This document shows, piece after piece, positions 1-64,000 of a stretch of DNA of 64,000 nt. Made by a program: the position numbers and the translations under genes. The DNA lies in assembly GCF_002287075.1 (NCBI RefSeq), contig NZ_NSKE01000007.1:124001-188000 (forward strand), written 5' to 3'. Source of the stretch: Fodinibius salipaludis. GTDB taxonomy: Bacteria > Bacteroidota > Rhodothermia > Balneolales > Balneolaceae. Position 1 is the stretch's first letter, and the number at the start of each line of letters is the position of its first letter. The notes below the pieces were generated by a model. It saw nothing but the letters and a program-made list of their open reading frames with translations, ran no database searches and had not been told where the DNA came from.

Positions 1-297
1 TATTTAAAAGGAAGCCCCAAAGAGGCAGAACCGCACCTTCGCAAATCATTGCAAATGCGACTTGAAGCATATGACGCAGATGATGTGCGCGTAGCCCAAT
101 CGCAGGTTAAACTTGGGATTTGCCTTACAAAGCTGAAGGAGTATACTGAGGCGGAAGAGCACCTCCAAAATGGGTATCAAAAGCTTAAGAAAAAACGCGG
201 ATCATCGAACAGCCAAACCACAAGTGCCCGAAAATACCTGGTACAACTGTATGAGCAATGGGATAAAAAAGATATGCCCGATCAATATCGGCAGTAG
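1..297 (+). CDS. C-terminal part of a TPR protein, probably a Ser/Thr kinase-TPR (partial, 5' end outside window)
   Basis: The reading frame is open from base 1 and ends at TAG 295-297. It encodes about 98 residues of helical repeats (E-A-E-P-H-L-R-K-S-L-Q, then Y-T-E-A-E-E-H-L), the kinesin-light-chain-like TPR type. The ending with a Leu-Tyr-Glu-Gln-Trp segment is typical of the C-terminus of bacterial STK-TPR proteins. It resembles the TPR half of the kinase at 7678-10257 in style, so I infer a second kinase whose catalytic part lies left of the window. The first Met (49) is internal, not a start. A free-standing TPR protein is the alternative. Confidence 0.7.
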   Translation, partial: YLKGSPKEAEPHLRKSLQMRLEAYDADDVRVAQSQVKLGICLTKLKEYTEAEEHLQNGYQKLKKKRGSSNSQTTSARKYLVQLYEQWDKKDMPDQYRQ

Positions 298-657
298 TAT
301 TGGTAACTCTTTTACATTAAAAAAGCCTCTTATTTTTGGGGGCATTGTAGCAAATACTCACTTATTAATTGCTCAAATTTACCACCATTCCGTACTCTAT
401 AATAGCTAAGTAATTATTTGAATACTCAAGCGGCAGATATACAAATTGGGAATTCGAACCCTGCCCTTGTACCAGTTAGGTAAAATCCATGAAATGATAA
501 AAACTGACAAGAAATCAACTGAATAAATTTAACACTATATCAGTTAACTCATTAAAAGGGGCTGTGCTGAAATCCAAGAATTATCTTCTTCACTGCATCT
601 AATAGAAAAAGGGTTCTGCTTTTCAGCAAAACCCTTTCGACATCAATATATACTATT
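298..657. other. gene-free stretch downstream of two convergent genes
   Basis: About 360 bases between the TPR gene end and the end of the first collagen-like lipoprotein gene. Short ORFs here have no recognisable family. The only structure I can support is the minus-strand terminator at 605-637. A T-arm-like string near 448-463 is not part of a foldable tRNA. Confidence 0.5.
605..637 (-). terminator. Rho-independent terminator of the 658-1521 lipoprotein gene
   Basis: On the minus strand a hairpin with arms GGGTTTTGCT and AGCAGAACCC is followed by a U run (plus-strand A run 606-610). It lies about 20 bases after the stop. Confidence 0.75.
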
Positions 658-1521
658 TCATTCATTCCAGAAGCTATAGTATTTAGCCACTTCTTGGTAA
701 TTAGTTATATCCAAGTCTTTAGGAATTATCTTATCAATTGCTTGTTTTGACATATCAACTGTATTTGATGATTCTATACGTACAATTTCTATTTCATATT
801 GGTCTCCATTGCCAGAATTTTCACTAAATGCAAAATTTACGACTGAGCTTGCTTGGTTCCATCTATGACGTACGTTATATTTTTCATCTCCTGCATAACC
901 AAAGCCAGGAACAGGAATTCTGGAGTCTCCAGGCCCTATTAAATAAACCAACCATGCACTTTCGATCATCTCCGTTCGAGTTACATTTGTTATTTCTTTA
1001 ATAACATTTGGGGTGGCTCCAAAATCATGCGAGGGAAAAAGATAGCGTGTTACATTGGCATTCCCATCGGCCCCTTTCAGATTAATGGGGGATCCCCATC
1101 CCTGATCTGTCTTGGGACCGTACATATCGTAATTGGCTTTATCCAGATAAAAATCACCAACAGAACCTTTGGATGAAGCAGGTGCTCCCGTTCCGGCGTA
1201 AATCTGGCTGCCATCTTCACCATCCTGCCCATCTTCGCCCATCAACACAATAATAGGATTGCCCCAGCCATCAGTATCTTTGGGGCCATACATCTCACCG
1301 TTATTGGTATTGATGTAATAGTCTCCTTCCGCTCCGATATCGGCACCGGGTGCGCCCTGTCCGGAATACATCATGCTGCCGTCTTCACCGGCCGGACCAA
1401 CAGGGCCTTGCGGACCTTCAGGGCCCTGAGGACCTTCAGAACCGGCCGGGCCCTCGCATCCGGTAAATCCCAACATTATCGATACTAATACAAGTAATGA
1501 TATTTTTAATAATCGCTGCAT
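658..1521 (-). CDS. collagen-like surface lipoprotein, C-terminal type A
   Basis: 287 residues. A signal peptide ends in a lipobox (L-G-F-T-G-C), with Cys22 as the likely lipidated residue. Residues about 23-49 are eight Gly-X-Y triplets (G-P-A, G-S-E, G-P-Q, G-P-E and so on), a collagen-like stretch. Two copies of a roughly 45-residue module follow (about 53-95 and 109-150), each with a G-D-Y/F-Y core and a Y-G-P-K..G-W-G-x-P-I core. The last 130 residues form a domain shared only with the 3485-4366 paralog (ending I-P-K-D-L-D..N-Y-Q-E-V-A). The protein is probably exposed on the outer membrane; function is unknown. It has its own promoter (1566-1595) and terminator, so it is a monocistronic member of the array. 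Confidence 0.85.
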   Translation of the reverse strand: MQRLLKISLLVLVSIMLGFTGCEGPAGSEGPQGPEGPQGPVGPAGEDGSMMYSGQGAPGADIGAEGDYYINTNNGEMYGPKDTDGWGNPIIVLMGEDGQDGEDGSQIYAGTGAPASSKGSVGDFYLDKANYDMYGPKTDQGWGSPINLKGADGNANVTRYLFPSHDFGATPNVIKEITNVTRTEMIESAWLVYLIGPGDSRIPVPGFGYAGDEKYNVRHRWNQASSVVNFAFSENSGNGDQYEIEIVRIESSNTVDMSKQAIDKIIPKDLDITNYQEVAKYYSFWNE

Positions 1522-1565
1522 ATTACATCTGTTTCATTAATATTAATTTCATTCACACAGTATAA

Positions 1566-1595
1566 TGCGTACTATCAGGCGAAAGGTGGACAAAT
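1566..1595 (-). promoter_or_regulatory. ECF-type promoter motif, copy 1
   Basis: Minus strand ATTTGTCC (1588-1595), 16 nt, then TACGCA (1566-1571), about 45 nt before the ATG at 1521. The same two boxes with the same spacing recur upstream of the other lipoprotein genes. I infer recognition by the ECF sigma at 7096. Confidence 0.7.
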
Positions 1596-1630
1596 AAAAA
1601 ACCTGCAATAACTTTCACACTATTGCAGGC
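1596..1630 (-). terminator. terminator of the 1651-3297 gene
   Basis: Minus strand hairpin with arms GCCTGCAATA and TATTGCAGG, followed by a U run. It abuts the -35 box of the next cassette directly, so transcription units are packed end to end. Confidence 0.85.
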
Positions 1631-1650
1631 AAGTCGTTATTTCCCAGATA

Positions 1651-3297
1651 TTATTTTACTGGACTCCAATCCGGAAATCGGTCATTTGCACTGTTATTTG
1701 AAAGGTTTACAGGACTTCCAGTACCGTCAGCATTTATTTTATAAATTTCATCATTCCCGTCACGATCGGAATCGAATATGATTTCTGTCCCATCCCGTGA
1801 CCAGCTGGGATATTCATCGCTTGCCGAATTGTTTGTAATACGCTGGGTATTACTGCCGTCCGCATTCATTACATATATTTCTTTATTTCCATCACTACTA
1901 ACAAAAGCTATCTTGCTGCCGTCTGGGGACCATACAGGATCTCCATCACTCGAATTATTGCTTGTCAACTGCTTTACATTACTGCCATCGGGATTCATCG
2001 TATAAATATCTAAACCTGCATTTGGCTTCTTACTAACAAAGACAATTTTACTACCATCAGGAGACCAACTGGGGCTTTGCTCATTGGCACTGTTGTTGGT
2101 AAGCCGCTGTTCGTTACTACCGTCGGGTGCAATGGTATATATTTCTCCACTACCGCTGCGATCATCCGCAAACACAATATTAGAATCATCAGGTGCCCAA
2201 CTACCGTTAAATGTTTCTCCGGAAGAACTTGTAACCTGTCGAATATTTGAACCGTTAGCATTAACAATAAACAGATTAAAATTTCCATTACGGTAACTGG
2301 AAAAAAGTACACGGGTTCCTGAATAAGAAATCTGTGGCAAATAATCCGTTGCCGGATCATTGGTCAATGCTTGTTGATTTGCCCCATCTGGGTCCATCAA
2401 ATAAATATCAGCAACAGAACCTCTATTTGATTGAAAAGCAATTCGATCATTTATAACGGCTCGGCATTCAATATCAAAGGATGTAGATGTGGTATCCCCA
2501 GCACTAATACTTACACTACGTGGGTTTTTACCCGAGACACTACAATTCTGTGCAATACCCCAAAGTGATAGGTTATAGCTTCCTTTCTGCAGATCTTTGT
2601 AATATATCTTATCGTTAATATCAATAGACTTGCCCGATGAACCATCTACAGCCACCGAATAACCATCAGGGTCTTGATCGTCTCCGCTGGACTGTGTAAT
2701 CACTTCAAGTACACCGTCAGTAATCACATCAAAGTCGGGACCCGTTGTGGACTTTTGTTTAACAGTAACCTTGATTGGACCATCCGTTGCTCCTTCCGGC
2801 ACTTCGGTAACTAACTTATCCTTGGAGGTACTATTTACCGCGGCATCAGTACCATTAAAAACAATGTCAATATCTGAAGCACTGCCACTAAAATTCATGC
2901 CCTTGATCGTCACTTTCGTGCCCACCGTACCGCTGTCGGGCTCTACCGAGCTGATGCCCGGGGCTTTGGCTTCAACCATAAAGCTGGGACCCGAAGCAGT
3001 TTCTCCTCCTACGCTAACTTCCACCGGGGCCGACCCTTCGGAAAGGCTTTCCGGTACCTCCGTCTGGATTTGATCCTCCGTAGCGCTGATGAGCGTAGCA
3101 GAGGTTCCGCCAAATGTAACATTCATTTCTCCATGCGGCCGGAACCCTTTGCCTGAGATGGATACCGAAGTACCCGGTGGGCCGCTTTCAGGCTGGACAC
3201 TGGTAATTTCCGGGTTCGGACCTCCGGAATCTGATCCGCAGGAAGCCACCAGCAAGATCGTAATAAATAGTACTGATAGTTGTAACAGTCGTTTCAT
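1651..3297 (-). CDS. lipoprotein with two IPT/TIG domains and a TolB-like (PD40) beta-propeller
   Basis: 548 residues. Signal peptide with lipobox L-V-A-S-C (Cys20). Two IPT/TIG immunoglobulin-like domains follow (about 30-108 and 112-190, each opening with a Pro-x-S-G-P/T-V-G-T-x-V-x-I core). A roughly 85-residue linker domain rich in Thr/Ser comes next (G-D-T-T-S-T-S-F-D at its end). Six propeller blades of the PD40 type cover about 280-548, with repeated I-Y-x-M-x-x-D-G-S-N and S-W-S-P-D-G-S-K-I motifs. Such propellers bind peptides or glycans, or act as scaffolds; the ligand here is unknown. Residues 1-278 are closely shared with the 10599-12128 gene. Monocistronic cassette with the shared promoter upstream. 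Confidence 0.85.
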   Translation of the reverse strand: MKRLLQLSVLFITILLVASCGSDSGGPNPEITSVQPESGPPGTSVSISGKGFRPHGEMNVTFGGTSATLISATEDQIQTEVPESLSEGSAPVEVSVGGETASGPSFMVEAKAPGISSVEPDSGTVGTKVTIKGMNFSGSASDIDIVFNGTDAAVNSTSKDKLVTEVPEGATDGPIKVTVKQKSTTGPDFDVITDGVLEVITQSSGDDQDPDGYSVAVDGSSGKSIDINDKIYYKDLQKGSYNLSLWGIAQNCSVSGKNPRSVSISAGDTTSTSFDIECRAVINDRIAFQSNRGSVADIYLMDPDGANQQALTNDPATDYLPQISYSGTRVLFSSYRNGNFNLFIVNANGSNIRQVTSSSGETFNGSWAPDDSNIVFADDRSGSGEIYTIAPDGSNEQRLTNNSANEQSPSWSPDGSKIVFVSKKPNAGLDIYTMNPDGSNVKQLTSNNSSDGDPVWSPDGSKIAFVSSDGNKEIYVMNADGSNTQRITNNSASDEYPSWSRDGTEIIFDSDRDGNDEIYKINADGTGSPVNLSNNSANDRFPDWSPVK

Positions 3298-3337
3298 AAC
3301 AAATAGGTTTGTTCACATTAAACATTACAAAGTACCA

Positions 3338-3367
3338 TGCGTACTGGTAGGCAGGATGTGGACAAAT
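3338..3367 (-). promoter_or_regulatory. ECF-type promoter motif, copy 2
   Basis: ATTTGTCC (3360-3367), 16 nt, TACGCA (3338-3343) on the minus strand, 41 nt upstream of the ATG at 3297. Matches the array consensus in both boxes. Confidence 0.7.
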
Positions 3368-3390
3368 TTTTTGAGTTGCCAATAAACCAT

Positions 3391-3420
3391 AAAAAAAGCC
3401 CTGCCAAAAACGACAGGGCT
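3391..3420 (-). terminator. terminator of the 3485-4366 gene
   Basis: Minus strand AGCCCTGTCG hairpin with CAGGGCT, then seven U. Its stem, loop and tail are identical in sequence to the terminator at 12215-12244, which shows that cassette junctions were duplicated. Confidence 0.85.
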
Positions 3421-3484
3421 CATTTGATCTTTAGAAAAGGAAGATTCGTTAACTACGGGCAATTTTTTCTTTGAAAATTACCAT

Positions 3485-4366
3485 TTACTGATAGAACCCA
3501 TAGTATTCAGCTACTTCTTGATAGTTTGAGGTATCTAAATCTTTTGGCAAAATTGTTTCTGTTACTTGCTTTCTGTGATCTTCATTATTACTTGCTTCTA
3601 TCTGAACAATTTCAATACGATCGTACTGCTCTCCTTGAACATTTGGATCACACGAAATTGCAAAAACAACTTCCTCACGACTATCATAGTAATGATGCTC
3701 ACTTGTATAAAAAGTATTCCCATTATTACCATAACCTGGTATAGACCAATAAGCCTCATCAACATTTGGACTGGATTGGCCAACCAGATAAACCAGCCAA
3801 GCACTTTCTACCATTTCAGCTTTATCATCCACTGGGATATTTAAGGGATTATAATTATTAGAACTAAAATCATATCCGGGGAAAATATACCGAGTTACAT
3901 TGGCATTCCCGTCGGCCCCTTTCAGATTAATGGGGGATCCCCAACCCTGATCAGTCTTGGGTCCATACATATCGTAATTGGCTTTATCCAAATAAAAATC
4001 ATCAACTTTGCCCAACGAGGGATCGGGCGCGCCGCTCCCCGCATGAATCTGACTTCCATCTTCACCATCTTGTCCGTCTTTACCCATCAGCACCATAATA
4101 GGATTGCCCCAGCCATCAGTATCTTTGGGACCATACATCTCACCGTTATTGGTATTGATGTAATAGTCTCCTTCTGCTCCGATATCGGCACCGGGTGCGC
4201 CCTGTCCAGAATACATCATGCTGCCGTCTTCACCGGCCGGACCAACGGGGCCTTCGGGACCTTCCAGACCCTGAGGCCCTTCAGAACCGGACGGGCCCTC
4301 GCAGGCTATAAAAATGGATATTGAACAAACTAACAGTAGCGTCACTATTCGTGTTATTCGTTTCAT
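3485..4366 (-). CDS. collagen-like surface lipoprotein, C-terminal type A
   Basis: 293 residues. Lipobox I-F-I-A-C (Cys22), collagen-like Gly-X-Y run at about 23-49, two G-D-Y/F-Y..Y-G-P-K..G-W-G-x-P-I modules, then a 135-residue C-terminal domain paralogous to that of 658-1521. The coding DNA of the head (around 4090-4290) is nearly identical to 1250-1430, suggesting recent duplication or gene conversion, while the tails have diverged strongly. Probably a surface-exposed trimeric or adhesive protein, by analogy with bacterial collagen-like proteins; no direct evidence of a ligand. Own promoter and terminator. Confidence 0.85.
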   Translation of the reverse strand: MKRITRIVTLLLVCSISIFIACEGPSGSEGPQGLEGPEGPVGPAGEDGSMMYSGQGAPGADIGAEGDYYINTNNGEMYGPKDTDGWGNPIMVLMGKDGQDGEDGSQIHAGSGAPDPSLGKVDDFYLDKANYDMYGPKTDQGWGSPINLKGADGNANVTRYIFPGYDFSSNNYNPLNIPVDDKAEMVESAWLVYLVGQSSPNVDEAYWSIPGYGNNGNTFYTSEHHYYDSREEVVFAISCDPNVQGEQYDRIEIVQIEASNNEDHRKQVTETILPKDLDTSNYQEVAEYYGFYQ

Positions 4367-4409
4367 AGTTATTCTTTTTTTTCGAATTAATGAATCTAAC
4401 GTAGCAACC

Positions 4410-4439
4410 TGCGTAACAGGTAGCAGAATGTGGACAAAT
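4410..4439 (-). promoter_or_regulatory. ECF-type promoter motif, copy 3
   Basis: ATTTGTCC (4432-4439), 16 nt, TACGCA (4410-4415) on the minus strand, 44 nt before the ATG at 4366. Confidence 0.7.
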
Positions 4440-4455
4440 CGATTCCGATGGAAAT

Positions 4456-4488
4456 AAAAAAGCCTGCAGCAAATAAATTACTGCAGGC
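4456..4488 (-). terminator. terminator of the 4511-6640 gene
   Basis: Minus strand GCCTGCAGTA hairpin with TGCAGGC and a U run, 22 bases past the stop codon. Confidence 0.85.
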
Positions 4489-4510
4489 AAGGAAACAGCC
4501 AGTTTAAAAA

Positions 4511-6640
4511 TTATTTACTGTTAGACATAGTGCATTCCAATGTCATGCCGGTTATCCACATATCTTTGCCTCCCTTGGGATCTACATTGTCATCATCCCC
4601 GCGCCCCGGCCAACTCGAAGTCGTCACGCCCAACGTAAATACATTCACCTCGCCATTGGCATCTCGGTAAGCTTCGATGGCCGTAGGAAAACCCCGTCCT
4701 TTCTTATCATCTTCGAATTCAAAAAAGGTAGACTTTTTACTACCATCGATGAAAAGCGGGGTTCCATCATCTGCATAAATGCCAAGGTATGGAAGGCCCC
4801 CAATCTCTGACGCATTTTGGCCCGCAAGAACAACTCCTCCACCAGGGACTCGTACGCCATCTACATATTTTGTGGATCCGCTATCATCGAACTTCTGCTG
4901 ATGAACCCACTTTTCCCCGCCACTTGAACTGAGGCGCTGCACATACGCATCCTTGATATATACATTTTTATTTGCTTCAACCGGAGTGCCCGTATTCCCA
5001 TACACAACAGCTCCTCCATCCGGCATCGGAATAGGCTGTTTAATTTGATTGGTCACCTGTTCGCTTGACGCTTCGATTTGTAAGCCACTGTTAAGTCTTG
5101 CAAATACAGTGTTGCCATCATCATTTCTTGCTCCAAGAAATACCCGGCTTTGACCGTCGGTAGCAATACTGTATGGGGCCGTGTATGCCTCAATTTGTTT
5201 TACTGTTTGTAGCGTACCGTTCTGCTGGAATTTGGCAATAGCCACATCATGAGATCCCTTATTTGGTTCTTTATTATTCGGTGTGAAAGGACCGCTCATT
5301 CTAATAGAGACCAGAATTTCACCCGACGGCAACACGGCAACCGTTTCATTATTGAGCTCATCAAGGTCAGGAGAACCAAATTGCTGGGCCCATCCAAGGC
5401 TGCCAGAACCTGCATCAAGACGGGCCAATACGGCGTCTCTACCTCCTGTATTGGAATTGCCATCTTTCAAAGTTGAAAAGTGATACTCTAATTTCGCTTC
5501 TCCCAAGCCTTGGTTTGAAACCCCACGTTCTCCAACGATATATACGCTATTACCATCAACTTCAATGCCTCTCCATGTCGTTGACTTGAGTTTTGAATCA
5601 AAATTTGATTCCCAGACTTTATCTCCTTCAGGATCATATTTTGCCACAACTCCTCGATCACGCAGCACCATGTATAAATTCCCATTGGAATCCATCGCCA
5701 TATCCTGCGACTTATCATCTTTATCGGAGGTTGTCAATCCTTGGCTAACCCATTCAAGGGTTGCATCAAGCTGGATATTATTACCATAACAGGCTTGTAA
5801 TTCTGTTATGATTGAAAAATCAGCATCATCAGACAGCTCTCCCACTGTGATACTTACCGCTCCGCCTGATGCTCCTTCGGGAACTTTTGCCTTTAACGCA
5901 TCCTTGGCTGCACTATCAACGGTGGCTTGTACCCCGCCAAACGTCAAAACATTATCCGAAGCATTTTTACTGAAATTTTTGCCTTCGATAAGAACCTCGG
6001 CTCCTACAACTGCTGTATCTGGCATGACCGATGTAATTTTTGGTCCTTTTACATCAAAATCCGGTCCTGTGGTTGACTTATTATTCACTGTTATTTCGAT
6101 CGGACCATCCGTAGCATTCAAAGGCACCTGAGTTTCAATTTGCTCTTCATCAGCACTATTAACCGGGGCCGTTGTACCATTGAATGTTATGGTGTTCTCA
6201 GCAGATGTTGATGAAAAGTTTACCCCTTTAATGGTCACCTTTGTACCTACAGGACCGTTACCAGGTTCTACGGAGCTAATACCCGGAGCACTGGCTTCTA
6301 CCGTAAATGCTGGACCTTTTACCGTATCCTGATCAACGATAACTTTAACCTTTCCACTTGTAGCGCCCTCTGGTACTTTTGTTTTAATAAAATCAGTAGC
6401 TGCAGAATCAACAGAAGCTTCCACGTCATTAAAAATAACATTATTACCTGAGCTGTGATCGCTGAACCCCTTTCCCTCAATAGTAACTAATGTTCCCTCT
6501 GGTCCTGTAGTAGGATTTACTGAACTAATACTAAGCTGTGGAGATGGATCGGGCCCTACACCTCCTTCTTTATCACTACATGCTATGGTGAACCCTGATA
6601 CGATAAAAATGATGAATAGAAATTTTGATATTAATTTCAT
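4511..6640 (-). CDS. lipoprotein with three IPT/TIG domains and an SBBP/NHL-like propeller
   Basis: 709 residues. Signal peptide with lipobox F-T-I-A-C (Cys21). Three IPT/TIG domains lie at about 36-112, 115-195 and 198-278, each with a P-G/D-x-x-x-V-G-T/A-x-V-x-I-x-G core. The rest (about 290-700) looks like a different propeller from its neighbours: repeats of the type D-S-N-G-N-L-Y-M-V..V-A-K-Y-D-P-E-G and A-V-L-A-R-L-D-A-G-S-G, as in SBBP/NHL-like repeats. The array therefore combines one kind of N-terminal stalk with different sensing or binding heads. Likely exposed on the cell surface. Promoter motif immediately upstream, terminator downstream. Confidence 0.85.
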   Translation of the reverse strand: MKLISKFLFIIFIVSGFTIACSDKEGGVGPDPSPQLSISSVNPTTGPEGTLVTIEGKGFSDHSSGNNVIFNDVEASVDSAATDFIKTKVPEGATSGKVKVIVDQDTVKGPAFTVEASAPGISSVEPGNGPVGTKVTIKGVNFSSTSAENTITFNGTTAPVNSADEEQIETQVPLNATDGPIEITVNNKSTTGPDFDVKGPKITSVMPDTAVVGAEVLIEGKNFSKNASDNVLTFGGVQATVDSAAKDALKAKVPEGASGGAVSITVGELSDDADFSIITELQACYGNNIQLDATLEWVSQGLTTSDKDDKSQDMAMDSNGNLYMVLRDRGVVAKYDPEGDKVWESNFDSKLKSTTWRGIEVDGNSVYIVGERGVSNQGLGEAKLEYHFSTLKDGNSNTGGRDAVLARLDAGSGSLGWAQQFGSPDLDELNNETVAVLPSGEILVSIRMSGPFTPNNKEPNKGSHDVAIAKFQQNGTLQTVKQIEAYTAPYSIATDGQSRVFLGARNDDGNTVFARLNSGLQIEASSEQVTNQIKQPIPMPDGGAVVYGNTGTPVEANKNVYIKDAYVQRLSSSGGEKWVHQQKFDDSGSTKYVDGVRVPGGGVVLAGQNASEIGGLPYLGIYADDGTPLFIDGSKKSTFFEFEDDKKGRGFPTAIEAYRDANGEVNVFTLGVTTSSWPGRGDDDNVDPKGGKDMWITGMTLECTMSNSK

Positions 6641-6686
6641 GGTAACAAACTGATCTTTTGTTCAAATTAATCCTTGTATAGTATGT

Positions 6687-6716
6687 TGCGTAATAGCAGA
6701 CTAAAGGCGGACAAAT
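6687..6716 (-). promoter_or_regulatory. ECF-type promoter motif, copy 4
   Basis: ATTTGTCC (6709-6716), 16 nt, TTACGCA box (6687-6692) on the minus strand, 47 nt before the ATG at 6640. Confidence 0.7.
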
Positions 6717-7095
6717 TGAATAAATTAGACCTGATTTATCCCTTTCCATTTAATTATTGCACATCCCAATAAATGGGATGAATTTTTATACGGCTATATC
6801 GATCAACAACGGTAAAAAATGCCCCAATAATTGACATATTCTCACATAGAAATCAGCTGAATAGCAGAAAAGAGATATAAAAAGTATACCGGAGTAATGA
6901 CCCACTTTATCAACATTCACATCTTTGCTGTCAACTATTCAAGCGGCTAAAAAATCGAACTTTGTAGAGCAGTAACAGAGGCAAATTCAGGAATATAAAA
7001 GTCGATCGGTTAGACTATTCAATTATTTGCCTTTATAGTTTTTTATTAAAATTATTTCCTAAATACTTTTACACACAATTATTAGCCCGTTTGCG
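6717..7095. other. gene-free divergent region between the lipoprotein gene and the sigma gene
   Basis: About 380 bases that must hold the start signals of the plus-strand sigma-kinase genes. I find no copy of the TTTGTCC/TACGCA motif facing the sigma gene, so simple autoregulation by the same promoter is not visible. No ORF worth reporting and no clear housekeeping promoter. Confidence 0.4.
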
Positions 7096-7659
7096 ATGAG
7101 TAAAGAAACTCGTGTCACGAAACTACTACAAAAAGTTCAGGCGGGATCTGAACAGGCCTACGACGAGCTATTCCCGATAGTTTATCAGGAGTTAAAACGT
7201 CTTGCATTCTCCAAACTTAAATCTGAAGATCGCGATATTACCGTATCAGAAACGGCGTTAGTCCATGAGGTCTATCTGAAGATGATTGACCAAACCAGCC
7301 TTGAACTGAAAAATAAAAATCACTTTTTCGCAATAGCAGCCCGATGCATGCGACAAATTCTGGTAGACCATGCCCGAAAAAAGAAAGCCGAGAAACGCGG
7401 CGGGGATCAAAAAGACGTTACCTATATCGACGAATTACTAAAAGCCCATCAGGAGTCTAAAGAACTCATCAATCTCGATAAAAAATTAGACGAACTTGCC
7501 CAACTGGATGAACGGATGGCTGATGTGGTAACACTCCGTTATTTCGGACAAATGACGGTTCACCAGACTGCCAAGGCGCTGGATGTATCAGAACGCACTG
7601 TCAAACGCGACTGGGCCAAGGCCCGAGGATGGCTTTATAAAGAATTAAAAAAGGAATAA
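7096..7659 (+). CDS. ECF-type RNA polymerase sigma factor, ECF43-like (kinase-linked)
   Basis: 187 residues. Sigma-2 spans about 10-98, with R-x-I-L-V-D-H-A-R-K-K at its end. Sigma-4 spans about 130-185, with a helix-turn-helix (Q-T-A-K-A-L-D-V-S-E-R-T-V-K-R-D-W). The family signature T-x-L-V-H-E-x-Y-L is present (53-61). In ordinary ECF sigmas the place just before L-V is acidic (D-A-E-D) and contacts core polymerase; here it reads S51-E52-T53-A54. In the Vibrio EcfP/PknT system, phosphorylation of a Thr at this place by a Hanks kinase activates the sigma. No anti-sigma gene is adjacent; instead a Hanks kinase follows 18 nt downstream, so phospho-activation is the natural inference. The eight promoter-like motifs in the array are its candidate targets. 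Confidence 0.88.
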   Translation: MSKETRVTKLLQKVQAGSEQAYDELFPIVYQELKRLAFSKLKSEDRDITVSETALVHEVYLKMIDQTSLELKNKNHFFAIAARCMRQILVDHARKKKAEKRGGDQKDVTYIDELLKAHQESKELINLDKKLDELAQLDERMADVVTLRYFGQMTVHQTAKALDVSERTVKRDWAKARGWLYKELKKE

Positions 7660-7677
7660 CTCGGAAGTGCTTTTCGT

Positions 7678-9075
7678 ATGGATCAGAAACAATGGAAGAA
7701 AATCAACGACATTGTAGATACCGCTCTTGACCTAAATGAAAAAGAACGAGCAACCTATATACAAGAGGAATGTGAAGGCAACGAGCAGATCAAGCGGCAG
7801 GTTACCGAACTTCTCTCCTCAATCGAGCAATCCGATACGGAAAATTATTTGGAGGGACTCGAAAATTATCCCCGACACTTGGCCCGGGAGATTTCGGAAC
7901 AAGAAACTCGTAAGAACACGTCTTCCCTCGTCGGTACTACGATCGACAGCTACAAACTTATCGAGCTCATTGGCCACGGCGGAATGGGATCGGTATTTCT
8001 GGGTGAACGCGCAGACAAGGCCTACACTCAAAAAGTAGCCTTAAAATTAATGCGCCGAGGCATGGATACGCCTTCAAATATTGCTCGATTTAAGCGTGAG
8101 CGCAATATACTGGCCAAGCTCAATCATCCCAATATTGCGCGACTGTTAGACGGCGGCATGACTGAAGAAGGACTGCCCTACCTGGTGATGGAATATGTAG
8201 AGGGTACTCCGCTTTATACCTATTGTGATGACAATAAACTTTCGTTAGAAAAGCGTCTGGATCTTTTTAAATGCATTTGTAAAGCGGTACATCACGCCCA
8301 CAACAATGCTATTATCCACCGGGATCTTAAGCCTTCAAACATCCTGATCACAGAAAATGGTCAGGTGAAAATTCTCGACTTCGGTATTGCCAAATTGCTG
8401 GAGCCCGAAGATCCCGATACAAAATTATTTGAAACACAAACCGGGGCACGGATTCTGACTCTCGGCTATGCCGCGCCTGAACAAGTTGAGCATCAAACTA
8501 TTACTACAAAAACCGATATCTACACGCTGGGCATTCTTTTATACGAATTGTTAACGGGCGTTCATCCTTTTGATATGGATGAGAAAGATCTTACTGAGAT
8601 AGAAGATCTCATCCGTAATAAACTACCATCCAAACCTTCTGCCAGATATAAAGAGCTCAATACTAATCAGCAACATGAGAATGCCCGGCTTCGCAAGCTA
8701 TCTGCCGATAATTTGACACATACATTACAGGGCGATCTGGATGCGATCGTAATGAAGATTCTGCGCAAAGAGCCGGAAGCTCGTTATGATGCCGTAACGC
8801 AATTATTGGAGGATCTGGATCGTCGAGAGCAGAACCGTCCGATTATTGCACGGGAAGATACGTTCAGATATAAAACTTCAAAGTTTTTTCGCCGATATAA
8901 AACACCGTTATCCACGGCCGCTGGCATTCTTCTAATTATCGCTGGAATTATATTCTACTATTCGTGGCAGATTACCCAGGAACGGAATATTGCTCAGACC
9001 GAAGCAAAAAAAGCTGAGCAAGTCACTTCTTTTTTAACTGATCTCATCGAAAGCAATTACCCTGAAAATGCATAA
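7678..9075 (+). CDS. Hanks-type Ser/Thr protein kinase, truncated by an in-frame TAA
   Basis: 465 residues as it stands. N-terminal helical segment (1-80), then a kinase domain: Gly-rich loop G-H-G-G-M-G-S-V (99-106), Lys123 in V-A-L-K, catalytic H-R-D-L-K-P-S-N (Asp216), D-F-G (Asp234). All catalytic residues are present. One membrane helix at about 410-430 is followed by a short coiled stretch. The frame stops at TAA 9073-9075 and then stays open in the same frame to 10257 with TPR repeats, so the ancestral protein was a kinase - membrane helix - TPR sensor of about 859 residues. The start ATG lies 18 nt after the sigma gene stop, giving a two-gene operon. The truncated product keeps the kinase and the anchor but loses the sensor. 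A sequencing error, true nonsense mutation or readthrough cannot be told apart here. Confidence 0.88.
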   Translation: MDQKQWKKINDIVDTALDLNEKERATYIQEECEGNEQIKRQVTELLSSIEQSDTENYLEGLENYPRHLAREISEQETRKNTSSLVGTTIDSYKLIELIGHGGMGSVFLGERADKAYTQKVALKLMRRGMDTPSNIARFKRERNILAKLNHPNIARLLDGGMTEEGLPYLVMEYVEGTPLYTYCDDNKLSLEKRLDLFKCICKAVHHAHNNAIIHRDLKPSNILITENGQVKILDFGIAKLLEPEDPDTKLFETQTGARILTLGYAAPEQVEHQTITTKTDIYTLGILLYELLTGVHPFDMDEKDLTEIEDLIRNKLPSKPSARYKELNTNQQHENARLRKLSADNLTHTLQGDLDAIVMKILRKEPEARYDAVTQLLEDLDRREQNRPIIAREDTFRYKTSKFFRRYKTPLSTAAGILLIIAGIIFYYSWQITQERNIAQTEAKKAEQVTSFLTDLIESNYPENA

Positions 9076-10257
9076 GGGGATACTATTACCGTTCGGGAAT
9101 TCCTTAATCAGGGATATGACCGAGTACGAAAACTTGACCAATCTCCCGAAGTAAAAGCAAATGTTATGCAGGTTATGGCCCACACTTATCGTTCTCTGGG
9201 AGAAATCGACAAAGCGGATCCTCTTATGCAACAAGTTGTAGAAATACAGGACACTTTGAGCATACCCCTTGCAGAAAAGGCTGAAGCTTATAATATAAGA
9301 GGGTTAATACTGCGCGATAAAGGGGATTTTGATGAAGCGGAAAAAGCAATGGATCAAGCTGTAACCCTTTTTCAAAAAGCAGGAGAATCTGATACCGAAG
9401 AATACAGCAAACTTCTGGCCGATCTTGCCTACGTAAAACGAATTAACGCTAATTATGACGAAGCGCTATCAATGGTGCAGGAAGCTATAAATATTAAAGA
9501 AAATATTCATAACCGTACGCACCTGCAATTGGCTGAACCCTATTACATTTTGGCATCAATACTGAGAAAACAAGACAACTATGAGCAAGCAAAAATAAAT
9601 CAATTTAAATCGCTCGATATCCTGCAAGCTAACATAAATGGCCCTCATCCCGGCAAAGCAAATAACTTCAACAATTTAGCCATTATTTATAAAGAACAAG
9701 ACAGCTTGGTGAAAGCCGGTGAGCATTATCAAAGATCACTTGCAATGTCAGAAAAATTGTATGGCCCGTCACATCCCGAAATTGTCACTGTTAGCAGCAA
9801 TTTCTCCAACATACTCTTAAAGCAGGGTAAAATCAATTCTGCTAAAACAATGATAAAACGGGCATTACAAATTACCCGTAATGAGTTAGGCAAAACGCAT
9901 CCCACTATGGGACAACATTTAAGCGACTATGCCTATATTTTTAGATCAAAAAAACAATATTCAAAGGCCGATTCGCTTTACGACCAAGCGCTACACATTC
10001 TTAAAAAACACTATCCTGATAATCACCCCAGAATCGTAGGTGTGCTACATAATAAAGCAGAAAATGCCTATCGCAGTGGACAAATAGAACAAGCGGAAAC
10101 TTTATTCCGAAAAGTACTATCTATCCGTACGGAGCGTTATGATTCTTCAAGTGAGGACATTCAAATACCTTTGCAACAGCTGCTTGATATACTTGAATCT
10201 AAGGGAAACATCCAAGAAGCAGATTCACTGCGAAATATTTTTTCTTCAACACAATAA
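9076..10257 (+). pseudogene. TPR sensor half of the split kinase
   Basis: In frame with the kinase, directly after its TAA. The first codons after the stop (G-D-T-I-T-V-R-E-F-L) are the usual linker between the membrane helix and TPRs in STK-TPR proteins, so no bases appear lost. The rest, about 390 residues, is a run of kinesin-light-chain-like TPRs (for example F-D-E-A-E-K-A-M and Y-D-E-A-L-S-M-V). The first in-frame ATG is at 9166, inside the first repeat, without a convincing ribosome site. It may therefore be untranslated, translated by readthrough, or expressed as a separate soluble TPR protein. The rest of the frame is intact, so the break is recent or not real. Confidence 0.7.
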
Positions 10258-10297
10258 ACTCTTTCAACAGACCACTCAGTAGTTTGGTAGTTGTAAC

Positions 10298-10332
10298 AAA
10301 AAGCCCGTAGCAGCCTTCATACTGCTACGGGC
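10298..10332 (-). terminator. terminator with no gene in front of it
   Basis: Minus strand GCCCGTAGCAG hairpin with an 8-nt loop and CTGCTACGGGC, an 11-bp perfect stem followed by a U run. The only minus-strand signal upstream is the orphan promoter motif at 10396-10425. Confidence 0.8.
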
Positions 10333-10390
10333 AGATGATTATTTTACGTATTCGTATTTAACCGTATTCACTTAATGAAGCTCTATATAA
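10298..10390 (-). ncRNA. candidate small RNA from an orphan array promoter
   Basis: A promoter motif of the lipoprotein array (10396-10425) and a strong terminator (10298-10332) enclose about 60-90 bases without an ORF or start codon in a useful context. Either a cassette lost its gene and kept the signals, or the sigma factor drives a roughly 90-nt RNA. No similarity to a known sRNA was recognised. Confidence 0.3.
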
Positions 10391-10395
10391 CAACA

Positions 10396-10425
10396 TATGT
10401 AACGGTAGACGGAATGGGGACAACT
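10396..10425 (-). promoter_or_regulatory. ECF-type promoter motif, orphan copy 5
   Basis: Minus strand GTTGTCC (10418-10424), 16 nt, TACATA (10396-10401). The spacing is the same as in the other copies and the region between boxes matches (CATTCCG..ACCGTTAC), but the -10 box is changed at two places. Confidence 0.5.
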
Positions 10426-10525
10426 TCTCCTCGGCTGGCTGTTTCTTGGTTGCAGCATCAGAGTCTTGTTTAACCGAAGCTTTCGAGGGTGTGAGAACCA
10501 GATAAGAACAGAATAAGAAACAAAC

Positions 10526-10560
10526 AAAAAACCTGCAGTAGTTCTCAGACCACTGCAGGT
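10526..10560 (-). terminator. terminator of the 10599-12128 gene
   Basis: Minus strand ACCTGCAGTG hairpin with ACTGCAGGT arms and a U run, about 40 bases past the stop codon. Confidence 0.85.
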
Positions 10561-10598
10561 AAATTTAGTTTTTTTTATCTCTCAAGCATTATGTATCA

Positions 10599-12128
10599 TC
10601 AGTTCTGAGGCCCCCAAGAAGGTCCGCCATCAAGAGCCGGATCATCGGTTAGATTAATTAAATTGTTACCTGCTTTCGACATCTTGTAAAGATCTCGGTT
10701 ACTGGGTAGTTCAGACTGGAAAATTATGTGCTCACCATCCGGTGACCATGCTGGTTCAGAATCACGTACTGAGTTAATGGTTAACTGTTGTAAGCCAGAA
10801 CCATCAGGGTTTATTTTGTAGATATCATAATCGCCATCTCGGTTAGAGCGAAAGGCAATTTTTGATCCGTCTGGCGACCAATCCGGGGAATCATTATAAG
10901 CTGAATTGTTTGTCAGGCGCTGTACCGAGGAACCATCGGCATTCATCGTATATAGCTCACCAGTACTTTCATCGCGGTTGGAAATAAAAGCTATTTCACT
11001 GCCATCCGGCGACCATGTTGGTGCAACGTCTCCCGTTGAGTTATTAGTAATTCTGGTGAGGTTAGATCCGTCAGCATCCATGGTATAAATCTCTCTATTG
11101 CCATCCCGTTCACTACTAAACAGAATTTTTGTACCGTCTGGCGAAACATCAGGATCAAATTCATATGCAGGATCAGTTGTAAGACGAAACGGAGATGAGC
11201 CATCCGAACTCATTATATAAATGTCAAAATTACGACTACTACCGGAAGCACGGTCGGAATCAAAGACAATCTTATCCGTCGCCACCGCCTGACAACTTAC
11301 ATCAAATGTCGTCGAGGTGGTATCGCCGGCCGTGATGCTTACGCTGCGCGGGTTGTTGCCGGAGACTGTGCAGTTCTGGGCAATGCCGGACAGCTCCACG
11401 TCGTGGCTGCCTTTCTGCAGGTCAACAAAGAACTTGTCATCGTTCGCTTTAAACAGCTTGCTGGCCGAGCCATCTACGGTACCGGTATAGCCATTGGAAT
11501 CCTGATTTTTACCACTGGTACTGGTAATCAACTTCAGAGTGCCCTCAGTAATCACGTCAAAATCCGGACCGGTGGTGCTTTTTTGTTTGACGGTTACCTC
11601 AATCGGTCCGTCCGTAGCGCCCTGCGGTACTTCGGTCAGCAGCTGGTCCTCCGCTGCACCGTTAACCGGCGCCTGGGTGCCATTAAACGCAATCGTGTTC
11701 TCGGAGGCTGTCGCCGAAAAGTTCATGCCGTTGATGGTCACTTCCGTGCCCACCGTACCGCTGTCGGGCTCCACAGAACTGATCCCCGGGGCCGCCTGCT
11801 CGACGGTAAACGACGGACCTGAAGCGGTCTGGTCGCCGACGGTCACCTCTACCGGCACCGAGCCTTGCGAAAGCCCGTCTGGGACCTCAGTTTCGATGGT
11901 CGATTCGGTGGCACTGTTGACCGGTGCGGTCGTGCCATCGAAGGTCACGGTATTGCTGGCCGCCTCGGGGCTAAACCCGGAGCCGTTGACCGTTACCATC
12001 GTCCCCGGCGGGCCGCTGTCGGGCTGCAGCCCGTCGATCTGGGGATTAGGCCCGCCGGAATCCGTACCACACGAGCCAAAAGCAAATACTATAGCAACAC
12101 AAATTGTCATAAGTAGGAATCGTCTCAT
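10599..12128 (-). CDS. lipoprotein with two IPT/TIG domains and a TolB-like (PD40) beta-propeller
   Basis: 509 residues. Lipobox A-F-G-S-C (Cys20). Two IPT/TIG domains (about 28-108 and 112-190), the same linker domain as the 1651-3297 paralog (Q-K-G-S-H-D-V-E-L-S-G-I-A-Q-N-C), then about five PD40 blades (I-Y-T-M-D-A-D-G-S-N, S-P-D-G-S-E-I). The N-terminal 270 residues are clearly closer to that paralog than the propellers are. Base composition of the stalk-coding part (11300-12060) looks more G+C-rich than the propeller part and neighbours, which hints at a mosaic origin. Probable surface lipoprotein, function unknown. Confidence 0.85.
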   Translation of the reverse strand: MRRFLLMTICVAIVFAFGSCGTDSGGPNPQIDGLQPDSGPPGTMVTVNGSGFSPEAASNTVTFDGTTAPVNSATESTIETEVPDGLSQGSVPVEVTVGDQTASGPSFTVEQAAPGISSVEPDSGTVGTEVTINGMNFSATASENTIAFNGTQAPVNGAAEDQLLTEVPQGATDGPIEVTVKQKSTTGPDFDVITEGTLKLITSTSGKNQDSNGYTGTVDGSASKLFKANDDKFFVDLQKGSHDVELSGIAQNCTVSGNNPRSVSITAGDTTSTTFDVSCQAVATDKIVFDSDRASGSSRNFDIYIMSSDGSSPFRLTTDPAYEFDPDVSPDGTKILFSSERDGNREIYTMDADGSNLTRITNNSTGDVAPTWSPDGSEIAFISNRDESTGELYTMNADGSSVQRLTNNSAYNDSPDWSPDGSKIAFRSNRDGDYDIYKINPDGSGLQQLTINSVRDSEPAWSPDGEHIIFQSELPSNRDLYKMSKAGNNLINLTDDPALDGGPSWGPQN

Positions 12129-12161
12129 AAATCCAAAGATTTATTATCATTTATGATTCTT

Positions 12162-12191
12162 CACTTAGTTACAAGCGGAATGAGGACAAAT
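12162..12191 (-). promoter_or_regulatory. array promoter motif with diverged -10, copy 6
   Basis: The -35 side (ATTTGTCC, 12184-12191) and the next 12 bases are identical to the copy at 13227-13256. At the -10 position (12162-12167) the minus strand reads TAAGTG instead of TACGCA. It may be weak or inactive. Confidence 0.45.
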
Positions 12192-12214
12192 TTTATAAGT
12201 AACCTGTGATCCAT

Positions 12215-12244
12215 AAAAAAAGCCCTGCCAAAAACGACAGGGCT
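12215..12244 (-). terminator. terminator of the 12273-13181 gene
   Basis: Minus strand AGCCCTGTCG..CAGGGCT hairpin plus seven U, the same stem, loop and tail as at 3391-3420. Confidence 0.85.
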
Positions 12245-12272
12245 CTTTAGCTTAATACGCTATTCGTACGTT

Positions 12273-13181
12273 CTACTCTTGAATGCCAAAGCGCTTTTTT
12301 GCCTCATGATACGGCATTCCCTTGATTTCATCTTTTGTCAACTTACTTTTAGCCGCTACGCCGCCGGGGATAATGACATACCGAAACTTTGTTTCTACTG
12401 TCATTGGGGCGGGCTCCGTTTGCTTATTATCCAAGTAGAAAAAGGCAATCTGTATATTTTGTACCGAAAACTGATGATAAAAACTGGTACCCAAATTGAA
12501 CCCAGGTAAATCTGTCATGGGCAAAGCACGAATATGTTCAAATGATGGCCCTACATCTCTCAAATCTGCGTATACATTTACCACTCCTTGATCTACGATA
12601 TCTTCCGTTAGAGCATTGGCTGAGATATCATGGTAACGTAGACTATCACCAGCTGTTTCTCCAGCAGTCCATCCAGATTCTCCAGCAGGTATCGTAATCC
12701 AGGAAGAATACATGACATTTGCCGTTCCTTTCAGATTGATAGGAGTTCCCCAGCCGCTTTCGGTTTTCGGACCATACAGGTCGTAACTGTCTTCGTCCAG
12801 GTAATAATCGCCTACGGCTCCAAGCGAGGCATCAGGCGCGCCGCTGCCTGCGTGTATCTGACTGCCGTCTTCTCCGTCTTGACCATCTTGACCGGGAGGT
12901 CCTTGCAGGCTGATGGGGGTTCCCCAGCCGTCATCATTCTTCGGGCCATACAACTCTCCTGTCGTTTCATCTAAATAGTAATCTCCATTTTCACCAAGAC
13001 TTGCATCAGGTGTACCGTCCCCGGCGTGTATCATACTCCCATCTTCACCGGCCGGACCAACGGGGCCTTCTGGTCCTTCTGGACCTTGTGGGCCTTCAGA
13101 ACCGGACGGTCCCTCGCAGGCTATAAAAATGGTCATTGAACAAACTAACAGTAGCGTCACTATTCGTGTTATTCGATGCAT
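12273..13181 (-). CDS. collagen-like surface lipoprotein, C-terminal type B
   Basis: 302 residues from the ATG at 13181. The frame is open 12 codons further up, but the paralog at 14240 starts at the same M-H-R-I-T-R-I-V and the promoter motif lies just upstream. Lipobox I-F-I-A-C (Cys22), collagen-like Gly-X-Y at about 23-49, two Y-G-P-K..G-W-G-T-P-I modules with a second short Gly-X-Y run (G-P-P-G-Q-D-G-Q-D-G-E-D-G) between them. The C-terminal domain (about 150-302) differs from type A: S-S-W-I-T-I-P, R-Y-V-I-I-P-G-G, ending K-K-R-F-G-I-Q-E. Surface location is inferred from the lipobox and family style; no enzyme motif seen. Confidence 0.85.
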   Translation of the reverse strand: MHRITRIVTLLLVCSMTIFIACEGPSGSEGPQGPEGPEGPVGPAGEDGSMIHAGDGTPDASLGENGDYYLDETTGELYGPKNDDGWGTPISLQGPPGQDGQDGEDGSQIHAGSGAPDASLGAVGDYYLDEDSYDLYGPKTESGWGTPINLKGTANVMYSSWITIPAGESGWTAGETAGDSLRYHDISANALTEDIVDQGVVNVYADLRDVGPSFEHIRALPMTDLPGFNLGTSFYHQFSVQNIQIAFFYLDNKQTEPAPMTVETKFRYVIIPGGVAAKSKLTKDEIKGMPYHEAKKRFGIQE

Positions 13182-13226
13182 AGTTACTAATCGTTTTTTG
13201 GAATTAATGAATACCACATAGTAACA

Positions 13227-13256
13227 TGCGTAACGGCAAGCGGAATGAGGACAAAT
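13227..13256 (-). promoter_or_regulatory. ECF-type promoter motif, copy 7
   Basis: Minus strand ATTTGTCC (13249-13256), 16 nt, TACGCA (13227-13232), 45 nt before the ATG at 13181. Its position supports the internal start chosen for that gene. Confidence 0.7.
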
Positions 13257-13279
13257 TTTATGAGTAGTCTGCGATCCAT

Positions 13280-13310
13280 AAAAAAAGCCCTGCCGAAAAC
13301 GACAGAGCCT
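13280..13310 (-). terminator. terminator of the 13338-14240 gene
   Basis: Minus strand AGGCTCTGTCG hairpin with CGGCAGGGCT and a U run; a slightly degenerate version of the 12215 terminator with one mismatch in the stem. Confidence 0.75.
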
Positions 13311-13337
13311 TTTAGCGATTTACGCTATTTTAGAGTT

Positions 13338-14240
13338 TTACTCTTGAATACCAAAGCGTTTTTTTACCTCATTATACGGCATTTCCTTTATTTCATCTTT
13401 TGTCATCTTGCTTTTAGCCGCTACCCCGCCCGGGATAATGACATACCGAAACTTTGTATCGACAGTGAGTGGCCCCAGATCAGTACCTTTGGCAGACGGG
13501 TCATAATAGGCAATCATCACATTCTGTAACGAAAACTGATAATATAAACTGACTGCGAAACCGGGTAAATTTGACATAGGGAGAGCATAAATCTGATCAA
13601 TGTCAGGTTCTACATCCCTAAAATCAGCATACACATTCACCACCCCTTGACCTACGATATCTTCCGTAAGAGCATTGGCTGCGATATCATGATAGCGAAT
13701 ACTATCACCACTTACTTCCTCGGCACTCCATTCAGATGCTTCACCAGGTACCGTAATCCAAGAAGAGTACATCACATTAGCCGTTCCCTTCAAGTTTATC
13801 GGGGTATCCCAACCGTTTTCGGTCTTCGGACCATATAGATCGTAGCTGTCTTCATCCAGGTAGTAGTCACCTACCGACCCCAATGACGCATCAGGGGCGC
13901 CACTTCCAGAGTGAATCTGGCTGCCATCCTCACCATCTTGCCCATCTTGTCCCGGAGGGCCTTGCAAACTTATTGGAGTTCCCCACCCATCATCGTTCTT
14001 TGGGCCATACAGCTCTCCTGTCGTTTCATCTAAATAATAATCCCCATTTTCACCCGTGGTGGCATCGGGTGCATCCTGCCCGGAATACATCATGCTGCCG
14101 TCTTCACCGGCCGGACCAACGGGGCCTTCTGGTCCTTCTGGACCTTGTGGCCCTTCGGAACCGGACGGCCCCTCACAAGCCATAAAAATTGAAATTGAAC
14201 AAACTAACAGTAGCGTTACTATTCGTGTTATTCGATGCAT
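13338..14240 (-). CDS. collagen-like surface lipoprotein, C-terminal type B
   Basis: 300 residues. Lipobox I-F-M-A-C (Cys22), Gly-X-Y run at about 23-49, two Y-G-P-K modules separated by a second Gly-X-Y run, and a C-terminal domain of type B shared with the 12273-13181 gene. The two lie in tandem and are clearly a recent duplication. The head-coding DNA around 14080-14170 is nearly identical to the other three collagen-like genes. This is the last cassette of the array. Its promoter is the most diverged, so it may be expressed differently or weakly. Confidence 0.85.
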   Translation of the reverse strand: MHRITRIVTLLLVCSISIFMACEGPSGSEGPQGPEGPEGPVGPAGEDGSMMYSGQDAPDATTGENGDYYLDETTGELYGPKNDDGWGTPISLQGPPGQDGQDGEDGSQIHSGSGAPDASLGSVGDYYLDEDSYDLYGPKTENGWDTPINLKGTANVMYSSWITVPGEASEWSAEEVSGDSIRYHDIAANALTEDIVGQGVVNVYADFRDVEPDIDQIYALPMSNLPGFAVSLYYQFSLQNVMIAYYDPSAKGTDLGPLTVDTKFRYVIIPGGVAAKSKMTKDEIKEMPYNEVKKRFGIQE

Positions 14241-14282
14241 ATTTTTTACTTTTTTTGAATTTATAAATCCTACATAATGATA

Positions 14283-14312
14283 TACGTCACTGCGAATTAA
14301 AAGAGATCAAAT
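14283..14312 (-). promoter_or_regulatory. diverged array promoter motif, copy 8
   Basis: Minus strand ATTTGATC (14305-14312), 16 nt, GACGTA (14283-14288), 42 nt before the ATG at 14240. The position and spacing fit the array motif, but both boxes are altered. Confidence 0.35.
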
Positions 14313-14417
14313 CCATACCAATAAAAAAGTTAGCACGTACATGTAAACTTTTTTGGCCCATTTTTCATCTGGATTTCGCATATACTATATACAAGAGAAA
14401 GGACATAATTTACTTTT

Positions 14418-14606
14418 ATGGATCAATCACGGTGGCAAAAAATTGAACTCATTCTGGATGAGGCGCTGACTTTCGAAGATCAACAGCAACAAGAAGAGTT
14501 TGTCGAAAAAGCCTGCAAACCTGATCACAAATTATATAAGCAAGTTCGCTCCCTTTTAAATGCTATCCGGGAAGCAAACACCGCAAACTTTTTAGAAGAC
14601 CGCTGA
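14418..14606 (+). pseudogene. 62-residue remnant or stand-alone copy of the kinase N-terminus
   Basis: Starts M-D-Q-S-R-W-Q-K-I and aligns without gaps along its whole length to residues 1-60 of the kinase at 7678 (M-D-Q-K-Q-W-K-K-I; shared Q-V-x-x-L-L, F/Y-L-E). It stops just before the kinase domain would begin, and no kinase sequence follows in the next 300 bases. It is probably the leftover of a deleted second kinase gene; a small protein that interacts with kinases through this helical segment is the other reading. No sigma gene stands in front of it. Confidence 0.55.
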
Positions 14607-14919
14607 CATCGGCAGGATTCCAATCAAAAAATCCTTGGATATTTTTCTATAACAAAAGTATAACTCCGTGGATCATGTAACGCTTTTCTTAACGAAAGTC
14701 ATAACCAATCTTCTTTTTCGAAAATCCAATCTATGACTTAACAGCCTGTTACTTAATAAATGGATCCTATTTAAAAACATGCGGTTTTGCCCAAAAAATT
14801 GACAAATAACCCATTCAACATTAAATTTTTTTTACATGTTTGTAAATATTTTTTATATCGGTTGAGGGGGTAAGGATTCCTCTAAGTCAAACAAAAACAA
14901 TAACGAGGACAGATAAGAT
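14607..14919. other. gene-free region upstream of the TonB receptor
   Basis: About 310 A+T-rich bases. I see no ORF and no kinase remnant. The supportable elements are the 16-bp palindrome at 14831-14846 and a ribosome site (GAGGA, about 14904) in front of the receptor start. Confidence 0.45.
14831..14846. promoter_or_regulatory. candidate operator upstream of the TonB receptor
   Basis: Perfect inverted repeat TTTACA-TGTT-TGTAAA about 75 nt upstream of the ATG at 14920, in an A/T tract. Dimeric repressors often bind such sites; the regulator is not in the window. Confidence 0.35.
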
Positions 14920-17613
14920 ATGAAATCAACAGTTAGATTATTTTCTGTATTCATAATATTGCTATTCCCATTAGTGCTTTTCGCGCAAAGCCCAGCCACA
15001 TTAGAAGGTACTATATTGGATACCAATGGCGAAGCACTTGCAGGAGCTAATATTTTCTTAGTTGAGAGCTCCCAGGGTACAGCTGCAGACGAAGACGGGA
15101 GCTACACCATAGAAAATATTGATCCCGGCACATACACCGTACGGGTTACCTTTGTGGGATACCAACAAATAGATGAAGAAATATCATTGTCTGCTGGACA
15201 GACGGTAACCCGAAATTTTACCATGCAAGAAACAGCCGTCATGGGTGAAGGAGTAACTGTAACAGTGGGTTCGCGTGCCGGACACACCGCTGCAGATGAA
15301 CTGGCGGTTCCAGTTGATGTATATACTGCCCTTGACCTGGAAAAAGTCGGTTCTTCAGAAGTTGGACAAATGCTTGAACAGGTCGCACCCTCGGTCAACT
15401 TTCCCCAGCAAACAGTTGCTGACGGAATGGATGCCTTGCGATCATTTACCTTACGTGGACTTAGCCCCGACCATACGCTGGTACTTATCAATGGAAAACG
15501 ACGCCACAAGTCGGCGCTCGTTAACAGACTGGGATCGGGCATCCAAAAAGGGTCAAGCCCGGTGGATATGAATGCCATCCCGGCCAGTGCAGTGCAACAA
15601 ATGGAGGTATTGCGTGATGGTGCCGCTGCGCAGTACGGATCAGATGCCATAGCGGGAGTTGTAAATATTCAGCTTAAAGAGGAACCGGTTCCTCTTTCTA
15701 TGAGTTACAAACTGGGCGGCAATGCCACCGACAATTTTTCCAATGATGGAACAACCCAAGACTTTACCGCCGCCTATGGATTGCCAATCGGTGAAAACGG
15801 ATATATTAATCTATTTGGTGAACTTCGCCTGCAAGATCCAACAAATCGGGCCGGTGCAAGTCCACGCGATCAAATCATGGCAGGTGATGGTGATATTGTC
15901 ATGGATATGGATGGCGACGGCGTCCAAGAGGTCGTTGAAAAAAACAATCCTGTTCAACAGCCTAACTTTCACTGGGGCAGCGGCGAATCAGACAATTATT
16001 ATCTTTGGGGCAATTCTGCCATTCCCATTAACGAATCGATGGAAGTATATGCTTTCGGCGGCTACAGTTATCGCGACGCCCTCGGTCAGGGTTTTTATCG
16101 CCGATCATTAGGAGATCGCAACTGGCCGGAAATATATCCGATTGGATTTCTGCCCGAATTTGATATAAAAATCAATGATTACTCTGGTTCTCTCGGTCTT
16201 CGTGGACAGATAGGCGAATGGAATTACGATTTCAATCTGCAAACAGGCAGCAATGATTTCGAGTACAACATCACAAACTCACTTAATGTGACGCTTGGTC
16301 CTAACTCCACGCAAACAGAATTTTATGCTGGCACGGTTGGATTCCAACAGTCTCATGCCATGCTCGATCTCGATCGAACATTTGATGTAGGTCTTGCCGG
16401 TCCGCTTAACTTTGCTACAGGCGCTGTCTATCGCATCGATCAGTATGAGATTACCGCCGGCGAAGAAAATTCTTATATCGATGGCCCTGTTAAAACCAAT
16501 CAAAATGGTGGCCGTGCTGCTCCCGGTGCCCAGGTATTTCCCGGTTTCCGTCCAAGTCAGGTAGTAGATGAAAGCCGGTCAAATATTGCAACCTATGTGG
16601 ATTTAGAAGCTGACATTACCGAAAAGTTTCTGATGAATGTTGCAGGACGATTTGAAAGCTACAGCGATTTTGGGGAAACAATTAACGGTAAGTTAGCCAT
16701 GCGTTTTCAACCACAGGAAGAGCTCATATTCCGGGGGGCGGTAAGTACTGGTTTTAGAGCTCCCAACCTTGCACAACGTTATTTTTCAAAGGTATCTACA
16801 ACCTTTATTAATAATGTGCCATACGAAGTTGGACTCTTTAATAATGAAAGTGAAGTAGCGGATGCCCTCGGTGTTCCGGATTTAAAAGAGGAAAAATCGT
16901 TCAACGTGAGTGGCGGTCTTGCTGTAAGTCCTACTGATGCCTTTACTTTTACTGTTGATGTTTTCCATATCGATATCGAAGATCGGATCATTTTATCAGG
17001 AAATATGGCCGGTACGGAAATTGAGAATCTGGTTTCGCAATATGGGGCCCAACGCGTTCAAATGTTTTCTAACGCCATTGATACCAGAACGTGGGGAATT
17101 GACTTAACAGCATCATATCGAACCGTGATAGGTGAGAACGGCACACTGTATTTGAAAAGTGCCTTAAACAGTACCCGAAATCGTCTGGCAAGTGGAGTAG
17201 CTACTCCTACACAATTAAGTCAGTCATTTGGGGAAAGTATATTCGGCCGTGAGGCTCGTTTAGAACTTGCCCGGGAACGCCCTAAAAATACGCTTAACCT
17301 GGAGGCCACCTATGATAACGGTCCGTTTAGTTTAAGCATGATGAGCAAGCGGTATGGAGAAGTACTGGTACCGGATCAGGATCCTGCTCAAGATTATACG
17401 TTGGGCAGCGAATGGGTTATTAATTTGTCGACCAGTTACCAAATAGTGGAAGGATATGCCCGCATTACGGTAGGAGCCCGAAACCTGCTCGACAATTACC
17501 CGGATCTTACTCCTGATCACTCTAATTTCCTTGGCATATTCCCGTATCCCACTGCTTCACCACTTGGATTTAATGGGCGATATGTCTATTCAAAACTCTC
17601 AATATCATTTTAA
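14920..17613 (+). CDS. TonB-dependent outer-membrane receptor
   Basis: 897 residues. Signal peptide 1-23 ending F-A-Q. A carboxypeptidase-D regulatory-like domain at about 26-105 (L-E-G-T-I-L-D-T-N-G-E-A-L-A-G-A-N) is typical of Bacteroidota receptors. The plug is at about 125-250 (L-R-G-L-S-P-D-H-T-L-V-L-I-N-G-K, then V-L-R-D-G-A-A-A-Q-Y-G-S-D-A-I-A-G-V). A 22-strand barrel follows, ending in aromatic Phe (K-L-S-I-S-F). It imports a ligand across the outer membrane with energy from TonB-ExbBD. No SusD-like partner is adjacent, which argues against a classical polysaccharide locus. The ligand cannot be read from sequence. It is followed by a strong terminator. Confidence 0.92.
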   Translation: MKSTVRLFSVFIILLFPLVLFAQSPATLEGTILDTNGEALAGANIFLVESSQGTAADEDGSYTIENIDPGTYTVRVTFVGYQQIDEEISLSAGQTVTRNFTMQETAVMGEGVTVTVGSRAGHTAADELAVPVDVYTALDLEKVGSSEVGQMLEQVAPSVNFPQQTVADGMDALRSFTLRGLSPDHTLVLINGKRRHKSALVNRLGSGIQKGSSPVDMNAIPASAVQQMEVLRDGAAAQYGSDAIAGVVNIQLKEEPVPLSMSYKLGGNATDNFSNDGTTQDFTAAYGLPIGENGYINLFGELRLQDPTNRAGASPRDQIMAGDGDIVMDMDGDGVQEVVEKNNPVQQPNFHWGSGESDNYYLWGNSAIPINESMEVYAFGGYSYRDALGQGFYRRSLGDRNWPEIYPIGFLPEFDIKINDYSGSLGLRGQIGEWNYDFNLQTGSNDFEYNITNSLNVTLGPNSTQTEFYAGTVGFQQSHAMLDLDRTFDVGLAGPLNFATGAVYRIDQYEITAGEENSYIDGPVKTNQNGGRAAPGAQVFPGFRPSQVVDESRSNIATYVDLEADITEKFLMNVAGRFESYSDFGETINGKLAMRFQPQEELIFRGAVSTGFRAPNLAQRYFSKVSTTFINNVPYEVGLFNNESEVADALGVPDLKEEKSFNVSGGLAVSPTDAFTFTVDVFHIDIEDRIILSGNMAGTEIENLVSQYGAQRVQMFSNAIDTRTWGIDLTASYRTVIGENGTLYLKSALNSTRNRLASGVATPTQLSQSFGESIFGREARLELARERPKNTLNLEATYDNGPFSLSMMSKRYGEVLVPDQDPAQDYTLGSEWVINLSTSYQIVEGYARITVGARNLLDNYPDLTPDHSNFLGIFPYPTASPLGFNGRYVYSKLSISF

Positions 17614-17626
17614 CAAAGCACGTTAA

Positions 17627-17680
17627 CCCAATGCTCTCTGCTCCTTCATTTCCGGAGTAGAGAGTACATTGGGTATTATT
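17627..17680 (+). terminator. long-stem terminator after the TonB receptor gene
   Basis: Arms CCCAATGCTCTCTGCTCC (17627-17644) and GGAGTAGAGAGTACATTGGG (17654-17673) form a nearly perfect stem followed by TATTATTTT. Confidence 0.8.
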
Positions 17681-17817
17681 TTAGATATTCGTTGTTAATT
17701 CTCTTACAATTCAATTCTTTACAAAACGTTGCTACAATTCCTGAGCATGTATTGTACTTGCAACAAAACTTTTCTCTGGATAAAACAAGAACTGTGTGCT
17801 CAAAAAAAATTAGTCTA

Positions 17818-19530
17818 ATGAACAAAACGATTTACTCTCGATTTCTTACCTGGATTTTATTCATTGCACTTTTTGTATCACTGCCCAGTGAAAGTATTGC
17901 TCAAATTGGCTGGGCTAAATCCTATGAAAATGGCATTGTCGTTTCCGCCGAAAAACATGCCTCACAAGTGGGCAAAAAAAATCTTCAGCAAGGCGGCAAT
18001 GCCGTTGATGCAGCCGTAGCCGTACAGTTTGCATTGGCCGTTACCGAACCACGTGCCGGTAATATTGGCGGGGGCGGATTTATGGTATTGCATATGGCTG
18101 ATGGTACTACTACTTCGCTCGACTTTCGCGAAAGGGCACCAGAAAAAGCCACTAAAGATATGTTCATACAAGATGGGGAATACCAACCGGATCTCAGCAG
18201 AAGATCGGCCCTGGCATCCGGTGTACCCGGTGTGGTTGATGGCATGATCAAGGCTCTTGAGCGTTATGGAAACCTCCCATTGGAAACGGTTATAGAACCG
18301 GCCATCAAATTAGCGCGAGAAGGATTCCCATTGACATGGAAACAGGCTCAAGACCTCAATAATTACGCAGATGATTTCAAGGAATACCGGACATCCCGAC
18401 GATATTTTACCAAGAAAGATAAAACGCCCTACCAAGAAGGAGACTTATTTGTACAGGAGGATCTGTCCAAAACCTTAGATCGTATTGCACGCATGGGTCG
18501 GGATGGATTTTATTCCGGACTTACGGCCGATCGCATCGTCAATACTATGGAACGGCTCGGAGGTATTATCAGCTACAGTGATCTAAAAAATTATGAGAGC
18601 AAATGGCGCGATCCTGTAAAAACCTCTTTCAACGGATACGATCTACACATTATGCCTCCCCCCAGCAGCGGAAGTATCGCTATTGCACAAATGTTAACCT
18701 CACTCGAAAATTACGATTTAAAAGAGCTGGGGTTCAACTCGGCTAAATATGTCCATCTCGTTACCGAAGCTATGCGACGCGCTTTTGCCGACCGAGCCCA
18801 CTTCTTAGGCGATCCCGATTTTGTACGTATTCCACAATCCGGCCTGTTAGATTCGGCCTACAATCATGATCGCATGCAAAGTTTTCGGTGGGATACGGTT
18901 ACCTCCAGCGACAGCATCTCGCACGGCGATCCGTTACAATACCAAGAATCCAAAGAAACTACCCATTTTTCCATCGTAGATGAAAATGGAAATGCCGTAG
19001 CGGTAACAACAACGTTGAATGGCTCTTTCGGAAACAAAATTGCGGTTGACGGGGCCGGATTTTTGCTCAACAACGAAATGGATGACTTTACCGCTCAGCC
19101 GGGTGAACCCAATATGTTTGGGTTGATACAGGGCAAGGCCAATGCCGTAGCTCCCAAAAAGCGGATGCTCAGCAGCATGTCTCCCACCATCGTTACTAAA
19201 AACGACTCCACGAGAATGGTTCTAGGGGCTGCGGGTGGGCCGCGTATTATTACGGCTACGTTCCACAACTTTCTGAACATGGCAGTCTTTGGGATGGAGC
19301 CTCAAAAAGCCAACTCTGCCCCACGCTTCCATCATCAGTGGATGCCCGATAAACTATATTACGAAGAATTTGGGTTGAGTCCTGATACAAAAGAAAAACT
19401 GAAAGAGATGGGACACACGCTAAGCGTAACAAGCGGTGTTGGCCGTGCCCATACGGTCTATGTTGATGAAAATGGGTTGAAATATGGTGCTCCGGACCCC
19501 CGAGGCGACGGCGCCGCCGAAGGGTATTAA
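17818..19530 (+). CDS. ggt: gamma-glutamyltransferase
   Basis: 570 residues from the ATG at 17818. The frame is open back to 17692, but only this start gives a normal signal peptide (N-K-T-I-Y-S-R-F-L..S-I-A-Q). The N-terminal Ntn fold is seen in G-G-N-A-V-D-A-A-V-A and G-N-I-G-G-G-G-F-M-V. The catalytic nucleophile is Thr381 in T-T-H-F-S-I-V-D, the new N-terminus of the small subunit after self-cleavage. P-P-S-S-G-S-I-A and the G-A-A-G-G-P-R-I core line the active site. It transfers or hydrolyses gamma-glutamyl groups (glutathione and related peptides) in the periplasm. Length is as usual for the family. It probably stands alone. Confidence 0.93.
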   Translation: MNKTIYSRFLTWILFIALFVSLPSESIAQIGWAKSYENGIVVSAEKHASQVGKKNLQQGGNAVDAAVAVQFALAVTEPRAGNIGGGGFMVLHMADGTTTSLDFRERAPEKATKDMFIQDGEYQPDLSRRSALASGVPGVVDGMIKALERYGNLPLETVIEPAIKLAREGFPLTWKQAQDLNNYADDFKEYRTSRRYFTKKDKTPYQEGDLFVQEDLSKTLDRIARMGRDGFYSGLTADRIVNTMERLGGIISYSDLKNYESKWRDPVKTSFNGYDLHIMPPPSSGSIAIAQMLTSLENYDLKELGFNSAKYVHLVTEAMRRAFADRAHFLGDPDFVRIPQSGLLDSAYNHDRMQSFRWDTVTSSDSISHGDPLQYQESKETTHFSIVDENGNAVAVTTTLNGSFGNKIAVDGAGFLLNNEMDDFTAQPGEPNMFGLIQGKANAVAPKKRMLSSMSPTIVTKNDSTRMVLGAAGGPRIITATFHNFLNMAVFGMEPQKANSAPRFHHQWMPDKLYYEEFGLSPDTKEKLKEMGHTLSVTSGVGRAHTVYVDENGLKYGAPDPRGDGAAEGY

Positions 19531-19677
19531 GTCCGATCAGTTTTACTGGAATATTCTATCTCCATCTGGATACCATGCTCTGCGTTGTATCCAAAAGACA
19601 TAATTAATTAGGGTTGTAAAATCCGGCTCCTTTTGCCATAATCAGTATCGTATAATTTAAGAAGAGGCAACTCTACT

Positions 19678-20736
19678 ATGAGCAATAATATTGATACTGC
19701 AATACAGTCTATTGAATGGCGAGAAGATCATGTCCGTATTTTAGATCAAACCTACTTGCCCAGACGCGAAGTCTATAGCGAAATACGAGATGTGGGACGC
19801 ATGTGGGAAGCCATTAAGAAATTACGCATCCGCGGTGCTCCCGCTATCGGGATTGCAGCGGCCTATGGTTTATATTTGGGGATTAAAGATCTGCCCGAAA
19901 ATTCGTTTGAAAGCTTCATAGTAGAAGTCGATCGCATTGCTGAATACCTGGAAGGGGCTCGGCCCACAGCAGTGAACCTTAAATGGGCCACGGATCGGAT
20001 TAAGTCGACTATCCATGCGCATAAGGATAAGGATATCAGCGAGATTAAAGAGATCGTACTCCAAACGGCTAAAACTATCCATGATGAGGACAAACGCACC
20101 TGCAAAAAGATTGGTGAAAACGGTGTTGAGCTAATCCCCAAAGAAGCCCAAGTGCTAACTCATTGCAATACCGGCAGTCTTGCAACAGGACAATACGGCA
20201 CGGCCCTTTCAGTAATACTTCACGCCTACGAACAAGGTAAAAAAACATTCGTCTGGGTGGATGAAACACGCCCGTTGCTACAGGGATCACGCCTTACTGC
20301 CTGGGAACTGATGAATGCGGAGGTACCGATGAAAATAATAACTGATTCCAGCGCCGGGTTGCTCATGCGTCGGGGAGAAGTTGATCTGGTTATCGTTGGG
20401 GCCGATCGTATTGCCGCCAATGGTGATTTTGCCAATAAAATAGGGACCTATCCCCTTGCAGTATTAGCACGGGAAAATGAAATCCCTTTTTATGTCGCTG
20501 CACCGCTTTCCACTATCGATATGGAAATAGAAACCGGTAATGAAATCCCTCTGGAGGAGCGCGAGCAAGATGAGGTCCTTAATTACAGCGATGCACAAAT
20601 AGCGCCCAAAAAAGCAGAGGCTTACAATCCCGCATTCGACATTACGCCTAACAAATATATTTCAGGAATTGTTACAGAAGAGGGAATAATTGAGCCGCCT
20701 TTTGAGAAAAGTTTCAAAAATATTTTTGAGGATTGA
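19678..20736 (+). CDS. mtnA: S-methyl-5-thioribose-1-phosphate isomerase
   Basis: 352 residues, normal length. It converts MTR-1-P to methylthioribulose-1-P in methionine salvage. Motifs: R-G-A-P-A-I-G (52-58), N-T-G-S-L-A-T following catalytic Cys163, and G-A-D-R-I-A-A-N-G-D with Asp243, the general acid in the Bacillus enzyme. An AAGAGG ribosome site lies 12 nt before the ATG. None of the other salvage genes (mtnK, mtnB, mtnC) is adjacent, so the pathway must be completed elsewhere or the enzyme serves another aldose-phosphate. Confidence 0.93.
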   Translation: MSNNIDTAIQSIEWREDHVRILDQTYLPRREVYSEIRDVGRMWEAIKKLRIRGAPAIGIAAAYGLYLGIKDLPENSFESFIVEVDRIAEYLEGARPTAVNLKWATDRIKSTIHAHKDKDISEIKEIVLQTAKTIHDEDKRTCKKIGENGVELIPKEAQVLTHCNTGSLATGQYGTALSVILHAYEQGKKTFVWVDETRPLLQGSRLTAWELMNAEVPMKIITDSSAGLLMRRGEVDLVIVGADRIAANGDFANKIGTYPLAVLARENEIPFYVAAPLSTIDMEIETGNEIPLEEREQDEVLNYSDAQIAPKKAEAYNPAFDITPNKYISGIVTEEGIIEPPFEKSFKNIFED

Positions 20737-20754
20737 GATAACAGAAACCAAATA

Positions 20755-21141
20755 TCACTCAAAATGTTCTAAAATAGCATCGGCATCTATACCACCGTGC
20801 GAACCGTGCCAAACCACCTCACCGTTATCAACCAATATAGCCTGCGGCGACTGGTGACGAACATCTAATTCAGATGCAATTTTGTTAGAGACATCACGGC
20901 TACGAACCACATTCACAAAATGCATGTCGGCATGCTCTTTTATATTATCTGATGCCATTTCAAGATTTCCTTTAGCTACAAAACACACGCTGCAGCGGTG
21001 ACTGTGTTTGTAAATCAGCTGCGGCTTTTCTTTTGATGCTTCTATAATAGGATCTACCTGAGAAAGGTCTGAAATCATTTCCCAGATATCACTCGTTTCT
21101 GATCCCGAAAACGCATTTTTTACTGAATTAAATAAGCCCAT
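20755..21141 (-). CDS. ytxJ: bacillithiol-system redox protein, YtxJ family
   Basis: 128 residues from the ATG at 21141, where the usual M-G-L-F-N start of the family is found; an ATG 21 bases upstream (21162) is also in frame. Thioredoxin-like fold with the K-H-S-H-R-C motif corresponding to K-H-S-T-R-C of YtxJ; a second Cys follows three residues later (C-S-V-C), which is unusual. The family is a monothiol bacilliredoxin-like protein found in organisms that make bacillithiol. The cell therefore probably uses bacillithiol rather than glutathione. Ends 18 bases past the convergent mtnA stop. Confidence 0.85.
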   Translation of the reverse strand: MGLFNSVKNAFSGSETSDIWEMISDLSQVDPIIEASKEKPQLIYKHSHRCSVCFVAKGNLEMASDNIKEHADMHFVNVVRSRDVSNKIASELDVRHQSPQAILVDNGEVVWHGSHGGIDADAILEHFE

Positions 21142-21265
21142 AACATTTAACTTTCGTTTCATTCAGTTAACGTTACGCAGCAGAGCTACGGAACGAGATT
21201 TAAATATTCCTCTTCATTCATCTGGTCGCAAATCCAGCGGTCGGATGAATATTTAGTTTTTTTAA

Positions 21266-22342
21266 TTAATCTCCCAGGCAAATGCCGATATCTCGCGCCG
21301 TCTGTACGGTATCACTTTCAAGCGAAACAGATTTCATCTTTCCTTCAATGCTGGTAATAGGAATCCGCGTCAGTTTATTATCCTGAAGTACCACCAGCTT
21401 ATTATAATCGTGTTCTTCTACGCATCGGATAGCAGCTGCACCAAATCGGAGGGAAATTAGCCGATCATAGGTAGAGGGCGATCCGCCACGCTGAAGGTGT
21501 CCCAATACAACTGATCGAGACTCCTTACCGGTTCGCTCCGAAAGTTCATCAGCTAACTGATCAGCAATACCGCCCAGCTGCACCTCCTGTCCCGGTGTTT
21601 TACCCTTGGTTACAATTTCACCGTCTTTTTTCTTTGCTCCCTCGGCAACCACAATCATGGTGTAATGACGTCCCTTCGATTCCCGCTCTTTTATTTTTTC
21701 TACAATAGAATCATAACTAAAGGGAATTTCGGGTATTAAAACCACATCTGCCGAAGCAGCAATACCAGAATAAAGTGCAATCCATCCGGCGTAGCGCCCC
21801 ATCACTTCCACGACCATTAGACGGTGATGCGATTCGGCTGTAGTCGTAATACGGTCAATAGCTTCCGTTGCAATATCAATAGCGGTATCAAAACCGAGGG
21901 TTACATCGCAGCCGTAAATATCGTTATCAATGGTTTTGGGCACCCCCACCACATTAAGCCCCTTATGAATAAGCTTACTGGCAATATTCATTGATCCATC
22001 GCCGCCAATAGCCACAAGGGCATCAATGCCATGATCTTCAAACGTCTGGACCAGCTGGTCAGATACATCTTTGGTACCCCAGCTGCCATCATCTTTTTGA
22101 TATGGCATCTCAAAAGGGTTCCCGCGGTTGGCCGTTCCCAAAATAGTACCGCCCTGCAGCGTAATACCCTGCACAGCCTGGGCATCGAGCTTTACGAAAG
22201 GTTCATCAGTAAATATCGAACCATATCCGTTTTTGATACCATAGACTTCCCAGCCTCTTTTTAGTGCTGCCAATGTAGCCGCACGAATAGCAGCATTAAG
22301 ACCTGGTGCATCACCACCACCTGTATTAATAGCAATCTTCAT
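21266..22342 (-). CDS. pfkA: 6-phosphofructokinase, group III type
   Basis: 358 residues. Phosphorylates fructose-6-phosphate in glycolysis. N-terminal G-G-G-D-A-P-G-L-N, G-G-D-G-S (about residue 104 region), P-K-T-I-D-N-D with catalytic Asp, and M-G-R-Y-A-G for substrate binding. The G-G-D-G-S form (Gly, not Asp) points to ATP as phosphoryl donor, while the Lys in P-K-T-I-D-N-D is the group III/PPi-type residue; such Gly/Lys enzymes are usually ATP-dependent. It starts 3 bases after the stop of the Sua5/YciO gene, so the two are co-transcribed. Confidence 0.9.
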   Translation of the reverse strand: MKIAINTGGGDAPGLNAAIRAATLAALKRGWEVYGIKNGYGSIFTDEPFVKLDAQAVQGITLQGGTILGTANRGNPFEMPYQKDDGSWGTKDVSDQLVQTFEDHGIDALVAIGGDGSMNIASKLIHKGLNVVGVPKTIDNDIYGCDVTLGFDTAIDIATEAIDRITTTAESHHRLMVVEVMGRYAGWIALYSGIAASADVVLIPEIPFSYDSIVEKIKERESKGRHYTMIVVAEGAKKKDGEIVTKGKTPGQEVQLGGIADQLADELSERTGKESRSVVLGHLQRGGSPSTYDRLISLRFGAAAIRCVEEHDYNKLVVLQDNKLTRIPITSIEGKMKSVSLESDTVQTARDIGICLGD

Positions 22343-22345
22343 ACA

Positions 22346-23017
22346 CTAACTTTGTTTTTCTAACGGTTCTCGTTGCCTTTCAAACACTTCTTCCACTCGT
22401 TCAATTCCGAGGCCGCGACGAACAATCTTGGTATTATCATCGGTCATATCCAAGATTGTGGTTTCTTGGGAAGGTAACTCCTGTTGATTGTCAATCGTCA
22501 CATCTACCTGCTTGTCAAATTTTCGTAAGAACGGTTCTCTATCAAATTTTTCCAAAGCATTATCATCCATCTCCGGCTTTTTAGCGGTAATAGCAAGCAT
22601 GGGATTACCAACCTCGCGGACCAGACCCTCACAAATAGGATAGTCGGGCACACGAATACCAACCGTTTTTTTCTTGGGATGCACAAGCAGCTTGGGCACC
22701 TCTTTGGTAGCCGGTAAGATAAAAGTATACGGACCGGGAATAAGGCGTTTAATAAGCTTAAAATTATAGTCAGAAATATGTGCAAACTTTGCTATACCCG
22801 ATAAAGAATCACATAATATGGTTAAGTGATCCCCCTTTCCCAACTGCCGAATCTCACGAATCCGCTCAATCCCTTTTTTATTTTTATAATCACAGCCAAG
22901 GGCATACTGGCTGTCGGTCGGAAACAGCAAGACAGCACCATCTTTAACCTTGTCGGCAATTTCAAATAATCGTTTTACATGGGGAGTTTCAGGATGCAGT
23001 TTAATTCGTTCTGCCAT
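22346..23017 (-). CDS. Sua5/YciO/YrdC-family protein, probable threonylcarbamoyl-AMP synthase
   Basis: 223 residues of a single YrdC-like domain: L-L-F-P-T-D-S-Q-Y-A-L-G-C-D near the start, G-D-H-L-T-I-L, P-G-P-Y-T-F-I-L-P-A-T, then V-G-I-R-V-P-D-Y-P. The family makes threonylcarbamoyl-AMP for the t6A37 modification of ANN-decoding tRNAs. The sequence style (T-D-S-Q-Y, no clear S-A-N motif) is closer to the YciO branch, whose role is less certain; therefore no gene symbol is given. First gene of a two-gene operon with pfkA. Confidence 0.85.
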   Translation of the reverse strand: MAERIKLHPETPHVKRLFEIADKVKDGAVLLFPTDSQYALGCDYKNKKGIERIREIRQLGKGDHLTILCDSLSGIAKFAHISDYNFKLIKRLIPGPYTFILPATKEVPKLLVHPKKKTVGIRVPDYPICEGLVREVGNPMLAITAKKPEMDDNALEKFDREPFLRKFDKQVDVTIDNQQELPSQETTILDMTDDNTKIVRRGLGIERVEEVFERQREPLEKQS

Positions 23018-23235
23018 GGGTAAACCTCATATTTTAGGAATTATACGATATTAGATAAGCTCAAAAAAGCGCACGGAATGATTCGCTATAAAATGTTGTG
23101 ATAGTAAACCAAATGAAATAACATTTAATCTCATAATTCATCTTATTTTATGCGCTTTTGAACTTCATTAATAACACTTTGATCACGGATAATCAATACT
23201 ATTTCTAACAAATCATTAAATAAACTATTACAACT

Positions 23236-23943
23236 ATGGATACATCAGTGCAAGCTCAATGGTTAGGACATTCTGCATTTAAACTCACAAGTCCTGAGGG
23301 TACAACAATATTAGTCGACCCTTTTCTCTCGGGAAATCCAACCACTCCGGACGAGTATAAACAACAGGATGACGTCGATTTTATTCTACTAACCCATGGA
23401 CATGAAGATCACGTAGGCGACACGCTGGACATCGCAGAAGAAACCGGGTGTAAAGTGGTTACAATGGTTGAACTTTCTCGGTTGCTGGTTAGCAAGCACG
23501 GCCTCAACGAAGATCAGGCCGTCGAATTTAATAAAGGCGGTACAGTTGCTTTTGATGATTTCTCCGTCACTATGGTATCGGCCAACCACAGCTCATCTTT
23601 CCAGGGCGATTACGCGGGCGAACCTGCCGGACTGGTGATCTCCTTTTATGACGATATTACCTTTTATCATCTCGGTGATACCAACATCTTTTATGAACTT
23701 GAGCTCTATGGTGAGCTTTACGAACCCGATATTGTTGCTGTCCCAATGGGCGACCACTATACTATGGGGCCGGGCGAAGGTGCTATGGCCTGCGATCTAC
23801 TTCAAGCCGATTATGCAGTCCCCATTCACTACGGCACGTTCCCACCGCTAACGGGCGATCCCGAAGACTTCAAAAAATACACTGAGAAATCAACCGACAC
23901 TGAAGTCTGGATTCCCAAAGCCGGAGAAAATTTCCTGGCTTAA
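23236..23943 (+). CDS. UPF0173-family metal-dependent hydrolase
   Basis: 235 residues with a metallo-beta-lactamase fold. W-L-G-H-S-A-F comes near the start, L-V-D-P-F-L-S-G-N-P follows, then the metal motif T-H-G-H-E-D-H-V-G-D, H-L-G-D-T and a final histidine in V-P-I-H-Y-G-T. The length is typical of the family. The natural substrate is unknown; relatives include UlaG-like lactonases. Single gene, followed by a strong terminator. Confidence 0.9.
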   Translation: MDTSVQAQWLGHSAFKLTSPEGTTILVDPFLSGNPTTPDEYKQQDDVDFILLTHGHEDHVGDTLDIAEETGCKVVTMVELSRLLVSKHGLNEDQAVEFNKGGTVAFDDFSVTMVSANHSSSFQGDYAGEPAGLVISFYDDITFYHLGDTNIFYELELYGELYEPDIVAVPMGDHYTMGPGEGAMACDLLQADYAVPIHYGTFPPLTGDPEDFKKYTEKSTDTEVWIPKAGENFLA

Positions 23944-23963
23944 CATCTATGCTCATTCCAATA

Positions 23964-23997
23964 GAAAAAGGCGCAAACAATTTTGCGCCTTTTTCTT
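23964..23997. terminator. bidirectional terminator between convergent genes
   Basis: AAAAAGGCGCAAA-ACAA-TTTTGCGCCTTTTT symmetric hairpin serving the UPF0173 gene (+) and the USP gene (-). Confidence 0.9.
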
Positions 23998-24021
23998 ATT
24001 TAATGGGATTTGAACTAACCG

Positions 24022-25026
24022 CTATTTCTTGGTCAACTTCTTTTCATCCGGCTTAACGGTGAGCACCGGCATATTCAGCGACTGTGCAACCTTCTCGGTT
24101 GTGGAACCCAACAGCAAGTGAGCAAAACCGCTGTGACCATGCGTAGCCATCACTACCACATCAGCATTTTCCGTGGCATAATCCTCAATACCCAAGTGGG
24201 CCGAAACCACTCGTTCTACGGCCGTATAAATATTTATCCGACGGCTTGATGCATTATCCGATACCACAAACTGATCTCTGAATCTTTTCTCACCGCGAGC
24301 AATCTTCACATTATCCATGCCCTCGGTAGCTAAATAATCATCTAACCGAGCCATCAGAGATTCATAAATATTTTGCTTTTCCGTTTTTTGTGGATCTCGA
24401 CTTTCTGAATCCAGCGGACTGCCATAGAGCTCCTGCACGTGATAGAAAGTAATATCGGCATCATAAATTGATGCCAATGCCAACGCTATAGGCAGGGCAG
24501 TAAACGATAGCTCTGATCCATCCGTAGGTATCATTATCTCTTTTAGTCCTTCGGCATTGAGTCCTTCATCCACCGTAAACACCGGAACTGAAGAATGTCG
24601 AACAACTTTGTTGGTCGTCGAACCGCGCATCAAATTCGATTTATGATGTCCTTTGGTAGGCATCACAATCAAATCATAGCTATTCTCTTTTGCATATTCG
24701 GCAATAGCTGTAGAAGGTTTTCGATCAATTTTGCAGATGGCCTCTCCTTTCGACTCCTCGGAAATATAATCATCCATCGCCTTTTCCATTTGATGCAATG
24801 CCTCTTTTTGAACGTTGGGATACAGCTCTTTATCCACATCCAGCGGAGCCTGCATGTTTGATAAACTTTTGTGGAAGTAAGTAAGCATTGGAATAACATG
24901 GATAAAATCTACTTTTGCTCCTACACGATGAGCAATTTCCTGGGCATGACGATACGCCAGCTGAGCGTTTTCTGAGAAGTCTGTGGGTACTAATATTTTT
25001 TGAATATCCTTCATGATAACAGCCAT
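24022..25026 (-). CDS. tandem-domain universal stress protein
   Basis: 334 residues with two UspA domains. The first spans about 5-155 (I-L-V-P-T-D-F-S-E..V-M-P-T-K-G-H). The second spans about 165-328 (I-M-I-P-T-D-G-S-E-L-S..V-M-A-T-H-G-H-S-G). Both end in the nucleotide-binding loop type G-S-T-T-x-K-V, so ATP binding is likely. Cytoplasmic stress or survival role by family. Two Met codons (1 and 5) are possible starts. It sits 30 bases downstream of the DUF368 gene on the same strand, suggesting co-transcription. Confidence 0.92.
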   Translation of the reverse strand: MAVIMKDIQKILVPTDFSENAQLAYRHAQEIAHRVGAKVDFIHVIPMLTYFHKSLSNMQAPLDVDKELYPNVQKEALHQMEKAMDDYISEESKGEAICKIDRKPSTAIAEYAKENSYDLIVMPTKGHHKSNLMRGSTTNKVVRHSSVPVFTVDEGLNAEGLKEIMIPTDGSELSFTALPIALALASIYDADITFYHVQELYGSPLDSESRDPQKTEKQNIYESLMARLDDYLATEGMDNVKIARGEKRFRDQFVVSDNASSRRINIYTAVERVVSAHLGIEDYATENADVVVMATHGHSGFAHLLLGSTTEKVAQSLNMPVLTVKPDEKKLTKK

Positions 25027-25056
25027 TATTTAAGATTTAATTCTCTTTAATAAACA

Positions 25057-26187
25057 TTAGGTTTCCGTCCGTAAATAATCAAGTCCCATCACCATAATTA
25101 ATCCAATAACTATCCCCCAAATACCGCTCCAAAAACGGTCCGTCCCGGCCTCCTGAACCGTTAAATACGGAATAAATGGATCGCTCTTAATCAGCTTATT
25201 TTTAACAGTCAAAACCTCCACTTCTTTTTGTGCGCCATCGGGATTCATCGTTTCGCCCAACCGTCTAAATTCGGGACGATTTTGATCCGGAGGATCATCC
25301 CGTAATGTCTGAGCTTCGGAACTATTATATGCCACCACTTCCGTTTTGCTGACAATTTGCTCAAACGTCCGATCCTGATACGGCCATATCACATAAAGCG
25401 ATCCAATTAAAAAGCCAATTAGCACAGCCAGTGTTTTTGCTTCGTATCGACTTAACAGCCACGACAATAATCTTGAAAAAAGCACCAGTCCAACAACGGC
25501 ACCGGCAACAAAAGGCAATAGTGACAATAACCCAGCTGTTGTCTCGGAAGTACCCAGCTTACCGAATTGTGCTAATATATAGTCGTACTTTCGCAGGATT
25601 AGCAAAAAATAGGAGCCGGAAATTCCCGGTAAAATCATCGCACAAATGGCAATAGATCCACTAATAAAAACAAACCACGGTGATTCGGGCGTATCGGCCG
25701 GCACTAAGGTGACAACCCAGAACCCAATGCCCGCTCCAATCAAAACCATTAGACCGTGTACCCAGCTAAAGCCCTCAATAGCTTTGATAAGCACAAAAAT
25801 AGAGCCCACTATTAATCCAAAAAAGAGTCCATATACCAATTCGGGATTGGTAAACATATATACTTGTAGGGGCACTACTTTCGTAAAGAAAAGAATAGCA
25901 CAGAAAATCCCCGCGAGTAAAACTCCCATAAATTTCCAGTGCACCTCGTTAAAAGCATCCCGGAATTTTAAGGTGACGACCTGCTTAAAAAATCGGGTAT
26001 CAAAACTCTTAATCGCATTGATAAGGCGCGTATAAATCCCCACAATCAACGCCAACGTTCCCCCACTCACACCAGGAACAATATCTGCCGATCCCATTAA
26101 AAAACCTTTAATTAATAGAAAGGGAGATTCGCTCCACGATGTTGAATCTTTTTGGGACTGGTCTTCAGCCTGATCGTTCTGTGACAA
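25057..26187 (-). CDS. DUF368 membrane protein, probable undecaprenyl-phosphate translocase (PopT-like)
   Basis: 376 residues with about nine membrane helices. The family signature G-S-A-D-I-V-P-G-V-S-G-G-T (near residue 33) and its internal repeat I-L-P-G-I-S-G-S-Y are both present. DUF368 proteins have been shown to flip undecaprenyl phosphate back across the membrane for cell-wall precursor recycling. The start is a TTG at 26187 (an in-frame TAA lies five codons upstream and no ATG fits). Unusual: about 75 soluble residues (E-Q-I-V-S-K-T-E-V..D-P-F-I-P-Y-L) are inserted before the last helix, making it longer than common members. Confidence 0.88.
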   Translation of the reverse strand: MSQNDQAEDQSQKDSTSWSESPFLLIKGFLMGSADIVPGVSGGTLALIVGIYTRLINAIKSFDTRFFKQVVTLKFRDAFNEVHWKFMGVLLAGIFCAILFFTKVVPLQVYMFTNPELVYGLFFGLIVGSIFVLIKAIEGFSWVHGLMVLIGAGIGFWVVTLVPADTPESPWFVFISGSIAICAMILPGISGSYFLLILRKYDYILAQFGKLGTSETTAGLLSLLPFVAGAVVGLVLFSRLLSWLLSRYEAKTLAVLIGFLIGSLYVIWPYQDRTFEQIVSKTEVVAYNSSEAQTLRDDPPDQNRPEFRRLGETMNPDGAQKEVEVLTVKNKLIKSDPFIPYLTVQEAGTDRFWSGIWGIVIGLIMVMGLDYLRTET

Positions 26188-26273
26188 AGAAATTAAGGAT
26201 TAGGAATTAGGAATTAATTTAAAGCCTAATATATGGCAAGGATCACAATTTTTCATTGCACAATTCTTTCGAA

Positions 26274-26942
26274 TTATTTCTGCCAGCCTTTTTCTCCGAT
26301 AAGCGGTACAAATTTAAAATCACTGAAATGCTCCTCTTCAAACTCGTCCTCCCGAATCTTGATAAGCCGTACCATTTCCTGCCTTTTGTCATCTCCCACC
26401 GGAACCACCAGCCGACCATTTATATTGAGCTGTTCAATCAAATCCTCGGGAACAACCGGAGCCCCCGCTGTAACCACAATGGCATCATAAGGGGCATAGG
26501 CCGACCAACCCAGCGTACCGTCGCCCAACTTAGCCCGAATGGAATAACCAAGCTCTTTCAGCGTAGATTTAGCTTTCTTATATAGCTTATCATGGCGTTC
26601 AACCGTATATACATTAGCGCCCAACTCACACAAAATTGCCGCCTGGTATCCTGATCCTGTCCCAATTTCCAGTACTTTTTCACCGGGCTGTACTTCAAGC
26701 AATTCCGTCTGTCGAGCAACGGTATACGGCTGCGATATCGTCTGCTCTTTACCAATGGGTAGCGCCGTATCTTTATAGGCACGATCCTGCAGCGCCGTAT
26801 CCACAAAAACATGTCGAGGAACAATGTTAAAAGCATCCAGCACACGCTGATCTTCTATGCCTTTATCTGCCAGCGCTTGAACTAATCGACGGCGACGCTG
26901 TTTAAATTTTGGATTATCTGCTCCTGAACCCCAATTTAACAT
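26274..26942 (-). CDS. pcm: protein-L-isoaspartate O-methyltransferase
   Basis: 222 residues. A SAM-binding Rossmann fold has motif I E-I-G-T-G-S-G-Y-Q-A-A (about residue 85), preceded by the family's V-P-R-H-V-F-V and T-I-S-Q-P-Y motifs. A-Y-D-A-I-V-V-T-A-G-A is post-motif I/II. It repairs isoaspartyl residues in aged proteins. Ends about 90 bases before the DUF368 start. Confidence 0.93.
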   Translation of the reverse strand: MLNWGSGADNPKFKQRRRRLVQALADKGIEDQRVLDAFNIVPRHVFVDTALQDRAYKDTALPIGKEQTISQPYTVARQTELLEVQPGEKVLEIGTGSGYQAAILCELGANVYTVERHDKLYKKAKSTLKELGYSIRAKLGDGTLGWSAYAPYDAIVVTAGAPVVPEDLIEQLNINGRLVVPVGDDKRQEMVRLIKIREDEFEEEHFSDFKFVPLIGEKGWQK

Positions 26943-27090
26943 GATAAACTTTTGTATTTTACCAACTGTTTACGAATTAAATATAACATAAGGAACTTGT
27001 GGCAATTTATTCGACTTTTAATCAATGTAAACTTTCTTACTATCCAAAATTGCGGGATACAAATTCAATAGAGACCAACACCTTGAAATT

Positions 27091-30000
27091 ATGAAAATTT
27101 TTCTAAAAATAGCCGGTACAATTGTAGGATTATTCATTGTCATTATAATTGGACTCAATATCTATTTTACGGATGAGCGCCTCAAAAATACTGTCATGCC
27201 CTACGTTAATGATGCCGTGGGACGTACGGTAAATGTTGAGCAAATGTCGCTAACCCTATTCAGCACTTTTCCACAACCGGGCGTTAGTATACAAAACATG
27301 AGCATCCCCGGAGAAACAGAAGAAGATACGCTCCTTTCACTGGACGAACTTGTGGTTTCGGTTGAACTTTTCTCCTTACTGGGTGACCAAATCAATATTT
27401 CTGAACTCAGTCTTCGCAATCCGAAGTTCACCTATATCGTTAATGCCGACAGTACCACCAACATCGATTTCTTGATGACGGAAGAAGCTGAAACCGACAC
27501 AACGGCTGAGACCATGGGAATTAATATCCCCTATTTTAACATCAGTGGAGGGGATTTTGGCTATCGTGATGCAACAACCGAAACTAACGTACAACTGGAC
27601 GATCTCAATGCTGATATTACTCTCAACTACGCCGATTTAATAACGAGCACTATCGATCTGCAATTGGGTGGCCTTTCGGCTTCAATGGGAGAAAGCACCT
27701 ATCTCAACAATCTCCCGCTGAGTATGACTCAGCAATCCACCATCAACATGGAGAACGAAACCGTAACACTTGATGAAGGCACTTTTTCCATTCGCGGACT
27801 CGCTCTCAATTTAACCGGATCACTCTCTGACTGGAGTAATGACTTAAATAGTGATCTTACCTTCAATTCATCTTCAGATAATTTCGGCGAACTTCTAAGA
27901 CTGATTCCCGCTGATTATGAAGAATACACCGAGGGACTCGAAAGTCGGGGATCATTGGCTATTGACGGAACTATAAATGGAGCATTGCTGGGAGAAGAAT
28001 TGCCGAATTTTGATATCAGAATTTCAGTTGATGACGGCTATGTCAAAAACCCGGATCTTCCCCAGGCAATTGAAAGCATCCAATTAACAGCCAATGCATC
28101 CAATAAATTAATTGCCGTTGAAAACCTTACCGCAAAGGCCGGAGAAAATAATCTATCGGCAAACGGGGAGCTCCAAAACCCACTGGAAGACAATGGTACA
28201 TTTTCTATTGATTTTGATTCGGATGTGAACCTTGCCACCATCCGTAATTTTTACGATATCAGTCAGTTTGATGTCGAAAACCTGGGCGGCCAGCTTACCG
28301 CTAATGGACAAGCATCCGGGAATATGGAGGCACCCGAAAAAGCTACTTTTGATGCCACCATTTCGCTAAGTAATGGCTTGCTCAAATATGCCGAAGTAGC
28401 CAAGCCAATTGAAAATATCACCATCGATGCCGAGGCTAATCAATCAGTCATCACTATAAACAACATGAAGCTACAGGCCGCGGCTAACACCTTTTCCATG
28501 AAGGGCTCAATCAATGAACCGATGGATGAAGAACAACGCAGCATTGATTTAACAACCAACCTGGACTTTGACCTCGCTACCATCAAAGATTTTTATCCTA
28601 TTGACGAGGATACGCTGAGCATGCGCGGCCAATTCAAGGCTCAGGCTGTCTTAAAAGGCAAAGCCGATCAGATAGAAAACGCTGTTCAGTCGGGAAATAT
28701 TTCGCTTTCTGATGGATATATCAGCCATAAATCACTGGGTAAACCCATCGAAAATATCACCTTAAACTCCTCATTGGATGGCCCAGATCTCACTATATCA
28801 AAAGCCAGCTTTACCACAGGAGATAATAACCTCGATATTTCAGGAAATGTACGAAATTACCTGAGCGATGATCGAACGGTCAATGTAGAATTAACAGGTA
28901 AGGCGGCCCTTAATCAGATTAAAGATTACTACGAACTGGAACCCACAATCACCGAACTTACCGGCTTGGCCGACCTCAACCTACGCGTGCAGGGCAAGCC
29001 CAATGATCCTGCAAATATGCAGTTCAACGGTCAATTAACGGCACAGAACATCAATATGGATGGAGAAGCTATGGTTCAGCCAGTGACTGAACTCAATGGA
29101 GTGTTAAATCTGTCACCAAGCTCAGTAGATTTAGATGGATTGTCATTCAATATCGGCTCATCTGATATTTCGCTCAGCGGCTCGTTAAGCGACTATATGG
29201 AATATCTAAAGGCAGAAGAAGACCGTAGCACTACGCCTCAACTTACGGGAACCTACAAAAGTGAACTGCTTAATTTAGATGAATTAATCGACTGGAGTGA
29301 CACTACAGAAACCGGACCCATTCCTATTCACCTTCCACACCTGACGAGCTCGGTAAGTGCCGAAATTAACGAAATGATCGTCACGGGTGTAACGATGACA
29401 AACATGACGGCCGAAGCTTCTACAACACCGGAGAAAATCACGCTTGAGCAAGCGTCTATAAATATGTTCAATGGAAAAGCTACGGGATCGTTTGTCTGGG
29501 AAGTTCCGGATCCGGAACGCACCATGATCTCATTCAACGGAAACTTAGACAGCTTACAAGCGGCCGCCTTCTTTGATGAGTTCCAGGTGCTCGGTGAAGA
29601 CAGCAATTTCCATGAATATGTATCCGGGGCTTTCAGCGCTGATGTAGAATACTATTCTGAACTTAACGAGTTTTTAGAGCCGGTCATCAAAACATCAACC
29701 ATGGACGGAAATTTTGGAATGACTAACTCACGGATTCAGGGACATCCTATTCAAGAGCGATTAGCTTCGTTGTTCAATGCCAAAGAGTTTAATAATGTGG
29801 GATTAGATGAGTTCGAAAGCACCTACTCACTCAAAAACAGCGTGTTTACCATCAATGACCTGCAGATGACCAGCAAAGATATCGGTATGGAACTCAGCGG
29901 AACTCAGCACATGGTCAAAGGTACTATCGACTATAAAACCCAACTGTTGCTTCCAGGACGATTTAAAAAAGGCATCGCTTCGGTTATAACTACGCAGGCT

Positions 30001-30168
30001 ACAGAGGCCTTAACACGAGATAACGGAACTATTATGGTTCCGCTTCGCATGACGGGCACACAAGAAGACCCCAATATTCGCCCTGATAAAAAAGAGATTG
30101 CTCCCATTGTAAAAGACTACCTGAAAGATAAGGGCAAAAATCTTCTCAAGGGATTATTTGACAACTAA
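27091..30168 (+). CDS. large AsmA-family envelope protein
   Basis: 1025 residues. One N-terminal membrane helix (about 5-26), AsmA domain directly after it (V-N-V-E-Q-M-S-L-T-L-F-S-T-F-P-Q-P-G), a long beta-rich body and an AsmA C-terminal region (I-D-Y-K-T-Q-L-L-L-P). At least four internal repeats of about 140-150 residues begin with P-I-E-N-I-T-x or similar and end in x-I-K/R-D/N-F-Y. Proteins of this family form bridge-like grooves between inner and outer membrane and move phospholipids. The role here is inferred from family only. Monocistronic in appearance; cysS has its own promoter. Confidence 0.87.
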   Translation: MKIFLKIAGTIVGLFIVIIIGLNIYFTDERLKNTVMPYVNDAVGRTVNVEQMSLTLFSTFPQPGVSIQNMSIPGETEEDTLLSLDELVVSVELFSLLGDQINISELSLRNPKFTYIVNADSTTNIDFLMTEEAETDTTAETMGINIPYFNISGGDFGYRDATTETNVQLDDLNADITLNYADLITSTIDLQLGGLSASMGESTYLNNLPLSMTQQSTINMENETVTLDEGTFSIRGLALNLTGSLSDWSNDLNSDLTFNSSSDNFGELLRLIPADYEEYTEGLESRGSLAIDGTINGALLGEELPNFDIRISVDDGYVKNPDLPQAIESIQLTANASNKLIAVENLTAKAGENNLSANGELQNPLEDNGTFSIDFDSDVNLATIRNFYDISQFDVENLGGQLTANGQASGNMEAPEKATFDATISLSNGLLKYAEVAKPIENITIDAEANQSVITINNMKLQAAANTFSMKGSINEPMDEEQRSIDLTTNLDFDLATIKDFYPIDEDTLSMRGQFKAQAVLKGKADQIENAVQSGNISLSDGYISHKSLGKPIENITLNSSLDGPDLTISKASFTTGDNNLDISGNVRNYLSDDRTVNVELTGKAALNQIKDYYELEPTITELTGLADLNLRVQGKPNDPANMQFNGQLTAQNINMDGEAMVQPVTELNGVLNLSPSSVDLDGLSFNIGSSDISLSGSLSDYMEYLKAEEDRSTTPQLTGTYKSELLNLDELIDWSDTTETGPIPIHLPHLTSSVSAEINEMIVTGVTMTNMTAEASTTPEKITLEQASINMFNGKATGSFVWEVPDPERTMISFNGNLDSLQAAAFFDEFQVLGEDSNFHEYVSGAFSADVEYYSELNEFLEPVIKTSTMDGNFGMTNSRIQGHPIQERLASLFNAKEFNNVGLDEFESTYSLKNSVFTINDLQMTSKDIGMELSGTQHMVKGTIDYKTQLLLPGRFKKGIASVITTQATEALTRDNGTIMVPLRMTGTQEDPNIRPDKKEIAPIVKDYLKDKGKNLLKGLFDN

Positions 30169-30193
30169 CTACAACGATTTTCGGCAATAGGCG

Positions 30194-30225
30194 TTGTCAA
30201 CTGTTGCAATGAAACGTTATCTTTG
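30194..30225 (+). promoter_or_regulatory. Bacteroidota-type promoter of cysS
   Basis: TTG (30194-30196), 21 nt, TATCTTTG (30218-30225), which fits the -33/-7 consensus TTTG..TAnnTTTG. About 48 nt before the cysS ATG. Confidence 0.65.
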
Positions 30226-30273
30226 CGAACTGTAAATGCAATTTTATTGATTAATAAGGAAGCATCCTGATCC

Positions 30274-31728
30274 ATGGATAAATTACATATTTACAATACG
30301 CTGTCCCGCGAAAAAGAGGAATTCAAACCTATCAAAGAGGGCTTTGTAGGCATCTATGTTTGTGGGCCTACGGTGTATGGGGATCCCCACCTGGGACACG
30401 CAAAAAGTTACGTCTCATTTGATGTAGTTATTCGATATCTCCGTTATTTGGGATATAATGTTCGTTACGTCCAAAATATTACGGATGTGGGACACCTGAC
30501 TGATGATGCTGATCAGGGTGAGGATAAACTGGAGAAACAGGCCGCCATCGAAAAGCTGGAACCCATGGAAATTGCGGAGAAGTACACCTATAACTATTTC
30601 CGCGATATGGATGCTCTTGGCGTTCAGCGACCTGATATTTCTCCCCGTGCTACGGGACATATCATCGAGCAGATCGAGATGGTCAAAAAACTGCTTGAAA
30701 ATGGTCACGCTTACGAGACCGATGGTAATGTCTATTTTGATGTCTCCTCGGATGAGGATTACGGTAAGCTAAGCGGACGGGATGTTGAAGATCAGGAAAG
30801 CGGTGCCCGCATCGAAACGGCCAGCGACAAGCGTTCACCCGAAGACTTTGCGCTCTGGAAGAAAGCCGATGACGGTCACATTATGAAATGGCCTTCGCCT
30901 TGGGGTAAGGGCTATCCGGGATGGCACGTAGAGTGCTCGGCAATGTCCACAAAGTACCTTGGCGAACATTTTGATATTCACGGCGGCGGCATGGACAACC
31001 AATTCCCCCATCACGAATGCGAAATTGCCCAGAGCGAGGGCGCTTTTAACAAGCCTTTTTCCAACTATTGGATGCACAATAACATGGTTACCCTTGAGGG
31101 ACAAAAGATGGGGAAATCGCTGGGCAACGCGATTTCATTGCACGAATTTTTCTCTGGTGATCACGATCTGCTAACCCGTTCCTGGGATCCGCAGATCATC
31201 CGTTTCTTCTTACTACAAAGTCATTACCGCAGCACCACTGATTTTTCTGAGGATGCCCTTTCCGGTGCCGAAAACGGTCTTCGAAGCCTACAAGAGATGG
31301 TTAAAACCATCGACAATACTGAGGGCGGTTCTACCGAAGCTTATGATCTGGAATCCCTGAAAACCTCTCTGGAAACCAAACTTAATGATGATTTTAATAC
31401 GGCACAGGCCATTGCCGTTCTTTTTGAAGAGCTAAAAATCATCCGCAAACAAATTAACAGCGGAGATACCCCAGAAAATATTAGCGATATCAAGGAATTT
31501 TTGCGTGATTTTGTTGAGGGTGTATTGGGACTCTGGCCGCAAGAAGACGATTCTTTGGCAGACAATGATAAAACCGAACAACTTATTGAACTGCTTATTG
31601 ATATCCGCAAAAACGCGCGTCACGAAAAGAATTTTGAACTGTCGGATACTATTCGTGACCGGCTCGAAGAACTGGATATCAAGCTGATGGACAGCCCCGA
31701 AGGCACCGATTACAAAATCGTAAAATAA
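30274..31728 (+). CDS. cysS: cysteinyl-tRNA synthetase
   Basis: 484 residues, class I synthetase. C-G-P-T-V-Y at 30-35 with zinc ligand Cys30, HIGH motif as H-L-G-H (39-42), W-H-V-E-C-S-A-M and F-P-H-H-E-C-E for the remaining zinc ligands, and K-M-G-K-S at about 278 as the KMSKS loop. The C-terminal DALR-like helical domain (about 340-484) is present. Charges tRNA-Cys. Length as expected. Own promoter upstream; a repeat-embedded nuclease gene follows. Confidence 0.95.
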   Translation: MDKLHIYNTLSREKEEFKPIKEGFVGIYVCGPTVYGDPHLGHAKSYVSFDVVIRYLRYLGYNVRYVQNITDVGHLTDDADQGEDKLEKQAAIEKLEPMEIAEKYTYNYFRDMDALGVQRPDISPRATGHIIEQIEMVKKLLENGHAYETDGNVYFDVSSDEDYGKLSGRDVEDQESGARIETASDKRSPEDFALWKKADDGHIMKWPSPWGKGYPGWHVECSAMSTKYLGEHFDIHGGGMDNQFPHHECEIAQSEGAFNKPFSNYWMHNNMVTLEGQKMGKSLGNAISLHEFFSGDHDLLTRSWDPQIIRFFLLQSHYRSTTDFSEDALSGAENGLRSLQEMVKTIDNTEGGSTEAYDLESLKTSLETKLNDDFNTAQAIAVLFEELKIIRKQINSGDTPENISDIKEFLRDFVEGVLGLWPQEDDSLADNDKTEQLIELLIDIRKNARHEKNFELSDTIRDRLEELDIKLMDSPEGTDYKIVK

Positions 31729-31756
31729 TAACTATCAATATAATCCAATTTCTTAT

Positions 31757-31874
31757 TGAACCTCCCCTACCGCCCCTCCTTTATAAGGAGAGGATTACCA
31801 AAAAGACTTTAATTTCTTAAAAGGTGCTTATCAACTCTCCCCTTCTTAAGGGGAGATGTAAGAGGGGTTGAGGC
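31757..31874. repeat. left direct repeat flanking the DUF559 gene
   Basis: About 115 bases, imperfectly repeated at 32283-32394 in the same orientation (shared CTCCTTTATAAGGA, GACTTTAAT, CTTATCAA, CTCCCCTTCTTAA). It is itself bounded by inverted ends: CCTCCCCTAC at its start and AGAGGGGTTGAGG at its end. The end supplies a GAGG just before the ATG at 31876. Confidence 0.75.
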
Positions 31875-31875
31875 A

Positions 31876-32277
31876 ATGGTTAAAATGTGCAAAAAAGAAG
31901 AATCAAACATATTCAATCCAAAGCGTATTAAAGCTCAGAGAAAATATTTGCGAAATAACATGACCAAAGCAGAAGTTATTCTCTGGTCAAAGCTTAAAGG
32001 CAGGAATATGCTTAATCACAAATTTCGCAGACAGCACGGTATTGGAGATTACATTGTAGACTTTTATTGTCCAGAGTTAAATCTTGTTATTGAGGTAGAC
32101 GGAGAATCTCATTATACCTCAGAAGGTGAAAAGCATGATGAGACAAGAACTGAATTTTTAAACGAGCTTGATGTTTATATCCTGAGATTCACCAATCCTC
32201 AAATAAAACAAAATTTGGAAGGTGTTCTTAAACATATAATTTCTGCTATTAAAAAATTAGAACAAGAGTATATATAA
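31876..32277 (+). CDS. DUF559 endonuclease-like protein
   Basis: 133 residues with the DUF559 (Vsr-like PD-(D/E)xK) fold: N-M-T-K-A-E-V-I-L-W-S-K-L-K, F-R-R-Q-H-G-I-G-D-Y-I-V-D-F-Y (Asp62), and V-I-E-V-D-G-E-S-H (Glu73, Asp75). These are the expected metal-binding residues. The family is widespread in Bacteroidota but its biological role is unproven. The gene lies between two direct repeats with inverted ends, in an arrangement that looks like a small cassette inserted between cysS and lgt. A start at 31876 follows the repeat-derived GAGG. Confidence 0.88.
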   Translation: MVKMCKKEESNIFNPKRIKAQRKYLRNNMTKAEVILWSKLKGRNMLNHKFRRQHGIGDYIVDFYCPELNLVIEVDGESHYTSEGEKHDETRTEFLNELDVYILRFTNPQIKQNLEGVLKHIISAIKKLEQEYI

Positions 32278-32282
32278 TTATA

Positions 32283-32394
32283 TTAACCACCCCTACTCCC
32301 CTCCTTTATAAGGAAGGGATTATCAATAAGACTTTAATATCTAAAAAAGGTACTTATCAAAATCTCCCCTTCTTAAGATGTAAGGGGGGGGCAA
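32283..32394. repeat. right direct repeat flanking the DUF559 gene
   Basis: About 110 bases, the partner of 31757-31874 with small indels (it lacks the GGGGA part of the second palindrome). Lies 30 bases upstream of lgt. Confidence 0.75.
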
Positions 32395-32424
32395 AATTCG
32401 CCTATTTAACAGATAAACTACCAC

Positions 32425-33255
32425 ATGAACTTATTACTTTTAGCAAACGATTATTTTACTTGGTCCGTCGATCCCGTAGCCTTTAGCCTGGGACCACTGG
32501 AACCGCGTTGGTATGGCATTTTGTTTGCCACCTCATTCTTGATTGGTTTTTGGCTGACACGCAAAATGTTTCTCCATGCCAAGCGTGATCCCGAAGAAGT
32601 AGATCAACTGTTAACCTATGTTTTAATTGCTACTATCGTTGGTGCCCGGCTGGGACATGTACTGTTCTATGATCCCGGCTTTTATCTGCGTTATCCTGCC
32701 GAAATTTTAAAAATTTGGCATGGCGGACTGGCAAGCCACGGTGCTGCCATTGGGATCATCATCGCCATGTACATGTTTACCAAAAAGTTCAGAGATATGA
32801 GTTTTCTCTGGCTGGCCGATCGCGTGGTGGTCGTCGTTGCTATTGCAGGAGCTTTTATTCGAACCGGGAATTTCATGAATTCCGAGATTGTTGGTCAGCC
32901 AACCGAACTGGCGTGGGGCGTCATTTTTACCAGAATCGACATGATTCCTCGCCATCCTACCCAACTTTATGAAGCACTGCTTTGCATCATTGTTTTTGGA
33001 ATCCTTTGGAAAGTATATCACGCTTATAAAACGAATCCGCCTGAGGGATCACTGTTCGCTCTATTCTTAGGTACGTTATTTACCGGACGTTTTCTGCTCG
33101 AATTTACAAAGATGGAACAGGCCGCTTTTGCTGCCGACTGGGTATTTAATATGGGACAATGGCTCAGCATTCCGCTTATTGCCATCGGCATCTGGCTAAT
33201 GATCAAAAAAGTGAACTGGAGTCAACCTCCGGCTGTAGAGTCACAAAAAAATTAA
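32425..33255 (+). CDS. lgt: prolipoprotein diacylglyceryl transferase
   Basis: 276 residues with about seven membrane helices. G-G-L-A-S-H-G-A-A-I-G (catalytic His region) and the Lgt signature R-T-G-N-F-M-N-S-E-I-V-G (Arg essential for phosphatidylglycerol use) are present, followed by R-H-P-T-Q-L-Y-E. It moves a diacylglyceryl group to the lipobox Cys of prelipoproteins, and would therefore act on the array lipoproteins of this window. 20 bases upstream of the phosphoglucomutase gene, probably co-transcribed. Confidence 0.95.
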   Translation: MNLLLLANDYFTWSVDPVAFSLGPLEPRWYGILFATSFLIGFWLTRKMFLHAKRDPEEVDQLLTYVLIATIVGARLGHVLFYDPGFYLRYPAEILKIWHGGLASHGAAIGIIIAMYMFTKKFRDMSFLWLADRVVVVVAIAGAFIRTGNFMNSEIVGQPTELAWGVIFTRIDMIPRHPTQLYEALLCIIVFGILWKVYHAYKTNPPEGSLFALFLGTLFTGRFLLEFTKMEQAAFAADWVFNMGQWLSIPLIAIGIWLMIKKVNWSQPPAVESQKN

Positions 33256-33275
33256 TTCCTCAACTTTCGTTTACC

Positions 33276-35021
33276 ATGAAATCGTTAGATCCACAAATTG
33301 AACAAAAAATTGACAGCTGGCTAAATGGCAATTATGATGACGAAACTAAAGCTGCCATCCGAAAAAAGCTTGACAACGAAGAATATCAAGAACTGACTGA
33401 CGCTTTCTATAAGGATCTGGAATTTGGAACCGGTGGACTGCGCGGCATTATGGGCGTGGGTTCTAATCGTGTCAACAAATATACTTTTGGAATGGCTACC
33501 CAGGGATTCAGCAACTTTTTGAGGAAAAATTATCCCGATGATGAACAAATTAAAGTTGTAATCGCCCACGACTGCCGAAATAATTCTGAGGAACTGGCTC
33601 AAGTCGTAGCGGATGTATTTTCTGCCAATGGTATTTATGTATACCTCTTTGAAGGGTTACGTCCAACCCCAGAATTGTCATTCGCCATTCGCGAACTGGA
33701 CTGCCATGGTGGGGTAATGTTAACAGCTTCACATAATCCTAAAGAATATAACGGATACAAAGCCTACGATGAACATGGCTGCCAGCTGGTCTCTCCACAA
33801 GACAAGTCAGTAATGGAGGAAGTTCAACAGATCGAGGACATCAATGATGTTAGATTCGAGGGAGTATCCAAGAATATAGAATCCATCGGCAAAGAAATTG
33901 ATGAAAAGTACCTGGATGCCCTGATGGATGTCTCATTATCAGGCGATGCCATCAGTCGTCAGAACGACCTGAGCATCGTTTTCTCTCCCATTCACGGAAC
34001 GTCGGGAGTCATGGTTCCACCTGCATTAAAACGTTACGGCTTCAAGAACGTAACGCTCGTCGAAGAACAGATGACCTACGACGGTGATTTTCCCACGGTT
34101 GAATATCCCAATCCCGAGGAAAAAGAAGCACTCACCATGGCACTGAATAAAGCCAAAGAAATTGATGCTGAACTGGTAATGGCCACCGATCCTGATGCCG
34201 ACCGTGTGGGAATTGCTATTAAGGACCATCATGATGAATGGGTTCTGCTTAACGGTAATCAAACCGGGGCGCTGATCATCAACTACGTCCTAAACGCCTG
34301 GCAAGAAGCCGATAAACTCGACGGCGATGAATACATCGTCAAAACAATTGTAACCTCTTACCTGATTGATGCCATTGCAGACCATTACGGTGTCGAGTGC
34401 TACAATACGTTGACCGGATTCAAATATATCGGTGAGCTGATGACCGAGCTGGAAGATAAAAAACAGTTTATTGCCGGTGGTGAAGAAAGTTACGGATATC
34501 TCATTGGCGATCACGTGCGCGATAAAGATGCCATTGTCTCATCGGTTATCATCGCCGAGATGGCCGCCTATTATAAAGATCAGGGAACCAGTTTATTTAA
34601 TGCCCTGCTGGATATCTACCTGCAGCACGGCTATTATCGCGAAAACTTGGTGTCGGTTTACAAGCGCGGACGCGAGGGCGCTGAAGAGATCCAAAAAATG
34701 CTGAAAAATTATCGGGAAAATCCACCTGAACAGCTTGCGGGATCTGACGTAGTGGTTATCAAGGATTATAAAACCCAGAAATCGCGGAATGTTAAAACGA
34801 GCGAAACAGAAGATATCGATCTACCAGTATCGAACGTCCTCCAATTTGTTACAGAAGATGAAACAATGGTCACCGTGCGTCCATCCGGTACAGAGCCCAA
34901 AATTAAATTTTACTGCAGTATTAATACCGAACTCACCAACCGCACTGGTTTTGACAAAAAAACAGAAGTGCTGGAAGACAAAATGGATACCATTATCCAA
35001 GAACTGACCGAAGAAACGTAA
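33276..35021 (+). CDS. pgcA: phosphoglucomutase / phosphomannomutase (alpha-PHM family)
   Basis: 581 residues from the ATG at 33276 (M-K-S-L-D-P-Q). The open frame runs 39 codons up into lgt but has no homology there. Four-domain phosphohexomutase: active-site Ser in T-A-S-H-N-P-K-E-Y-N-G-Y, metal loop D-P-D-A-D-R-V-G, sugar loop G-G-E-E-S-Y-G-Y, phosphate loop R-P-S-G-T-E-P-K-I-K. It interconverts glucose-1-P and glucose-6-P (or the mannose or deoxyribose analogues) and so feeds envelope sugar synthesis. Length fits the PgcA/PGM2-like subgroup. Confidence 0.92.
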   Translation: MKSLDPQIEQKIDSWLNGNYDDETKAAIRKKLDNEEYQELTDAFYKDLEFGTGGLRGIMGVGSNRVNKYTFGMATQGFSNFLRKNYPDDEQIKVVIAHDCRNNSEELAQVVADVFSANGIYVYLFEGLRPTPELSFAIRELDCHGGVMLTASHNPKEYNGYKAYDEHGCQLVSPQDKSVMEEVQQIEDINDVRFEGVSKNIESIGKEIDEKYLDALMDVSLSGDAISRQNDLSIVFSPIHGTSGVMVPPALKRYGFKNVTLVEEQMTYDGDFPTVEYPNPEEKEALTMALNKAKEIDAELVMATDPDADRVGIAIKDHHDEWVLLNGNQTGALIINYVLNAWQEADKLDGDEYIVKTIVTSYLIDAIADHYGVECYNTLTGFKYIGELMTELEDKKQFIAGGEESYGYLIGDHVRDKDAIVSSVIIAEMAAYYKDQGTSLFNALLDIYLQHGYYRENLVSVYKRGREGAEEIQKMLKNYRENPPEQLAGSDVVVIKDYKTQKSRNVKTSETEDIDLPVSNVLQFVTEDETMVTVRPSGTEPKIKFYCSINTELTNRTGFDKKTEVLEDKMDTIIQELTEET

Positions 35022-35044
35022 TAAGCTTTTAACACTTATAATGT

Positions 35045-35075
35045 GTGATGGGTAACATCTAATCGTTACTCATCA
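35045..35075. terminator. stem-loop after the phosphoglucomutase gene
   Basis: GTGATGGGTAAC, 7-8 nt loop, GTTACTCATCAC: a 12-bp stem with one mismatch, followed by TCATAATTTT. A weak intrinsic terminator at best. Confidence 0.45.
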
Positions 35076-35181
35076 CTCATAATTTTCCTCTCCCCTATTT
35101 AATTCAATTCTAAATTTTTTAAATCAGTGGATTAACGAGAATCACTCTGTATATTCCTGAGCATTGATATACAAAAACATT

Positions 35182-35934
35182 ATGAGTGATTTGTTACAAC
35201 AACCCGTATTTGATGTCTTTATTTATGCCCTGATTACCGCAGTGGCTACAGGTTTCGGAGCCCTCCCCTTTTTCTTCTTTAAGAATTTAACCCGAAACTG
35301 GCTTGGCATCTCTAATGCTATTGCCTCCGGATTGATGATTGCGGCAAGCTTTGGCCTCATCTATGAAGGAATAAATCACGATCCATGGTTTACTTTTTAT
35401 GGAATAATTATTGGGCTACTATTTATAATCGGCAGCGAAAAGTTACTCAATAAATATGACGATCGATTTTCCATCAAAAATATTGATCAAGTTGACAGCA
35501 CAAAGATGCTCCTGATCGTCGGAATTATGACGGTCCATTCTTTTACCGAAGGCGTGAGTGTAGGCGTATCATTCAGTGGAGGATTGGATTTAGGGTTATT
35601 CATCACCACCGCTATTGCTGTACATAATATACCGGAGGGGTTGGCCATCAGCCTGGTACTTATTCCGCGAGGAACATCCCCATTAAAAGCGGCATGGTGG
35701 AGTATTTTTTCGAGTTTGCCTCAACCATTAATGGCCGTACCCGCTTTTTTATTTGTAGAAATATTTCGCACGTATCTCCCCATGGGACTTGGCTTTGCGG
35801 CCGGGGCCATGATATGGATGGTCTTTGCAGAACTCGTCCCCGACGCTATGGAAGAAAGTGATACCTCCACGGTCGCAACAACTATAACCATTTCCATCGC
35901 ACTGATGATCATATTTCAAGTTCTGATTGAATAA
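35182..35934 (+). CDS. ZIP-family metal transporter
   Basis: 250 residues from the ATG at 35182; a TTG six codons upstream is in frame but less likely. About eight membrane helices. Metal-site motifs are H-S-F-T-E-G-V-S-V-G in helix 4 and H-N-I-P-E-G-L-A-I-S in helix 5, typical of ZupT/GufA-type importers of Zn, Fe or Mn. F-A-E-L-V-P-D-A lies in a late helix. Substrate not decidable. No adjacent metalloregulator. Confidence 0.9.
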   Translation: MSDLLQQPVFDVFIYALITAVATGFGALPFFFFKNLTRNWLGISNAIASGLMIAASFGLIYEGINHDPWFTFYGIIIGLLFIIGSEKLLNKYDDRFSIKNIDQVDSTKMLLIVGIMTVHSFTEGVSVGVSFSGGLDLGLFITTAIAVHNIPEGLAISLVLIPRGTSPLKAAWWSIFSSLPQPLMAVPAFLFVEIFRTYLPMGLGFAAGAMIWMVFAELVPDAMEESDTSTVATTITISIALMIIFQVLIE

Positions 35935-36025
35935 CAACTTATAAATCTTAATTTGTATCGGCTTTTAATTATTAATTCCTTCAACTCTTAGAAAAGAGCT
36001 TTTCTCTAAAATAGATATCAAAAAA

Positions 36026-38260
36026 ATGAAATATTCATACTCTTTATTTTTTAAAACATTGGCTCTCAGTTTCTTGGTGGGAGCTTTTTTGCTTCAGCAA
36101 CCCACTATAGCCCAGGATAAACAGCGCTATTCCAGTGTTAAAGAAGCTCTCTCGAAAAGCAGTCAGCTTAGCGGTTCCAACGGCCCCCGAAATGTCAACT
36201 GGATTGACGACGGCAACCGATATTCGTATATGGAATACAACGAGAAAACGGAAAATATGGAGATCCGCGCCTATGATCCCGCATCGGAAGAAGATGAACT
36301 TATTTTCAACAGTGCCAATCATACCTTTCCCGAATCCGACTCCACCTTTGAATATTCTTCGTTTCAATGGTCGGATGATTCGAAGTATTTAGTTTTTCAA
36401 TCGAATTTTCGCCCAGTATACCGCCGTTCGGGTATTTCTGATTATTATCTTTATTCTGTAGAAGAGGGATCCCTGAACTTACTTGTAGAAGATGCACGCA
36501 CGGCTGAACTTTCTCCCGACGGAAGCAAAATCGGTTATGAACGAGATGGGGATCTGTTCGTCTATGATTTGGAAGCACAGAAAGAAACACAGCTTACCAA
36601 CAGTGCCAAAGAATATTTTTATAACGGACGCTTTGGCTGGGTTTATGAAGAGGAGTTTGGTTTGGCCCAAGCCTGGACATGGTCACCCGACAGTGAAAAA
36701 ATTGCATATTGGCAAACCGATGAACGGCATGTCAACATTTTTAAGATGACGGATTATTCCGGACAGCATCCTGAATACGAGAAGATTCCCTACCCCAAAG
36801 TGGGTGACGAAAATCCGAAAGTAAAAATCGGGGTTATAAATGTAGAGTCCGGCCAACAACAGTGGATGGATACGCCGACCGACGGCTATATCCCCAGAAT
36901 TTATTGGACAGCTAAAGAAAACAAACTGGCGACCGTACATCTAAATAGAGCTCAAAATCACTTGAGACTATTTTTTAACGATATCAATAACGGTGATCGG
37001 CGACTGGTCATGGAGGAGCAGTCTGATGCCTGGATCGATGTATTCGACTTCTTTGCCGGCATTGACCACCTGTTCTTTTTCCCGAAGGACAGCGAAGAGT
37101 TTTTCTGGATCTCGGACCGTAATGGCTGGAGTCATATCTACCGCTACGGTTATGACGGCACCGTTAAAAATCAAGTTACTGATGGAAATTGGGAAGTAAC
37201 CTACGTTCATACGGTAGATTATCGCAATAACAGAATCTATTACACCTCTACCGAAGAATCGCCGCTGGAACGGCATCTGTACTCCGTCAACTTTAGCGGA
37301 GGTAATAAAACCAAGCACACGCAATCAGAGGGAAGACATGACATCAGCATGGGATCGAATAGCAATTTTTATATCGATCGCTATTCCAACACTTCAACCC
37401 CAACACAAGTTGAACTCTGGAGCACTCGGAATGGGAAATTGGAAGTGCTTGAAGACAATGCTTCTGTGGAAAAATTTACAGAGAAACATGTCTATGCTCC
37501 TCGCGAGCTGTTTTCTTTTACCACCTCCGACGGACAGAAGTTAGACGGCTTCATGATTAAACCTATCGATTTTGATCCTGACAAAAAATATCCCATGGTG
37601 CTCAATATTTATGGAGGACCCAGTGCGCAAGGTGTATATAACAGCTGGGAATCCGGGGGATGGAATCAATACTTGGCACAGCAAGGCTACGTTGTCGTGA
37701 ATGTCAACAACCGGGGAAGCGGCGGATACGGATCTGAATTTGAAAAGATTGTTTACAAGCAGCTTGGCAAATGGGAAGCTACCGACTTTGTAGAAACAGC
37801 ACAATTCATGGCCGAAAAAAGCTGGGTCGATGGTAACAGAATGGCCATCCGTGGACACAGTTACGGGGGATACATGACAACCTATACCCTGTTCAATTAT
37901 CCCAATATTTTTGAGGTCGGTATTGCTACGGCACCCGTTACTGACTGGCGATTTTACGACAGTATTTATACCGAGCGGTATATGGGGCTGATCGAAAATA
38001 ATAAAGACGGTTATGAGCAAAGCTCATCCATCACAAATGCCCAAAACCTAAAGGGAAATCTCTTGCTCTCGCACTCTACAATGGATGAAAATGTGCACGT
38101 GCAAAACACCATGCAGCTTTTAACCGAACTCACAGGAAATGGGCAAGATGTTGATTTACAGATATACCCTCCCGGTGCCCACGGCGTAGCCTTCAACACC
38201 GCAAGCTACTATCTGCTCTATACCTCGTATGTGGACTATCTAAATCGCCACCTCAAATAG
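36026..38260 (+). CDS. S9-family dipeptidyl peptidase IV-like protease
   Basis: 744 residues. Signal peptide ends in T-I-A-Q at about residue 29. An eight-bladed DPP-IV propeller (about 50-480) carries the Glu-Glu substrate-anchoring motif (W-V-Y-E-E-E-F-G-L), so N-terminal dipeptides are bound. The hydrolase domain (about 490-744) has nucleophile Ser612 in G-H-S-Y-G-G-Y, Asp687 in M-D-E-N-V-H and His719 in G-A-H-G-V. It releases X-Pro or similar dipeptides from peptides in the periplasm. Length fits bacterial DPP-IV. Followed by its own terminator. Confidence 0.93.
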   Translation: MKYSYSLFFKTLALSFLVGAFLLQQPTIAQDKQRYSSVKEALSKSSQLSGSNGPRNVNWIDDGNRYSYMEYNEKTENMEIRAYDPASEEDELIFNSANHTFPESDSTFEYSSFQWSDDSKYLVFQSNFRPVYRRSGISDYYLYSVEEGSLNLLVEDARTAELSPDGSKIGYERDGDLFVYDLEAQKETQLTNSAKEYFYNGRFGWVYEEEFGLAQAWTWSPDSEKIAYWQTDERHVNIFKMTDYSGQHPEYEKIPYPKVGDENPKVKIGVINVESGQQQWMDTPTDGYIPRIYWTAKENKLATVHLNRAQNHLRLFFNDINNGDRRLVMEEQSDAWIDVFDFFAGIDHLFFFPKDSEEFFWISDRNGWSHIYRYGYDGTVKNQVTDGNWEVTYVHTVDYRNNRIYYTSTEESPLERHLYSVNFSGGNKTKHTQSEGRHDISMGSNSNFYIDRYSNTSTPTQVELWSTRNGKLEVLEDNASVEKFTEKHVYAPRELFSFTTSDGQKLDGFMIKPIDFDPDKKYPMVLNIYGGPSAQGVYNSWESGGWNQYLAQQGYVVVNVNNRGSGGYGSEFEKIVYKQLGKWEATDFVETAQFMAEKSWVDGNRMAIRGHSYGGYMTTYTLFNYPNIFEVGIATAPVTDWRFYDSIYTERYMGLIENNKDGYEQSSSITNAQNLKGNLLLSHSTMDENVHVQNTMQLLTELTGNGQDVDLQIYPPGAHGVAFNTASYYLLYTSYVDYLNRHLK

Positions 38261-38282
38261 CGACAAAAATTCTTACAAAAGT

Positions 38283-38316
38283 AAAAGGCCCGAGTGTAAT
38301 ACTCGGGCCTTTTTTA
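38283..38316. terminator. bidirectional terminator between convergent genes
   Basis: AAAAGGCCCGAGT-GTAAT-ACTCGGGCCTTTTTT symmetric hairpin after the DPP-IV gene (+) and after the MscS gene (-). Confidence 0.9.
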
Positions 38317-38332
38317 TTAGATGGTTCTTAAG

Positions 38333-39253
38333 CTATTCTTTTTCTGATTTTTTGCCATCTCCCAACATTGTGTTCAACTTTTCTCCGCCCCGAACTCCAA
38401 AATCCAGCGTACGTATGGGAAACGGAATCATAATATCAGTTTCTTCAAACGCTTTCATAATGGCTATTATGGCATCGCTACGGGCAGATAAAAAATCAGA
38501 ATTTGTTTTAAAATTTACCCAAAAACGAATTTCAAAGTTAATTGAGCTCCCGCCAAATTCATCGTAATAAAATTCGACTTCTTTGTCATCATCATAATTA
38601 TCCAGTGTTTCAATCGCTTCAATCGCAACTTCCTTCGCTTTCTCGAGATCATCGCCGTAAGATACGCCACATTCCAGATCAATGCGTCGTACTCCACTGG
38701 TTGTATAATTTTCTAATGGTTTTTCAAAAACACTTTTATTTGGGATATAAACAATTTGCCCCTGTGGGGTGCGAATAATGGTATTGCGAAGATTCATCTT
38801 TTGCACCGTCCCATAAAAATCATTGGTTTCAATAATATCCCCAATGCCAAATGGATGACGGATAGATAAAATAATTCCTGAGATAAAATTCGAGGCAATG
38901 TCCTGAAATGCAAAACCTAATGCCAAACCAATGATACCGGCACCAGCAAGGAGTGATGTTACCGCCCCGTCAAGCTTTAGAACGCTCAAGGCAATAAAAA
39001 ACCCAACACCAATTATTAAAACCCCGACAATCGTTTCCATCAAATTGATGATTGTTTTATTGCTGGTTGTTTTTTCCAGCATATGTTTTGCCCCCCTGCG
39101 GACAAGGCGCCCGAGTATGAAAAACGCAATCAAAATAAGCAATGCTACTACAAGATTAGGTAACATCGCGATGGTCGTTTCCAACCAGTTCATCAGTTTT
39201 TCTGTGAGCGTACTATATACATCCACAAATTCCGCTTCCATTTCTTGATTCAT
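38333..39253 (-). CDS. mscS: small-conductance mechanosensitive channel, MscS family
   Basis: 306 residues from the ATG at 39253 (a TTG one codon upstream is also in frame). Three N-terminal membrane helices; TM3 with the pore-lining Gly/Ala pattern G-A-G-I-I-G-L-A-L-G-F-A-F-Q. Then the beta domain (F-G-I-G-D-I-I-E..G-T-V-Q-K-M-N-L-R-N-T-I-I-R-T) and the C-terminal alpha/beta vestibule. It releases solutes on hypo-osmotic shock. Length is near E. coli MscS (286). It is divergent from osmC, another osmotic/oxidative-stress gene, across a 250-base gap without further features seen. Confidence 0.92.
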   Translation of the reverse strand: MNQEMEAEFVDVYSTLTEKLMNWLETTIAMLPNLVVALLILIAFFILGRLVRRGAKHMLEKTTSNKTIINLMETIVGVLIIGVGFFIALSVLKLDGAVTSLLAGAGIIGLALGFAFQDIASNFISGIILSIRHPFGIGDIIETNDFYGTVQKMNLRNTIIRTPQGQIVYIPNKSVFEKPLENYTTSGVRRIDLECGVSYGDDLEKAKEVAIEAIETLDNYDDDKEVEFYYDEFGGSSINFEIRFWVNFKTNSDFLSARSDAIIAIMKAFEETDIMIPFPIRTLDFGVRGGEKLNTMLGDGKKSEKE

Positions 39254-39500
39254 CAATACTATATATTTTATTACAATTTACTCCTACACACTTACAGCTA
39301 AATGCATAAAATTAAATACAAAAAAAGATCGTTCATTTAAATAAAATTTTTCATAATAACTGTAGATTCACTGCATTCTCCCCGATTTTTTCATCTATCA
39401 ATGTTTTTGTAAAACAACCCTCATATCCCAAAGGAATGTCAGAAGCGAATAAGCTGTTTTTATATATCATCACAAAAGTTTAACCAAACATTATTAAGCT

Positions 39501-39929
39501 ATGCCTACACGTAAATCAAAAGCAACATGGAATGGTGATCTAAAAAATGGAAAGGGAAACATGTCGTTTGGAAGCGGAGCCTATAAAGGGTCCTATTCCT
39601 TCAAATCCCGTTTTGAAGATGGTACCGGCACAAATCCTGAAGAACTCATCGGGGCCGCACTTGCCGGCTGTTTTTCTATGGCACTATCTGGTGATTTAGC
39701 CGAAGCCGGATATGCCCCCGAAGCTGTCACGACCAACGCTGATGTCGCTCTCGAAATGGTAGACGGTGATCCGGCAATAACTACAATTACCTTAAACGTA
39801 ACGGGTAATATTTCTGACATCGAAAAGGATGAATTTTTGGAACTTGCCGAAGGAGCCAAGAAAAATTGTCCGGTTTCAAAAGCACTGGCAGGGGTTAATA
39901 TTAAGCTTAATGCAACACTCGACAATTAA
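39501..39929 (+). CDS. osmC: OsmC-family peroxiredoxin
   Basis: 142 residues. Redox Cys pair in A-G-C-F-S-M-A-L and K-N-C-P-V-S-K-A-L, with N-P-E-E-L-I-G-A-A before the first, as in OsmC. Reduces organic hydroperoxides in the cytoplasm using thiol donors. Length normal. Monocistronic with a strong terminator. Confidence 0.93.
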   Translation: MPTRKSKATWNGDLKNGKGNMSFGSGAYKGSYSFKSRFEDGTGTNPEELIGAALAGCFSMALSGDLAEAGYAPEAVTTNADVALEMVDGDPAITTITLNVTGNISDIEKDEFLELAEGAKKNCPVSKALAGVNIKLNATLDN

Positions 39930-39956
39930 CACTCTTCTTCTACAGATAACTATTTT

Positions 39957-39990
39957 GGGGATGTCTTCTGAGACATCCCCCTTTTTTTTG
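39957..39990 (+). terminator. terminator of osmC
   Basis: GGGGATGTCT-TCTG-AGACATCCCC hairpin followed by C and eight T. Confidence 0.9.
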
Positions 39991-40067
39991 TTGCAATAGT
40001 ATGGCACATAAAAAAATCATTACTCTTTGTTTAACAAACGTGCTTAAGGATTTGTATCTTTAACGAT

Positions 40068-41180
40068 ATGACTATACAAACCGATACAGACGAAAAAACT
40101 AACCTGAAAAGCTTAACCAAAGAAGAACTGCAGGAGTTTACCGAAGAACTCGGACTTCAATCCTTCCGCAGTGATCAGCTCTTCCAATGGCTGTATCAAA
40201 AAGGCGTGCACAATTTTGATGAGATGACCAATCTCTCCAAAGATCTGCGTTCACGTCTCAAAGAAATAGCCAAGGTCCCAACTATTGAATATGCCACCCA
40301 CCAGGAATCTGAAGACGGAACCATGAAGTTCCTTTTCAAACTGCAGGGTGAAAAAGATCATAAGGTTGAAGCCGTACTCATTCCCGACTTTTATGAGGAT
40401 GGAGCCGCCAATAGACTCACGGTTTGTGTATCATCACAGGTAGGTTGCGTGTTCGGCTGCTCATTCTGCGCAACAGGCAAGATGGGATTTTTCCGAAGCC
40501 TAACACACGGCGAAATCGTCGACCAAGTGCAGTACATTGATGCACTTTGTGAAGAACGATTCGGCAAAGGTATCACCAATATTGTATATATGGGAATGGG
40601 CGAACCGCTCCACAATTACAAAGCGGTCGTCAATTCAGCAAATATAATTACTGATGAATTAAGCATTGGCCTTTCACCCAAACGTATTACAGTTTCCACG
40701 GTGGGACTTACCAAGCAGATTAAGAAGCTGGCCGACGAGCGTCAGCCGTTTAACCTGGCAATCTCACTACACGCGGCGAACGATGAGAAGCGTGACGAGA
40801 TTATGCCTATTAATAACTCTATGGGCCTCGATAAACTTAAGGAAGCTGTTCAACATTATTACGATAAGCTGCATCGGCCTATCACTTATGAATACCTACT
40901 CTTTGATGAATTCAACGATAGCCCCGAAGATGCACAACAACTTGCTGATATTGTTCAGTGGGCGCCCAGTAAGGTAAATATCATCATGTATAATGATGTT
41001 GCCGGAGTGGCATTAAAACGAGCCCGCGAACAACGCCTCGATGCCTTTATGCAGGAACTTGTTTCACGGAACGTAACAGCTACCGTTCGACGAAGCCGCG
41101 GTGACGATATTGACGCGGGTTGCGGACAGCTTGCCATCAAAGAAGGTCAGCCAATGGGTAAAACCATCCGTAAAAATTAA
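40068..41180 (+). CDS. rlmN: dual-specificity RNA methyltransferase RlmN
   Basis: 370 residues, radical SAM. Cluster-binding C-x3-C-x2-C is at Cys127, Cys131 and Cys134 (G-C-V-F-G-C-S-F-C-A-T-G). The second catalytic Cys is Cys352 (D-A-G-C-G-Q-L). M-G-M-G-E-P is the SAM-binding motif. Methylates C2 of A2503 in 23S rRNA and A37 of some tRNAs. A TATCTTTA box ends 5 bases before the ATG, so the message may have almost no 5' leader. Length as expected. Confidence 0.95.
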   Translation: MTIQTDTDEKTNLKSLTKEELQEFTEELGLQSFRSDQLFQWLYQKGVHNFDEMTNLSKDLRSRLKEIAKVPTIEYATHQESEDGTMKFLFKLQGEKDHKVEAVLIPDFYEDGAANRLTVCVSSQVGCVFGCSFCATGKMGFFRSLTHGEIVDQVQYIDALCEERFGKGITNIVYMGMGEPLHNYKAVVNSANIITDELSIGLSPKRITVSTVGLTKQIKKLADERQPFNLAISLHAANDEKRDEIMPINNSMGLDKLKEAVQHYYDKLHRPITYEYLLFDEFNDSPEDAQQLADIVQWAPSKVNIIMYNDVAGVALKRAREQRLDAFMQELVSRNVTATVRRSRGDDIDAGCGQLAIKEGQPMGKTIRKN

Positions 41181-41368
41181 TTTTTATCAAGAAAGTCAAC
41201 TTCTCTTTCTTACTTCCTATCCTTCCCTAACAAATCGACTGTTATAGAGTATTACGGAATACCCACTTAAATTCCTACAAAAAACTTGAACTTTATCTCA
41301 TATAGATTCTTTTATAAAAGGGTTAATTTTTCTAAATGAATTTAACCCTAAAAGAGAGTCAGTCCACA

Positions 41369-42001
41369 ATGAAAAGTTTATTCATACCTACCGCCCTATT
41401 ACTTATTCTTTTTGTAGTATCAGGATGTGCTACAAGTGACACGAGTCGAGCTCAAGAAACTGAATCTTCATTGAGTAATCTTGAACAAAAACTAAGCCAA
41501 CTCACCGAACAGATAGATAAAACTGAAAACTCACTGAATAACATTTCCAACACTAACAAATCTGATCTTAAAGAAGCATACAATTCATTCAGTGATAATG
41601 TTAGCAAAACTGAGGAAATGAAAAAGGAATTAAATACCCTCATTAAAGAAATGAGATCCAATAGCAACGACTACCTTTCCGAATGGCAAAACGACGCAGA
41701 AGATTACGACAATACTCAACTGCGAAGCGGCAGTGAAAACCGCCGCGAAGAATTAAGGGAAGCATTCAGCAGAGTTAGAGACAATAGTGGTAAGGTAAAC
41801 AGAATGTTAGAAACATATATTTCTGATATAAACGAAATAAAATCTTACCTGGACAACGATCTCACTATGGATGCAGTCGAAGCCGTATATTCCCTTAGCA
41901 AAAATATGGAAGAGTCGGGAGATGAGGTAAGGCAAGCAATCACTACCATGCAAAGATCAATTTCTACCGCCCAGGATAAAATGGGTGTCAATAATAATTA
42001 G
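41369..42001 (+). CDS. DUF2959-type lipoprotein
   Basis: 210 residues from the ATG at 41369 (the frame opens 11 codons earlier). Signal peptide with lipobox V-V-S-G-C (Cys20 or nearby). The rest is nearly all alpha-helical with heptad-like stretches (L-E-Q-K-L-S-Q-L-T-E-Q-I-D-K), so probably a long coiled coil in the periplasm. It resembles DUF2959 proteins in length and layout (repeated R-x-x-S/N-x-K and Y-L-x-x-D-L-T). No function is known for the family. Neighbours give no clue. Confidence 0.7.
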   Translation: MKSLFIPTALLLILFVVSGCATSDTSRAQETESSLSNLEQKLSQLTEQIDKTENSLNNISNTNKSDLKEAYNSFSDNVSKTEEMKKELNTLIKEMRSNSNDYLSEWQNDAEDYDNTQLRSGSENRREELREAFSRVRDNSGKVNRMLETYISDINEIKSYLDNDLTMDAVEAVYSLSKNMEESGDEVRQAITTMQRSISTAQDKMGVNNN

Positions 42002-42135
42002 AGAGATATTCAATCAAAATTCTCTTTTTATTTGTGATGGTTCTTAGCCATAACAAAAAATTGACTATCATCGTCTTTCTTATCTAGATAAAGTATAGAA
42101 TATTGTCATCAGCTTAATATACACCGACTAAAAAA

Positions 42136-43233
42136 CTAATCGTGGATAAAGTTTAAAAGACGGCCAAAGCGAGGCAACATGCGTTCATTATCCCACGAAA
42201 AGTAAATCATGCCTGCCTTACCTACAATATGAGTCTGTGGGACAAACCCCCAAAAACGGCTATCCTCACTATTATCACGGTTATCTCCCATCATAAAGTA
42301 GTAATCCTGCTGAATGGTGTATTCATCCGTAGCCTCACCATTAATTACAAACTGATCTCCATTTCGCTCTACATTATTCCTTTCGTACCGAGTAATAATA
42401 TTTTCGTAGATATGATAGTTATCAGGCGTTAATGTAACCGTTTGCCCTTCAAAAGGAATTACAACCGGCGGCATATGATGATGATTGTTAAAGCCGGAGG
42501 AAAAACTAAAATCACGTCGGTTAAACTCATTGAAATCTTCCGGTAAAACGAACAGTTCTATATTATTGACTTCTGGCCACTCACTCATTTTGTCAGCCAC
42601 TCCTTGGGTCATCGTCACTCTGTATGATCCCTCATTTTGAGATCCTATAAGTTTTCCCCCGGCGGCCTCTACCTTGGCAGGACTCAACCGCACGCGATCG
42701 CGAACCGAAACAACATATGTTTGTTGGATTCCCTCGAATTCCTGTGCCTTTTCTCCATTAATGAAAAGTTCTGCATCATCAACAGCAACCGTATCGCCGG
42801 GTACACCAACAGCACGTTTAATATAGCTTGTTTTGGCGGCCGTTGGATCTAAATCAATGGGATAGTTAAAGACAACGATATCATTACGTTCAACATCGCT
42901 TAATCCGGGCAAACGCGTCCACGGTAATACCGCACCGGGCATATAAATATTCGTAAACGGCACGCCCAATACCATCGGCGTTCGGGCCCCATAACTGATT
43001 TTAGAAACGATGAGGAAATCTCCCGTCAGCAAGGTCTTTTCCATAGAAGGCGTAGGAATACGGTAGGCCTCAAATAAAAGAGCACGGATTATTATTGCTG
43101 CCACTGCTGCAAATAGCAGTGCATCCATCCATTCCCGAAGCCAACTTTTTGCCTCTTCGTTCTCTTTCCCTTTTCGCCGTTTTCTTTGAGATCGCCGTTC
43201 CTTGCGCTCTTCTTTTGATAATTTATCTGCCAA
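42136..43233 (-). CDS. lepB: signal peptidase I
   Basis: 365 residues. Starts with TTG at 43233, supported by AGGAG five bases upstream and no in-frame ATG. A Lys/Arg-rich cytoplasmic head (1-30) precedes one membrane helix (about 37-55). Catalytic Ser63 is in P-T-P-S-M-E-K-T-L and Lys139 in S-Y-I-K-R-A-V-G-V-P-G-D. Conserved G-D-N-R-D-N-S-E-D-S-R lies near the end. Cleaves signal peptides of secreted proteins. Two inserted stretches (about 150-260) make it longer than E. coli LepB in the outer domain. Downstream partner of lepA in a three-gene operon. Confidence 0.94.
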   Translation of the reverse strand: MADKLSKEERKERRSQRKRRKGKENEEAKSWLREWMDALLFAAVAAIIIRALLFEAYRIPTPSMEKTLLTGDFLIVSKISYGARTPMVLGVPFTNIYMPGAVLPWTRLPGLSDVERNDIVVFNYPIDLDPTAAKTSYIKRAVGVPGDTVAVDDAELFINGEKAQEFEGIQQTYVVSVRDRVRLSPAKVEAAGGKLIGSQNEGSYRVTMTQGVADKMSEWPEVNNIELFVLPEDFNEFNRRDFSFSSGFNNHHHMPPVVIPFEGQTVTLTPDNYHIYENIITRYERNNVERNGDQFVINGEATDEYTIQQDYYFMMGDNRDNSEDSRFWGFVPQTHIVGKAGMIYFSWDNERMLPRFGRLLNFIHD

Positions 43234-43256
43234 TGTTACTCCTAATTATTAATAAA

Positions 43257-43889
43257 TTAATCTATACTCATTCCTGCCGGTGAGTCAATCTCTTCGTTTC
43301 TGAATTTACCATCTTCATATTTAACAATATACCACTGATCTTTTTCCGGAGAATAAAAGTAATCTTTATACTCACCGAGCTCCTCAACCGACATCAGCTT
43401 TTCTACAAATTCCCTCTTAATTTGAGGCATCAAATCTATGTATTTGCTTGCTCCACCATATGTTAAGCCACTCCCAAACGGTCCATTCCAATCTAATACC
43501 ATCAAGGGGATACTGTCATTAACCATAAACCAATATTCAAATTGTATGGCTTTACCGGGTCTGAAATTATCCTTATTAATCAGATCTTCAAGCGTTTGAG
43601 TAGGGTCACCAAATAGAGCCTGTAGACGAGCTCTAATTTCGTTGGTTTGGCGGTCATCAAGCTTAGTATCTTCGTATAATCCCTGTCCGGTTAAGCTAAT
43701 ATTCCGGGTTTCACGCTCAAACTGGGCCCGGTTTTCTTTGGTTATCTTTTCAAATTCTGCCGCTTCAAACTGAGCATTAGCCGGTAATGCTGTTAAACTT
43801 AATAAAATGAATGCCACTCCGGCAGTAATCCCCTTTAAAAAGGAAGAATTTAATAGTCCTTCAACTGAATCAAAAAATGTCCTGTCCAT
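43257..43889 (-). CDS. unknown secreted protein between lepA and lepB
   Basis: 210 residues. N-terminal hydrophobic stretch at about 20-36 followed by P-A-N-A-Q, an uncleaved anchor or signal peptide. The body has a helical part (E-K-I-T-K-E-N-R-A-Q-F) and a beta-rich part (F-E-Y-W-F-M-V-N-D-S-I-P-L-M-V-L-D-W-N-G-P-F-G). No motif I recognise. It lies 15 bases after lepA and 24 bases before lepB, so it is expressed with a translation GTPase and signal peptidase; a link with protein export or stress is only a guess. Confidence 0.7.
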   Translation of the reverse strand: MDRTFFDSVEGLLNSSFLKGITAGVAFILLSLTALPANAQFEAAEFEKITKENRAQFERETRNISLTGQGLYEDTKLDDRQTNEIRARLQALFGDPTQTLEDLINKDNFRPGKAIQFEYWFMVNDSIPLMVLDWNGPFGSGLTYGGASKYIDLMPQIKREFVEKLMSVEELGEYKDYFYSPEKDQWYIVKYEDGKFRNEEIDSPAGMSID

Positions 43890-43904
43890 TATCCGTCAAT
43901 TACA

Positions 43905-45719
43905 TTAGTTATTATTATCTTCGTCCATAGAGAGTACCGCTAAAAATGCCTCCTGAGGAATTTCCACGGTTCCTACTTGTTTCATACGCTTCTTGCCCTC
44001 TTTCTGTTTCTCAAGGAGTTTACGTTTTCTCGAAACGTCACCGCCGTAACATTTAGCAGTAACATCTTTGCGTATGGCCGGAATAGTCTCACGTGCAATC
44101 ACATTGTTTCCGATAGCCGCCTGAATAGGAACCTCAAACTGGTGACGGTCGATTAGCTCTTTTAGTTTCTTGCACAACTTGCGCCCCAGATCGTAGGCCT
44201 TATCTCTGTGCACAATACTCGATAACGCATCAACCGGCTCTTTATTTAGTAAAATATCTAATCGCACCAGATCACCCTCCCGATATTCCAGAAACTCATA
44301 ATCAAGAGATGCATATCCGCGCGTTCCACTTTTCAAACGGTCATAAAAATCGAACACTACTTCAGCCATGGGCAGCTCGTACTTAATTTCCACCCGCTGA
44401 CTCTGCATATGAATCTGATTCACGTACTGCCCACGTTTCTCTTGGCACAAGGTCATCACAGGACCAATATAATCCGAAGGCGTTAAAATACTCGCCTTGA
44501 TATAGGGTTCATAAACCGCCTCTACTACAGCAGGATCGGGCATATCACTGGGATTATCAACCAGTACCTTCTTATCTTCTCCCTTTTCAGTGATATGCAC
44601 TTCATATTCTACGTTCGGTACCGTAGTGATAATATCAATATCAAACTCGCGGTCGAGCCGCTCCTGCACAATTTCCATGTGGAGCATTCCCAAGAATCCG
44701 GCTCGAAATCCAAAACCAAGTGCTTCTGATGTTTCCGGCTGATACGTCAGCGAAGCATCATTAAGCTGCAACTTTTCCAGCGCCGATCGCAGGTCCTCAA
44801 AATCATCCGACTGGGTGGGAAATAAACCACTAAATACCATTGGCTTCGGTTCCTGATATCCGGGAATTGGTTCTTCGGCTGGATTATCTGTTCGCGTTAC
44901 GGTATCACCCACCCGAGCATCCTGCAACGACTTTACACTTCCGACAATATATCCCACATCGCCGGCTTCAAGTTTTTCGGTCTTTTCTTTTTCAAGTTTT
45001 AAAAATCCTATCTCTTCAGCTTCGTATTCCTTATCTGTTGCTATAAAACGAATGCCATCCCCCTTATTAAGAGTCCCCTGCATCACTCGCACATATACAA
45101 TAGACCCGCGATAGCTGTTGAAAACAGAATCAAAAATGAGGGCACGTAATGGCTTCTCGGTCTCTTGTTTCGGTGCGGGAATACGTTCTACAATTGCCTC
45201 AAGCAGCTCGTCTACCCCATCACCGGTTTTGGCAGACACTTTTAAAATTTCGTCATGAGTGCAGCCTATCAAATCTACAATCTGTTGCCCTACTCCTTCT
45301 ACATCAGCACTCGGTAAGTCAATCTTATTAAGCACTGGAATAATTTCTAAATCCTGATCAATGGCTTGATACAACGTAGAAATGGTTTGAGCTTCTATAC
45401 CTTGCGCTGCATCCACAACCAGCAGTACCCCTTCACAAGCTTTTAGCGCCCGGGAAACCTCATAGGAAAAATCAACATGACCGGGAGTATCAATCAGATT
45501 AAAAATCACTTCCTCACCGCTTGGACGCTCATAATCCATCCTGATGGCGTGGCTTTTAATCGTAATACCACGTTCACGTTCCAAATCCATATCGTCGAGA
45601 ATTTGCTCCTGCATTTCACGCTCGGTGATTGCACCGGTACGCTCAAGAAGCCGATCTGCGAGCGTGGATTTGCCGTGATCGATATGGGCGATAATACTAA
45701 AGTTGCGAATCTGGGTCAT
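43905..45719 (-). CDS. lepA: elongation factor 4 (back-translocating GTPase)
   Basis: 604 residues, normal length. GTPase motifs: G1 [10 protein letters not shown]2 R-G-I-T-I-K, G3 D-T-P-G-H, G4 N-K-I-D. EF-G-like domains II, III and V follow, then the LepA-specific C-terminal domain ([20 protein letters not shown]). Acts on stalled or mistranslocated ribosomes. First gene of the lepA - unknown - lepB operon; promoter at 45764-45796. Confidence 0.96.
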
Positions 45720-45763
45720 AAAGATGTGCTTACAGCACTATTTTTGCTTGCTCAAAAGAACGC

Positions 45764-45796
45764 TAAAGATACAAAAATGACGGTGGCATTGCACAA
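45764..45796 (-). promoter_or_regulatory. Bacteroidota-type promoter of lepA
   Basis: Minus strand TTG (45794-45796), 22 nt, TATCTTTA (45764-45771), 44 nt before the ATG. Same layout as the cysS and his-leader promoters. Confidence 0.6.
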
Positions 45797-45830
45797 TATA
45801 TTCAACTAAGTGCTATAAAAGATATTTCAT

Positions 45831-45860
45831 AAAAAACCCCAATACCGGTCAGGTATTGGG
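45831..45860 (-). terminator. terminator of the thiamine-binding-like gene
   Basis: Minus strand CCCAATACC-TGACC-GGTATTGGGG hairpin followed by a U run. Confidence 0.85.
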
Positions 45861-45889
45861 AGTGGTAATCTTTTAAACAATCCTAAGAA

Positions 45890-46165
45890 TTACGCTTCCG
45901 GAATATCGAGCGGATCCTTATCTGCTGACTCCGGACTCAGCAACTCAACATGAAACCTAAACTCTTCCTTTTCTATCGTCATTGTGTCGTACATCTCACG
46001 GATAAGTTCAAAAACAACCTCTGTTTCACCACGAACACTTGTGGACATATAATTTACATCTACCTCTACATCATGCTGGGCAACCAGCTCAAGTAGATAA
46101 TCAATACTTTCACGCGGGTCGGAAGCTTTGAGTGGGATATACGTAAATTGGGCCGTTGTAATCAT
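45890..46165 (-). CDS. thiamine/HMP-binding-like protein (YkoF / MTH1187 family)
   Basis: 91 residues, one ferredoxin-like domain. The family features are A-Q-F-T-Y-I-P-L near the start and V-N-Y-M-S-T-S-V-R-G-E in the middle, as in Thiamine_BP (MTH1187/YkoF) proteins. These bind thiamine or its pyrimidine part and often accompany thiamine transport genes, but no such gene is adjacent here. Cytoplasmic, probably oligomeric. Monocistronic with its own terminator. Function by family only. Confidence 0.75.
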   Translation of the reverse strand: MITTAQFTYIPLKASDPRESIDYLLELVAQHDVEVDVNYMSTSVRGETEVVFELIREMYDTMTIEKEEFRFHVELLSPESADKDPLDIPEA

Positions 46166-46354
46166 ATAAAATATCTGTTATCTGTTTTAATTATTGGTAT
46201 GTAAGGATAGTCTTTTACCAATAATACTTCAATCGATTCATATTAAAATTTTAAACTGATTTTTAATGGCTAAAAAAAATAGATTGTTTCGGAACAATGA
46301 AATATTTCTGCCCTTTAATTAAGGTTAATAGAACATTATAAGAAACACAGATCC

Positions 46355-46444
46355 ATGCACAAACGAATTGTTTATAACCCTATCATTCAACTTACGTTAT
46401 TTACATTGATGCTTATCGCATTTGTAGCCGCAATATCAGCATAG
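46355..46444 (+). CDS. possible 29-residue hydrophobic small protein
   Basis: Reads M-H-K-R-I-V-Y-N-P-I-I-Q-L-T-L, then a hydrophobic run to S-A. A short positively charged head plus one membrane-spanning stretch is the usual look of a small membrane protein. It lies between the palindrome at 46283 and a terminator at 46666. No homolog recognised and no strong ribosome site. Confidence 0.35.
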   Translation: MHKRIVYNPIIQLTLFTLMLIAFVAAISA

Positions 46445-46451
46445 TTTTTTT

Positions 46452-46580
46452 ATGCAGAAATTGACAGCTAATATCCAGCATTTATATGATAAATGCCGAA
46501 GCATCCCTATGAGCGATCATACTATTTTCGGACACTCGAATTCAAACAGCCGACCCGCTAATCAAAATACGGTCACCTAA
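46452..46580 (+). CDS. possible 42-residue small protein
   Basis: Starts M-Q-K-L-T-A-N-I-Q-H-L-Y seven bases after the 29-residue ORF and ends at TAA 46578-46580. Hydrophilic, no motif. Might be chance; the close coupling to the previous ORF and the terminator after it are the only support. Confidence 0.22.
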   Translation: MQKLTANIQHLYDKCRSIPMSDHTIFGHSNSNSRPANQNTVT

Positions 46581-46665
46581 ATTGCTATCAAATTATCAGA
46601 TGACATAAGCTTGATAAATTTCTAATTAAGGACATCACTTACCCCTCAAGGTAACATGATAGTCA

Positions 46666-46700
46666 AGGGCTCTTGCCAAACGGCAAGGGCCTTTTTCTTT
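46666..46700 (+). terminator. terminator upstream of the his promoter
   Basis: GGCTCTTGCC-AAAC-GGCAAGGGCC hairpin (one G-U pair) and a T-rich tail 46692-46700. It ends before the his promoter, so it closes the preceding small unit rather than attenuating the his operon. Confidence 0.8.
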
Positions 46701-46778
46701 GTGGAATGATTTTCTTACCCACCCGGTTATCCACATTTAACATTGAAAGGGTTCCTTTTAATCAAATTCTAAAATTCA

Positions 46779-46811
46779 TTGTGGAAGAATTCCGTAAAAC
46801 TCTTATCTTTG
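46779..46811 (+). promoter_or_regulatory. promoter of the his leader and operon
   Basis: TTG (46779-46781), 22 nt, TATCTTTG (46804-46811). Same pattern as the cysS and lepA promoters. Transcription would start almost at the leader ATG (46817). Confidence 0.6.
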
Positions 46812-46816
46812 GCCTG

Positions 46817-46885
46817 ATGCAAAAACAAAGCCTACATATTTCCTTCCATTCTCACCCCCATCACGGCGGTTGGCCCCGTCAATAG
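46817..46885 (+). CDS. his operon leader peptide
   Basis: 22 residues: M-Q-K-Q-S-L-H-I-S-F-H-S-H-P-H-H-G-G-W-P-R-Q. Five His codons in ten positions, directly after a promoter and 80 bases before hisG, is the classic look of an attenuation leader. It probably senses charged tRNA-His by ribosome stalling. Only a small hairpin follows (TGTAGC-TGAG-GCTACA, 46896-46911) without a tight U run, so the classical terminator/antiterminator switch is not clearly visible. The longer frame starting at 46673 would begin inside the terminator and is not favoured. Confidence 0.7.
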   Translation: MQKQSLHISFHSHPHHGGWPRQ

Positions 46886-46895
46886 CATTACTTTG

Positions 46896-46911
46896 TGTAG
46901 CTGAGGCTACA
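46896..46911 (+). promoter_or_regulatory. hairpin between his leader peptide and hisG
   Basis: TGTAGC-TGAG-GCTACA, perfect 6-bp stem, 10 nt after the leader stop. Candidate part of the attenuator; the T-rich stretch begins 12 nt later (46923). Confidence 0.4.
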
Positions 46912-46965
46912 TCGTCTTTCCCACTTTTTATAACAGTTTCCAACAAAATTTAATAACTACTTGTT

Positions 46966-47847
46966 ATGCAACGCACTGCTGACTCTACAACTTCTTTACG
47001 CATCGCTATTCAGAAATCAGGTCGACTAACTGATAAAACCATTGATTTACTCAAAGGTATCGGCCTCCGGTTTGATGACTACAAACGAAACCTCCTTGTT
47101 AAATGCCGTAACTTTGACGTTGAACTCCTGCTAATTCGTGATGATGACATCCCCGAATACGTACAGGATGGCGTCTGTGATCTCGGCTTTGTAGGGGCTA
47201 ACGAAACCCAGGAAAAAGGGGCTGATGTTACCGTTCTTCGCGGACTTGATTACGGAATATGTCGTCTCTCACTGGCTGCTCGTAAAAACGGGGACATTCA
47301 ATCGATACAAGATTTTGAAGGTAAGTCGATAGCTACAAGCTACCCTAACTTAACGCGGAATTTTTTCGGAAAACGCGATATTAATGCTGAAATTGTAACA
47401 ATTTCGGGAGCCGTAGAAATTGCCCCTCGCCTTGAAGTCGCCGATGCTATCTGTGACCTGGTTTCTACCGGGAATACACTTAAAGCAAACGGACTTGAAG
47501 AACTGGAGACAATCTTAGAATCTGAAACCCAGCTTATCCGTACCAATAAAGAACTATCTTCCGGGAAAAAGCAGCTTATTGAAAAGTTTCTACAGCGGAT
47601 GGATGGGCACCAGCAAGCCGAGCGCAGCCGATATATTATGATGAATGCCCCGGAAGAAGCCGTTCCCAAGATCAAAGAAATTATACCTTCACTCAAAAGT
47701 CCAACAGTTATGCCCCTTGCCGATAACGGCATGGTTGCTGTTCATACCGTCATCCCTATTGATGAATTCTGGGTTGTGATGGAAAAGCTAAAAGCCGAGG
47801 GGGCCAGCGGTATTGTGATCCTTCCCATCGAAAGTATGATTTTGTAA
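46966..47847 (+). CDS. hisG: ATP phosphoribosyltransferase, long form
   Basis: 293 residues. First step of histidine synthesis, joining ATP and PRPP. Catalytic domains about 10-215 with the family signature E-I-A-P-R-L-E-V-A-D-A-I-C-D-L-V-S-T-G-N-T written across about 155-175. The C-terminal ACT-like regulatory domain (about 220-293) is present, so this is the hexameric long form that is inhibited by histidine and needs no HisZ. First enzyme gene of the operon. Confidence 0.95.
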   Translation: MQRTADSTTSLRIAIQKSGRLTDKTIDLLKGIGLRFDDYKRNLLVKCRNFDVELLLIRDDDIPEYVQDGVCDLGFVGANETQEKGADVTVLRGLDYGICRLSLAARKNGDIQSIQDFEGKSIATSYPNLTRNFFGKRDINAEIVTISGAVEIAPRLEVADAICDLVSTGNTLKANGLEELETILESETQLIRTNKELSSGKKQLIEKFLQRMDGHQQAERSRYIMMNAPEEAVPKIKEIIPSLKSPTVMPLADNGMVAVHTVIPIDEFWVVMEKLKAEGASGIVILPIESMIL

Positions 47848-47861
47848 TTAACAAGTGATAT

Positions 47862-47913
47862 GCAAGAAGCAAAAGCAAGATAATTTACTATATCCTTGCT
47901 TTTTACTTCTTGC
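47862..47913 (+). repeat. long stem-loop between hisG and hisD
   Basis: Arms GCAAGAAGCAAAAGCAAG (47862-47879) and CTTGCTTTTTACTTCTTGC (47895-47913) pair with one bulge and one mismatch. No U tract follows, so it is more likely a processing or stability element, or an interspersed repeat, than a terminator. Confidence 0.55.
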
Positions 47914-47932
47914 TTATTAAACATGAAATCCT

Positions 47933-49228
47933 ATGAAAAAATATTCGTACAAAGATTTATCTGCCGATGATTTGAACCTACTCTGTCAGCGACCCAAGAT
48001 GGATTTTCGATCTATATTTGGGCAGGTGGAACCAATCATTGAAAAAGTTGAGCGAGAGGGTGATGCTGGCATCAATTATTATAACCAAAAGTTTGATGGT
48101 GCAGCTCCCGACCCAATTGTCATCAACCCACAGCAAAAAAAGGTAAGTCTTGACTCTGAAATAAAACAGGCTCTTGATACCGCTTTTGATAATATCTACC
48201 GTTTCCACGAGGCTCAACTGCCTGCGCCGTTGGAAGTAGAAACGATGCCGGGCGTACAGTGCAAACGAGTAGCTCGTCCCATTGAACGCGTTGGCCTTTA
48301 CATTCCCGGTGGTACGGCCATCCTTCCCTCTACCCTGATGATGCTTGGTATCCCCGCAATGCTGGCCGGATGCTCAACGATAGTAGTAGCGACGCCTCCC
48401 AAAAGTGACGGTTCTGTTGCTGATGAAATTCTGTATCTCGCAAAAAAGATCGGGGCAACCCATCTTTTAAAAGCGGGGGGAGCACAAGCAGTCGCAGGGA
48501 TGGCTTTAGGCACAGAATCTGTTCCCAAAGTTGATAAAATTCTGGGTCCCGGGAATCAATACGTGACAGTAGCCAAAATGATGCTCCAGAACAGTGAAGC
48601 CCAGATCGCCATTGACATGCCGGCCGGTCCGTCGGAAGTTTTAGTCATTGCTGATGGAACTGCAAACCCTGCATTTGTGGCAGCCGATCTACTATCTCAA
48701 GCTGAGCACGGCGAAGATAGTCAGGTGGTATTAGTAGCTACTAACGATTTTGATCTAAATATTTGCTTACAAGCAATTGAGCATCAGCTTACTGAACTTC
48801 CGCGTCAGGAAATTGCCCGTAAATCAATAGAGCAGAGTTTTAGTGTTACGGTTAATAATCTGGATGAGGCTCTCGATTTCTCGAACCGGTATGCCCCTGA
48901 ACATCTTATTTTACAATGCCAAAATCCCGAGCTATATGAAGATCAGATCATGAATGCGGGATCGGTATTTCTGGGGAAATGGACGCCCGAAAGTGCCGGC
49001 GATTACGCATCGGGAACTAATCACACGCTCCCAACTTACGGTTATGCAAGGATGTTCAGCGGTGTATCGGTGGATTCTTTTTTAAAACAGATCACGATGC
49101 AACAAATTACAGCAAATGGATTAAAAAATGTGGGCCCTGTCATTGAAAAACTGGCGGAACTGGAAGAATTGGAAGCCCATAAAAATGCCGTTTCTATCCG
49201 CCTAAAAGAAATAAAGAAAAATATTTAA
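47933..49228 (+). CDS. hisD: histidinol dehydrogenase
   Basis: 431 residues. Oxidises histidinol to histidine in two NAD-dependent steps with zinc. Signature region I-D-M-P-A-G-P-S-E-V-L-V-I-A-D near residue 235. Zinc-site residues in L-L-S-Q-A-E-H-G, catalytic Glu/His in R-Y-A-P-E-H-L, and S-A-G-D-Y-A-S-G-T-N-H. Length normal. Separated from hisG by a stem-loop, and 18 bases upstream of hisC. Confidence 0.96.
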   Translation: MKKYSYKDLSADDLNLLCQRPKMDFRSIFGQVEPIIEKVEREGDAGINYYNQKFDGAAPDPIVINPQQKKVSLDSEIKQALDTAFDNIYRFHEAQLPAPLEVETMPGVQCKRVARPIERVGLYIPGGTAILPSTLMMLGIPAMLAGCSTIVVATPPKSDGSVADEILYLAKKIGATHLLKAGGAQAVAGMALGTESVPKVDKILGPGNQYVTVAKMMLQNSEAQIAIDMPAGPSEVLVIADGTANPAFVAADLLSQAEHGEDSQVVLVATNDFDLNICLQAIEHQLTELPRQEIARKSIEQSFSVTVNNLDEALDFSNRYAPEHLILQCQNPELYEDQIMNAGSVFLGKWTPESAGDYASGTNHTLPTYGYARMFSGVSVDSFLKQITMQQITANGLKNVGPVIEKLAELEELEAHKNAVSIRLKEIKKNI

Positions 49229-49246
49229 AGATTTATTTAGCATATT

Positions 49247-50305
49247 ATGAATCGCTCTTTTGATCTTGAAAAACTCGTTCGTCCCAACATAAAAAAATTG
49301 GTTCCATACCACAGCGCCCGCGAAGATTTTGGCAAAGGGCTACTGCTCGATGCCAATGAAAATAGTCTGGGGGCTCCGTTTCCCGATGATCAGCAGCTGC
49401 ATCGCTATCCCGATCCGAAACAGACAAAACTACGAGAGCTTATCGCCGAATGGCGCGGCGTTCGAGCTCAGAATGTATTTACTGGTGTAGGCAGTGATGA
49501 AGGAATTGATCTACTCTATCGTATCTTTTGTCAGCCAGGCCAAGATCGCGTATTGACGACTCCCCCTACTTACGGTATGTATAATGTGTCCGCAAATATT
49601 CATGATATTGCTGTTGATGAAGTGCTGTTGGATGAGGAGGATTTTCAACCCCCAGCAGATAAGATACTGGAGGCAGTAAAACCAAATACGAAAATACTTT
49701 TTCTCTGCTCTCCCAATAATCCTACCGGAAATACTTTCAAACCGGAAAAAATCCGCACATTGGTTGAAAATTTTAGGGGCATTGTTATCCTTGATGAAGC
49801 GTACATCGACTTTAGTGATCAAGAAAGCTGGGCATCAAAAATAGCAGATTATCCGAATTTAGTAGTGCTTCAGACCCTCTCCAAGTCATTCGGATTAGCC
49901 GGAATCCGGCTTGGAATTACCTATGCCCAAGAAGACATCATCAATTATATGATGAAAGTAAAAGCGCCCTATAACATCAATAAATTAACTGCGGAAAAGG
50001 CAATTGATGGACTCCAAAACTGGGAGACCGTCCAATTTCGAGCTGATGCTATAAAAAAGGAACGAAAGCAGCTTGCCGACAAGTTGAAACAACTGAAAAT
50101 AGTACATCACGTTTATGAAAGTGATGCTAACTTTTTACTGACAAAATTCACTGATGCCCGAGAGGTCTATAACCAACTTGCTGAACAGTATATTATCATC
50201 AGATATCGAGGGGATCAACCGCATTGTGAAAACTGTTTACGCATTACCGTGGGAACCCCGGATGAAAATGAACGATTAATTTCAGCTTTAAAAAAATTAG
50301 GCTAA
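49247..50305 (+). CDS. hisC: histidinol-phosphate aminotransferase
   Basis: 352 residues, PLP fold type I. L-L-D-A-N-E-N near the start, S-P-N-N-P-T-G-N, D-E-A-Y-I-D-F, and the PLP Lys in L-S-K-S-F-G-L-A-G-I-R. Final Arg in C-L-R-I-T-V-G. Makes L-histidinol phosphate from imidazole-acetol phosphate. The stop overlaps the hisB start by one base (TAATG), showing translational coupling. Confidence 0.95.
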   Translation: MNRSFDLEKLVRPNIKKLVPYHSAREDFGKGLLLDANENSLGAPFPDDQQLHRYPDPKQTKLRELIAEWRGVRAQNVFTGVGSDEGIDLLYRIFCQPGQDRVLTTPPTYGMYNVSANIHDIAVDEVLLDEEDFQPPADKILEAVKPNTKILFLCSPNNPTGNTFKPEKIRTLVENFRGIVILDEAYIDFSDQESWASKIADYPNLVVLQTLSKSFGLAGIRLGITYAQEDIINYMMKVKAPYNINKLTAEKAIDGLQNWETVQFRADAIKKERKQLADKLKQLKIVHHVYESDANFLLTKFTDAREVYNQLAEQYIIIRYRGDQPHCENCLRITVGTPDENERLISALKKLG

Positions 50306-51195
50306 TGAATATCAGAATTTCTATAGAAGCATTGTCCGGCACTGATCCCGATATACTCTGGAGTGGCGCTCTCTATGGACTAAAACAACTGCAGGAATTT
50401 GACCATAAACTCTATTTTCTGATTGAGGATTTATCTAAACAGCAGCAACAACTTCTGGAGAACGAAAAGATAGCATCCATACAAACATTGCCGGATATCG
50501 TTGACCTGCAGATTATTACCGAAAATGATGACCTTAAAGCATTAAATAATAACGGGTCAGAAATTGAAACAGCTTCCGATTGGATCGCCCTCAGCAATAA
50601 AATCTGTTTTCCCACCCGAAAAGCTTCTCAAGAACGAAAAACAGCAGAAACCGATATCAGCATAAGCTTAAATTTGGACGGCACCGGAGAAAGTAATATT
50701 TCTACCGGTCTTGATTTCTTTGATCATATGCTGGAACAGATTGCCAAGCACGGACTAATCGATTTAGACTTAACTTGCGATGGCGATCTGGAAGTCGATG
50801 AACATCACACGATCGAAGATGTGGCAATCACACTGGGTGAAACCATTAATAAGGCACTCGGCAAAAAAATTGGAATCCAACGGTACTCTTTTGCGTTGCC
50901 CATGGATGAAACGCTGGCAACCGTGGCGCTGGACTTTTCCGGTCGCCCCTTTTTAAAATTTGATGGTACCTTTGAACGTGAAATGGTGGGCGACTTTCCT
51001 ACAGAAATGGTAGAGCATTTCTTCTACTCTCTCGCTATTAATCTCAAAGCAACCCTGCATATTTCTGTTGATGGAAAGAATGATCACCATCAAATTGAAG
51101 GATGCTTTAAGGGGTTTGCCCGCTGCCTGCGCGCCGCTGTTAGTCGCAATGAACGAAACCTAAACGTGTTACCCAGTACTAAAGATTTATTATAA
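50305..51195 (+). CDS. hisB: imidazoleglycerol-phosphate dehydratase with a degenerate N-terminal phosphatase remnant
   Basis: 296 residues. The dehydratase domain (about 113-296) is complete: F-F-D-H-M-L, D-E-H-H-T-I-E-D, S-G-R-P, E-M-V-E-H-F-F and K-N-D-H-H-Q-I-E-G supply the metal-binding His/Glu residues. The first 110 residues take the place of the histidinol-phosphatase (HAD) domain of bifunctional HisB but lack D-x-D-G-T and the other HAD motifs. A L-Y-G-L-K-Q-L-Q-E-F-D-H-K-L-Y core and the junction D-W-I-A..T-A-E-T-D-I still match the layout of E. coli HisB. I infer that phosphatase activity is lost and must come from another gene. Confidence 0.93.
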   Translation: MNIRISIEALSGTDPDILWSGALYGLKQLQEFDHKLYFLIEDLSKQQQQLLENEKIASIQTLPDIVDLQIITENDDLKALNNNGSEIETASDWIALSNKICFPTRKASQERKTAETDISISLNLDGTGESNISTGLDFFDHMLEQIAKHGLIDLDLTCDGDLEVDEHHTIEDVAITLGETINKALGKKIGIQRYSFALPMDETLATVALDFSGRPFLKFDGTFEREMVGDFPTEMVEHFFYSLAINLKATLHISVDGKNDHHQIEGCFKGFARCLRAAVSRNERNLNVLPSTKDLL

Positions 51196-51196
51196 G

Positions 51197-51787
51197 ATGA
51201 TCGCAATTATCAATTACGAGGCGGGCAATCTCGCTTCAGTATCAAACGCATTAAAACGACTTGATGAAGAACATATCATTACCGACAAACAGGATGAACT
51301 TAATCAGGCTGACGGTATAATATTTCCCGGAGTCGGCCATGCTGAACCAGCCATGAAATCCCTCCAAAAAAATGAGTTAGACACTTGGCTCAAGCAGACT
51401 CAAAAACCGGTGCTGGGTATTTGCCTGGGGATGCAGCTCTTTTTTGAATCGTCTGAAGAAGGAGACTCAAAAGGACTGGGCGTTATTCCCGGACGTCTCA
51501 AGAAGTTTGATTCTTCTAAAGCAAAGGTTCCACACATGGGATGGAACACCTTTGACAATATATCTGATCATCCTATTGCTGAAAATCTCAGTGAAAAAGA
51601 ATATTTCTACTATGTGCATAGCTTCTATGCTCCGGTCAATGATTTTACGGTAGCATCCTGCCATTATATTGAGGATTTTTCAGCGATTGTAGCACGAAAT
51701 AATTTTGTCGGCGTGCAATTCCATCCCGAAAAATCCGGAAAAGTAGGCTCATTACTGCTGCAGAATTTTTTGCAGTTTGTGAATTAA
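51197..51787 (+). CDS. hisH: imidazole glycerol phosphate synthase, glutaminase subunit
   Basis: 196 residues, class I glutamine amidotransferase. Nucleophile Cys in G-I-C-L-G-M-Q-L-F, His-Glu of the triad in V-Q-F-H-P-E-K-S. Supplies ammonia to HisF. It starts one base after the hisB stop codon. Its partner hisF lies 7.7 kb further on, after the inserted envelope cassette. Confidence 0.95.
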   Translation: MIAIINYEAGNLASVSNALKRLDEEHIITDKQDELNQADGIIFPGVGHAEPAMKSLQKNELDTWLKQTQKPVLGICLGMQLFFESSEEGDSKGLGVIPGRLKKFDSSKAKVPHMGWNTFDNISDHPIAENLSEKEYFYYVHSFYAPVNDFTVASCHYIEDFSAIVARNNFVGVQFHPEKSGKVGSLLLQNFLQFVN

Positions 51788-51888
51788 TAAGCTCATTACC
51801 TTTTGCGCCTCCCCTCCTGTTTGATGCCATAATTATTTGCCAACCAAACAAATAGTTGTTGCATACAGCTTCCTCAGCATGTACATTT

Positions 51889-51906
51889 TGAATGAACAGG
51901 CATTCA
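51889..51906. promoter_or_regulatory. candidate TetR-type operator pair before the envelope cassette
   Basis: Perfect palindrome TGAATG-N6-CATTCA. A second inverted repeat GACTG-AA-CAGTC lies about 50 bases on (51938-51949), and both contain TGAACAG. TetR-family operators often look like this. They sit right at the start of the LolA-like gene. No regulator gene is in the window. Confidence 0.4.
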
Positions 51907-51916
51907 ATTATATGTG

Positions 51917-52732
51917 ATGATCTTTCCAATTTATAAGACTGAACAGTCATTAGTTGTTGACCAAGATCCACTATGGAAATGGACGAAAACGTTTCTAATT
52001 CCATGTCTGGTCCTAATGATATTTTGCCCCTCCATCCTATTCGGACAAGACGCTACTGAAATTGTCACCAAAGCCCATGAAAAAATGCAGGGTGAACAGT
52101 CCCTTGCAGAAATGACAATGCAGATCATACGCCCCAATTGGGAACGGAGTATCTCTATGAAAGCATGGAGCATGGGCGAAGATTTCAGCATGATACTGGT
52201 TACGGCTCCCGCTCGCGACAAAGGTTCTGCCTATTTAATGCGCGAAAATGAAATTTGGAACTGGATTCCCAACGTTAATCGAACTGTTAAAATGCCTCCA
52301 TCTATGATGAGCCAATCCTGGATGGGATCGGACTTCTCAAATAATGATCTCGTTCGAGAATCATCTATCGTAACGGATTATACCCACACCCTACTTGCCG
52401 ATACGACAATAAGCGAATATGACTGCTATAAAATTGAGATGCATCCCAAACCAGAAGCGCCGGTCGTCTGGTCACGGGTGGTGACCTATATATCAAAAGA
52501 TGAATACCTGCAGTTGCGCGGGGAGTTTTATGATGAAGATGACACGCTCGTGCGGGTCATGAATGGATCAGACATTAAAGAAATGGGGGGACGCTTGCTC
52601 CCTGCACGAATGGAGATGAATCCCGTTGAAGAATCAGCCAAAAAAACGATCATTACTTATCAACAGATCGACTTTGATATTGATATTAGCGAGCAGTTTT
52701 TTAGTATCCAAAATATGAAGCGGTTGGATTAA
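51917..52732 (+). CDS. LolA-like outer-membrane lipoprotein-sorting protein
   Basis: 271 residues from the ATG at 51917 (a GTG one codon upstream is in frame). Hydrophobic signal segment at about 23-44 ending L-F-G-Q. The body is the LolA_like fold: A-E-M-T-M-Q-I-I-R-P-N-W, then K-G-S-A-Y-L-M-R..W-N-W-I-P-N, S-W-M-G-S-D-F-S-N-N-D-L, L-R-G-E-F-Y-D. This family usually goes with ABC or RND exporters of lipids or lipoproteins. The start overlaps possible operators, so the true start could be elsewhere. First gene of the envelope cassette inserted between hisH and hisA. Confidence 0.87.
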   Translation: MIFPIYKTEQSLVVDQDPLWKWTKTFLIPCLVLMIFCPSILFGQDATEIVTKAHEKMQGEQSLAEMTMQIIRPNWERSISMKAWSMGEDFSMILVTAPARDKGSAYLMRENEIWNWIPNVNRTVKMPPSMMSQSWMGSDFSNNDLVRESSIVTDYTHTLLADTTISEYDCYKIEMHPKPEAPVVWSRVVTYISKDEYLQLRGEFYDEDDTLVRVMNGSDIKEMGGRLLPARMEMNPVEESAKKTIITYQQIDFDIDISEQFFSIQNMKRLD

Positions 52733-52791
52733 ATAATATGCTGATAGATCTTGAAGCACTGTAGGGCTATTAGCGTTTCAAAAGAAAACAC

Positions 52792-54015
52792 ATGTTATAT
52801 CTAAGATTAGCATGGCGAAATATTTGGCGCAATCGCCGGCGCTCATTCATCACCATGCTTTCCATTGTGATAGCAGTGTTGCTGGCTTCGGTGATGCGAT
52901 CCATGCAAGAGGGTCAATATGATGTCATGGTTAACAGCACCGTCGGCACATTTACCAGCTACATTCAAATCCACCAGCAGGGATACTGGGACGATCAGAC
53001 GCTCGAAAATAGCTTTGAAGCGTCGGATTCACTTTTTGAAGATGCGGCAAAACCAAGTGCAGTCATAGAAACGGTGCCCAGACTCCAGTCGTACGCCCTT
53101 GCAGCCGGAAAGCAACAAAGTCGACCCGCTATGATCATGGGTATCGATCCAGATAAAGAACAATCTCTAAGCAATCCAAAGGAGCGCATAGAATCAGGAT
53201 CATATTTTGAAAGCGCTGATGAGCAGGCTGTGCTCGTGGGTACTGATATGATGGAGCGACTTAGTGTACAGCTTGGTGACAGCCTGGTACTTATCGGACA
53301 GGGATTTCGAGGGCAAAGTGCTACGGGACTTTATGAAATCAAAGGCGTCGTTTCATTTCCCAATCCTGAAATGAATAAAAACGTGGTGATGATGCCGCTT
53401 GCCACTACCCAGAATTTTTTAGCAGCTCCCAATCGACTTTCTGCCCTCGCGCTCATTCTCGATGATCCCAACAGTGTACAGCAAACAGTCAACCGGCTAA
53501 ACTCAAACGTTGATACTACCCGATACGAAATTATGAGCTGGCAACAGATGATGCCGGAGCTCCAACAAGCCATCCAGGCCGACCGCGGCGGAGGGGTAAT
53601 CATCATTCTCATTTTATACATTATCGTGGGCTTTGGCATCCTCGGCACCGTATTAATGATGATCACCGAGCGCACCTACGAATTTGGGGTAATGCTGTCT
53701 ATCGGCACATCGCGGCTTGCTATTTTTCTGATGCTTGCTCTTGAAATTTTATTCATTGCTTTCCTTGGTTCCCTTTTGGGTATCGCCCTATCTATTCCGG
53801 TGGCTTGGTACTTTAATGTCAATCCCATCGAATTTTCGGGAGGCATGGTCGAAGTTATGGAATCATACGGCCTGGAACCCTACCTCCCCTTCTCTTTGGA
53901 TCCGGAGCTCTTTTATATGCAGGCGATCATCATTTTTATCATTACTATCGTCTTTAGCATTATTCCGCTGATTCGTGCCAGCCGATTGCACCCCGTAAAA
54001 GCTATGAGGTCATAA
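52792..54015 (+). CDS. LolC/E-like ABC transporter permease (FtsX/MacB type)
   Basis: 407 residues. Four membrane helices: one at about 20-37, then a large periplasmic domain (40-260), and three helices from about 265 to 400. The FtsX core is seen as E-R-T-Y-E-F-G-V-M-L-S-I-G-T-S (E-x-x-x-E-x-G-x-x-x-A/S-I-G). Starts L-A-W-R-N-I-W-R-N-R-R-R-S. Together with the next permease and the ATPase at 55762 it forms a Lol-type complex that extracts lipids or lipoproteins from the inner membrane. Confidence 0.9.
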   Translation: MLYLRLAWRNIWRNRRRSFITMLSIVIAVLLASVMRSMQEGQYDVMVNSTVGTFTSYIQIHQQGYWDDQTLENSFEASDSLFEDAAKPSAVIETVPRLQSYALAAGKQQSRPAMIMGIDPDKEQSLSNPKERIESGSYFESADEQAVLVGTDMMERLSVQLGDSLVLIGQGFRGQSATGLYEIKGVVSFPNPEMNKNVVMMPLATTQNFLAAPNRLSALALILDDPNSVQQTVNRLNSNVDTTRYEIMSWQQMMPELQQAIQADRGGGVIIILILYIIVGFGILGTVLMMITERTYEFGVMLSIGTSRLAIFLMLALEILFIAFLGSLLGIALSIPVAWYFNVNPIEFSGGMVEVMESYGLEPYLPFSLDPELFYMQAIIIFIITIVFSIIPLIRASRLHPVKAMRS

Positions 54016-54016
54016 T

Positions 54017-55240
54017 ATGATAGGTAATATTATCAGGCTCGGATGGAAAAATGTTTGGCGTAACCCAACCCGAAGCGGGGTCGTTATCATTGCCGTAATG
54101 TTAGGTACATGGGCGGGTATTTTTTCAGCAGGCTTTTTTAACGGGATGGTACAAGATGTGCTCGACAATCAGATTGAGCTCTCTATCGGGCATATTCAGA
54201 TTATGCATCCCCAGTTTGAAGACCTTTATGATCCAAAGTACGCTGTTGATAATAGCGATCAGGTTTTCGAGCATTTGCAGGGGCAACCTTATGTGACTGA
54301 TATCTCAGTTAAAAGCATCGCATCGGGTCTGGCCCAAAGCACACGCAGTAATTTTGGGGTTACCATTAATGGCATTAATCCCCAGCCAAAGAGCACATTG
54401 GCCATCAATCAGTATCTCACCGAAGGACAAATGCTGCAGCCCAACGACCGTAATGGCATTTTAATCGGCAACAAGCTGGCGGAGCGGTTGGGATTAGACC
54501 TTAAAAGCAGAATGGTTTTAAGCTTCCAGGATGTAGATGGAGAAATTACGGGAGGCGCATTTCGAGTAGCCGGCATCTTTAAAACTTTTAGCAGTAACTA
54601 TAACGAAAACACTGTTTTTGTACAAAGAGATGACTTAAATCGCTTACAGGGAATGGAAAATGCCATTCACAACATCCGAATCGATACCGATAATATGGCT
54701 AAAGCCGAAACCTATGCCGACTCACTGCGCGCTACTTTCCCCTCACTCGAAGTGAAAACCTGGAGAGATCTTGCCCCTGACCTCCGATATATGTTCGACA
54801 TGATGGATATGATGCTCTATATCGTGATGATCATAATCATCATCGGGCTTATCTTCAGTATCATTAACACGATGCTCATGGCCGTTATGGAACGTACCCG
54901 AGAGCTGGGCATGCTTCGAGCCATAGGCATGAATAAAGCTCGCACATTCAGTATGGTGATATGGGAAACAGTCTTTTTAACGTTAGTCGGTTCTCCTGCC
55001 GGTCTTCTGCTGGGATGGGGAACGATCTCTTATTTTGAGTCTACCGGTATTAACTTGAGTGCCTTTGCCGAAGGTCTCAGCATCTATGGATTTGGAACCG
55101 TCGTTTATCCTACTCTTGATGGGATGTATTATTTCAATATTATGCTAATGGTTGCTGCTGCAGCTTTACTTTCTGCGCTATATCCGGCTTGGAAAAGCCT
55201 GCAATTGAATCCTGTTGAAGCAATTAGAAAACTTAATTGA
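54017..55240 (+). CDS. second LolC/E-like ABC transporter permease
   Basis: 407 residues, one base after the previous stop. Same layout: helix near 20-40, periplasmic domain, three C-terminal helices with M-E-R-T-R-E-L-G-M-L-R-A-I-G-M. Starts L-G-W-K-N-V-W-R-N-P-T-R-S. Distinct in sequence from its neighbour, so the pair likely forms a heterodimer like LolC/LolE. Followed by a small four-helix-bundle gene before the ATPase. Confidence 0.9.
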   Translation: MIGNIIRLGWKNVWRNPTRSGVVIIAVMLGTWAGIFSAGFFNGMVQDVLDNQIELSIGHIQIMHPQFEDLYDPKYAVDNSDQVFEHLQGQPYVTDISVKSIASGLAQSTRSNFGVTINGINPQPKSTLAINQYLTEGQMLQPNDRNGILIGNKLAERLGLDLKSRMVLSFQDVDGEITGGAFRVAGIFKTFSSNYNENTVFVQRDDLNRLQGMENAIHNIRIDTDNMAKAETYADSLRATFPSLEVKTWRDLAPDLRYMFDMMDMMLYIVMIIIIIGLIFSIINTMLMAVMERTRELGMLRAIGMNKARTFSMVIWETVFLTLVGSPAGLLLGWGTISYFESTGINLSAFAEGLSIYGFGTVVYPTLDGMYYFNIMLMVAAAALLSALYPAWKSLQLNPVEAIRKLN

Positions 55241-55336
55241 ATCGAGTTTCAAGATGATGCGTTACGCGTAAACCTCTTTAAAAAATCCGTTAAAACCACC
55301 TACAACCCAAAGCCCGGAACACAAAACACGAAAATC

Positions 55337-55702
55337 ATGAAGAGTTATAAAGATTTAGAAATTTATAAGCTCGCATATGACTATGCACTTGAAATTCATC
55401 AACTGACAATGGATTTACCTGACCATGAATTGTATGAACAAGACAGCCAAATCAGGCGCTCTTCAAAAAGCATCAAAAACAATATTGCTGAAGGTTATGG
55501 CAGACGAAGATATAAAAATGAATTTATTCGTTTTCTAATTTTTGCACATTCTTCCTGTGATGAAAAAATCTCTCAATTAAATATGATAAGTGACATTCAC
55601 TTTCAAGACAATCCATCGCAGAATATTATTGAGAAGTACGACAAATTAGGACGTAAGCTAAACAAGTTCATACAGTGCGTTGAAAAAAGCTGGAAAACTT
55701 AA
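55337..55702 (+). CDS. four-helix-bundle protein, 23S rRNA-IVP family (S23)
   Basis: 121 residues. Typical start M-K-S-Y-K-D-L-E-I-Y-K-L-A-Y, then Q-I-R-R-S-S-K-S-I-K-N-N-I-A-E-G-Y-G-R. Proteins of this kind are encoded in intervening sequences of 23S rRNA in spirochetes and as scattered single genes in Bacteroidota, often with short C-rich repeats. Here it lies inside an ABC operon, between permease and ATPase, and is followed by CCCGCAACCCGAAA repeats. A late insertion is the likely history. No biochemical function is established. Confidence 0.9.
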   Translation: MKSYKDLEIYKLAYDYALEIHQLTMDLPDHELYEQDSQIRRSSKSIKNNIAEGYGRRRYKNEFIRFLIFAHSSCDEKISQLNMISDIHFQDNPSQNIIEKYDKLGRKLNKFIQCVEKSWKT

Positions 55703-55714
55703 CTCGCACCACAA

Positions 55715-55746
55715 AACCCGCAACCCGAAATCCCGCAACCCGAAAC
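55715..55746. repeat. tandem CCCGCAACCCGAAA repeat next to the four-helix-bundle gene
   Basis: Two copies in a row (ACCCGCAACCCGAAA, TCCCGCAACCCGAAA). A related stretch (AACCCAAAGCCCGGAACAC) stands before the gene at about 55304-55322. Confidence 0.6.
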
Positions 55747-55761
55747 ACATAACCCAAACTT

Positions 55762-56448
55762 ATGGCTGTCATTACAACTAAAGACGTTACCAAAGTCTAT
55801 AACTCTGATCAGGTTCCTGTGCATGCGCTGCGTGGCGTAGATCTGGAAATAAAGAAAGGAGAGTTTACTGCCATTGTCGGTCCCTCGGGTTCAGGGAAAA
55901 CAACTTTGCTTAATATTATCGGCGGATTAGATGCCCCCACCAACGGGCGTGTAATCGTGCAGGGAACTGATCTTGGCACACTATCCGACAGCGAGTTAAT
56001 AGACTTTCGACTCCATCACATCGGATTTGTATTTCAAGCCTACAACCTGATTCCAGTTCTTACATCTATTGAAAACGTATCTTTTGTCATGCAGATGCAG
56101 GGGAAACCCGCCCAAGAATACAATGCTAAAAGCGAGCAACTGTTGGAAGAGGTGGGACTGGCAGATAAAATTCACAAACGCCCCTCCGAACTTTCGGGCG
56201 GACAGCAGCAGCGTGTAGCTGTAGCACGAGCACTGGCATCCAAACCGGATTTTGTACTGGCCGACGAACCTACGGCAAACCTGGATTCTGTTTCGTCCGG
56301 TGACTTGCTGGATATGATGGCCGACCTCAACAAAAAGGAAGAGATGACCTTCGTATTTTCTACTCATGATCAGCGGGTAATTGATCGTGCCCGTCGCATA
56401 GTCACCCTCGTGGATGGGCAAATTGACAAGGACGAAGTGAAAGATTAA
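55762..56448 (+). CDS. lolD: LolD-like ABC transporter ATPase
   Basis: 228 residues. Walker A G-P-S-G-S-G-K-T-T, Q-loop V-F-Q-A-Y-N-L-I-P, signature L-S-G-G-Q-Q-Q-R-V-A-V-A-R-A-L, Walker B F-V-L-A-D-E-P-T-A-N-L-D, H-loop F-S-T-H-D. The MacB/LolD subfamily matches the two FtsX-type permeases upstream. Supplies ATP energy for lipoprotein or lipid extraction. Separated from the permeases by the four-helix-bundle gene. Five bases before the barrel gene. Confidence 0.93.
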   Translation: MAVITTKDVTKVYNSDQVPVHALRGVDLEIKKGEFTAIVGPSGSGKTTLLNIIGGLDAPTNGRVIVQGTDLGTLSDSELIDFRLHHIGFVFQAYNLIPVLTSIENVSFVMQMQGKPAQEYNAKSEQLLEEVGLADKIHKRPSELSGGQQQRVAVARALASKPDFVLADEPTANLDSVSSGDLLDMMADLNKKEEMTFVFSTHDQRVIDRARRIVTLVDGQIDKDEVKD

Positions 56449-56453
56449 ATCCC

Positions 56454-57668
56454 ATGTATACGATCTATACCACAAAGCTACTCAAAGAAGGATACGCAAA
56501 AGAGCACGGAAGAGACCTGAAAAGATTACTCCTTTTAGTATTTTTTGTCATAATTGGATTTCAAAATTTATTTGCACAATCTCCATTTGATGTAGACTAC
56601 AGTGGATATGTCAAAGAGCTCGGACAGATCAGTGCTAATAATGATTTTAGCACTGTCCACTACGATAATATCCTCCACCACCGCATCGAAAGTGATTGGA
56701 CGTTATCTGAACATTTCGAATTCCGGGCCGACCTTCGCACGCGACTCCTCAACGGCTATACCGTAAATAATACGCCCGCACTTGAACAATTCTATCAACA
56801 AGACTCTAACTATTTTGATCTCTCCTGGGTTTGGTTTGGAACCGATCATTCCCTGATGCATTCTACCATAGACCGAGTCCATCTCAGCTATATAAACGGG
56901 CCATGGGAAGCCCATGCCGGCCGCCAGCGTATCAATTGGTCACGAACACTGGTATGGAGTCCTAATGACCTGTTTAACAATTACGCCTACCTCGATTTCG
57001 ATTATGAAGAACGTCCCGGCGTAGACGCCCTTACAGCTCAATATAATTGGAGCTATGCATCCAGTGCCGAACTCAGCTATCAAATTGCGGATAGTTTTGA
57101 CCGCTCGGTAATCGCTGGTATGGTACGGGTGAGCACGGGCAATTATGATCTGCAATTTATTGGCGGACATTACCGGGATTATGCCGTAATCGGTGGCGGA
57201 TGGGCCGGTTACGTCAGAGATGCTGGATTTAAAGGCGAAATCTCCTACTTTCATCCCGAAGATGATTTTTTCGATCAAACAGGACATTTTACAGCTACCG
57301 CCGGAACTGATTATATGCTTTCGAATGGTTTATATCTCCAGGGGGAACTGCTTTATAACGGAGGATATAACCAGGGCAGAGATCCACTGAATACCCTGGT
57401 ACAACCGCCATCAGCAGATAATCTATTCATCGCCAAATCAGGATTGTTTATCAACGCTTCGTATCAAATCCATCCTCTTGTCAGCGGAAATATCGGCTTT
57501 ATGAGCAGTTTTGATCGATCTGTTTTTATTGCCATCCCCCAGCTTTCCATATCTATAACTGAGGATGCTGACTTGCTTCTGTTATCCCAGCTCTTGAAGG
57601 GAGCGACTTTTCGGGATGCCGTTGAAACCCCCAACCTCTTTTTCTTTCGGTTGAAGTGGTCATATTAA
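56454..57668 (+). CDS. outer-membrane beta-barrel protein of the ABC cassette
   Basis: 404 residues. Signal-like segment at about 25-42 (L-L-L-L-V-F-F-V-I-I..L-F-A-Q). The rest is alternating beta strands rich in aromatic residues, ending W-S-Y, as in outer-membrane barrels. A G-R-Q-R-I-N-W-S..W-S-P-N-D-L-F-N motif recalls DUF1302-like/porin proteins that accompany lipid exporters. It starts five bases after the ATPase stop, so it is part of the same system. I infer an outer-membrane component or cargo; the exact family is uncertain. Confidence 0.75.
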   Translation: MYTIYTTKLLKEGYAKEHGRDLKRLLLLVFFVIIGFQNLFAQSPFDVDYSGYVKELGQISANNDFSTVHYDNILHHRIESDWTLSEHFEFRADLRTRLLNGYTVNNTPALEQFYQQDSNYFDLSWVWFGTDHSLMHSTIDRVHLSYINGPWEAHAGRQRINWSRTLVWSPNDLFNNYAYLDFDYEERPGVDALTAQYNWSYASSAELSYQIADSFDRSVIAGMVRVSTGNYDLQFIGGHYRDYAVIGGGWAGYVRDAGFKGEISYFHPEDDFFDQTGHFTATAGTDYMLSNGLYLQGELLYNGGYNQGRDPLNTLVQPPSADNLFIAKSGLFINASYQIHPLVSGNIGFMSSFDRSVFIAIPQLSISITEDADLLLLSQLLKGATFRDAVETPNLFFFRLKWSY

Positions 57669-57768
57669 CAACTTTCAAAAACACTACTATTTGTACTCAT
57701 CACTGTACACTGTAATACGGTTTCCGTACCTTCAAACTGCTAAATTCTAACTCCATTTATTTTAGTAT

Positions 57769-58488
57769 ATGATTGTCATTCCTGCGATAGATCTTCTTGA
57801 CGGCAATGTAGTTCGCCTGCACAAAGGCGACTATGATGAAGCCACAATCTACAATCACAATCCTGTTGAAGAAGCCCAAAAATTCAAAGAGGCCGGCTTT
57901 AATCATATCCATATCGTTGATCTGAATGGTGCTAAGGAAGGAAAGTTTGTAAACCTCAAACATGTTAAACAGATCATCGATTCTCTTGATATCTCTGTAC
58001 AAACCGGGGGTGGCATTCGCAGTTTCGAAGATGCCCAGATGTTATTAGATCAAGGATTATCCAATATAATATGCAGCTCAATGGCTGTTAAAAGTCCCGG
58101 AGAATGGCTTAAGGTACTTGATAAATATGGTGACCGCGCTATTCTGGGGATGGATCTAAAAAATGGGAAAGTTGCTTATGGCGGGTGGCTGGAAACGCTC
58201 GACAAATCACTGGAGGATTTCCTTGCCCCTATGATTGATCGTGGGCTTTCCACCGTCTTGTGTACCGACACATCCAAAGACGGTACGCTCGAAGGACCTA
58301 ACGTGAACCTTTACAAAGAACTTTCAGAACAATTTCCGGACCTTAATTTTATCGCCTCGGGTGGCGTTTCGGATGCCGATGACTTAAAAACCCTCCAAGA
58401 TCAAAACCAATACGGAGTAGTCGTAGGACGCGCTTATTATGAAGAAAAAATCTCTCTTGAGGAAATGCTAACCTACCATTCAGGGTAG
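57769..58488 (+). CDS. hisA: ProFAR isomerase
   Basis: 239 residues, (beta-alpha)8 barrel. Catalytic Asp in P-A-I-D-L-L-D-G (residue 8) and in C-T-D-T-S-K-D-G (about 169). Phosphate loops G-G-G-I-R and S-G-G-V-S. Isomerises ProFAR to PRFAR. It resumes the his operon after the inserted cassette and is 100 bases past the barrel gene; no unambiguous own promoter was found. Confidence 0.95.
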   Translation: MIVIPAIDLLDGNVVRLHKGDYDEATIYNHNPVEEAQKFKEAGFNHIHIVDLNGAKEGKFVNLKHVKQIIDSLDISVQTGGGIRSFEDAQMLLDQGLSNIICSSMAVKSPGEWLKVLDKYGDRAILGMDLKNGKVAYGGWLETLDKSLEDFLAPMIDRGLSTVLCTDTSKDGTLEGPNVNLYKELSEQFPDLNFIASGGVSDADDLKTLQDQNQYGVVVGRAYYEEKISLEEMLTYHSG

Positions 58489-58498
58489 CTTCGCTACC
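58484..58498. terminator. hairpin carrying both stop codons of hisA and the cupin gene
   Basis: GGTAGC-TTC-GCTACC. The TAG of hisA (58486-58488) lies in the left arm and the TAG of the antisense cupin gene (58494-58496) in the right arm. No U tract on either side. Confidence 0.45.
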
Positions 58499-58997
58499 GA
58501 CCAAAATCATCCTGCACGCGCACAATATCATCTTCATCAGAAGGATTTTCCGGATCGGTGTGCTGCCAAATTTCTGCAAGAATAGCCCAATCATCTAATC
58601 CTACTAAGCGATGACGTTCCCCCTGCTTTAATGTAATAAACTCTTCCGGCTGTAAGGTTTCAACTTCTCCTTGTTCATCAGTGTCACTGGTAATAACGCC
58701 CACCGGACCTTCAACCACTTTCCAAATTTCGGCCCGGCGATGATGATACTGCCATGATAGACGCTTACCAGGCTGAACAACTAATATTTTGGGACTTAAT
58801 TTTCCGGCAACTTTCAGATCATCAATATCAATATCACCAAAATAATGCTTGGCAAAATCGGCAGCTTGCTCCTCATCAATCACAAAAAAACCGCCCCAGG
58901 GTCGCTGCCCATCCTGGTCAATAATGGTAAAGCCTAACTCCTGAACTTCTTGTTTCGTCCTTTTAAACAACTGCTCCTTCGTTCCGTTAAAACCCAT
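58494..58997 (-). CDS. cupin protein, mannose-6-phosphate isomerase type II-like
   Basis: 167 residues. The P-W-G-G-F start of the domain and the cupin core S-W-Q-Y-H-H-R-R-A-E-I-W-K-V-V-E-G-P resemble the C-terminal cupin of type II phosphomannose isomerases; a second metal-site part is L-K-Q-G-E-R-H-R-L. It is preceded by about 65 helical residues. Probably a sugar-phosphate isomerase or binding protein; substrate unknown. It lies antisense inside the his locus, convergent with hisA. Confidence 0.8.
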   Translation of the reverse strand: MGFNGTKEQLFKRTKQEVQELGFTIIDQDGQRPWGGFFVIDEEQAADFAKHYFGDIDIDDLKVAGKLSPKILVVQPGKRLSWQYHHRRAEIWKVVEGPVGVITSDTDEQGEVETLQPEEFITLKQGERHRLVGLDDWAILAEIWQHTDPENPSDEDDIVRVQDDFGR

Positions 58998-59105
58998 TGA
59001 AAGTCTTTTTTATTACTGTAAATGATATTTTTTTAAAGACATAAAGGTACAAATATTCGTGTATCTGCCCTAAAATTTAAGAGACGTGCTTTTACTAGAC
59101 CAAAT

Positions 59106-59131
59106 AAAAAAGCCGCGGCAAATACCGCGGC
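59106..59131 (-). terminator. terminator of the Cys4 mini-gene
   Basis: Minus strand GCCGCGG-TATTTG-CCGCGGC perfect hairpin and a U run, 25 bases after the stop of the 59156-59248 gene. Confidence 0.88.
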
Positions 59132-59155
59132 TCATTAAATTTATTGTGAGTAAAA

Positions 59156-59248
59156 TCAGTCTTCCCGTTCACAATCAATTTTGGGTTCTTTTTGACAAGG
59201 ATCTACTGCAGTAGCACCACATTGCGGACATTCAGTTGGTTTAGGCAT
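59156..59248 (-). CDS. 30-residue Cys4 zinc-ribbon-like mini-protein
   Basis: Reads M-P-K-P-T-E-C-P-Q-C-G-A-T-A-V-D-P-C and continues with a fourth Cys at residue 26, ending C-E-R-E-D. The C-P-x-C-G knuckle with two further Cys (18, 26) suggests one zinc or iron site. A good ribosome site (AGAGGA) precedes the ATG and a strong terminator follows, so it is a real, separately expressed gene despite its size. It lies antisense between the cupin gene and hisF. No function known. Confidence 0.68.
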   Translation of the reverse strand: MPKPTECPQCGATAVDPCQKEPKIDCERED

Positions 59249-59456
59249 ATTATCCTCTTTTTGTTAGTTAACCTTCATTTAACTATACAAACATTGGAGA
59301 TAATATGATCCTTAGAATCGAAATTTATATTCGGTCTAAGTTAAATAAGACTATCTATTTTTAGCAGATTTTATAAGAAGTGATTTCTAACCTATTACCA
59401 TAAGATTTTCTATATTTCGAGTCTAATCAAATTATTGATTTGTATTATACCAGCCT
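59249..59456. other. divergent promoter region of hisF and the Cys4 gene
   Basis: About 200 A+T-rich bases. A TATATTTC box near 59409-59416 could be the -7 element for hisF. No ORF seen. Confidence 0.35.
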
Positions 59457-60218
59457 ATGCTTGCAAAACGAATTATTCCCTGTCTCGACATTAAAGACGG
59501 CAGAACAGTGAAGGGTGTTAACTTCGAAGGACTGCGCGATGCCGGCGATCCCGTAGAACTGGCACGCCGATACTCTAACGAGGGAGCCGACGAGCTTGTC
59601 TTCTTGGATATTACTGCTACCAAAGAAAAACGAAAAACGCTGGTTGATCTCGTCAGTAAGATCGCACTCGAAATTGATATCCCCTTTACCGTTGGTGGTG
59701 GTATTGGCAGTACCGATCAGATAGCCGAAATTTTACATGCCGGAGCCGACAAAGTTTCGCTCAACAGTGCCATTGTACGCAATCCAAACCTTATAAACGA
59801 AGCGGCAGCCCAATTCGGATCGCAGTGCATTGTTGCCGCCGTTGATGCCAAGCGAATCGACAACCAGTGGGTTGTTTTTATTTCGGGCGGATCCAAAAAC
59901 ACTGGAAAAGATGCGCTTGAATGGATTCAGGAAGTTGAGGAGCGCGGGGCGGGCGAAATTCTTCTTACCAGCATGGATCAGGATGGTACCAAAGAAGGCT
60001 TCGACTTGGAACTGCTCCAAAAAGTCAACGAGTTCACGACTATTCCCATTATAGCCAGCGGCGGTGCAGGCTCCAAAAAGCACTGCATTGATGCCATCCA
60101 AAAAGGAAATGCCGATGCAGTTTTAGCCGCCAGCATTTTTCACTTCCAAGAAATTGCAATCAGCGATTTAAAACAGGAATTGGAAACTGCTGAAATACCT
60201 GTTCGTAAAACAAATTAA
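59457..60218 (+). CDS. hisF: imidazole glycerol phosphate synthase, cyclase subunit
   Basis: 253 residues, (beta-alpha)8 barrel. Catalytic Asp11 in P-C-L-D-I-K-D-G-R and Asp130 in [13 protein letters not shown] and S-G-G-A-G-S bind phosphate. Uses ammonia from HisH to make IGP and AICAR. It stands apart from hisA because of two antisense genes, and so likely has its own promoter. 25 bases upstream of hisIE. Confidence 0.95.
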
Positions 60219-60243
60219 TTGACCTACTACCAGATTTTCTATT

Positions 60244-60858
60244 ATGATTGATATTAACGCTCTCGACTTTGAAAAAGGCAACGGACTTATCCCAGCCATC
60301 ATTCAGGATGCCGACTCATTTCAGGTATTAATGCTGGGCTATATGAACAAAGAAGCCCTGCAAAAAACGCTGGATGAAGAGCGCGTTACTTTTTTTAGTC
60401 GCAGCAAGCAACGCTTGTGGACCAAAGGAGAAACCTCTGGTAATTACCTTGATGTGGTTGACCTACAAAAGGATTGCGATGATGACACCTTATTGATCTT
60501 AACTAAACCGCACGGCCCCACCTGTCACACCGGTGAGCAATCCTGTTTTTACCGAAAGGATTTTAAGCCACAAAAAAACCTGAATTTTCTTAATAATTTG
60601 GAAGAGCTTATCATCAGTCGAAAAGAACAGATGCCGGAAGGTTCTTATACTACCTCTCTTTTTGAGGATGGAATCGATAAAATTGCCCAGAAAGTAGGCG
60701 AAGAAGCTGTAGAAACGGTTATTGAAGCCAAAAATGAAGATCACAACTTAGTTGACGAAGTATCCGATCTGATTTATCACCTATTGGTATTGTTAGTTGC
60801 TAAAGGTGTGCCGTTACAAACAATAGTCCAAAATCTTGAAGAGCGTCACGGTAAGTAA
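60244..60858 (+). CDS. hisIE: bifunctional phosphoribosyl-AMP cyclohydrolase / phosphoribosyl-ATP pyrophosphatase
   Basis: 204 residues. HisI part about 1-110 (M-L-G-Y-M-N-K-E-A, R-S-K-Q-R-L-W-T-K-G-E-T-S-G, D-C-D-D-D-T-L with metal Asp/Cys, H-T-G-E-Q-S-C-F). HisE part about 115-204 (G-S-Y-T-T-S-L-F, Q-K-V-G-E-E-A-V-E-T-V-I-E-A). Carries out the second and third steps of the pathway. Last his gene in the window. Confidence 0.95.
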   Translation: MIDINALDFEKGNGLIPAIIQDADSFQVLMLGYMNKEALQKTLDEERVTFFSRSKQRLWTKGETSGNYLDVVDLQKDCDDDTLLILTKPHGPTCHTGEQSCFYRKDFKPQKNLNFLNNLEELIISRKEQMPEGSYTTSLFEDGIDKIAQKVGEEAVETVIEAKNEDHNLVDEVSDLIYHLLVLLVAKGVPLQTIVQNLEERHGK

Positions 60859-60980
60859 GAAGTAAATAATAGCCCGAGCGGACGCTCAAACTATTGCCGT
60901 TTTAGTCTTCTTTATAAACTCTTTAGTGCCTGATGATTTATCTTCAGGGTATGGTCGATTCATTTAAAAAAGGACGGGAT

Positions 60981-61006
60981 GTCATCCTGAACTTGTTTCA
61001 GGATTT
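60981..61006. repeat. short inverted repeat of a common interspersed type
   Basis: ATCCTGAA-CTTGT-TTCAGGAT inside GTCATCCTGAAC. This string turns up as a scattered intergenic repeat in many genomes. A second inverted repeat (TCATCGGAT..ATCCGATGA, 61016-61049) precedes the end of the acetamidase gene. Both together fill the 200-base gap. Confidence 0.45.
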
Positions 61007-61059
61007 TAAATTATTCATCGGATAGCAAAACCAACCAGCCATCCGATGAAATAAAAAAA

Positions 61060-62070
61060 TCACTTAACGCCTAACACCTCTTTTGACATGTGCATAGAAA
61101 CCAGCATGTGCGGCACATCAACGACCTCGGCAATTTTCAAATCTCCAGCCAAAGAAGCCAAGGCATACGCATCATTACGATCCATATCGTGCTCGGTTTC
61201 CAGATAATCAATCATATAGCGGGTCGCTTTCTTTGCCGCTTCGTCGATAGTTTCTCCGTAACCGGTAACGGCATAATAATCATCGGTTTCGTACTGCGGC
61301 TCCTGGATTTCGTGACCGTCCTTAATCACTTCCACTTCATATACAATCCGCATAGGAGCTTCAATAGCCGTCCCACAAACCTCACCGTGACCCTGCGCAG
61401 CATGTGCATCGCCTATTGAAAACAGTGCTCCCTCTACCTGCACAGGAAAGTAGACCGTAGTGCCTTCCGTCATATTGGGATCATCCATATTACCGCCATT
61501 AGCTCGGGGTGGTACCGTTGAAAGTTCTTCTTCGGTATCCGGTGCTACGCCCATCACACCCGGGAATGGTTTGAGCGGTATATTGATATCCTCAGAAAAG
61601 GCAGCAGTATTCGAATTTTCATCAAACTCAAAGGTCTTAATCCACGGCTCATCAAACTCATCAGACAGGAACCCGAATCCCGGGATAATTCCCGTCCATC
61701 CCCAACTGCCCAATTCAATTTTGTGGAGCTTCACTTTCAAGATATCCCCGGGCTCAGCATTTTCAACATAAACCGGTCCCGTAAGTGGGTGAATAGGATC
61801 AAAACTCAGATTTTTAATATCCTCTACCGTCGATTTATGGTTCAACTGTTTATCGGATGCTTCCTCGGTATTCACCTCAATGACCGATCCCGATTCTACT
61901 CGAATTAACGGTTCAATCGTACTGCTCCAATAACTATGTGTCTGGTCAGCCGAAAGCGTATAGCCGGGCTCGGGAACTGAAGTTAATTCCTCATTTTCTT
62001 CTGCATTCTGCTCACACCCCAACAGGATGAACAAAATTGTCAATCCGAATAAAACTGCTACTTTTTTCAT
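61060..62070 (-). CDS. acetamidase/formamidase-family lipoprotein
   Basis: 336 residues. Signal peptide with lipobox I-L-L-G-C (Cys19). The body is FmdA/AmdA-like: L-T-G-P-V-Y-V-E-N-A-E-P-G-D-I-L-K-V, P-R-A-N-G-G-N-M-D, F-S-I-G-D-A-H-A-A-Q-G-H-G-E-V-C-G. Family members hydrolyse formamide or acetamide, usually in the cytoplasm; an envelope-anchored form is less usual. It starts 43 bases after the OPT transporter stop on the same strand, so uptake and hydrolysis of an amide or peptide may be linked. Confidence 0.88.
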   Translation of the reverse strand: MKKVAVLFGLTILFILLGCEQNAEENEELTSVPEPGYTLSADQTHSYWSSTIEPLIRVESGSVIEVNTEEASDKQLNHKSTVEDIKNLSFDPIHPLTGPVYVENAEPGDILKVKLHKIELGSWGWTGIIPGFGFLSDEFDEPWIKTFEFDENSNTAAFSEDINIPLKPFPGVMGVAPDTEEELSTVPPRANGGNMDDPNMTEGTTVYFPVQVEGALFSIGDAHAAQGHGEVCGTAIEAPMRIVYEVEVIKDGHEIQEPQYETDDYYAVTGYGETIDEAAKKATRYMIDYLETEHDMDRNDAYALASLAGDLKIAEVVDVPHMLVSMHMSKEVLGVK

Positions 62071-62113
62071 ACCTGTATCCCCTTTTGTTTTGATTAAGAA
62101 ATAATCATTGTTT

Positions 62114-64000
62114 TTACTTTCTTACCGCAACTTTATACAGCCAAATGATAAAGAATACACCGGCCAGTGCTCCGAGCCAATCGGCATAGGGAGCAAATGA
62201 TTCCGGAACTAATCGGAGAGCATCTGTACTTTCCTGGATGGCAAACGGAATGGCTAACACTATACCAATCAAGGCTTCACCAGTAATAAGACCCGATGAA
62301 AATAGAAGTCCCTTGCGTTCGGCATTCGTTTTTGCTTCTTCAGGATCGGCCCCTTCATTTTTTGCACGATTTACAACTTTTCGTCCCACATACCATGCAA
62401 GTACTCCTCCAATAAAAATTGGTACCGTTAATTCCAGAGGCAGATAGATGCCTACTGCTACTGCCAGCACCGGAGTGCGAAATTCGAAATCTTTAGCCTC
62501 TAATACTTTATCCAAAATGATAATAGCTACGGCAATCACTGCACCGATCCAGATCATGTTCCACTCCAGGTTACGGGCAAATACGCCTTCGGCCACCGAC
62601 TGCATCAGCGTTGCCTGCGGAGCACTCAACATTTCGGACGAACTCATTCCCTCCCGCGGTAGCACGCCACCCAATCCGTAAGCATTAAATAGCAAACTTA
62701 GAATGGGAGCAATAACCAGCGCGGCCGAAACGACTCCTACAATCTGCATAATTTGCTGCTTGTAGGGCGTTGCTCCCACCAGCTGACCTGCTTTTAAATC
62801 TTGCATATTATCACCGGCAATAGCCGCTGCACAGGCAACCATCGCTCCCACTACAATGGCTGCAGCTGCCGCCGCCTGGGCGCGTTCGGTATCAACAGAA
62901 AAGTCGATCTGCGTCCCCAGCAGTGCTAATAAAATCAGGGAAGTTGCTAATATCGTTGCAATTGTTACTCCTGATATGGGATTATTGGAGGATCCCACAA
63001 GACCGGCCATATATCCGGCTACTGAGGCAAACAGAAAACCGGCCACCAGAGAAAATACAGCTCCAATACTCATTGTTGTCCAATAGAGTCCACTGCTCAC
63101 CGGCAGGTGAGCCATATCAATAACCTGCGTAAAAACAATAAAAATCGGAATACCTAAACCCAATATTCCCCATAAGACATAATTGATAGGCATATCCCGT
63201 TCGGTACGCGGGATGTCTGCACTATTGCCCGATCGTGCTTTCTGAACTGCTTCCCAAGACGAAACGATACCATCCTTAAGCGGCTTGGCCAATGATATCA
63301 GTGCCCATATGCCACCGACAACCATGGCTCCAACCCCCATGTAGCGAATTTTCTGACTCCACACTTCAAGAGCTGCATCATAGCCGCTCATATTTCCGAC
63401 CACTTGAGACAATTCAGCCGGATCGGTAAAAGCCATATACAACGGAATGCCAAACAGCCACGAAATAAGGCCACCGGCAAACACAAGTACTGCAATATTT
63501 AATCCTACTATATAACCGACCCCAAGCAGGGCAACCGACAACTCTGTTCCCATTCCAAAAATGGATCTGCCTGTTGTGACAGAACCGCTTACCGATCCCG
63601 AAAAAATCTTTAACCCCGTTTGCCCTAATTTATACAGAGCAGCAGCAATACCGGCCAGACCAATATATTTGATACCCTTTCCACCTTCGGTTCCGGCTTT
63701 TAGTACCTCACCGGTAGCAACTCCTTCCGGAAATTTTAGCTTTTTTTCTATGATTAATGCGCGGCGTAACGGAATGGTAAACAGCACTCCGAGCACCCCG
63801 CCAAACATCGCAATAGCCATGGTATCGAGGAAAGGGAAGTCTGACCAATAACGGAGTAAAATCAAAGCGGGAAGCGTAAAGATAACCCCTGCGGCCAACG
63901 ATTCTCCCGCCGAAGCGGCGGTCTGAACAATATTATTTTCCAGTATATTTGACTCCTTAAAAAGTCGCAATACCGCCATCGAAATTACGGCCGCCGGAAT
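62114..64000 (-). CDS. OPT-family oligopeptide transporter (N-terminus outside window)
   Basis: The frame is still open at 64000, with I-P-A-A-V-I-S before the first Met (63979), so the true start is outside. At least 628 residues with many membrane helices. OPT features: E-N-N-I-V-Q-T-A-A-S-A-G-E-S-L-A-A-G, L-K-F-P-E-G-V-A-T-G-E-V-L-K-A, and A-G-D-N-M-Q-D-L-K-A-G-Q-L-V-G-A-T-P. Proton-coupled uptake of peptides or metal-chelate compounds is known for the family; substrate not decidable. Upstream partner of the acetamidase-like lipoprotein. Confidence 0.93.
   Translation of the reverse strand: MPAAVISMAVLRLFKESNILENNIVQTAASAGESLAAGVIFTLPALILLRYWSDFPFLDTMAIAMFGGVLGVLFTIPLRRALIIEKKLKFPEGVATGEVLKAGTEGGKGIKYIGLAGIAAALYKLGQTGLKIFSGSVSGSVTTGRSIFGMGTELSVALLGVGYIVGLNIAVLVFAGGLISWLFGIPLYMAFTDPAELSQVVGNMSGYDAALEVWSQKIRYMGVGAMVVGGIWALISLAKPLKDGIVSSWEAVQKARSGNSADIPRTERDMPINYVLWGILGLGIPIFIVFTQVIDMAHLPVSSGLYWTTMSIGAVFSLVAGFLFASVAGYMAGLVGSSNNPISGVTIATILATSLILLALLGTQIDFSVDTERAQAAAAAAIVVGAMVACAAAIAGDNMQDLKAGQLVGATPYKQQIMQIVGVVSAALVIAPILSLLFNAYGLGGVLPREGMSSSEMLSAPQATLMQSVAEGVFARNLEWNMIWIGAVIAVAIIILDKVLEAKDFEFRTPVLAVAVGIYLPLELTVPIFIGGVLAWYVGRKVVNRAKNEGADPEEAKTNAERKGLLFSSGLITGEALIGIVLAIPFAIQESTDALRLVPESFAPYADWLGALAGVFFIIWLYKVAVRK

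Follow-up and report, generated by a model that had tools for sequence, protein, structure and literature searches.

ECF sigma factors of the ECF43 group are marked by a Hanks-type kinase gene adjoining the sigma gene and by the lack of an anti-sigma gene (PMC13147305). Only for a few bacteria has the function of such pairs been established; the known outputs include type VI secretion and polymyxin resistance. In Xanthomonas citri, the kinase PknS phosphorylates the ECF43 sigma EcfK, which keeps a charge in its region 2.2 motif (QATE) and yet is kinase-activated (PMC13147305). The membrane-tethered construct PknS(1-449) is phosphorylated without a stimulus, unlike the full-length kinase, and did not restore function in complementation (PMC13147305). 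In EcfP/PknT of Vibrio parahaemolyticus, also an ECF43 pair, the sigma is likewise kinase-gated and a Thr replaces an acidic residue of the DAED motif.

The window analysed here, the whole stretch of 64,000 nucleotides, comes from a Fodinibius/Aliifodinibius-group genome (Balneolaceae) of 3.58 Mb and carries a locus that resembles these systems (Table 1). As an earlier note on this DNA had stated, the sigma and kinase genes are 18 nt apart and no anti-sigma gene was found near the pair, the neighbours being xerC, lipoprotein genes, a TonB-dependent receptor gene and a gamma-glutamyltransferase-like gene. The pair therefore shows the ECF43 hallmark, in the same adjacent arrangement as EcfK/PknS, and differs in this from the canonical RpoE/RseA system, where a similar two-domain ECF sigma controlling envelope proteins is paired with an anti-sigma; here a kinase takes that place. 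Exactly three sigmas of the genome score above the TIGR02999 cut-off; behind each comes a kinase gene, and all three modules adjoin collagen-like lipoprotein genes: one that ends at the left window edge (sigma, L004 12902-13468; kinase-TPR, L004 13484-16297; clade I), one in the window and one on contig C1. The arrangement xerC - sigma - kinase-TPR - collagen/IPT lipoprotein also recurs among genus relatives, and the three modules of the genome share it. Lack of conserved synteny, which the earlier note had named as a refutation, was thus not observed. Kinase loss was observed elsewhere in the family, where an intact sigma of G021 (C22, L229 552-1408) is followed by a 68-aa kinase remnant alone; in G043, no kinase was found adjoining the sigma. 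In G028 (C21), a stand-alone TPR ORF resembling a detached sensor half (L249 3690-4793) lies directly before a sigma-kinase module, and no kinase part belonging to it was found.

Table 1. Features of the sigma-kinase locus and its lipoprotein array, in window coordinates.
Feature	Position	Strand	Remarks
3' tail of intact paralogous kinase-TPR gene (937 aa)	1..297	+	its sigma starts 3.1 kb before the window
Collagen-like lipoprotein	658..1521	-	lipobox, Gxx repeats; class I promoter
Class I promoter	1566..1594	-	TTTGTCC-N18-CGCA
Terminator-like hairpin	1601-1630		similar to that at 3396..3421
IPT/TIG + PD40 propeller lipoprotein	1651..3297	-	
Class I promoter	3338..3366	-	
Terminator-like hairpin + T run	3396..3421	-	between cassettes
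Collagen-like lipoprotein	3485..4366	-	
Class I promoter	4410..4438	-	
Terminator-like hairpin	4462-4488		similar to that at 3396..3421
IPT/TIG + SBBP-type propeller lipoprotein	4511..6640	-	divergent from sigma gene
Class I promoter	6687..6715	-	
ECF sigma factor, 187 aa, sigma2-sigma4 only	7096..7659	+	PF07638/TIGR02999
Hanks-type kinase, 465 aa	7678..9075	+	Pfam Pkinase E=2.6e-52
In-frame TAA severing kinase + TM from TPR half	9073..9075	+	frame runs uninterrupted on to 10257
Severed periplasmic TPR sensor region	9076..10257	+	TPR_12 E=6e-58
Terminator-like hairpins	10303-10332, 10531-10560		similar to that at 3396..3421
IPT/TIG + PD40 propeller lipoprotein	10599..12128	-	
-35 half alone (TTTGTCC)	12184..12190	-	gene 10599-12128; -10 half missing at expected spacing
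Collagen-like lipoprotein	12273..13181	-	likely start 13181; ORF opens 13217
Class I promoter	13227..13255	-	
Collagen-like lipoprotein	13338..14240	-	PF01391
Class II-type promoter	14283..14311	-	TTTGATC-N18-CGTA, gene 13338-14240

The window sigma matched PF07638 (E=1.5e-49) and scored 208.9 bits against TIGR02999 over its whole length, above the curated cut-off of 126.15 bits, and is thus an ECF-type sigma of this family; no related solved structure was found at E<=0.001. Its region 2.2 motif, ahead of LVHE, reads S51-E52-T53-A54, in which the usual DxxD is replaced and a Thr stands at the EcfP/EcfK phosphosite (consensus QTTA), the position of T53 being set via the following LVHE motif and not by aligning EcfK itself. 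EcfK has the same combination of a Thr at region 2.2 position 3 (T51, which carries the activating phosphate) and a Thr in the linker. T53 is a Thr in all 50 family sigmas compared, and linker T109, which may correspond to EcfK T106, in 47 of the 50. By these likenesses, the window sigma probably belongs to the ECF43 group. One negative charge is retained in region 2.2, as E52 here and, in many relatives, as a Glu at position 4 (E54), like EcfK, whereas the motif of EcfP (STTA) has no such Glu. Since E52 leaves this charge, the sigma without phosphate may not be fully inactive. The retained charge, together with the G021 sigma that has almost no kinase, would also fit a sigma that is always active or set by its own expression alone, with the kinase acting on other substrates. 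We regard this as rather unlikely, given that the Thr at the precise position of the ECF43 phosphosite never varies, that sigma and kinase are almost universally paired, and that EcfK is activated by its kinase despite its own charge (PMC13147305).

The window kinase has an N-terminal extension of ~85 aa, a kinase domain at ~91-372 and a transmembrane (TM) helix at ~409-431, with the catalytic motifs VALK, HRDLKPSN, DFG and APE all intact, and among solved structures it comes closest to X. citri PknS (PDB 9EED, E=5e-48). The domain order of PknS, namely an N-terminal extension of ~83 aa, kinase domain, TM helix and periplasmic TPRs, matches that of this kinase family: in the two paralogues of the genome (937 and 839 aa) and in nearly all relatives examined, kinase, TM helix and TPRs form one protein of 790-940 aa. 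The window copy, in contrast, does not hold these parts in one chain. An in-frame TAA falls 465 codons into the ORF, slightly past the membrane helix, at a point that is read through by the two paralogues and seven aligned relatives. The sequence up to 10257 is therefore no intact kinase gene, a point absent from the earlier note; after the sigma come a kinase with its TM helix, a stop codon and a severed TPR half. This half has its first in-frame ATG at 9166, lacks a signal peptide of its own and shows no further stop across 393 codons. Because the stop codon removed the sensor half of the kinase, it would be unsafe to take the window copy for a normally gated switch. An assembly error could account for the TAA. 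The nearest relative of the TPR half is only 38% identical and synonymous sites were saturated, so that dN/dS was discarded as a means of dating decay.

The window kinase may be on its way to decay, or it may have become a sensorless form that is always on. For the former, we see roughly even chances that the sigma controls the lipoproteins while its kinase is a decaying pseudogene, in which case either the intact paralogue (L004 13484-16297) serves both sigmas or the window sigma stands idle. This possibility concerns the fate of the window copy and is compatible with our best explanation, of which it forms a variant. Such decay is consistent with the occurrence of the TAA in the window copy alone, the intact clade I paralogue just upstream, the kinase remnant beside the G021 sigma and the failure of truncated PknS to complement (PMC13147305), whereas the intact catalytic motifs and TM helix and the long stop-free frame of the severed half argue against it. 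As for the latter, the kinase is naturally cut close to where PknS was cut in the laboratory construct PknS(1-449), of which it is a counterpart. It is nevertheless doubtful, in our estimate, that the stop made it a natural sensorless, membrane-bound and always-on form that locks the regulon on, so that it would make a constitutive and inducible pair with the intact, signal-gated paralogue beside it.

Seven lipoprotein genes, all on the minus strand, flank the sigma-kinase pair, four on the left and three on the right; four encode collagen-like and three IPT/propeller lipoproteins. The remainder of the window has 41 ORFs, of which only two encode lipoproteins by the same rule. Since terminator-like hairpins stand between several of the cassettes, these look separately transcribed; 26 such hairpins were found versus 13.8 expected. 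Each of the collagen-like lipoproteins (within 658-14240) has a short Gxx stretch, two 'GDYYxxxxxGxxYGPKxxxGWGxPI' repeats and a variable C-terminal head. One collagen-like lipoprotein was modelled with AlphaFold (mean pLDDT 72; C-terminal head ~88), and the model matched no solved fold at E<=0.001.

Two promoter classes were distinguished, class I (TTTGTCC-N18-CGCA) and class II (TTTGAGC/GATC-N18-CGTA), located mostly 60-100 nt ahead of the lipoprotein start codon. The earlier description of lipoprotein cassettes with a common promoter on both sides of the pair holds for the flanking and for five of the seven genes, which carry the class I motif; one of the remaining two has the sister motif and the other the -35 half alone. 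The motif was defined on lipoprotein upstream regions, so that matches in the array are not an independent test. In the genome as a whole, ten of 20 strict matches are intergenic and all ten lie ahead of lipoprotein genes, including an unlinked one (C35:41475); a binomial test on these ten was discarded, since the motif had been defined on most of the sites, and column-information values, which are circular for the boxes themselves, were left out of the evidence. As a spacing control, a 19-nt spacer instead of 18 gave one match versus six in the reversed control. A looser motif with two mismatches was tried for extending the regulon and rejected, its counts being near control. The unlinked class I promoter (C35:41475-41503; L008 1501) stands 71 nt before the gene of a 397-aa lipoprotein, which has a 'TSTSGxxxDxxGYT' segment in common with the window propeller lipoproteins.

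In relatives, unlinked intergenic matches mostly precede exported or lipoprotein genes; in genera that lack the sigma, the matches examined were in coding sequence or before no gene. Two matches lie 73 nt ahead of the starts of lipoprotein genes. Class I lipoprotein promoters were present in nine of nine genomes with a clade I sigma versus none of four without (Fisher p=0.0014, uncorrected for relatedness, the genomes being related and their counts not independent events). Where a class II gene stands inside a clade I array, the genome also has a clade II sigma. Furthermore, at residue 167 of the -35 recognition helix, all 11 clade I sigmas, that of the window included, have Arg and all 24 clade II sigmas have Ser, and G075, from another genus, combines Arg at this position with class I motifs before exported genes. 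These comparisons support the proposal of a regulon well: a two-class promoter code appears to tie sigma clades to lipoprotein genes, unlinked ones included. A common promoter could also arise by the copying of whole cassettes (promoter, signal peptide and gene), read by another sigma, with the sigma-kinase pair an unrelated neighbour. The cassettes do resemble one another around the start codon and paralogue clusters often spread through duplication, but unlinked genes for lipoproteins with no homology to one another (collagen-like, propeller and PKD/beta-helix) are preceded by the same two boxes at a constant distance, the promoter class tracks sigma clade and -35 helix residue across genomes, and a class is absent from lipoprotein genes where the matching sigma clade is absent. 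We therefore consider copying a very improbable explanation.

In the neighbouring genus g3, class II motifs stand ~40-72 nt before secreted non-lipoprotein genes (L184, L185, L187), indicating that class II output differs by genus. In G016, a class II motif (L182 1501-1529; C2:90451-90479) was noted 211 nt upstream of a kinase start, in the gap that separates the kinase gene from its clade II sigma gene, and feedback on the kinase gene is possible there. No class I or II motif was found at the sigma genes themselves, and hence no autoregulation loop was seen.

Taken together, these data are probably best explained by a kinase-gated sigma family of the Fodinibius group that drives a lipoprotein regulon, with the kinase of the window copy cut. 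The link between sigma and lipoproteins is well supported by comparative evidence at the sequence level, whereas gating by the kinase is likely by analogy with the described pairs: the region 2.2 Thr and the PknS-like kinase fit ECF43-type gating as earlier proposed, a proposal weakened for the window copy by the loss of its sensor half. Where the kinase is intact, it would sit in the membrane with its TPR domain facing outward, sense something in the envelope and phosphorylate the neighbouring sigma at T53, perhaps also at T109, and the phosphate would give region 2.2 the negative charge needed for RNA polymerase binding. The activated sigma would then read promoters whose -35 GTCC and -10 CGCA boxes are separated by 18 nt. 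Each such promoter, whether in the home array or at an unlinked site, would drive a single lipoprotein gene of the collagen-like, IPT/propeller or a related type, the products being presumably located at the surface. The sister sigma clade would read GAGC/CGTA promoters of similar genes. The window sigma itself would either run on a sensorless kinase or be served by the intact paralogue just upstream.

The predicted lipoprotein output sets this family apart from EcfK/PknS, with its type VI secretion system, and from EcfP/PknT, with its polymyxin-resistance regulon; our literature search, which covered few subscription journals, found no collagen-like lipoproteins under sigma/kinase control, in agreement with the earlier view that such an output is undescribed. 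Between clade I modules, the kinase halves are 55-72% identical and the TPR halves mostly 20-52%, which suggests that the sensor half has been swapped or evolves fast while kinase, sigma and output stay constant. A switch of this kind appears here to be connected to a lipoprotein family of collagen-like and propeller types, with sensors possibly exchanged on a constant output. Because two promoter classes and one -35 helix residue separate the sister sigmas, the specificity of kinase-gated sigmas would be open to single-substitution tests.
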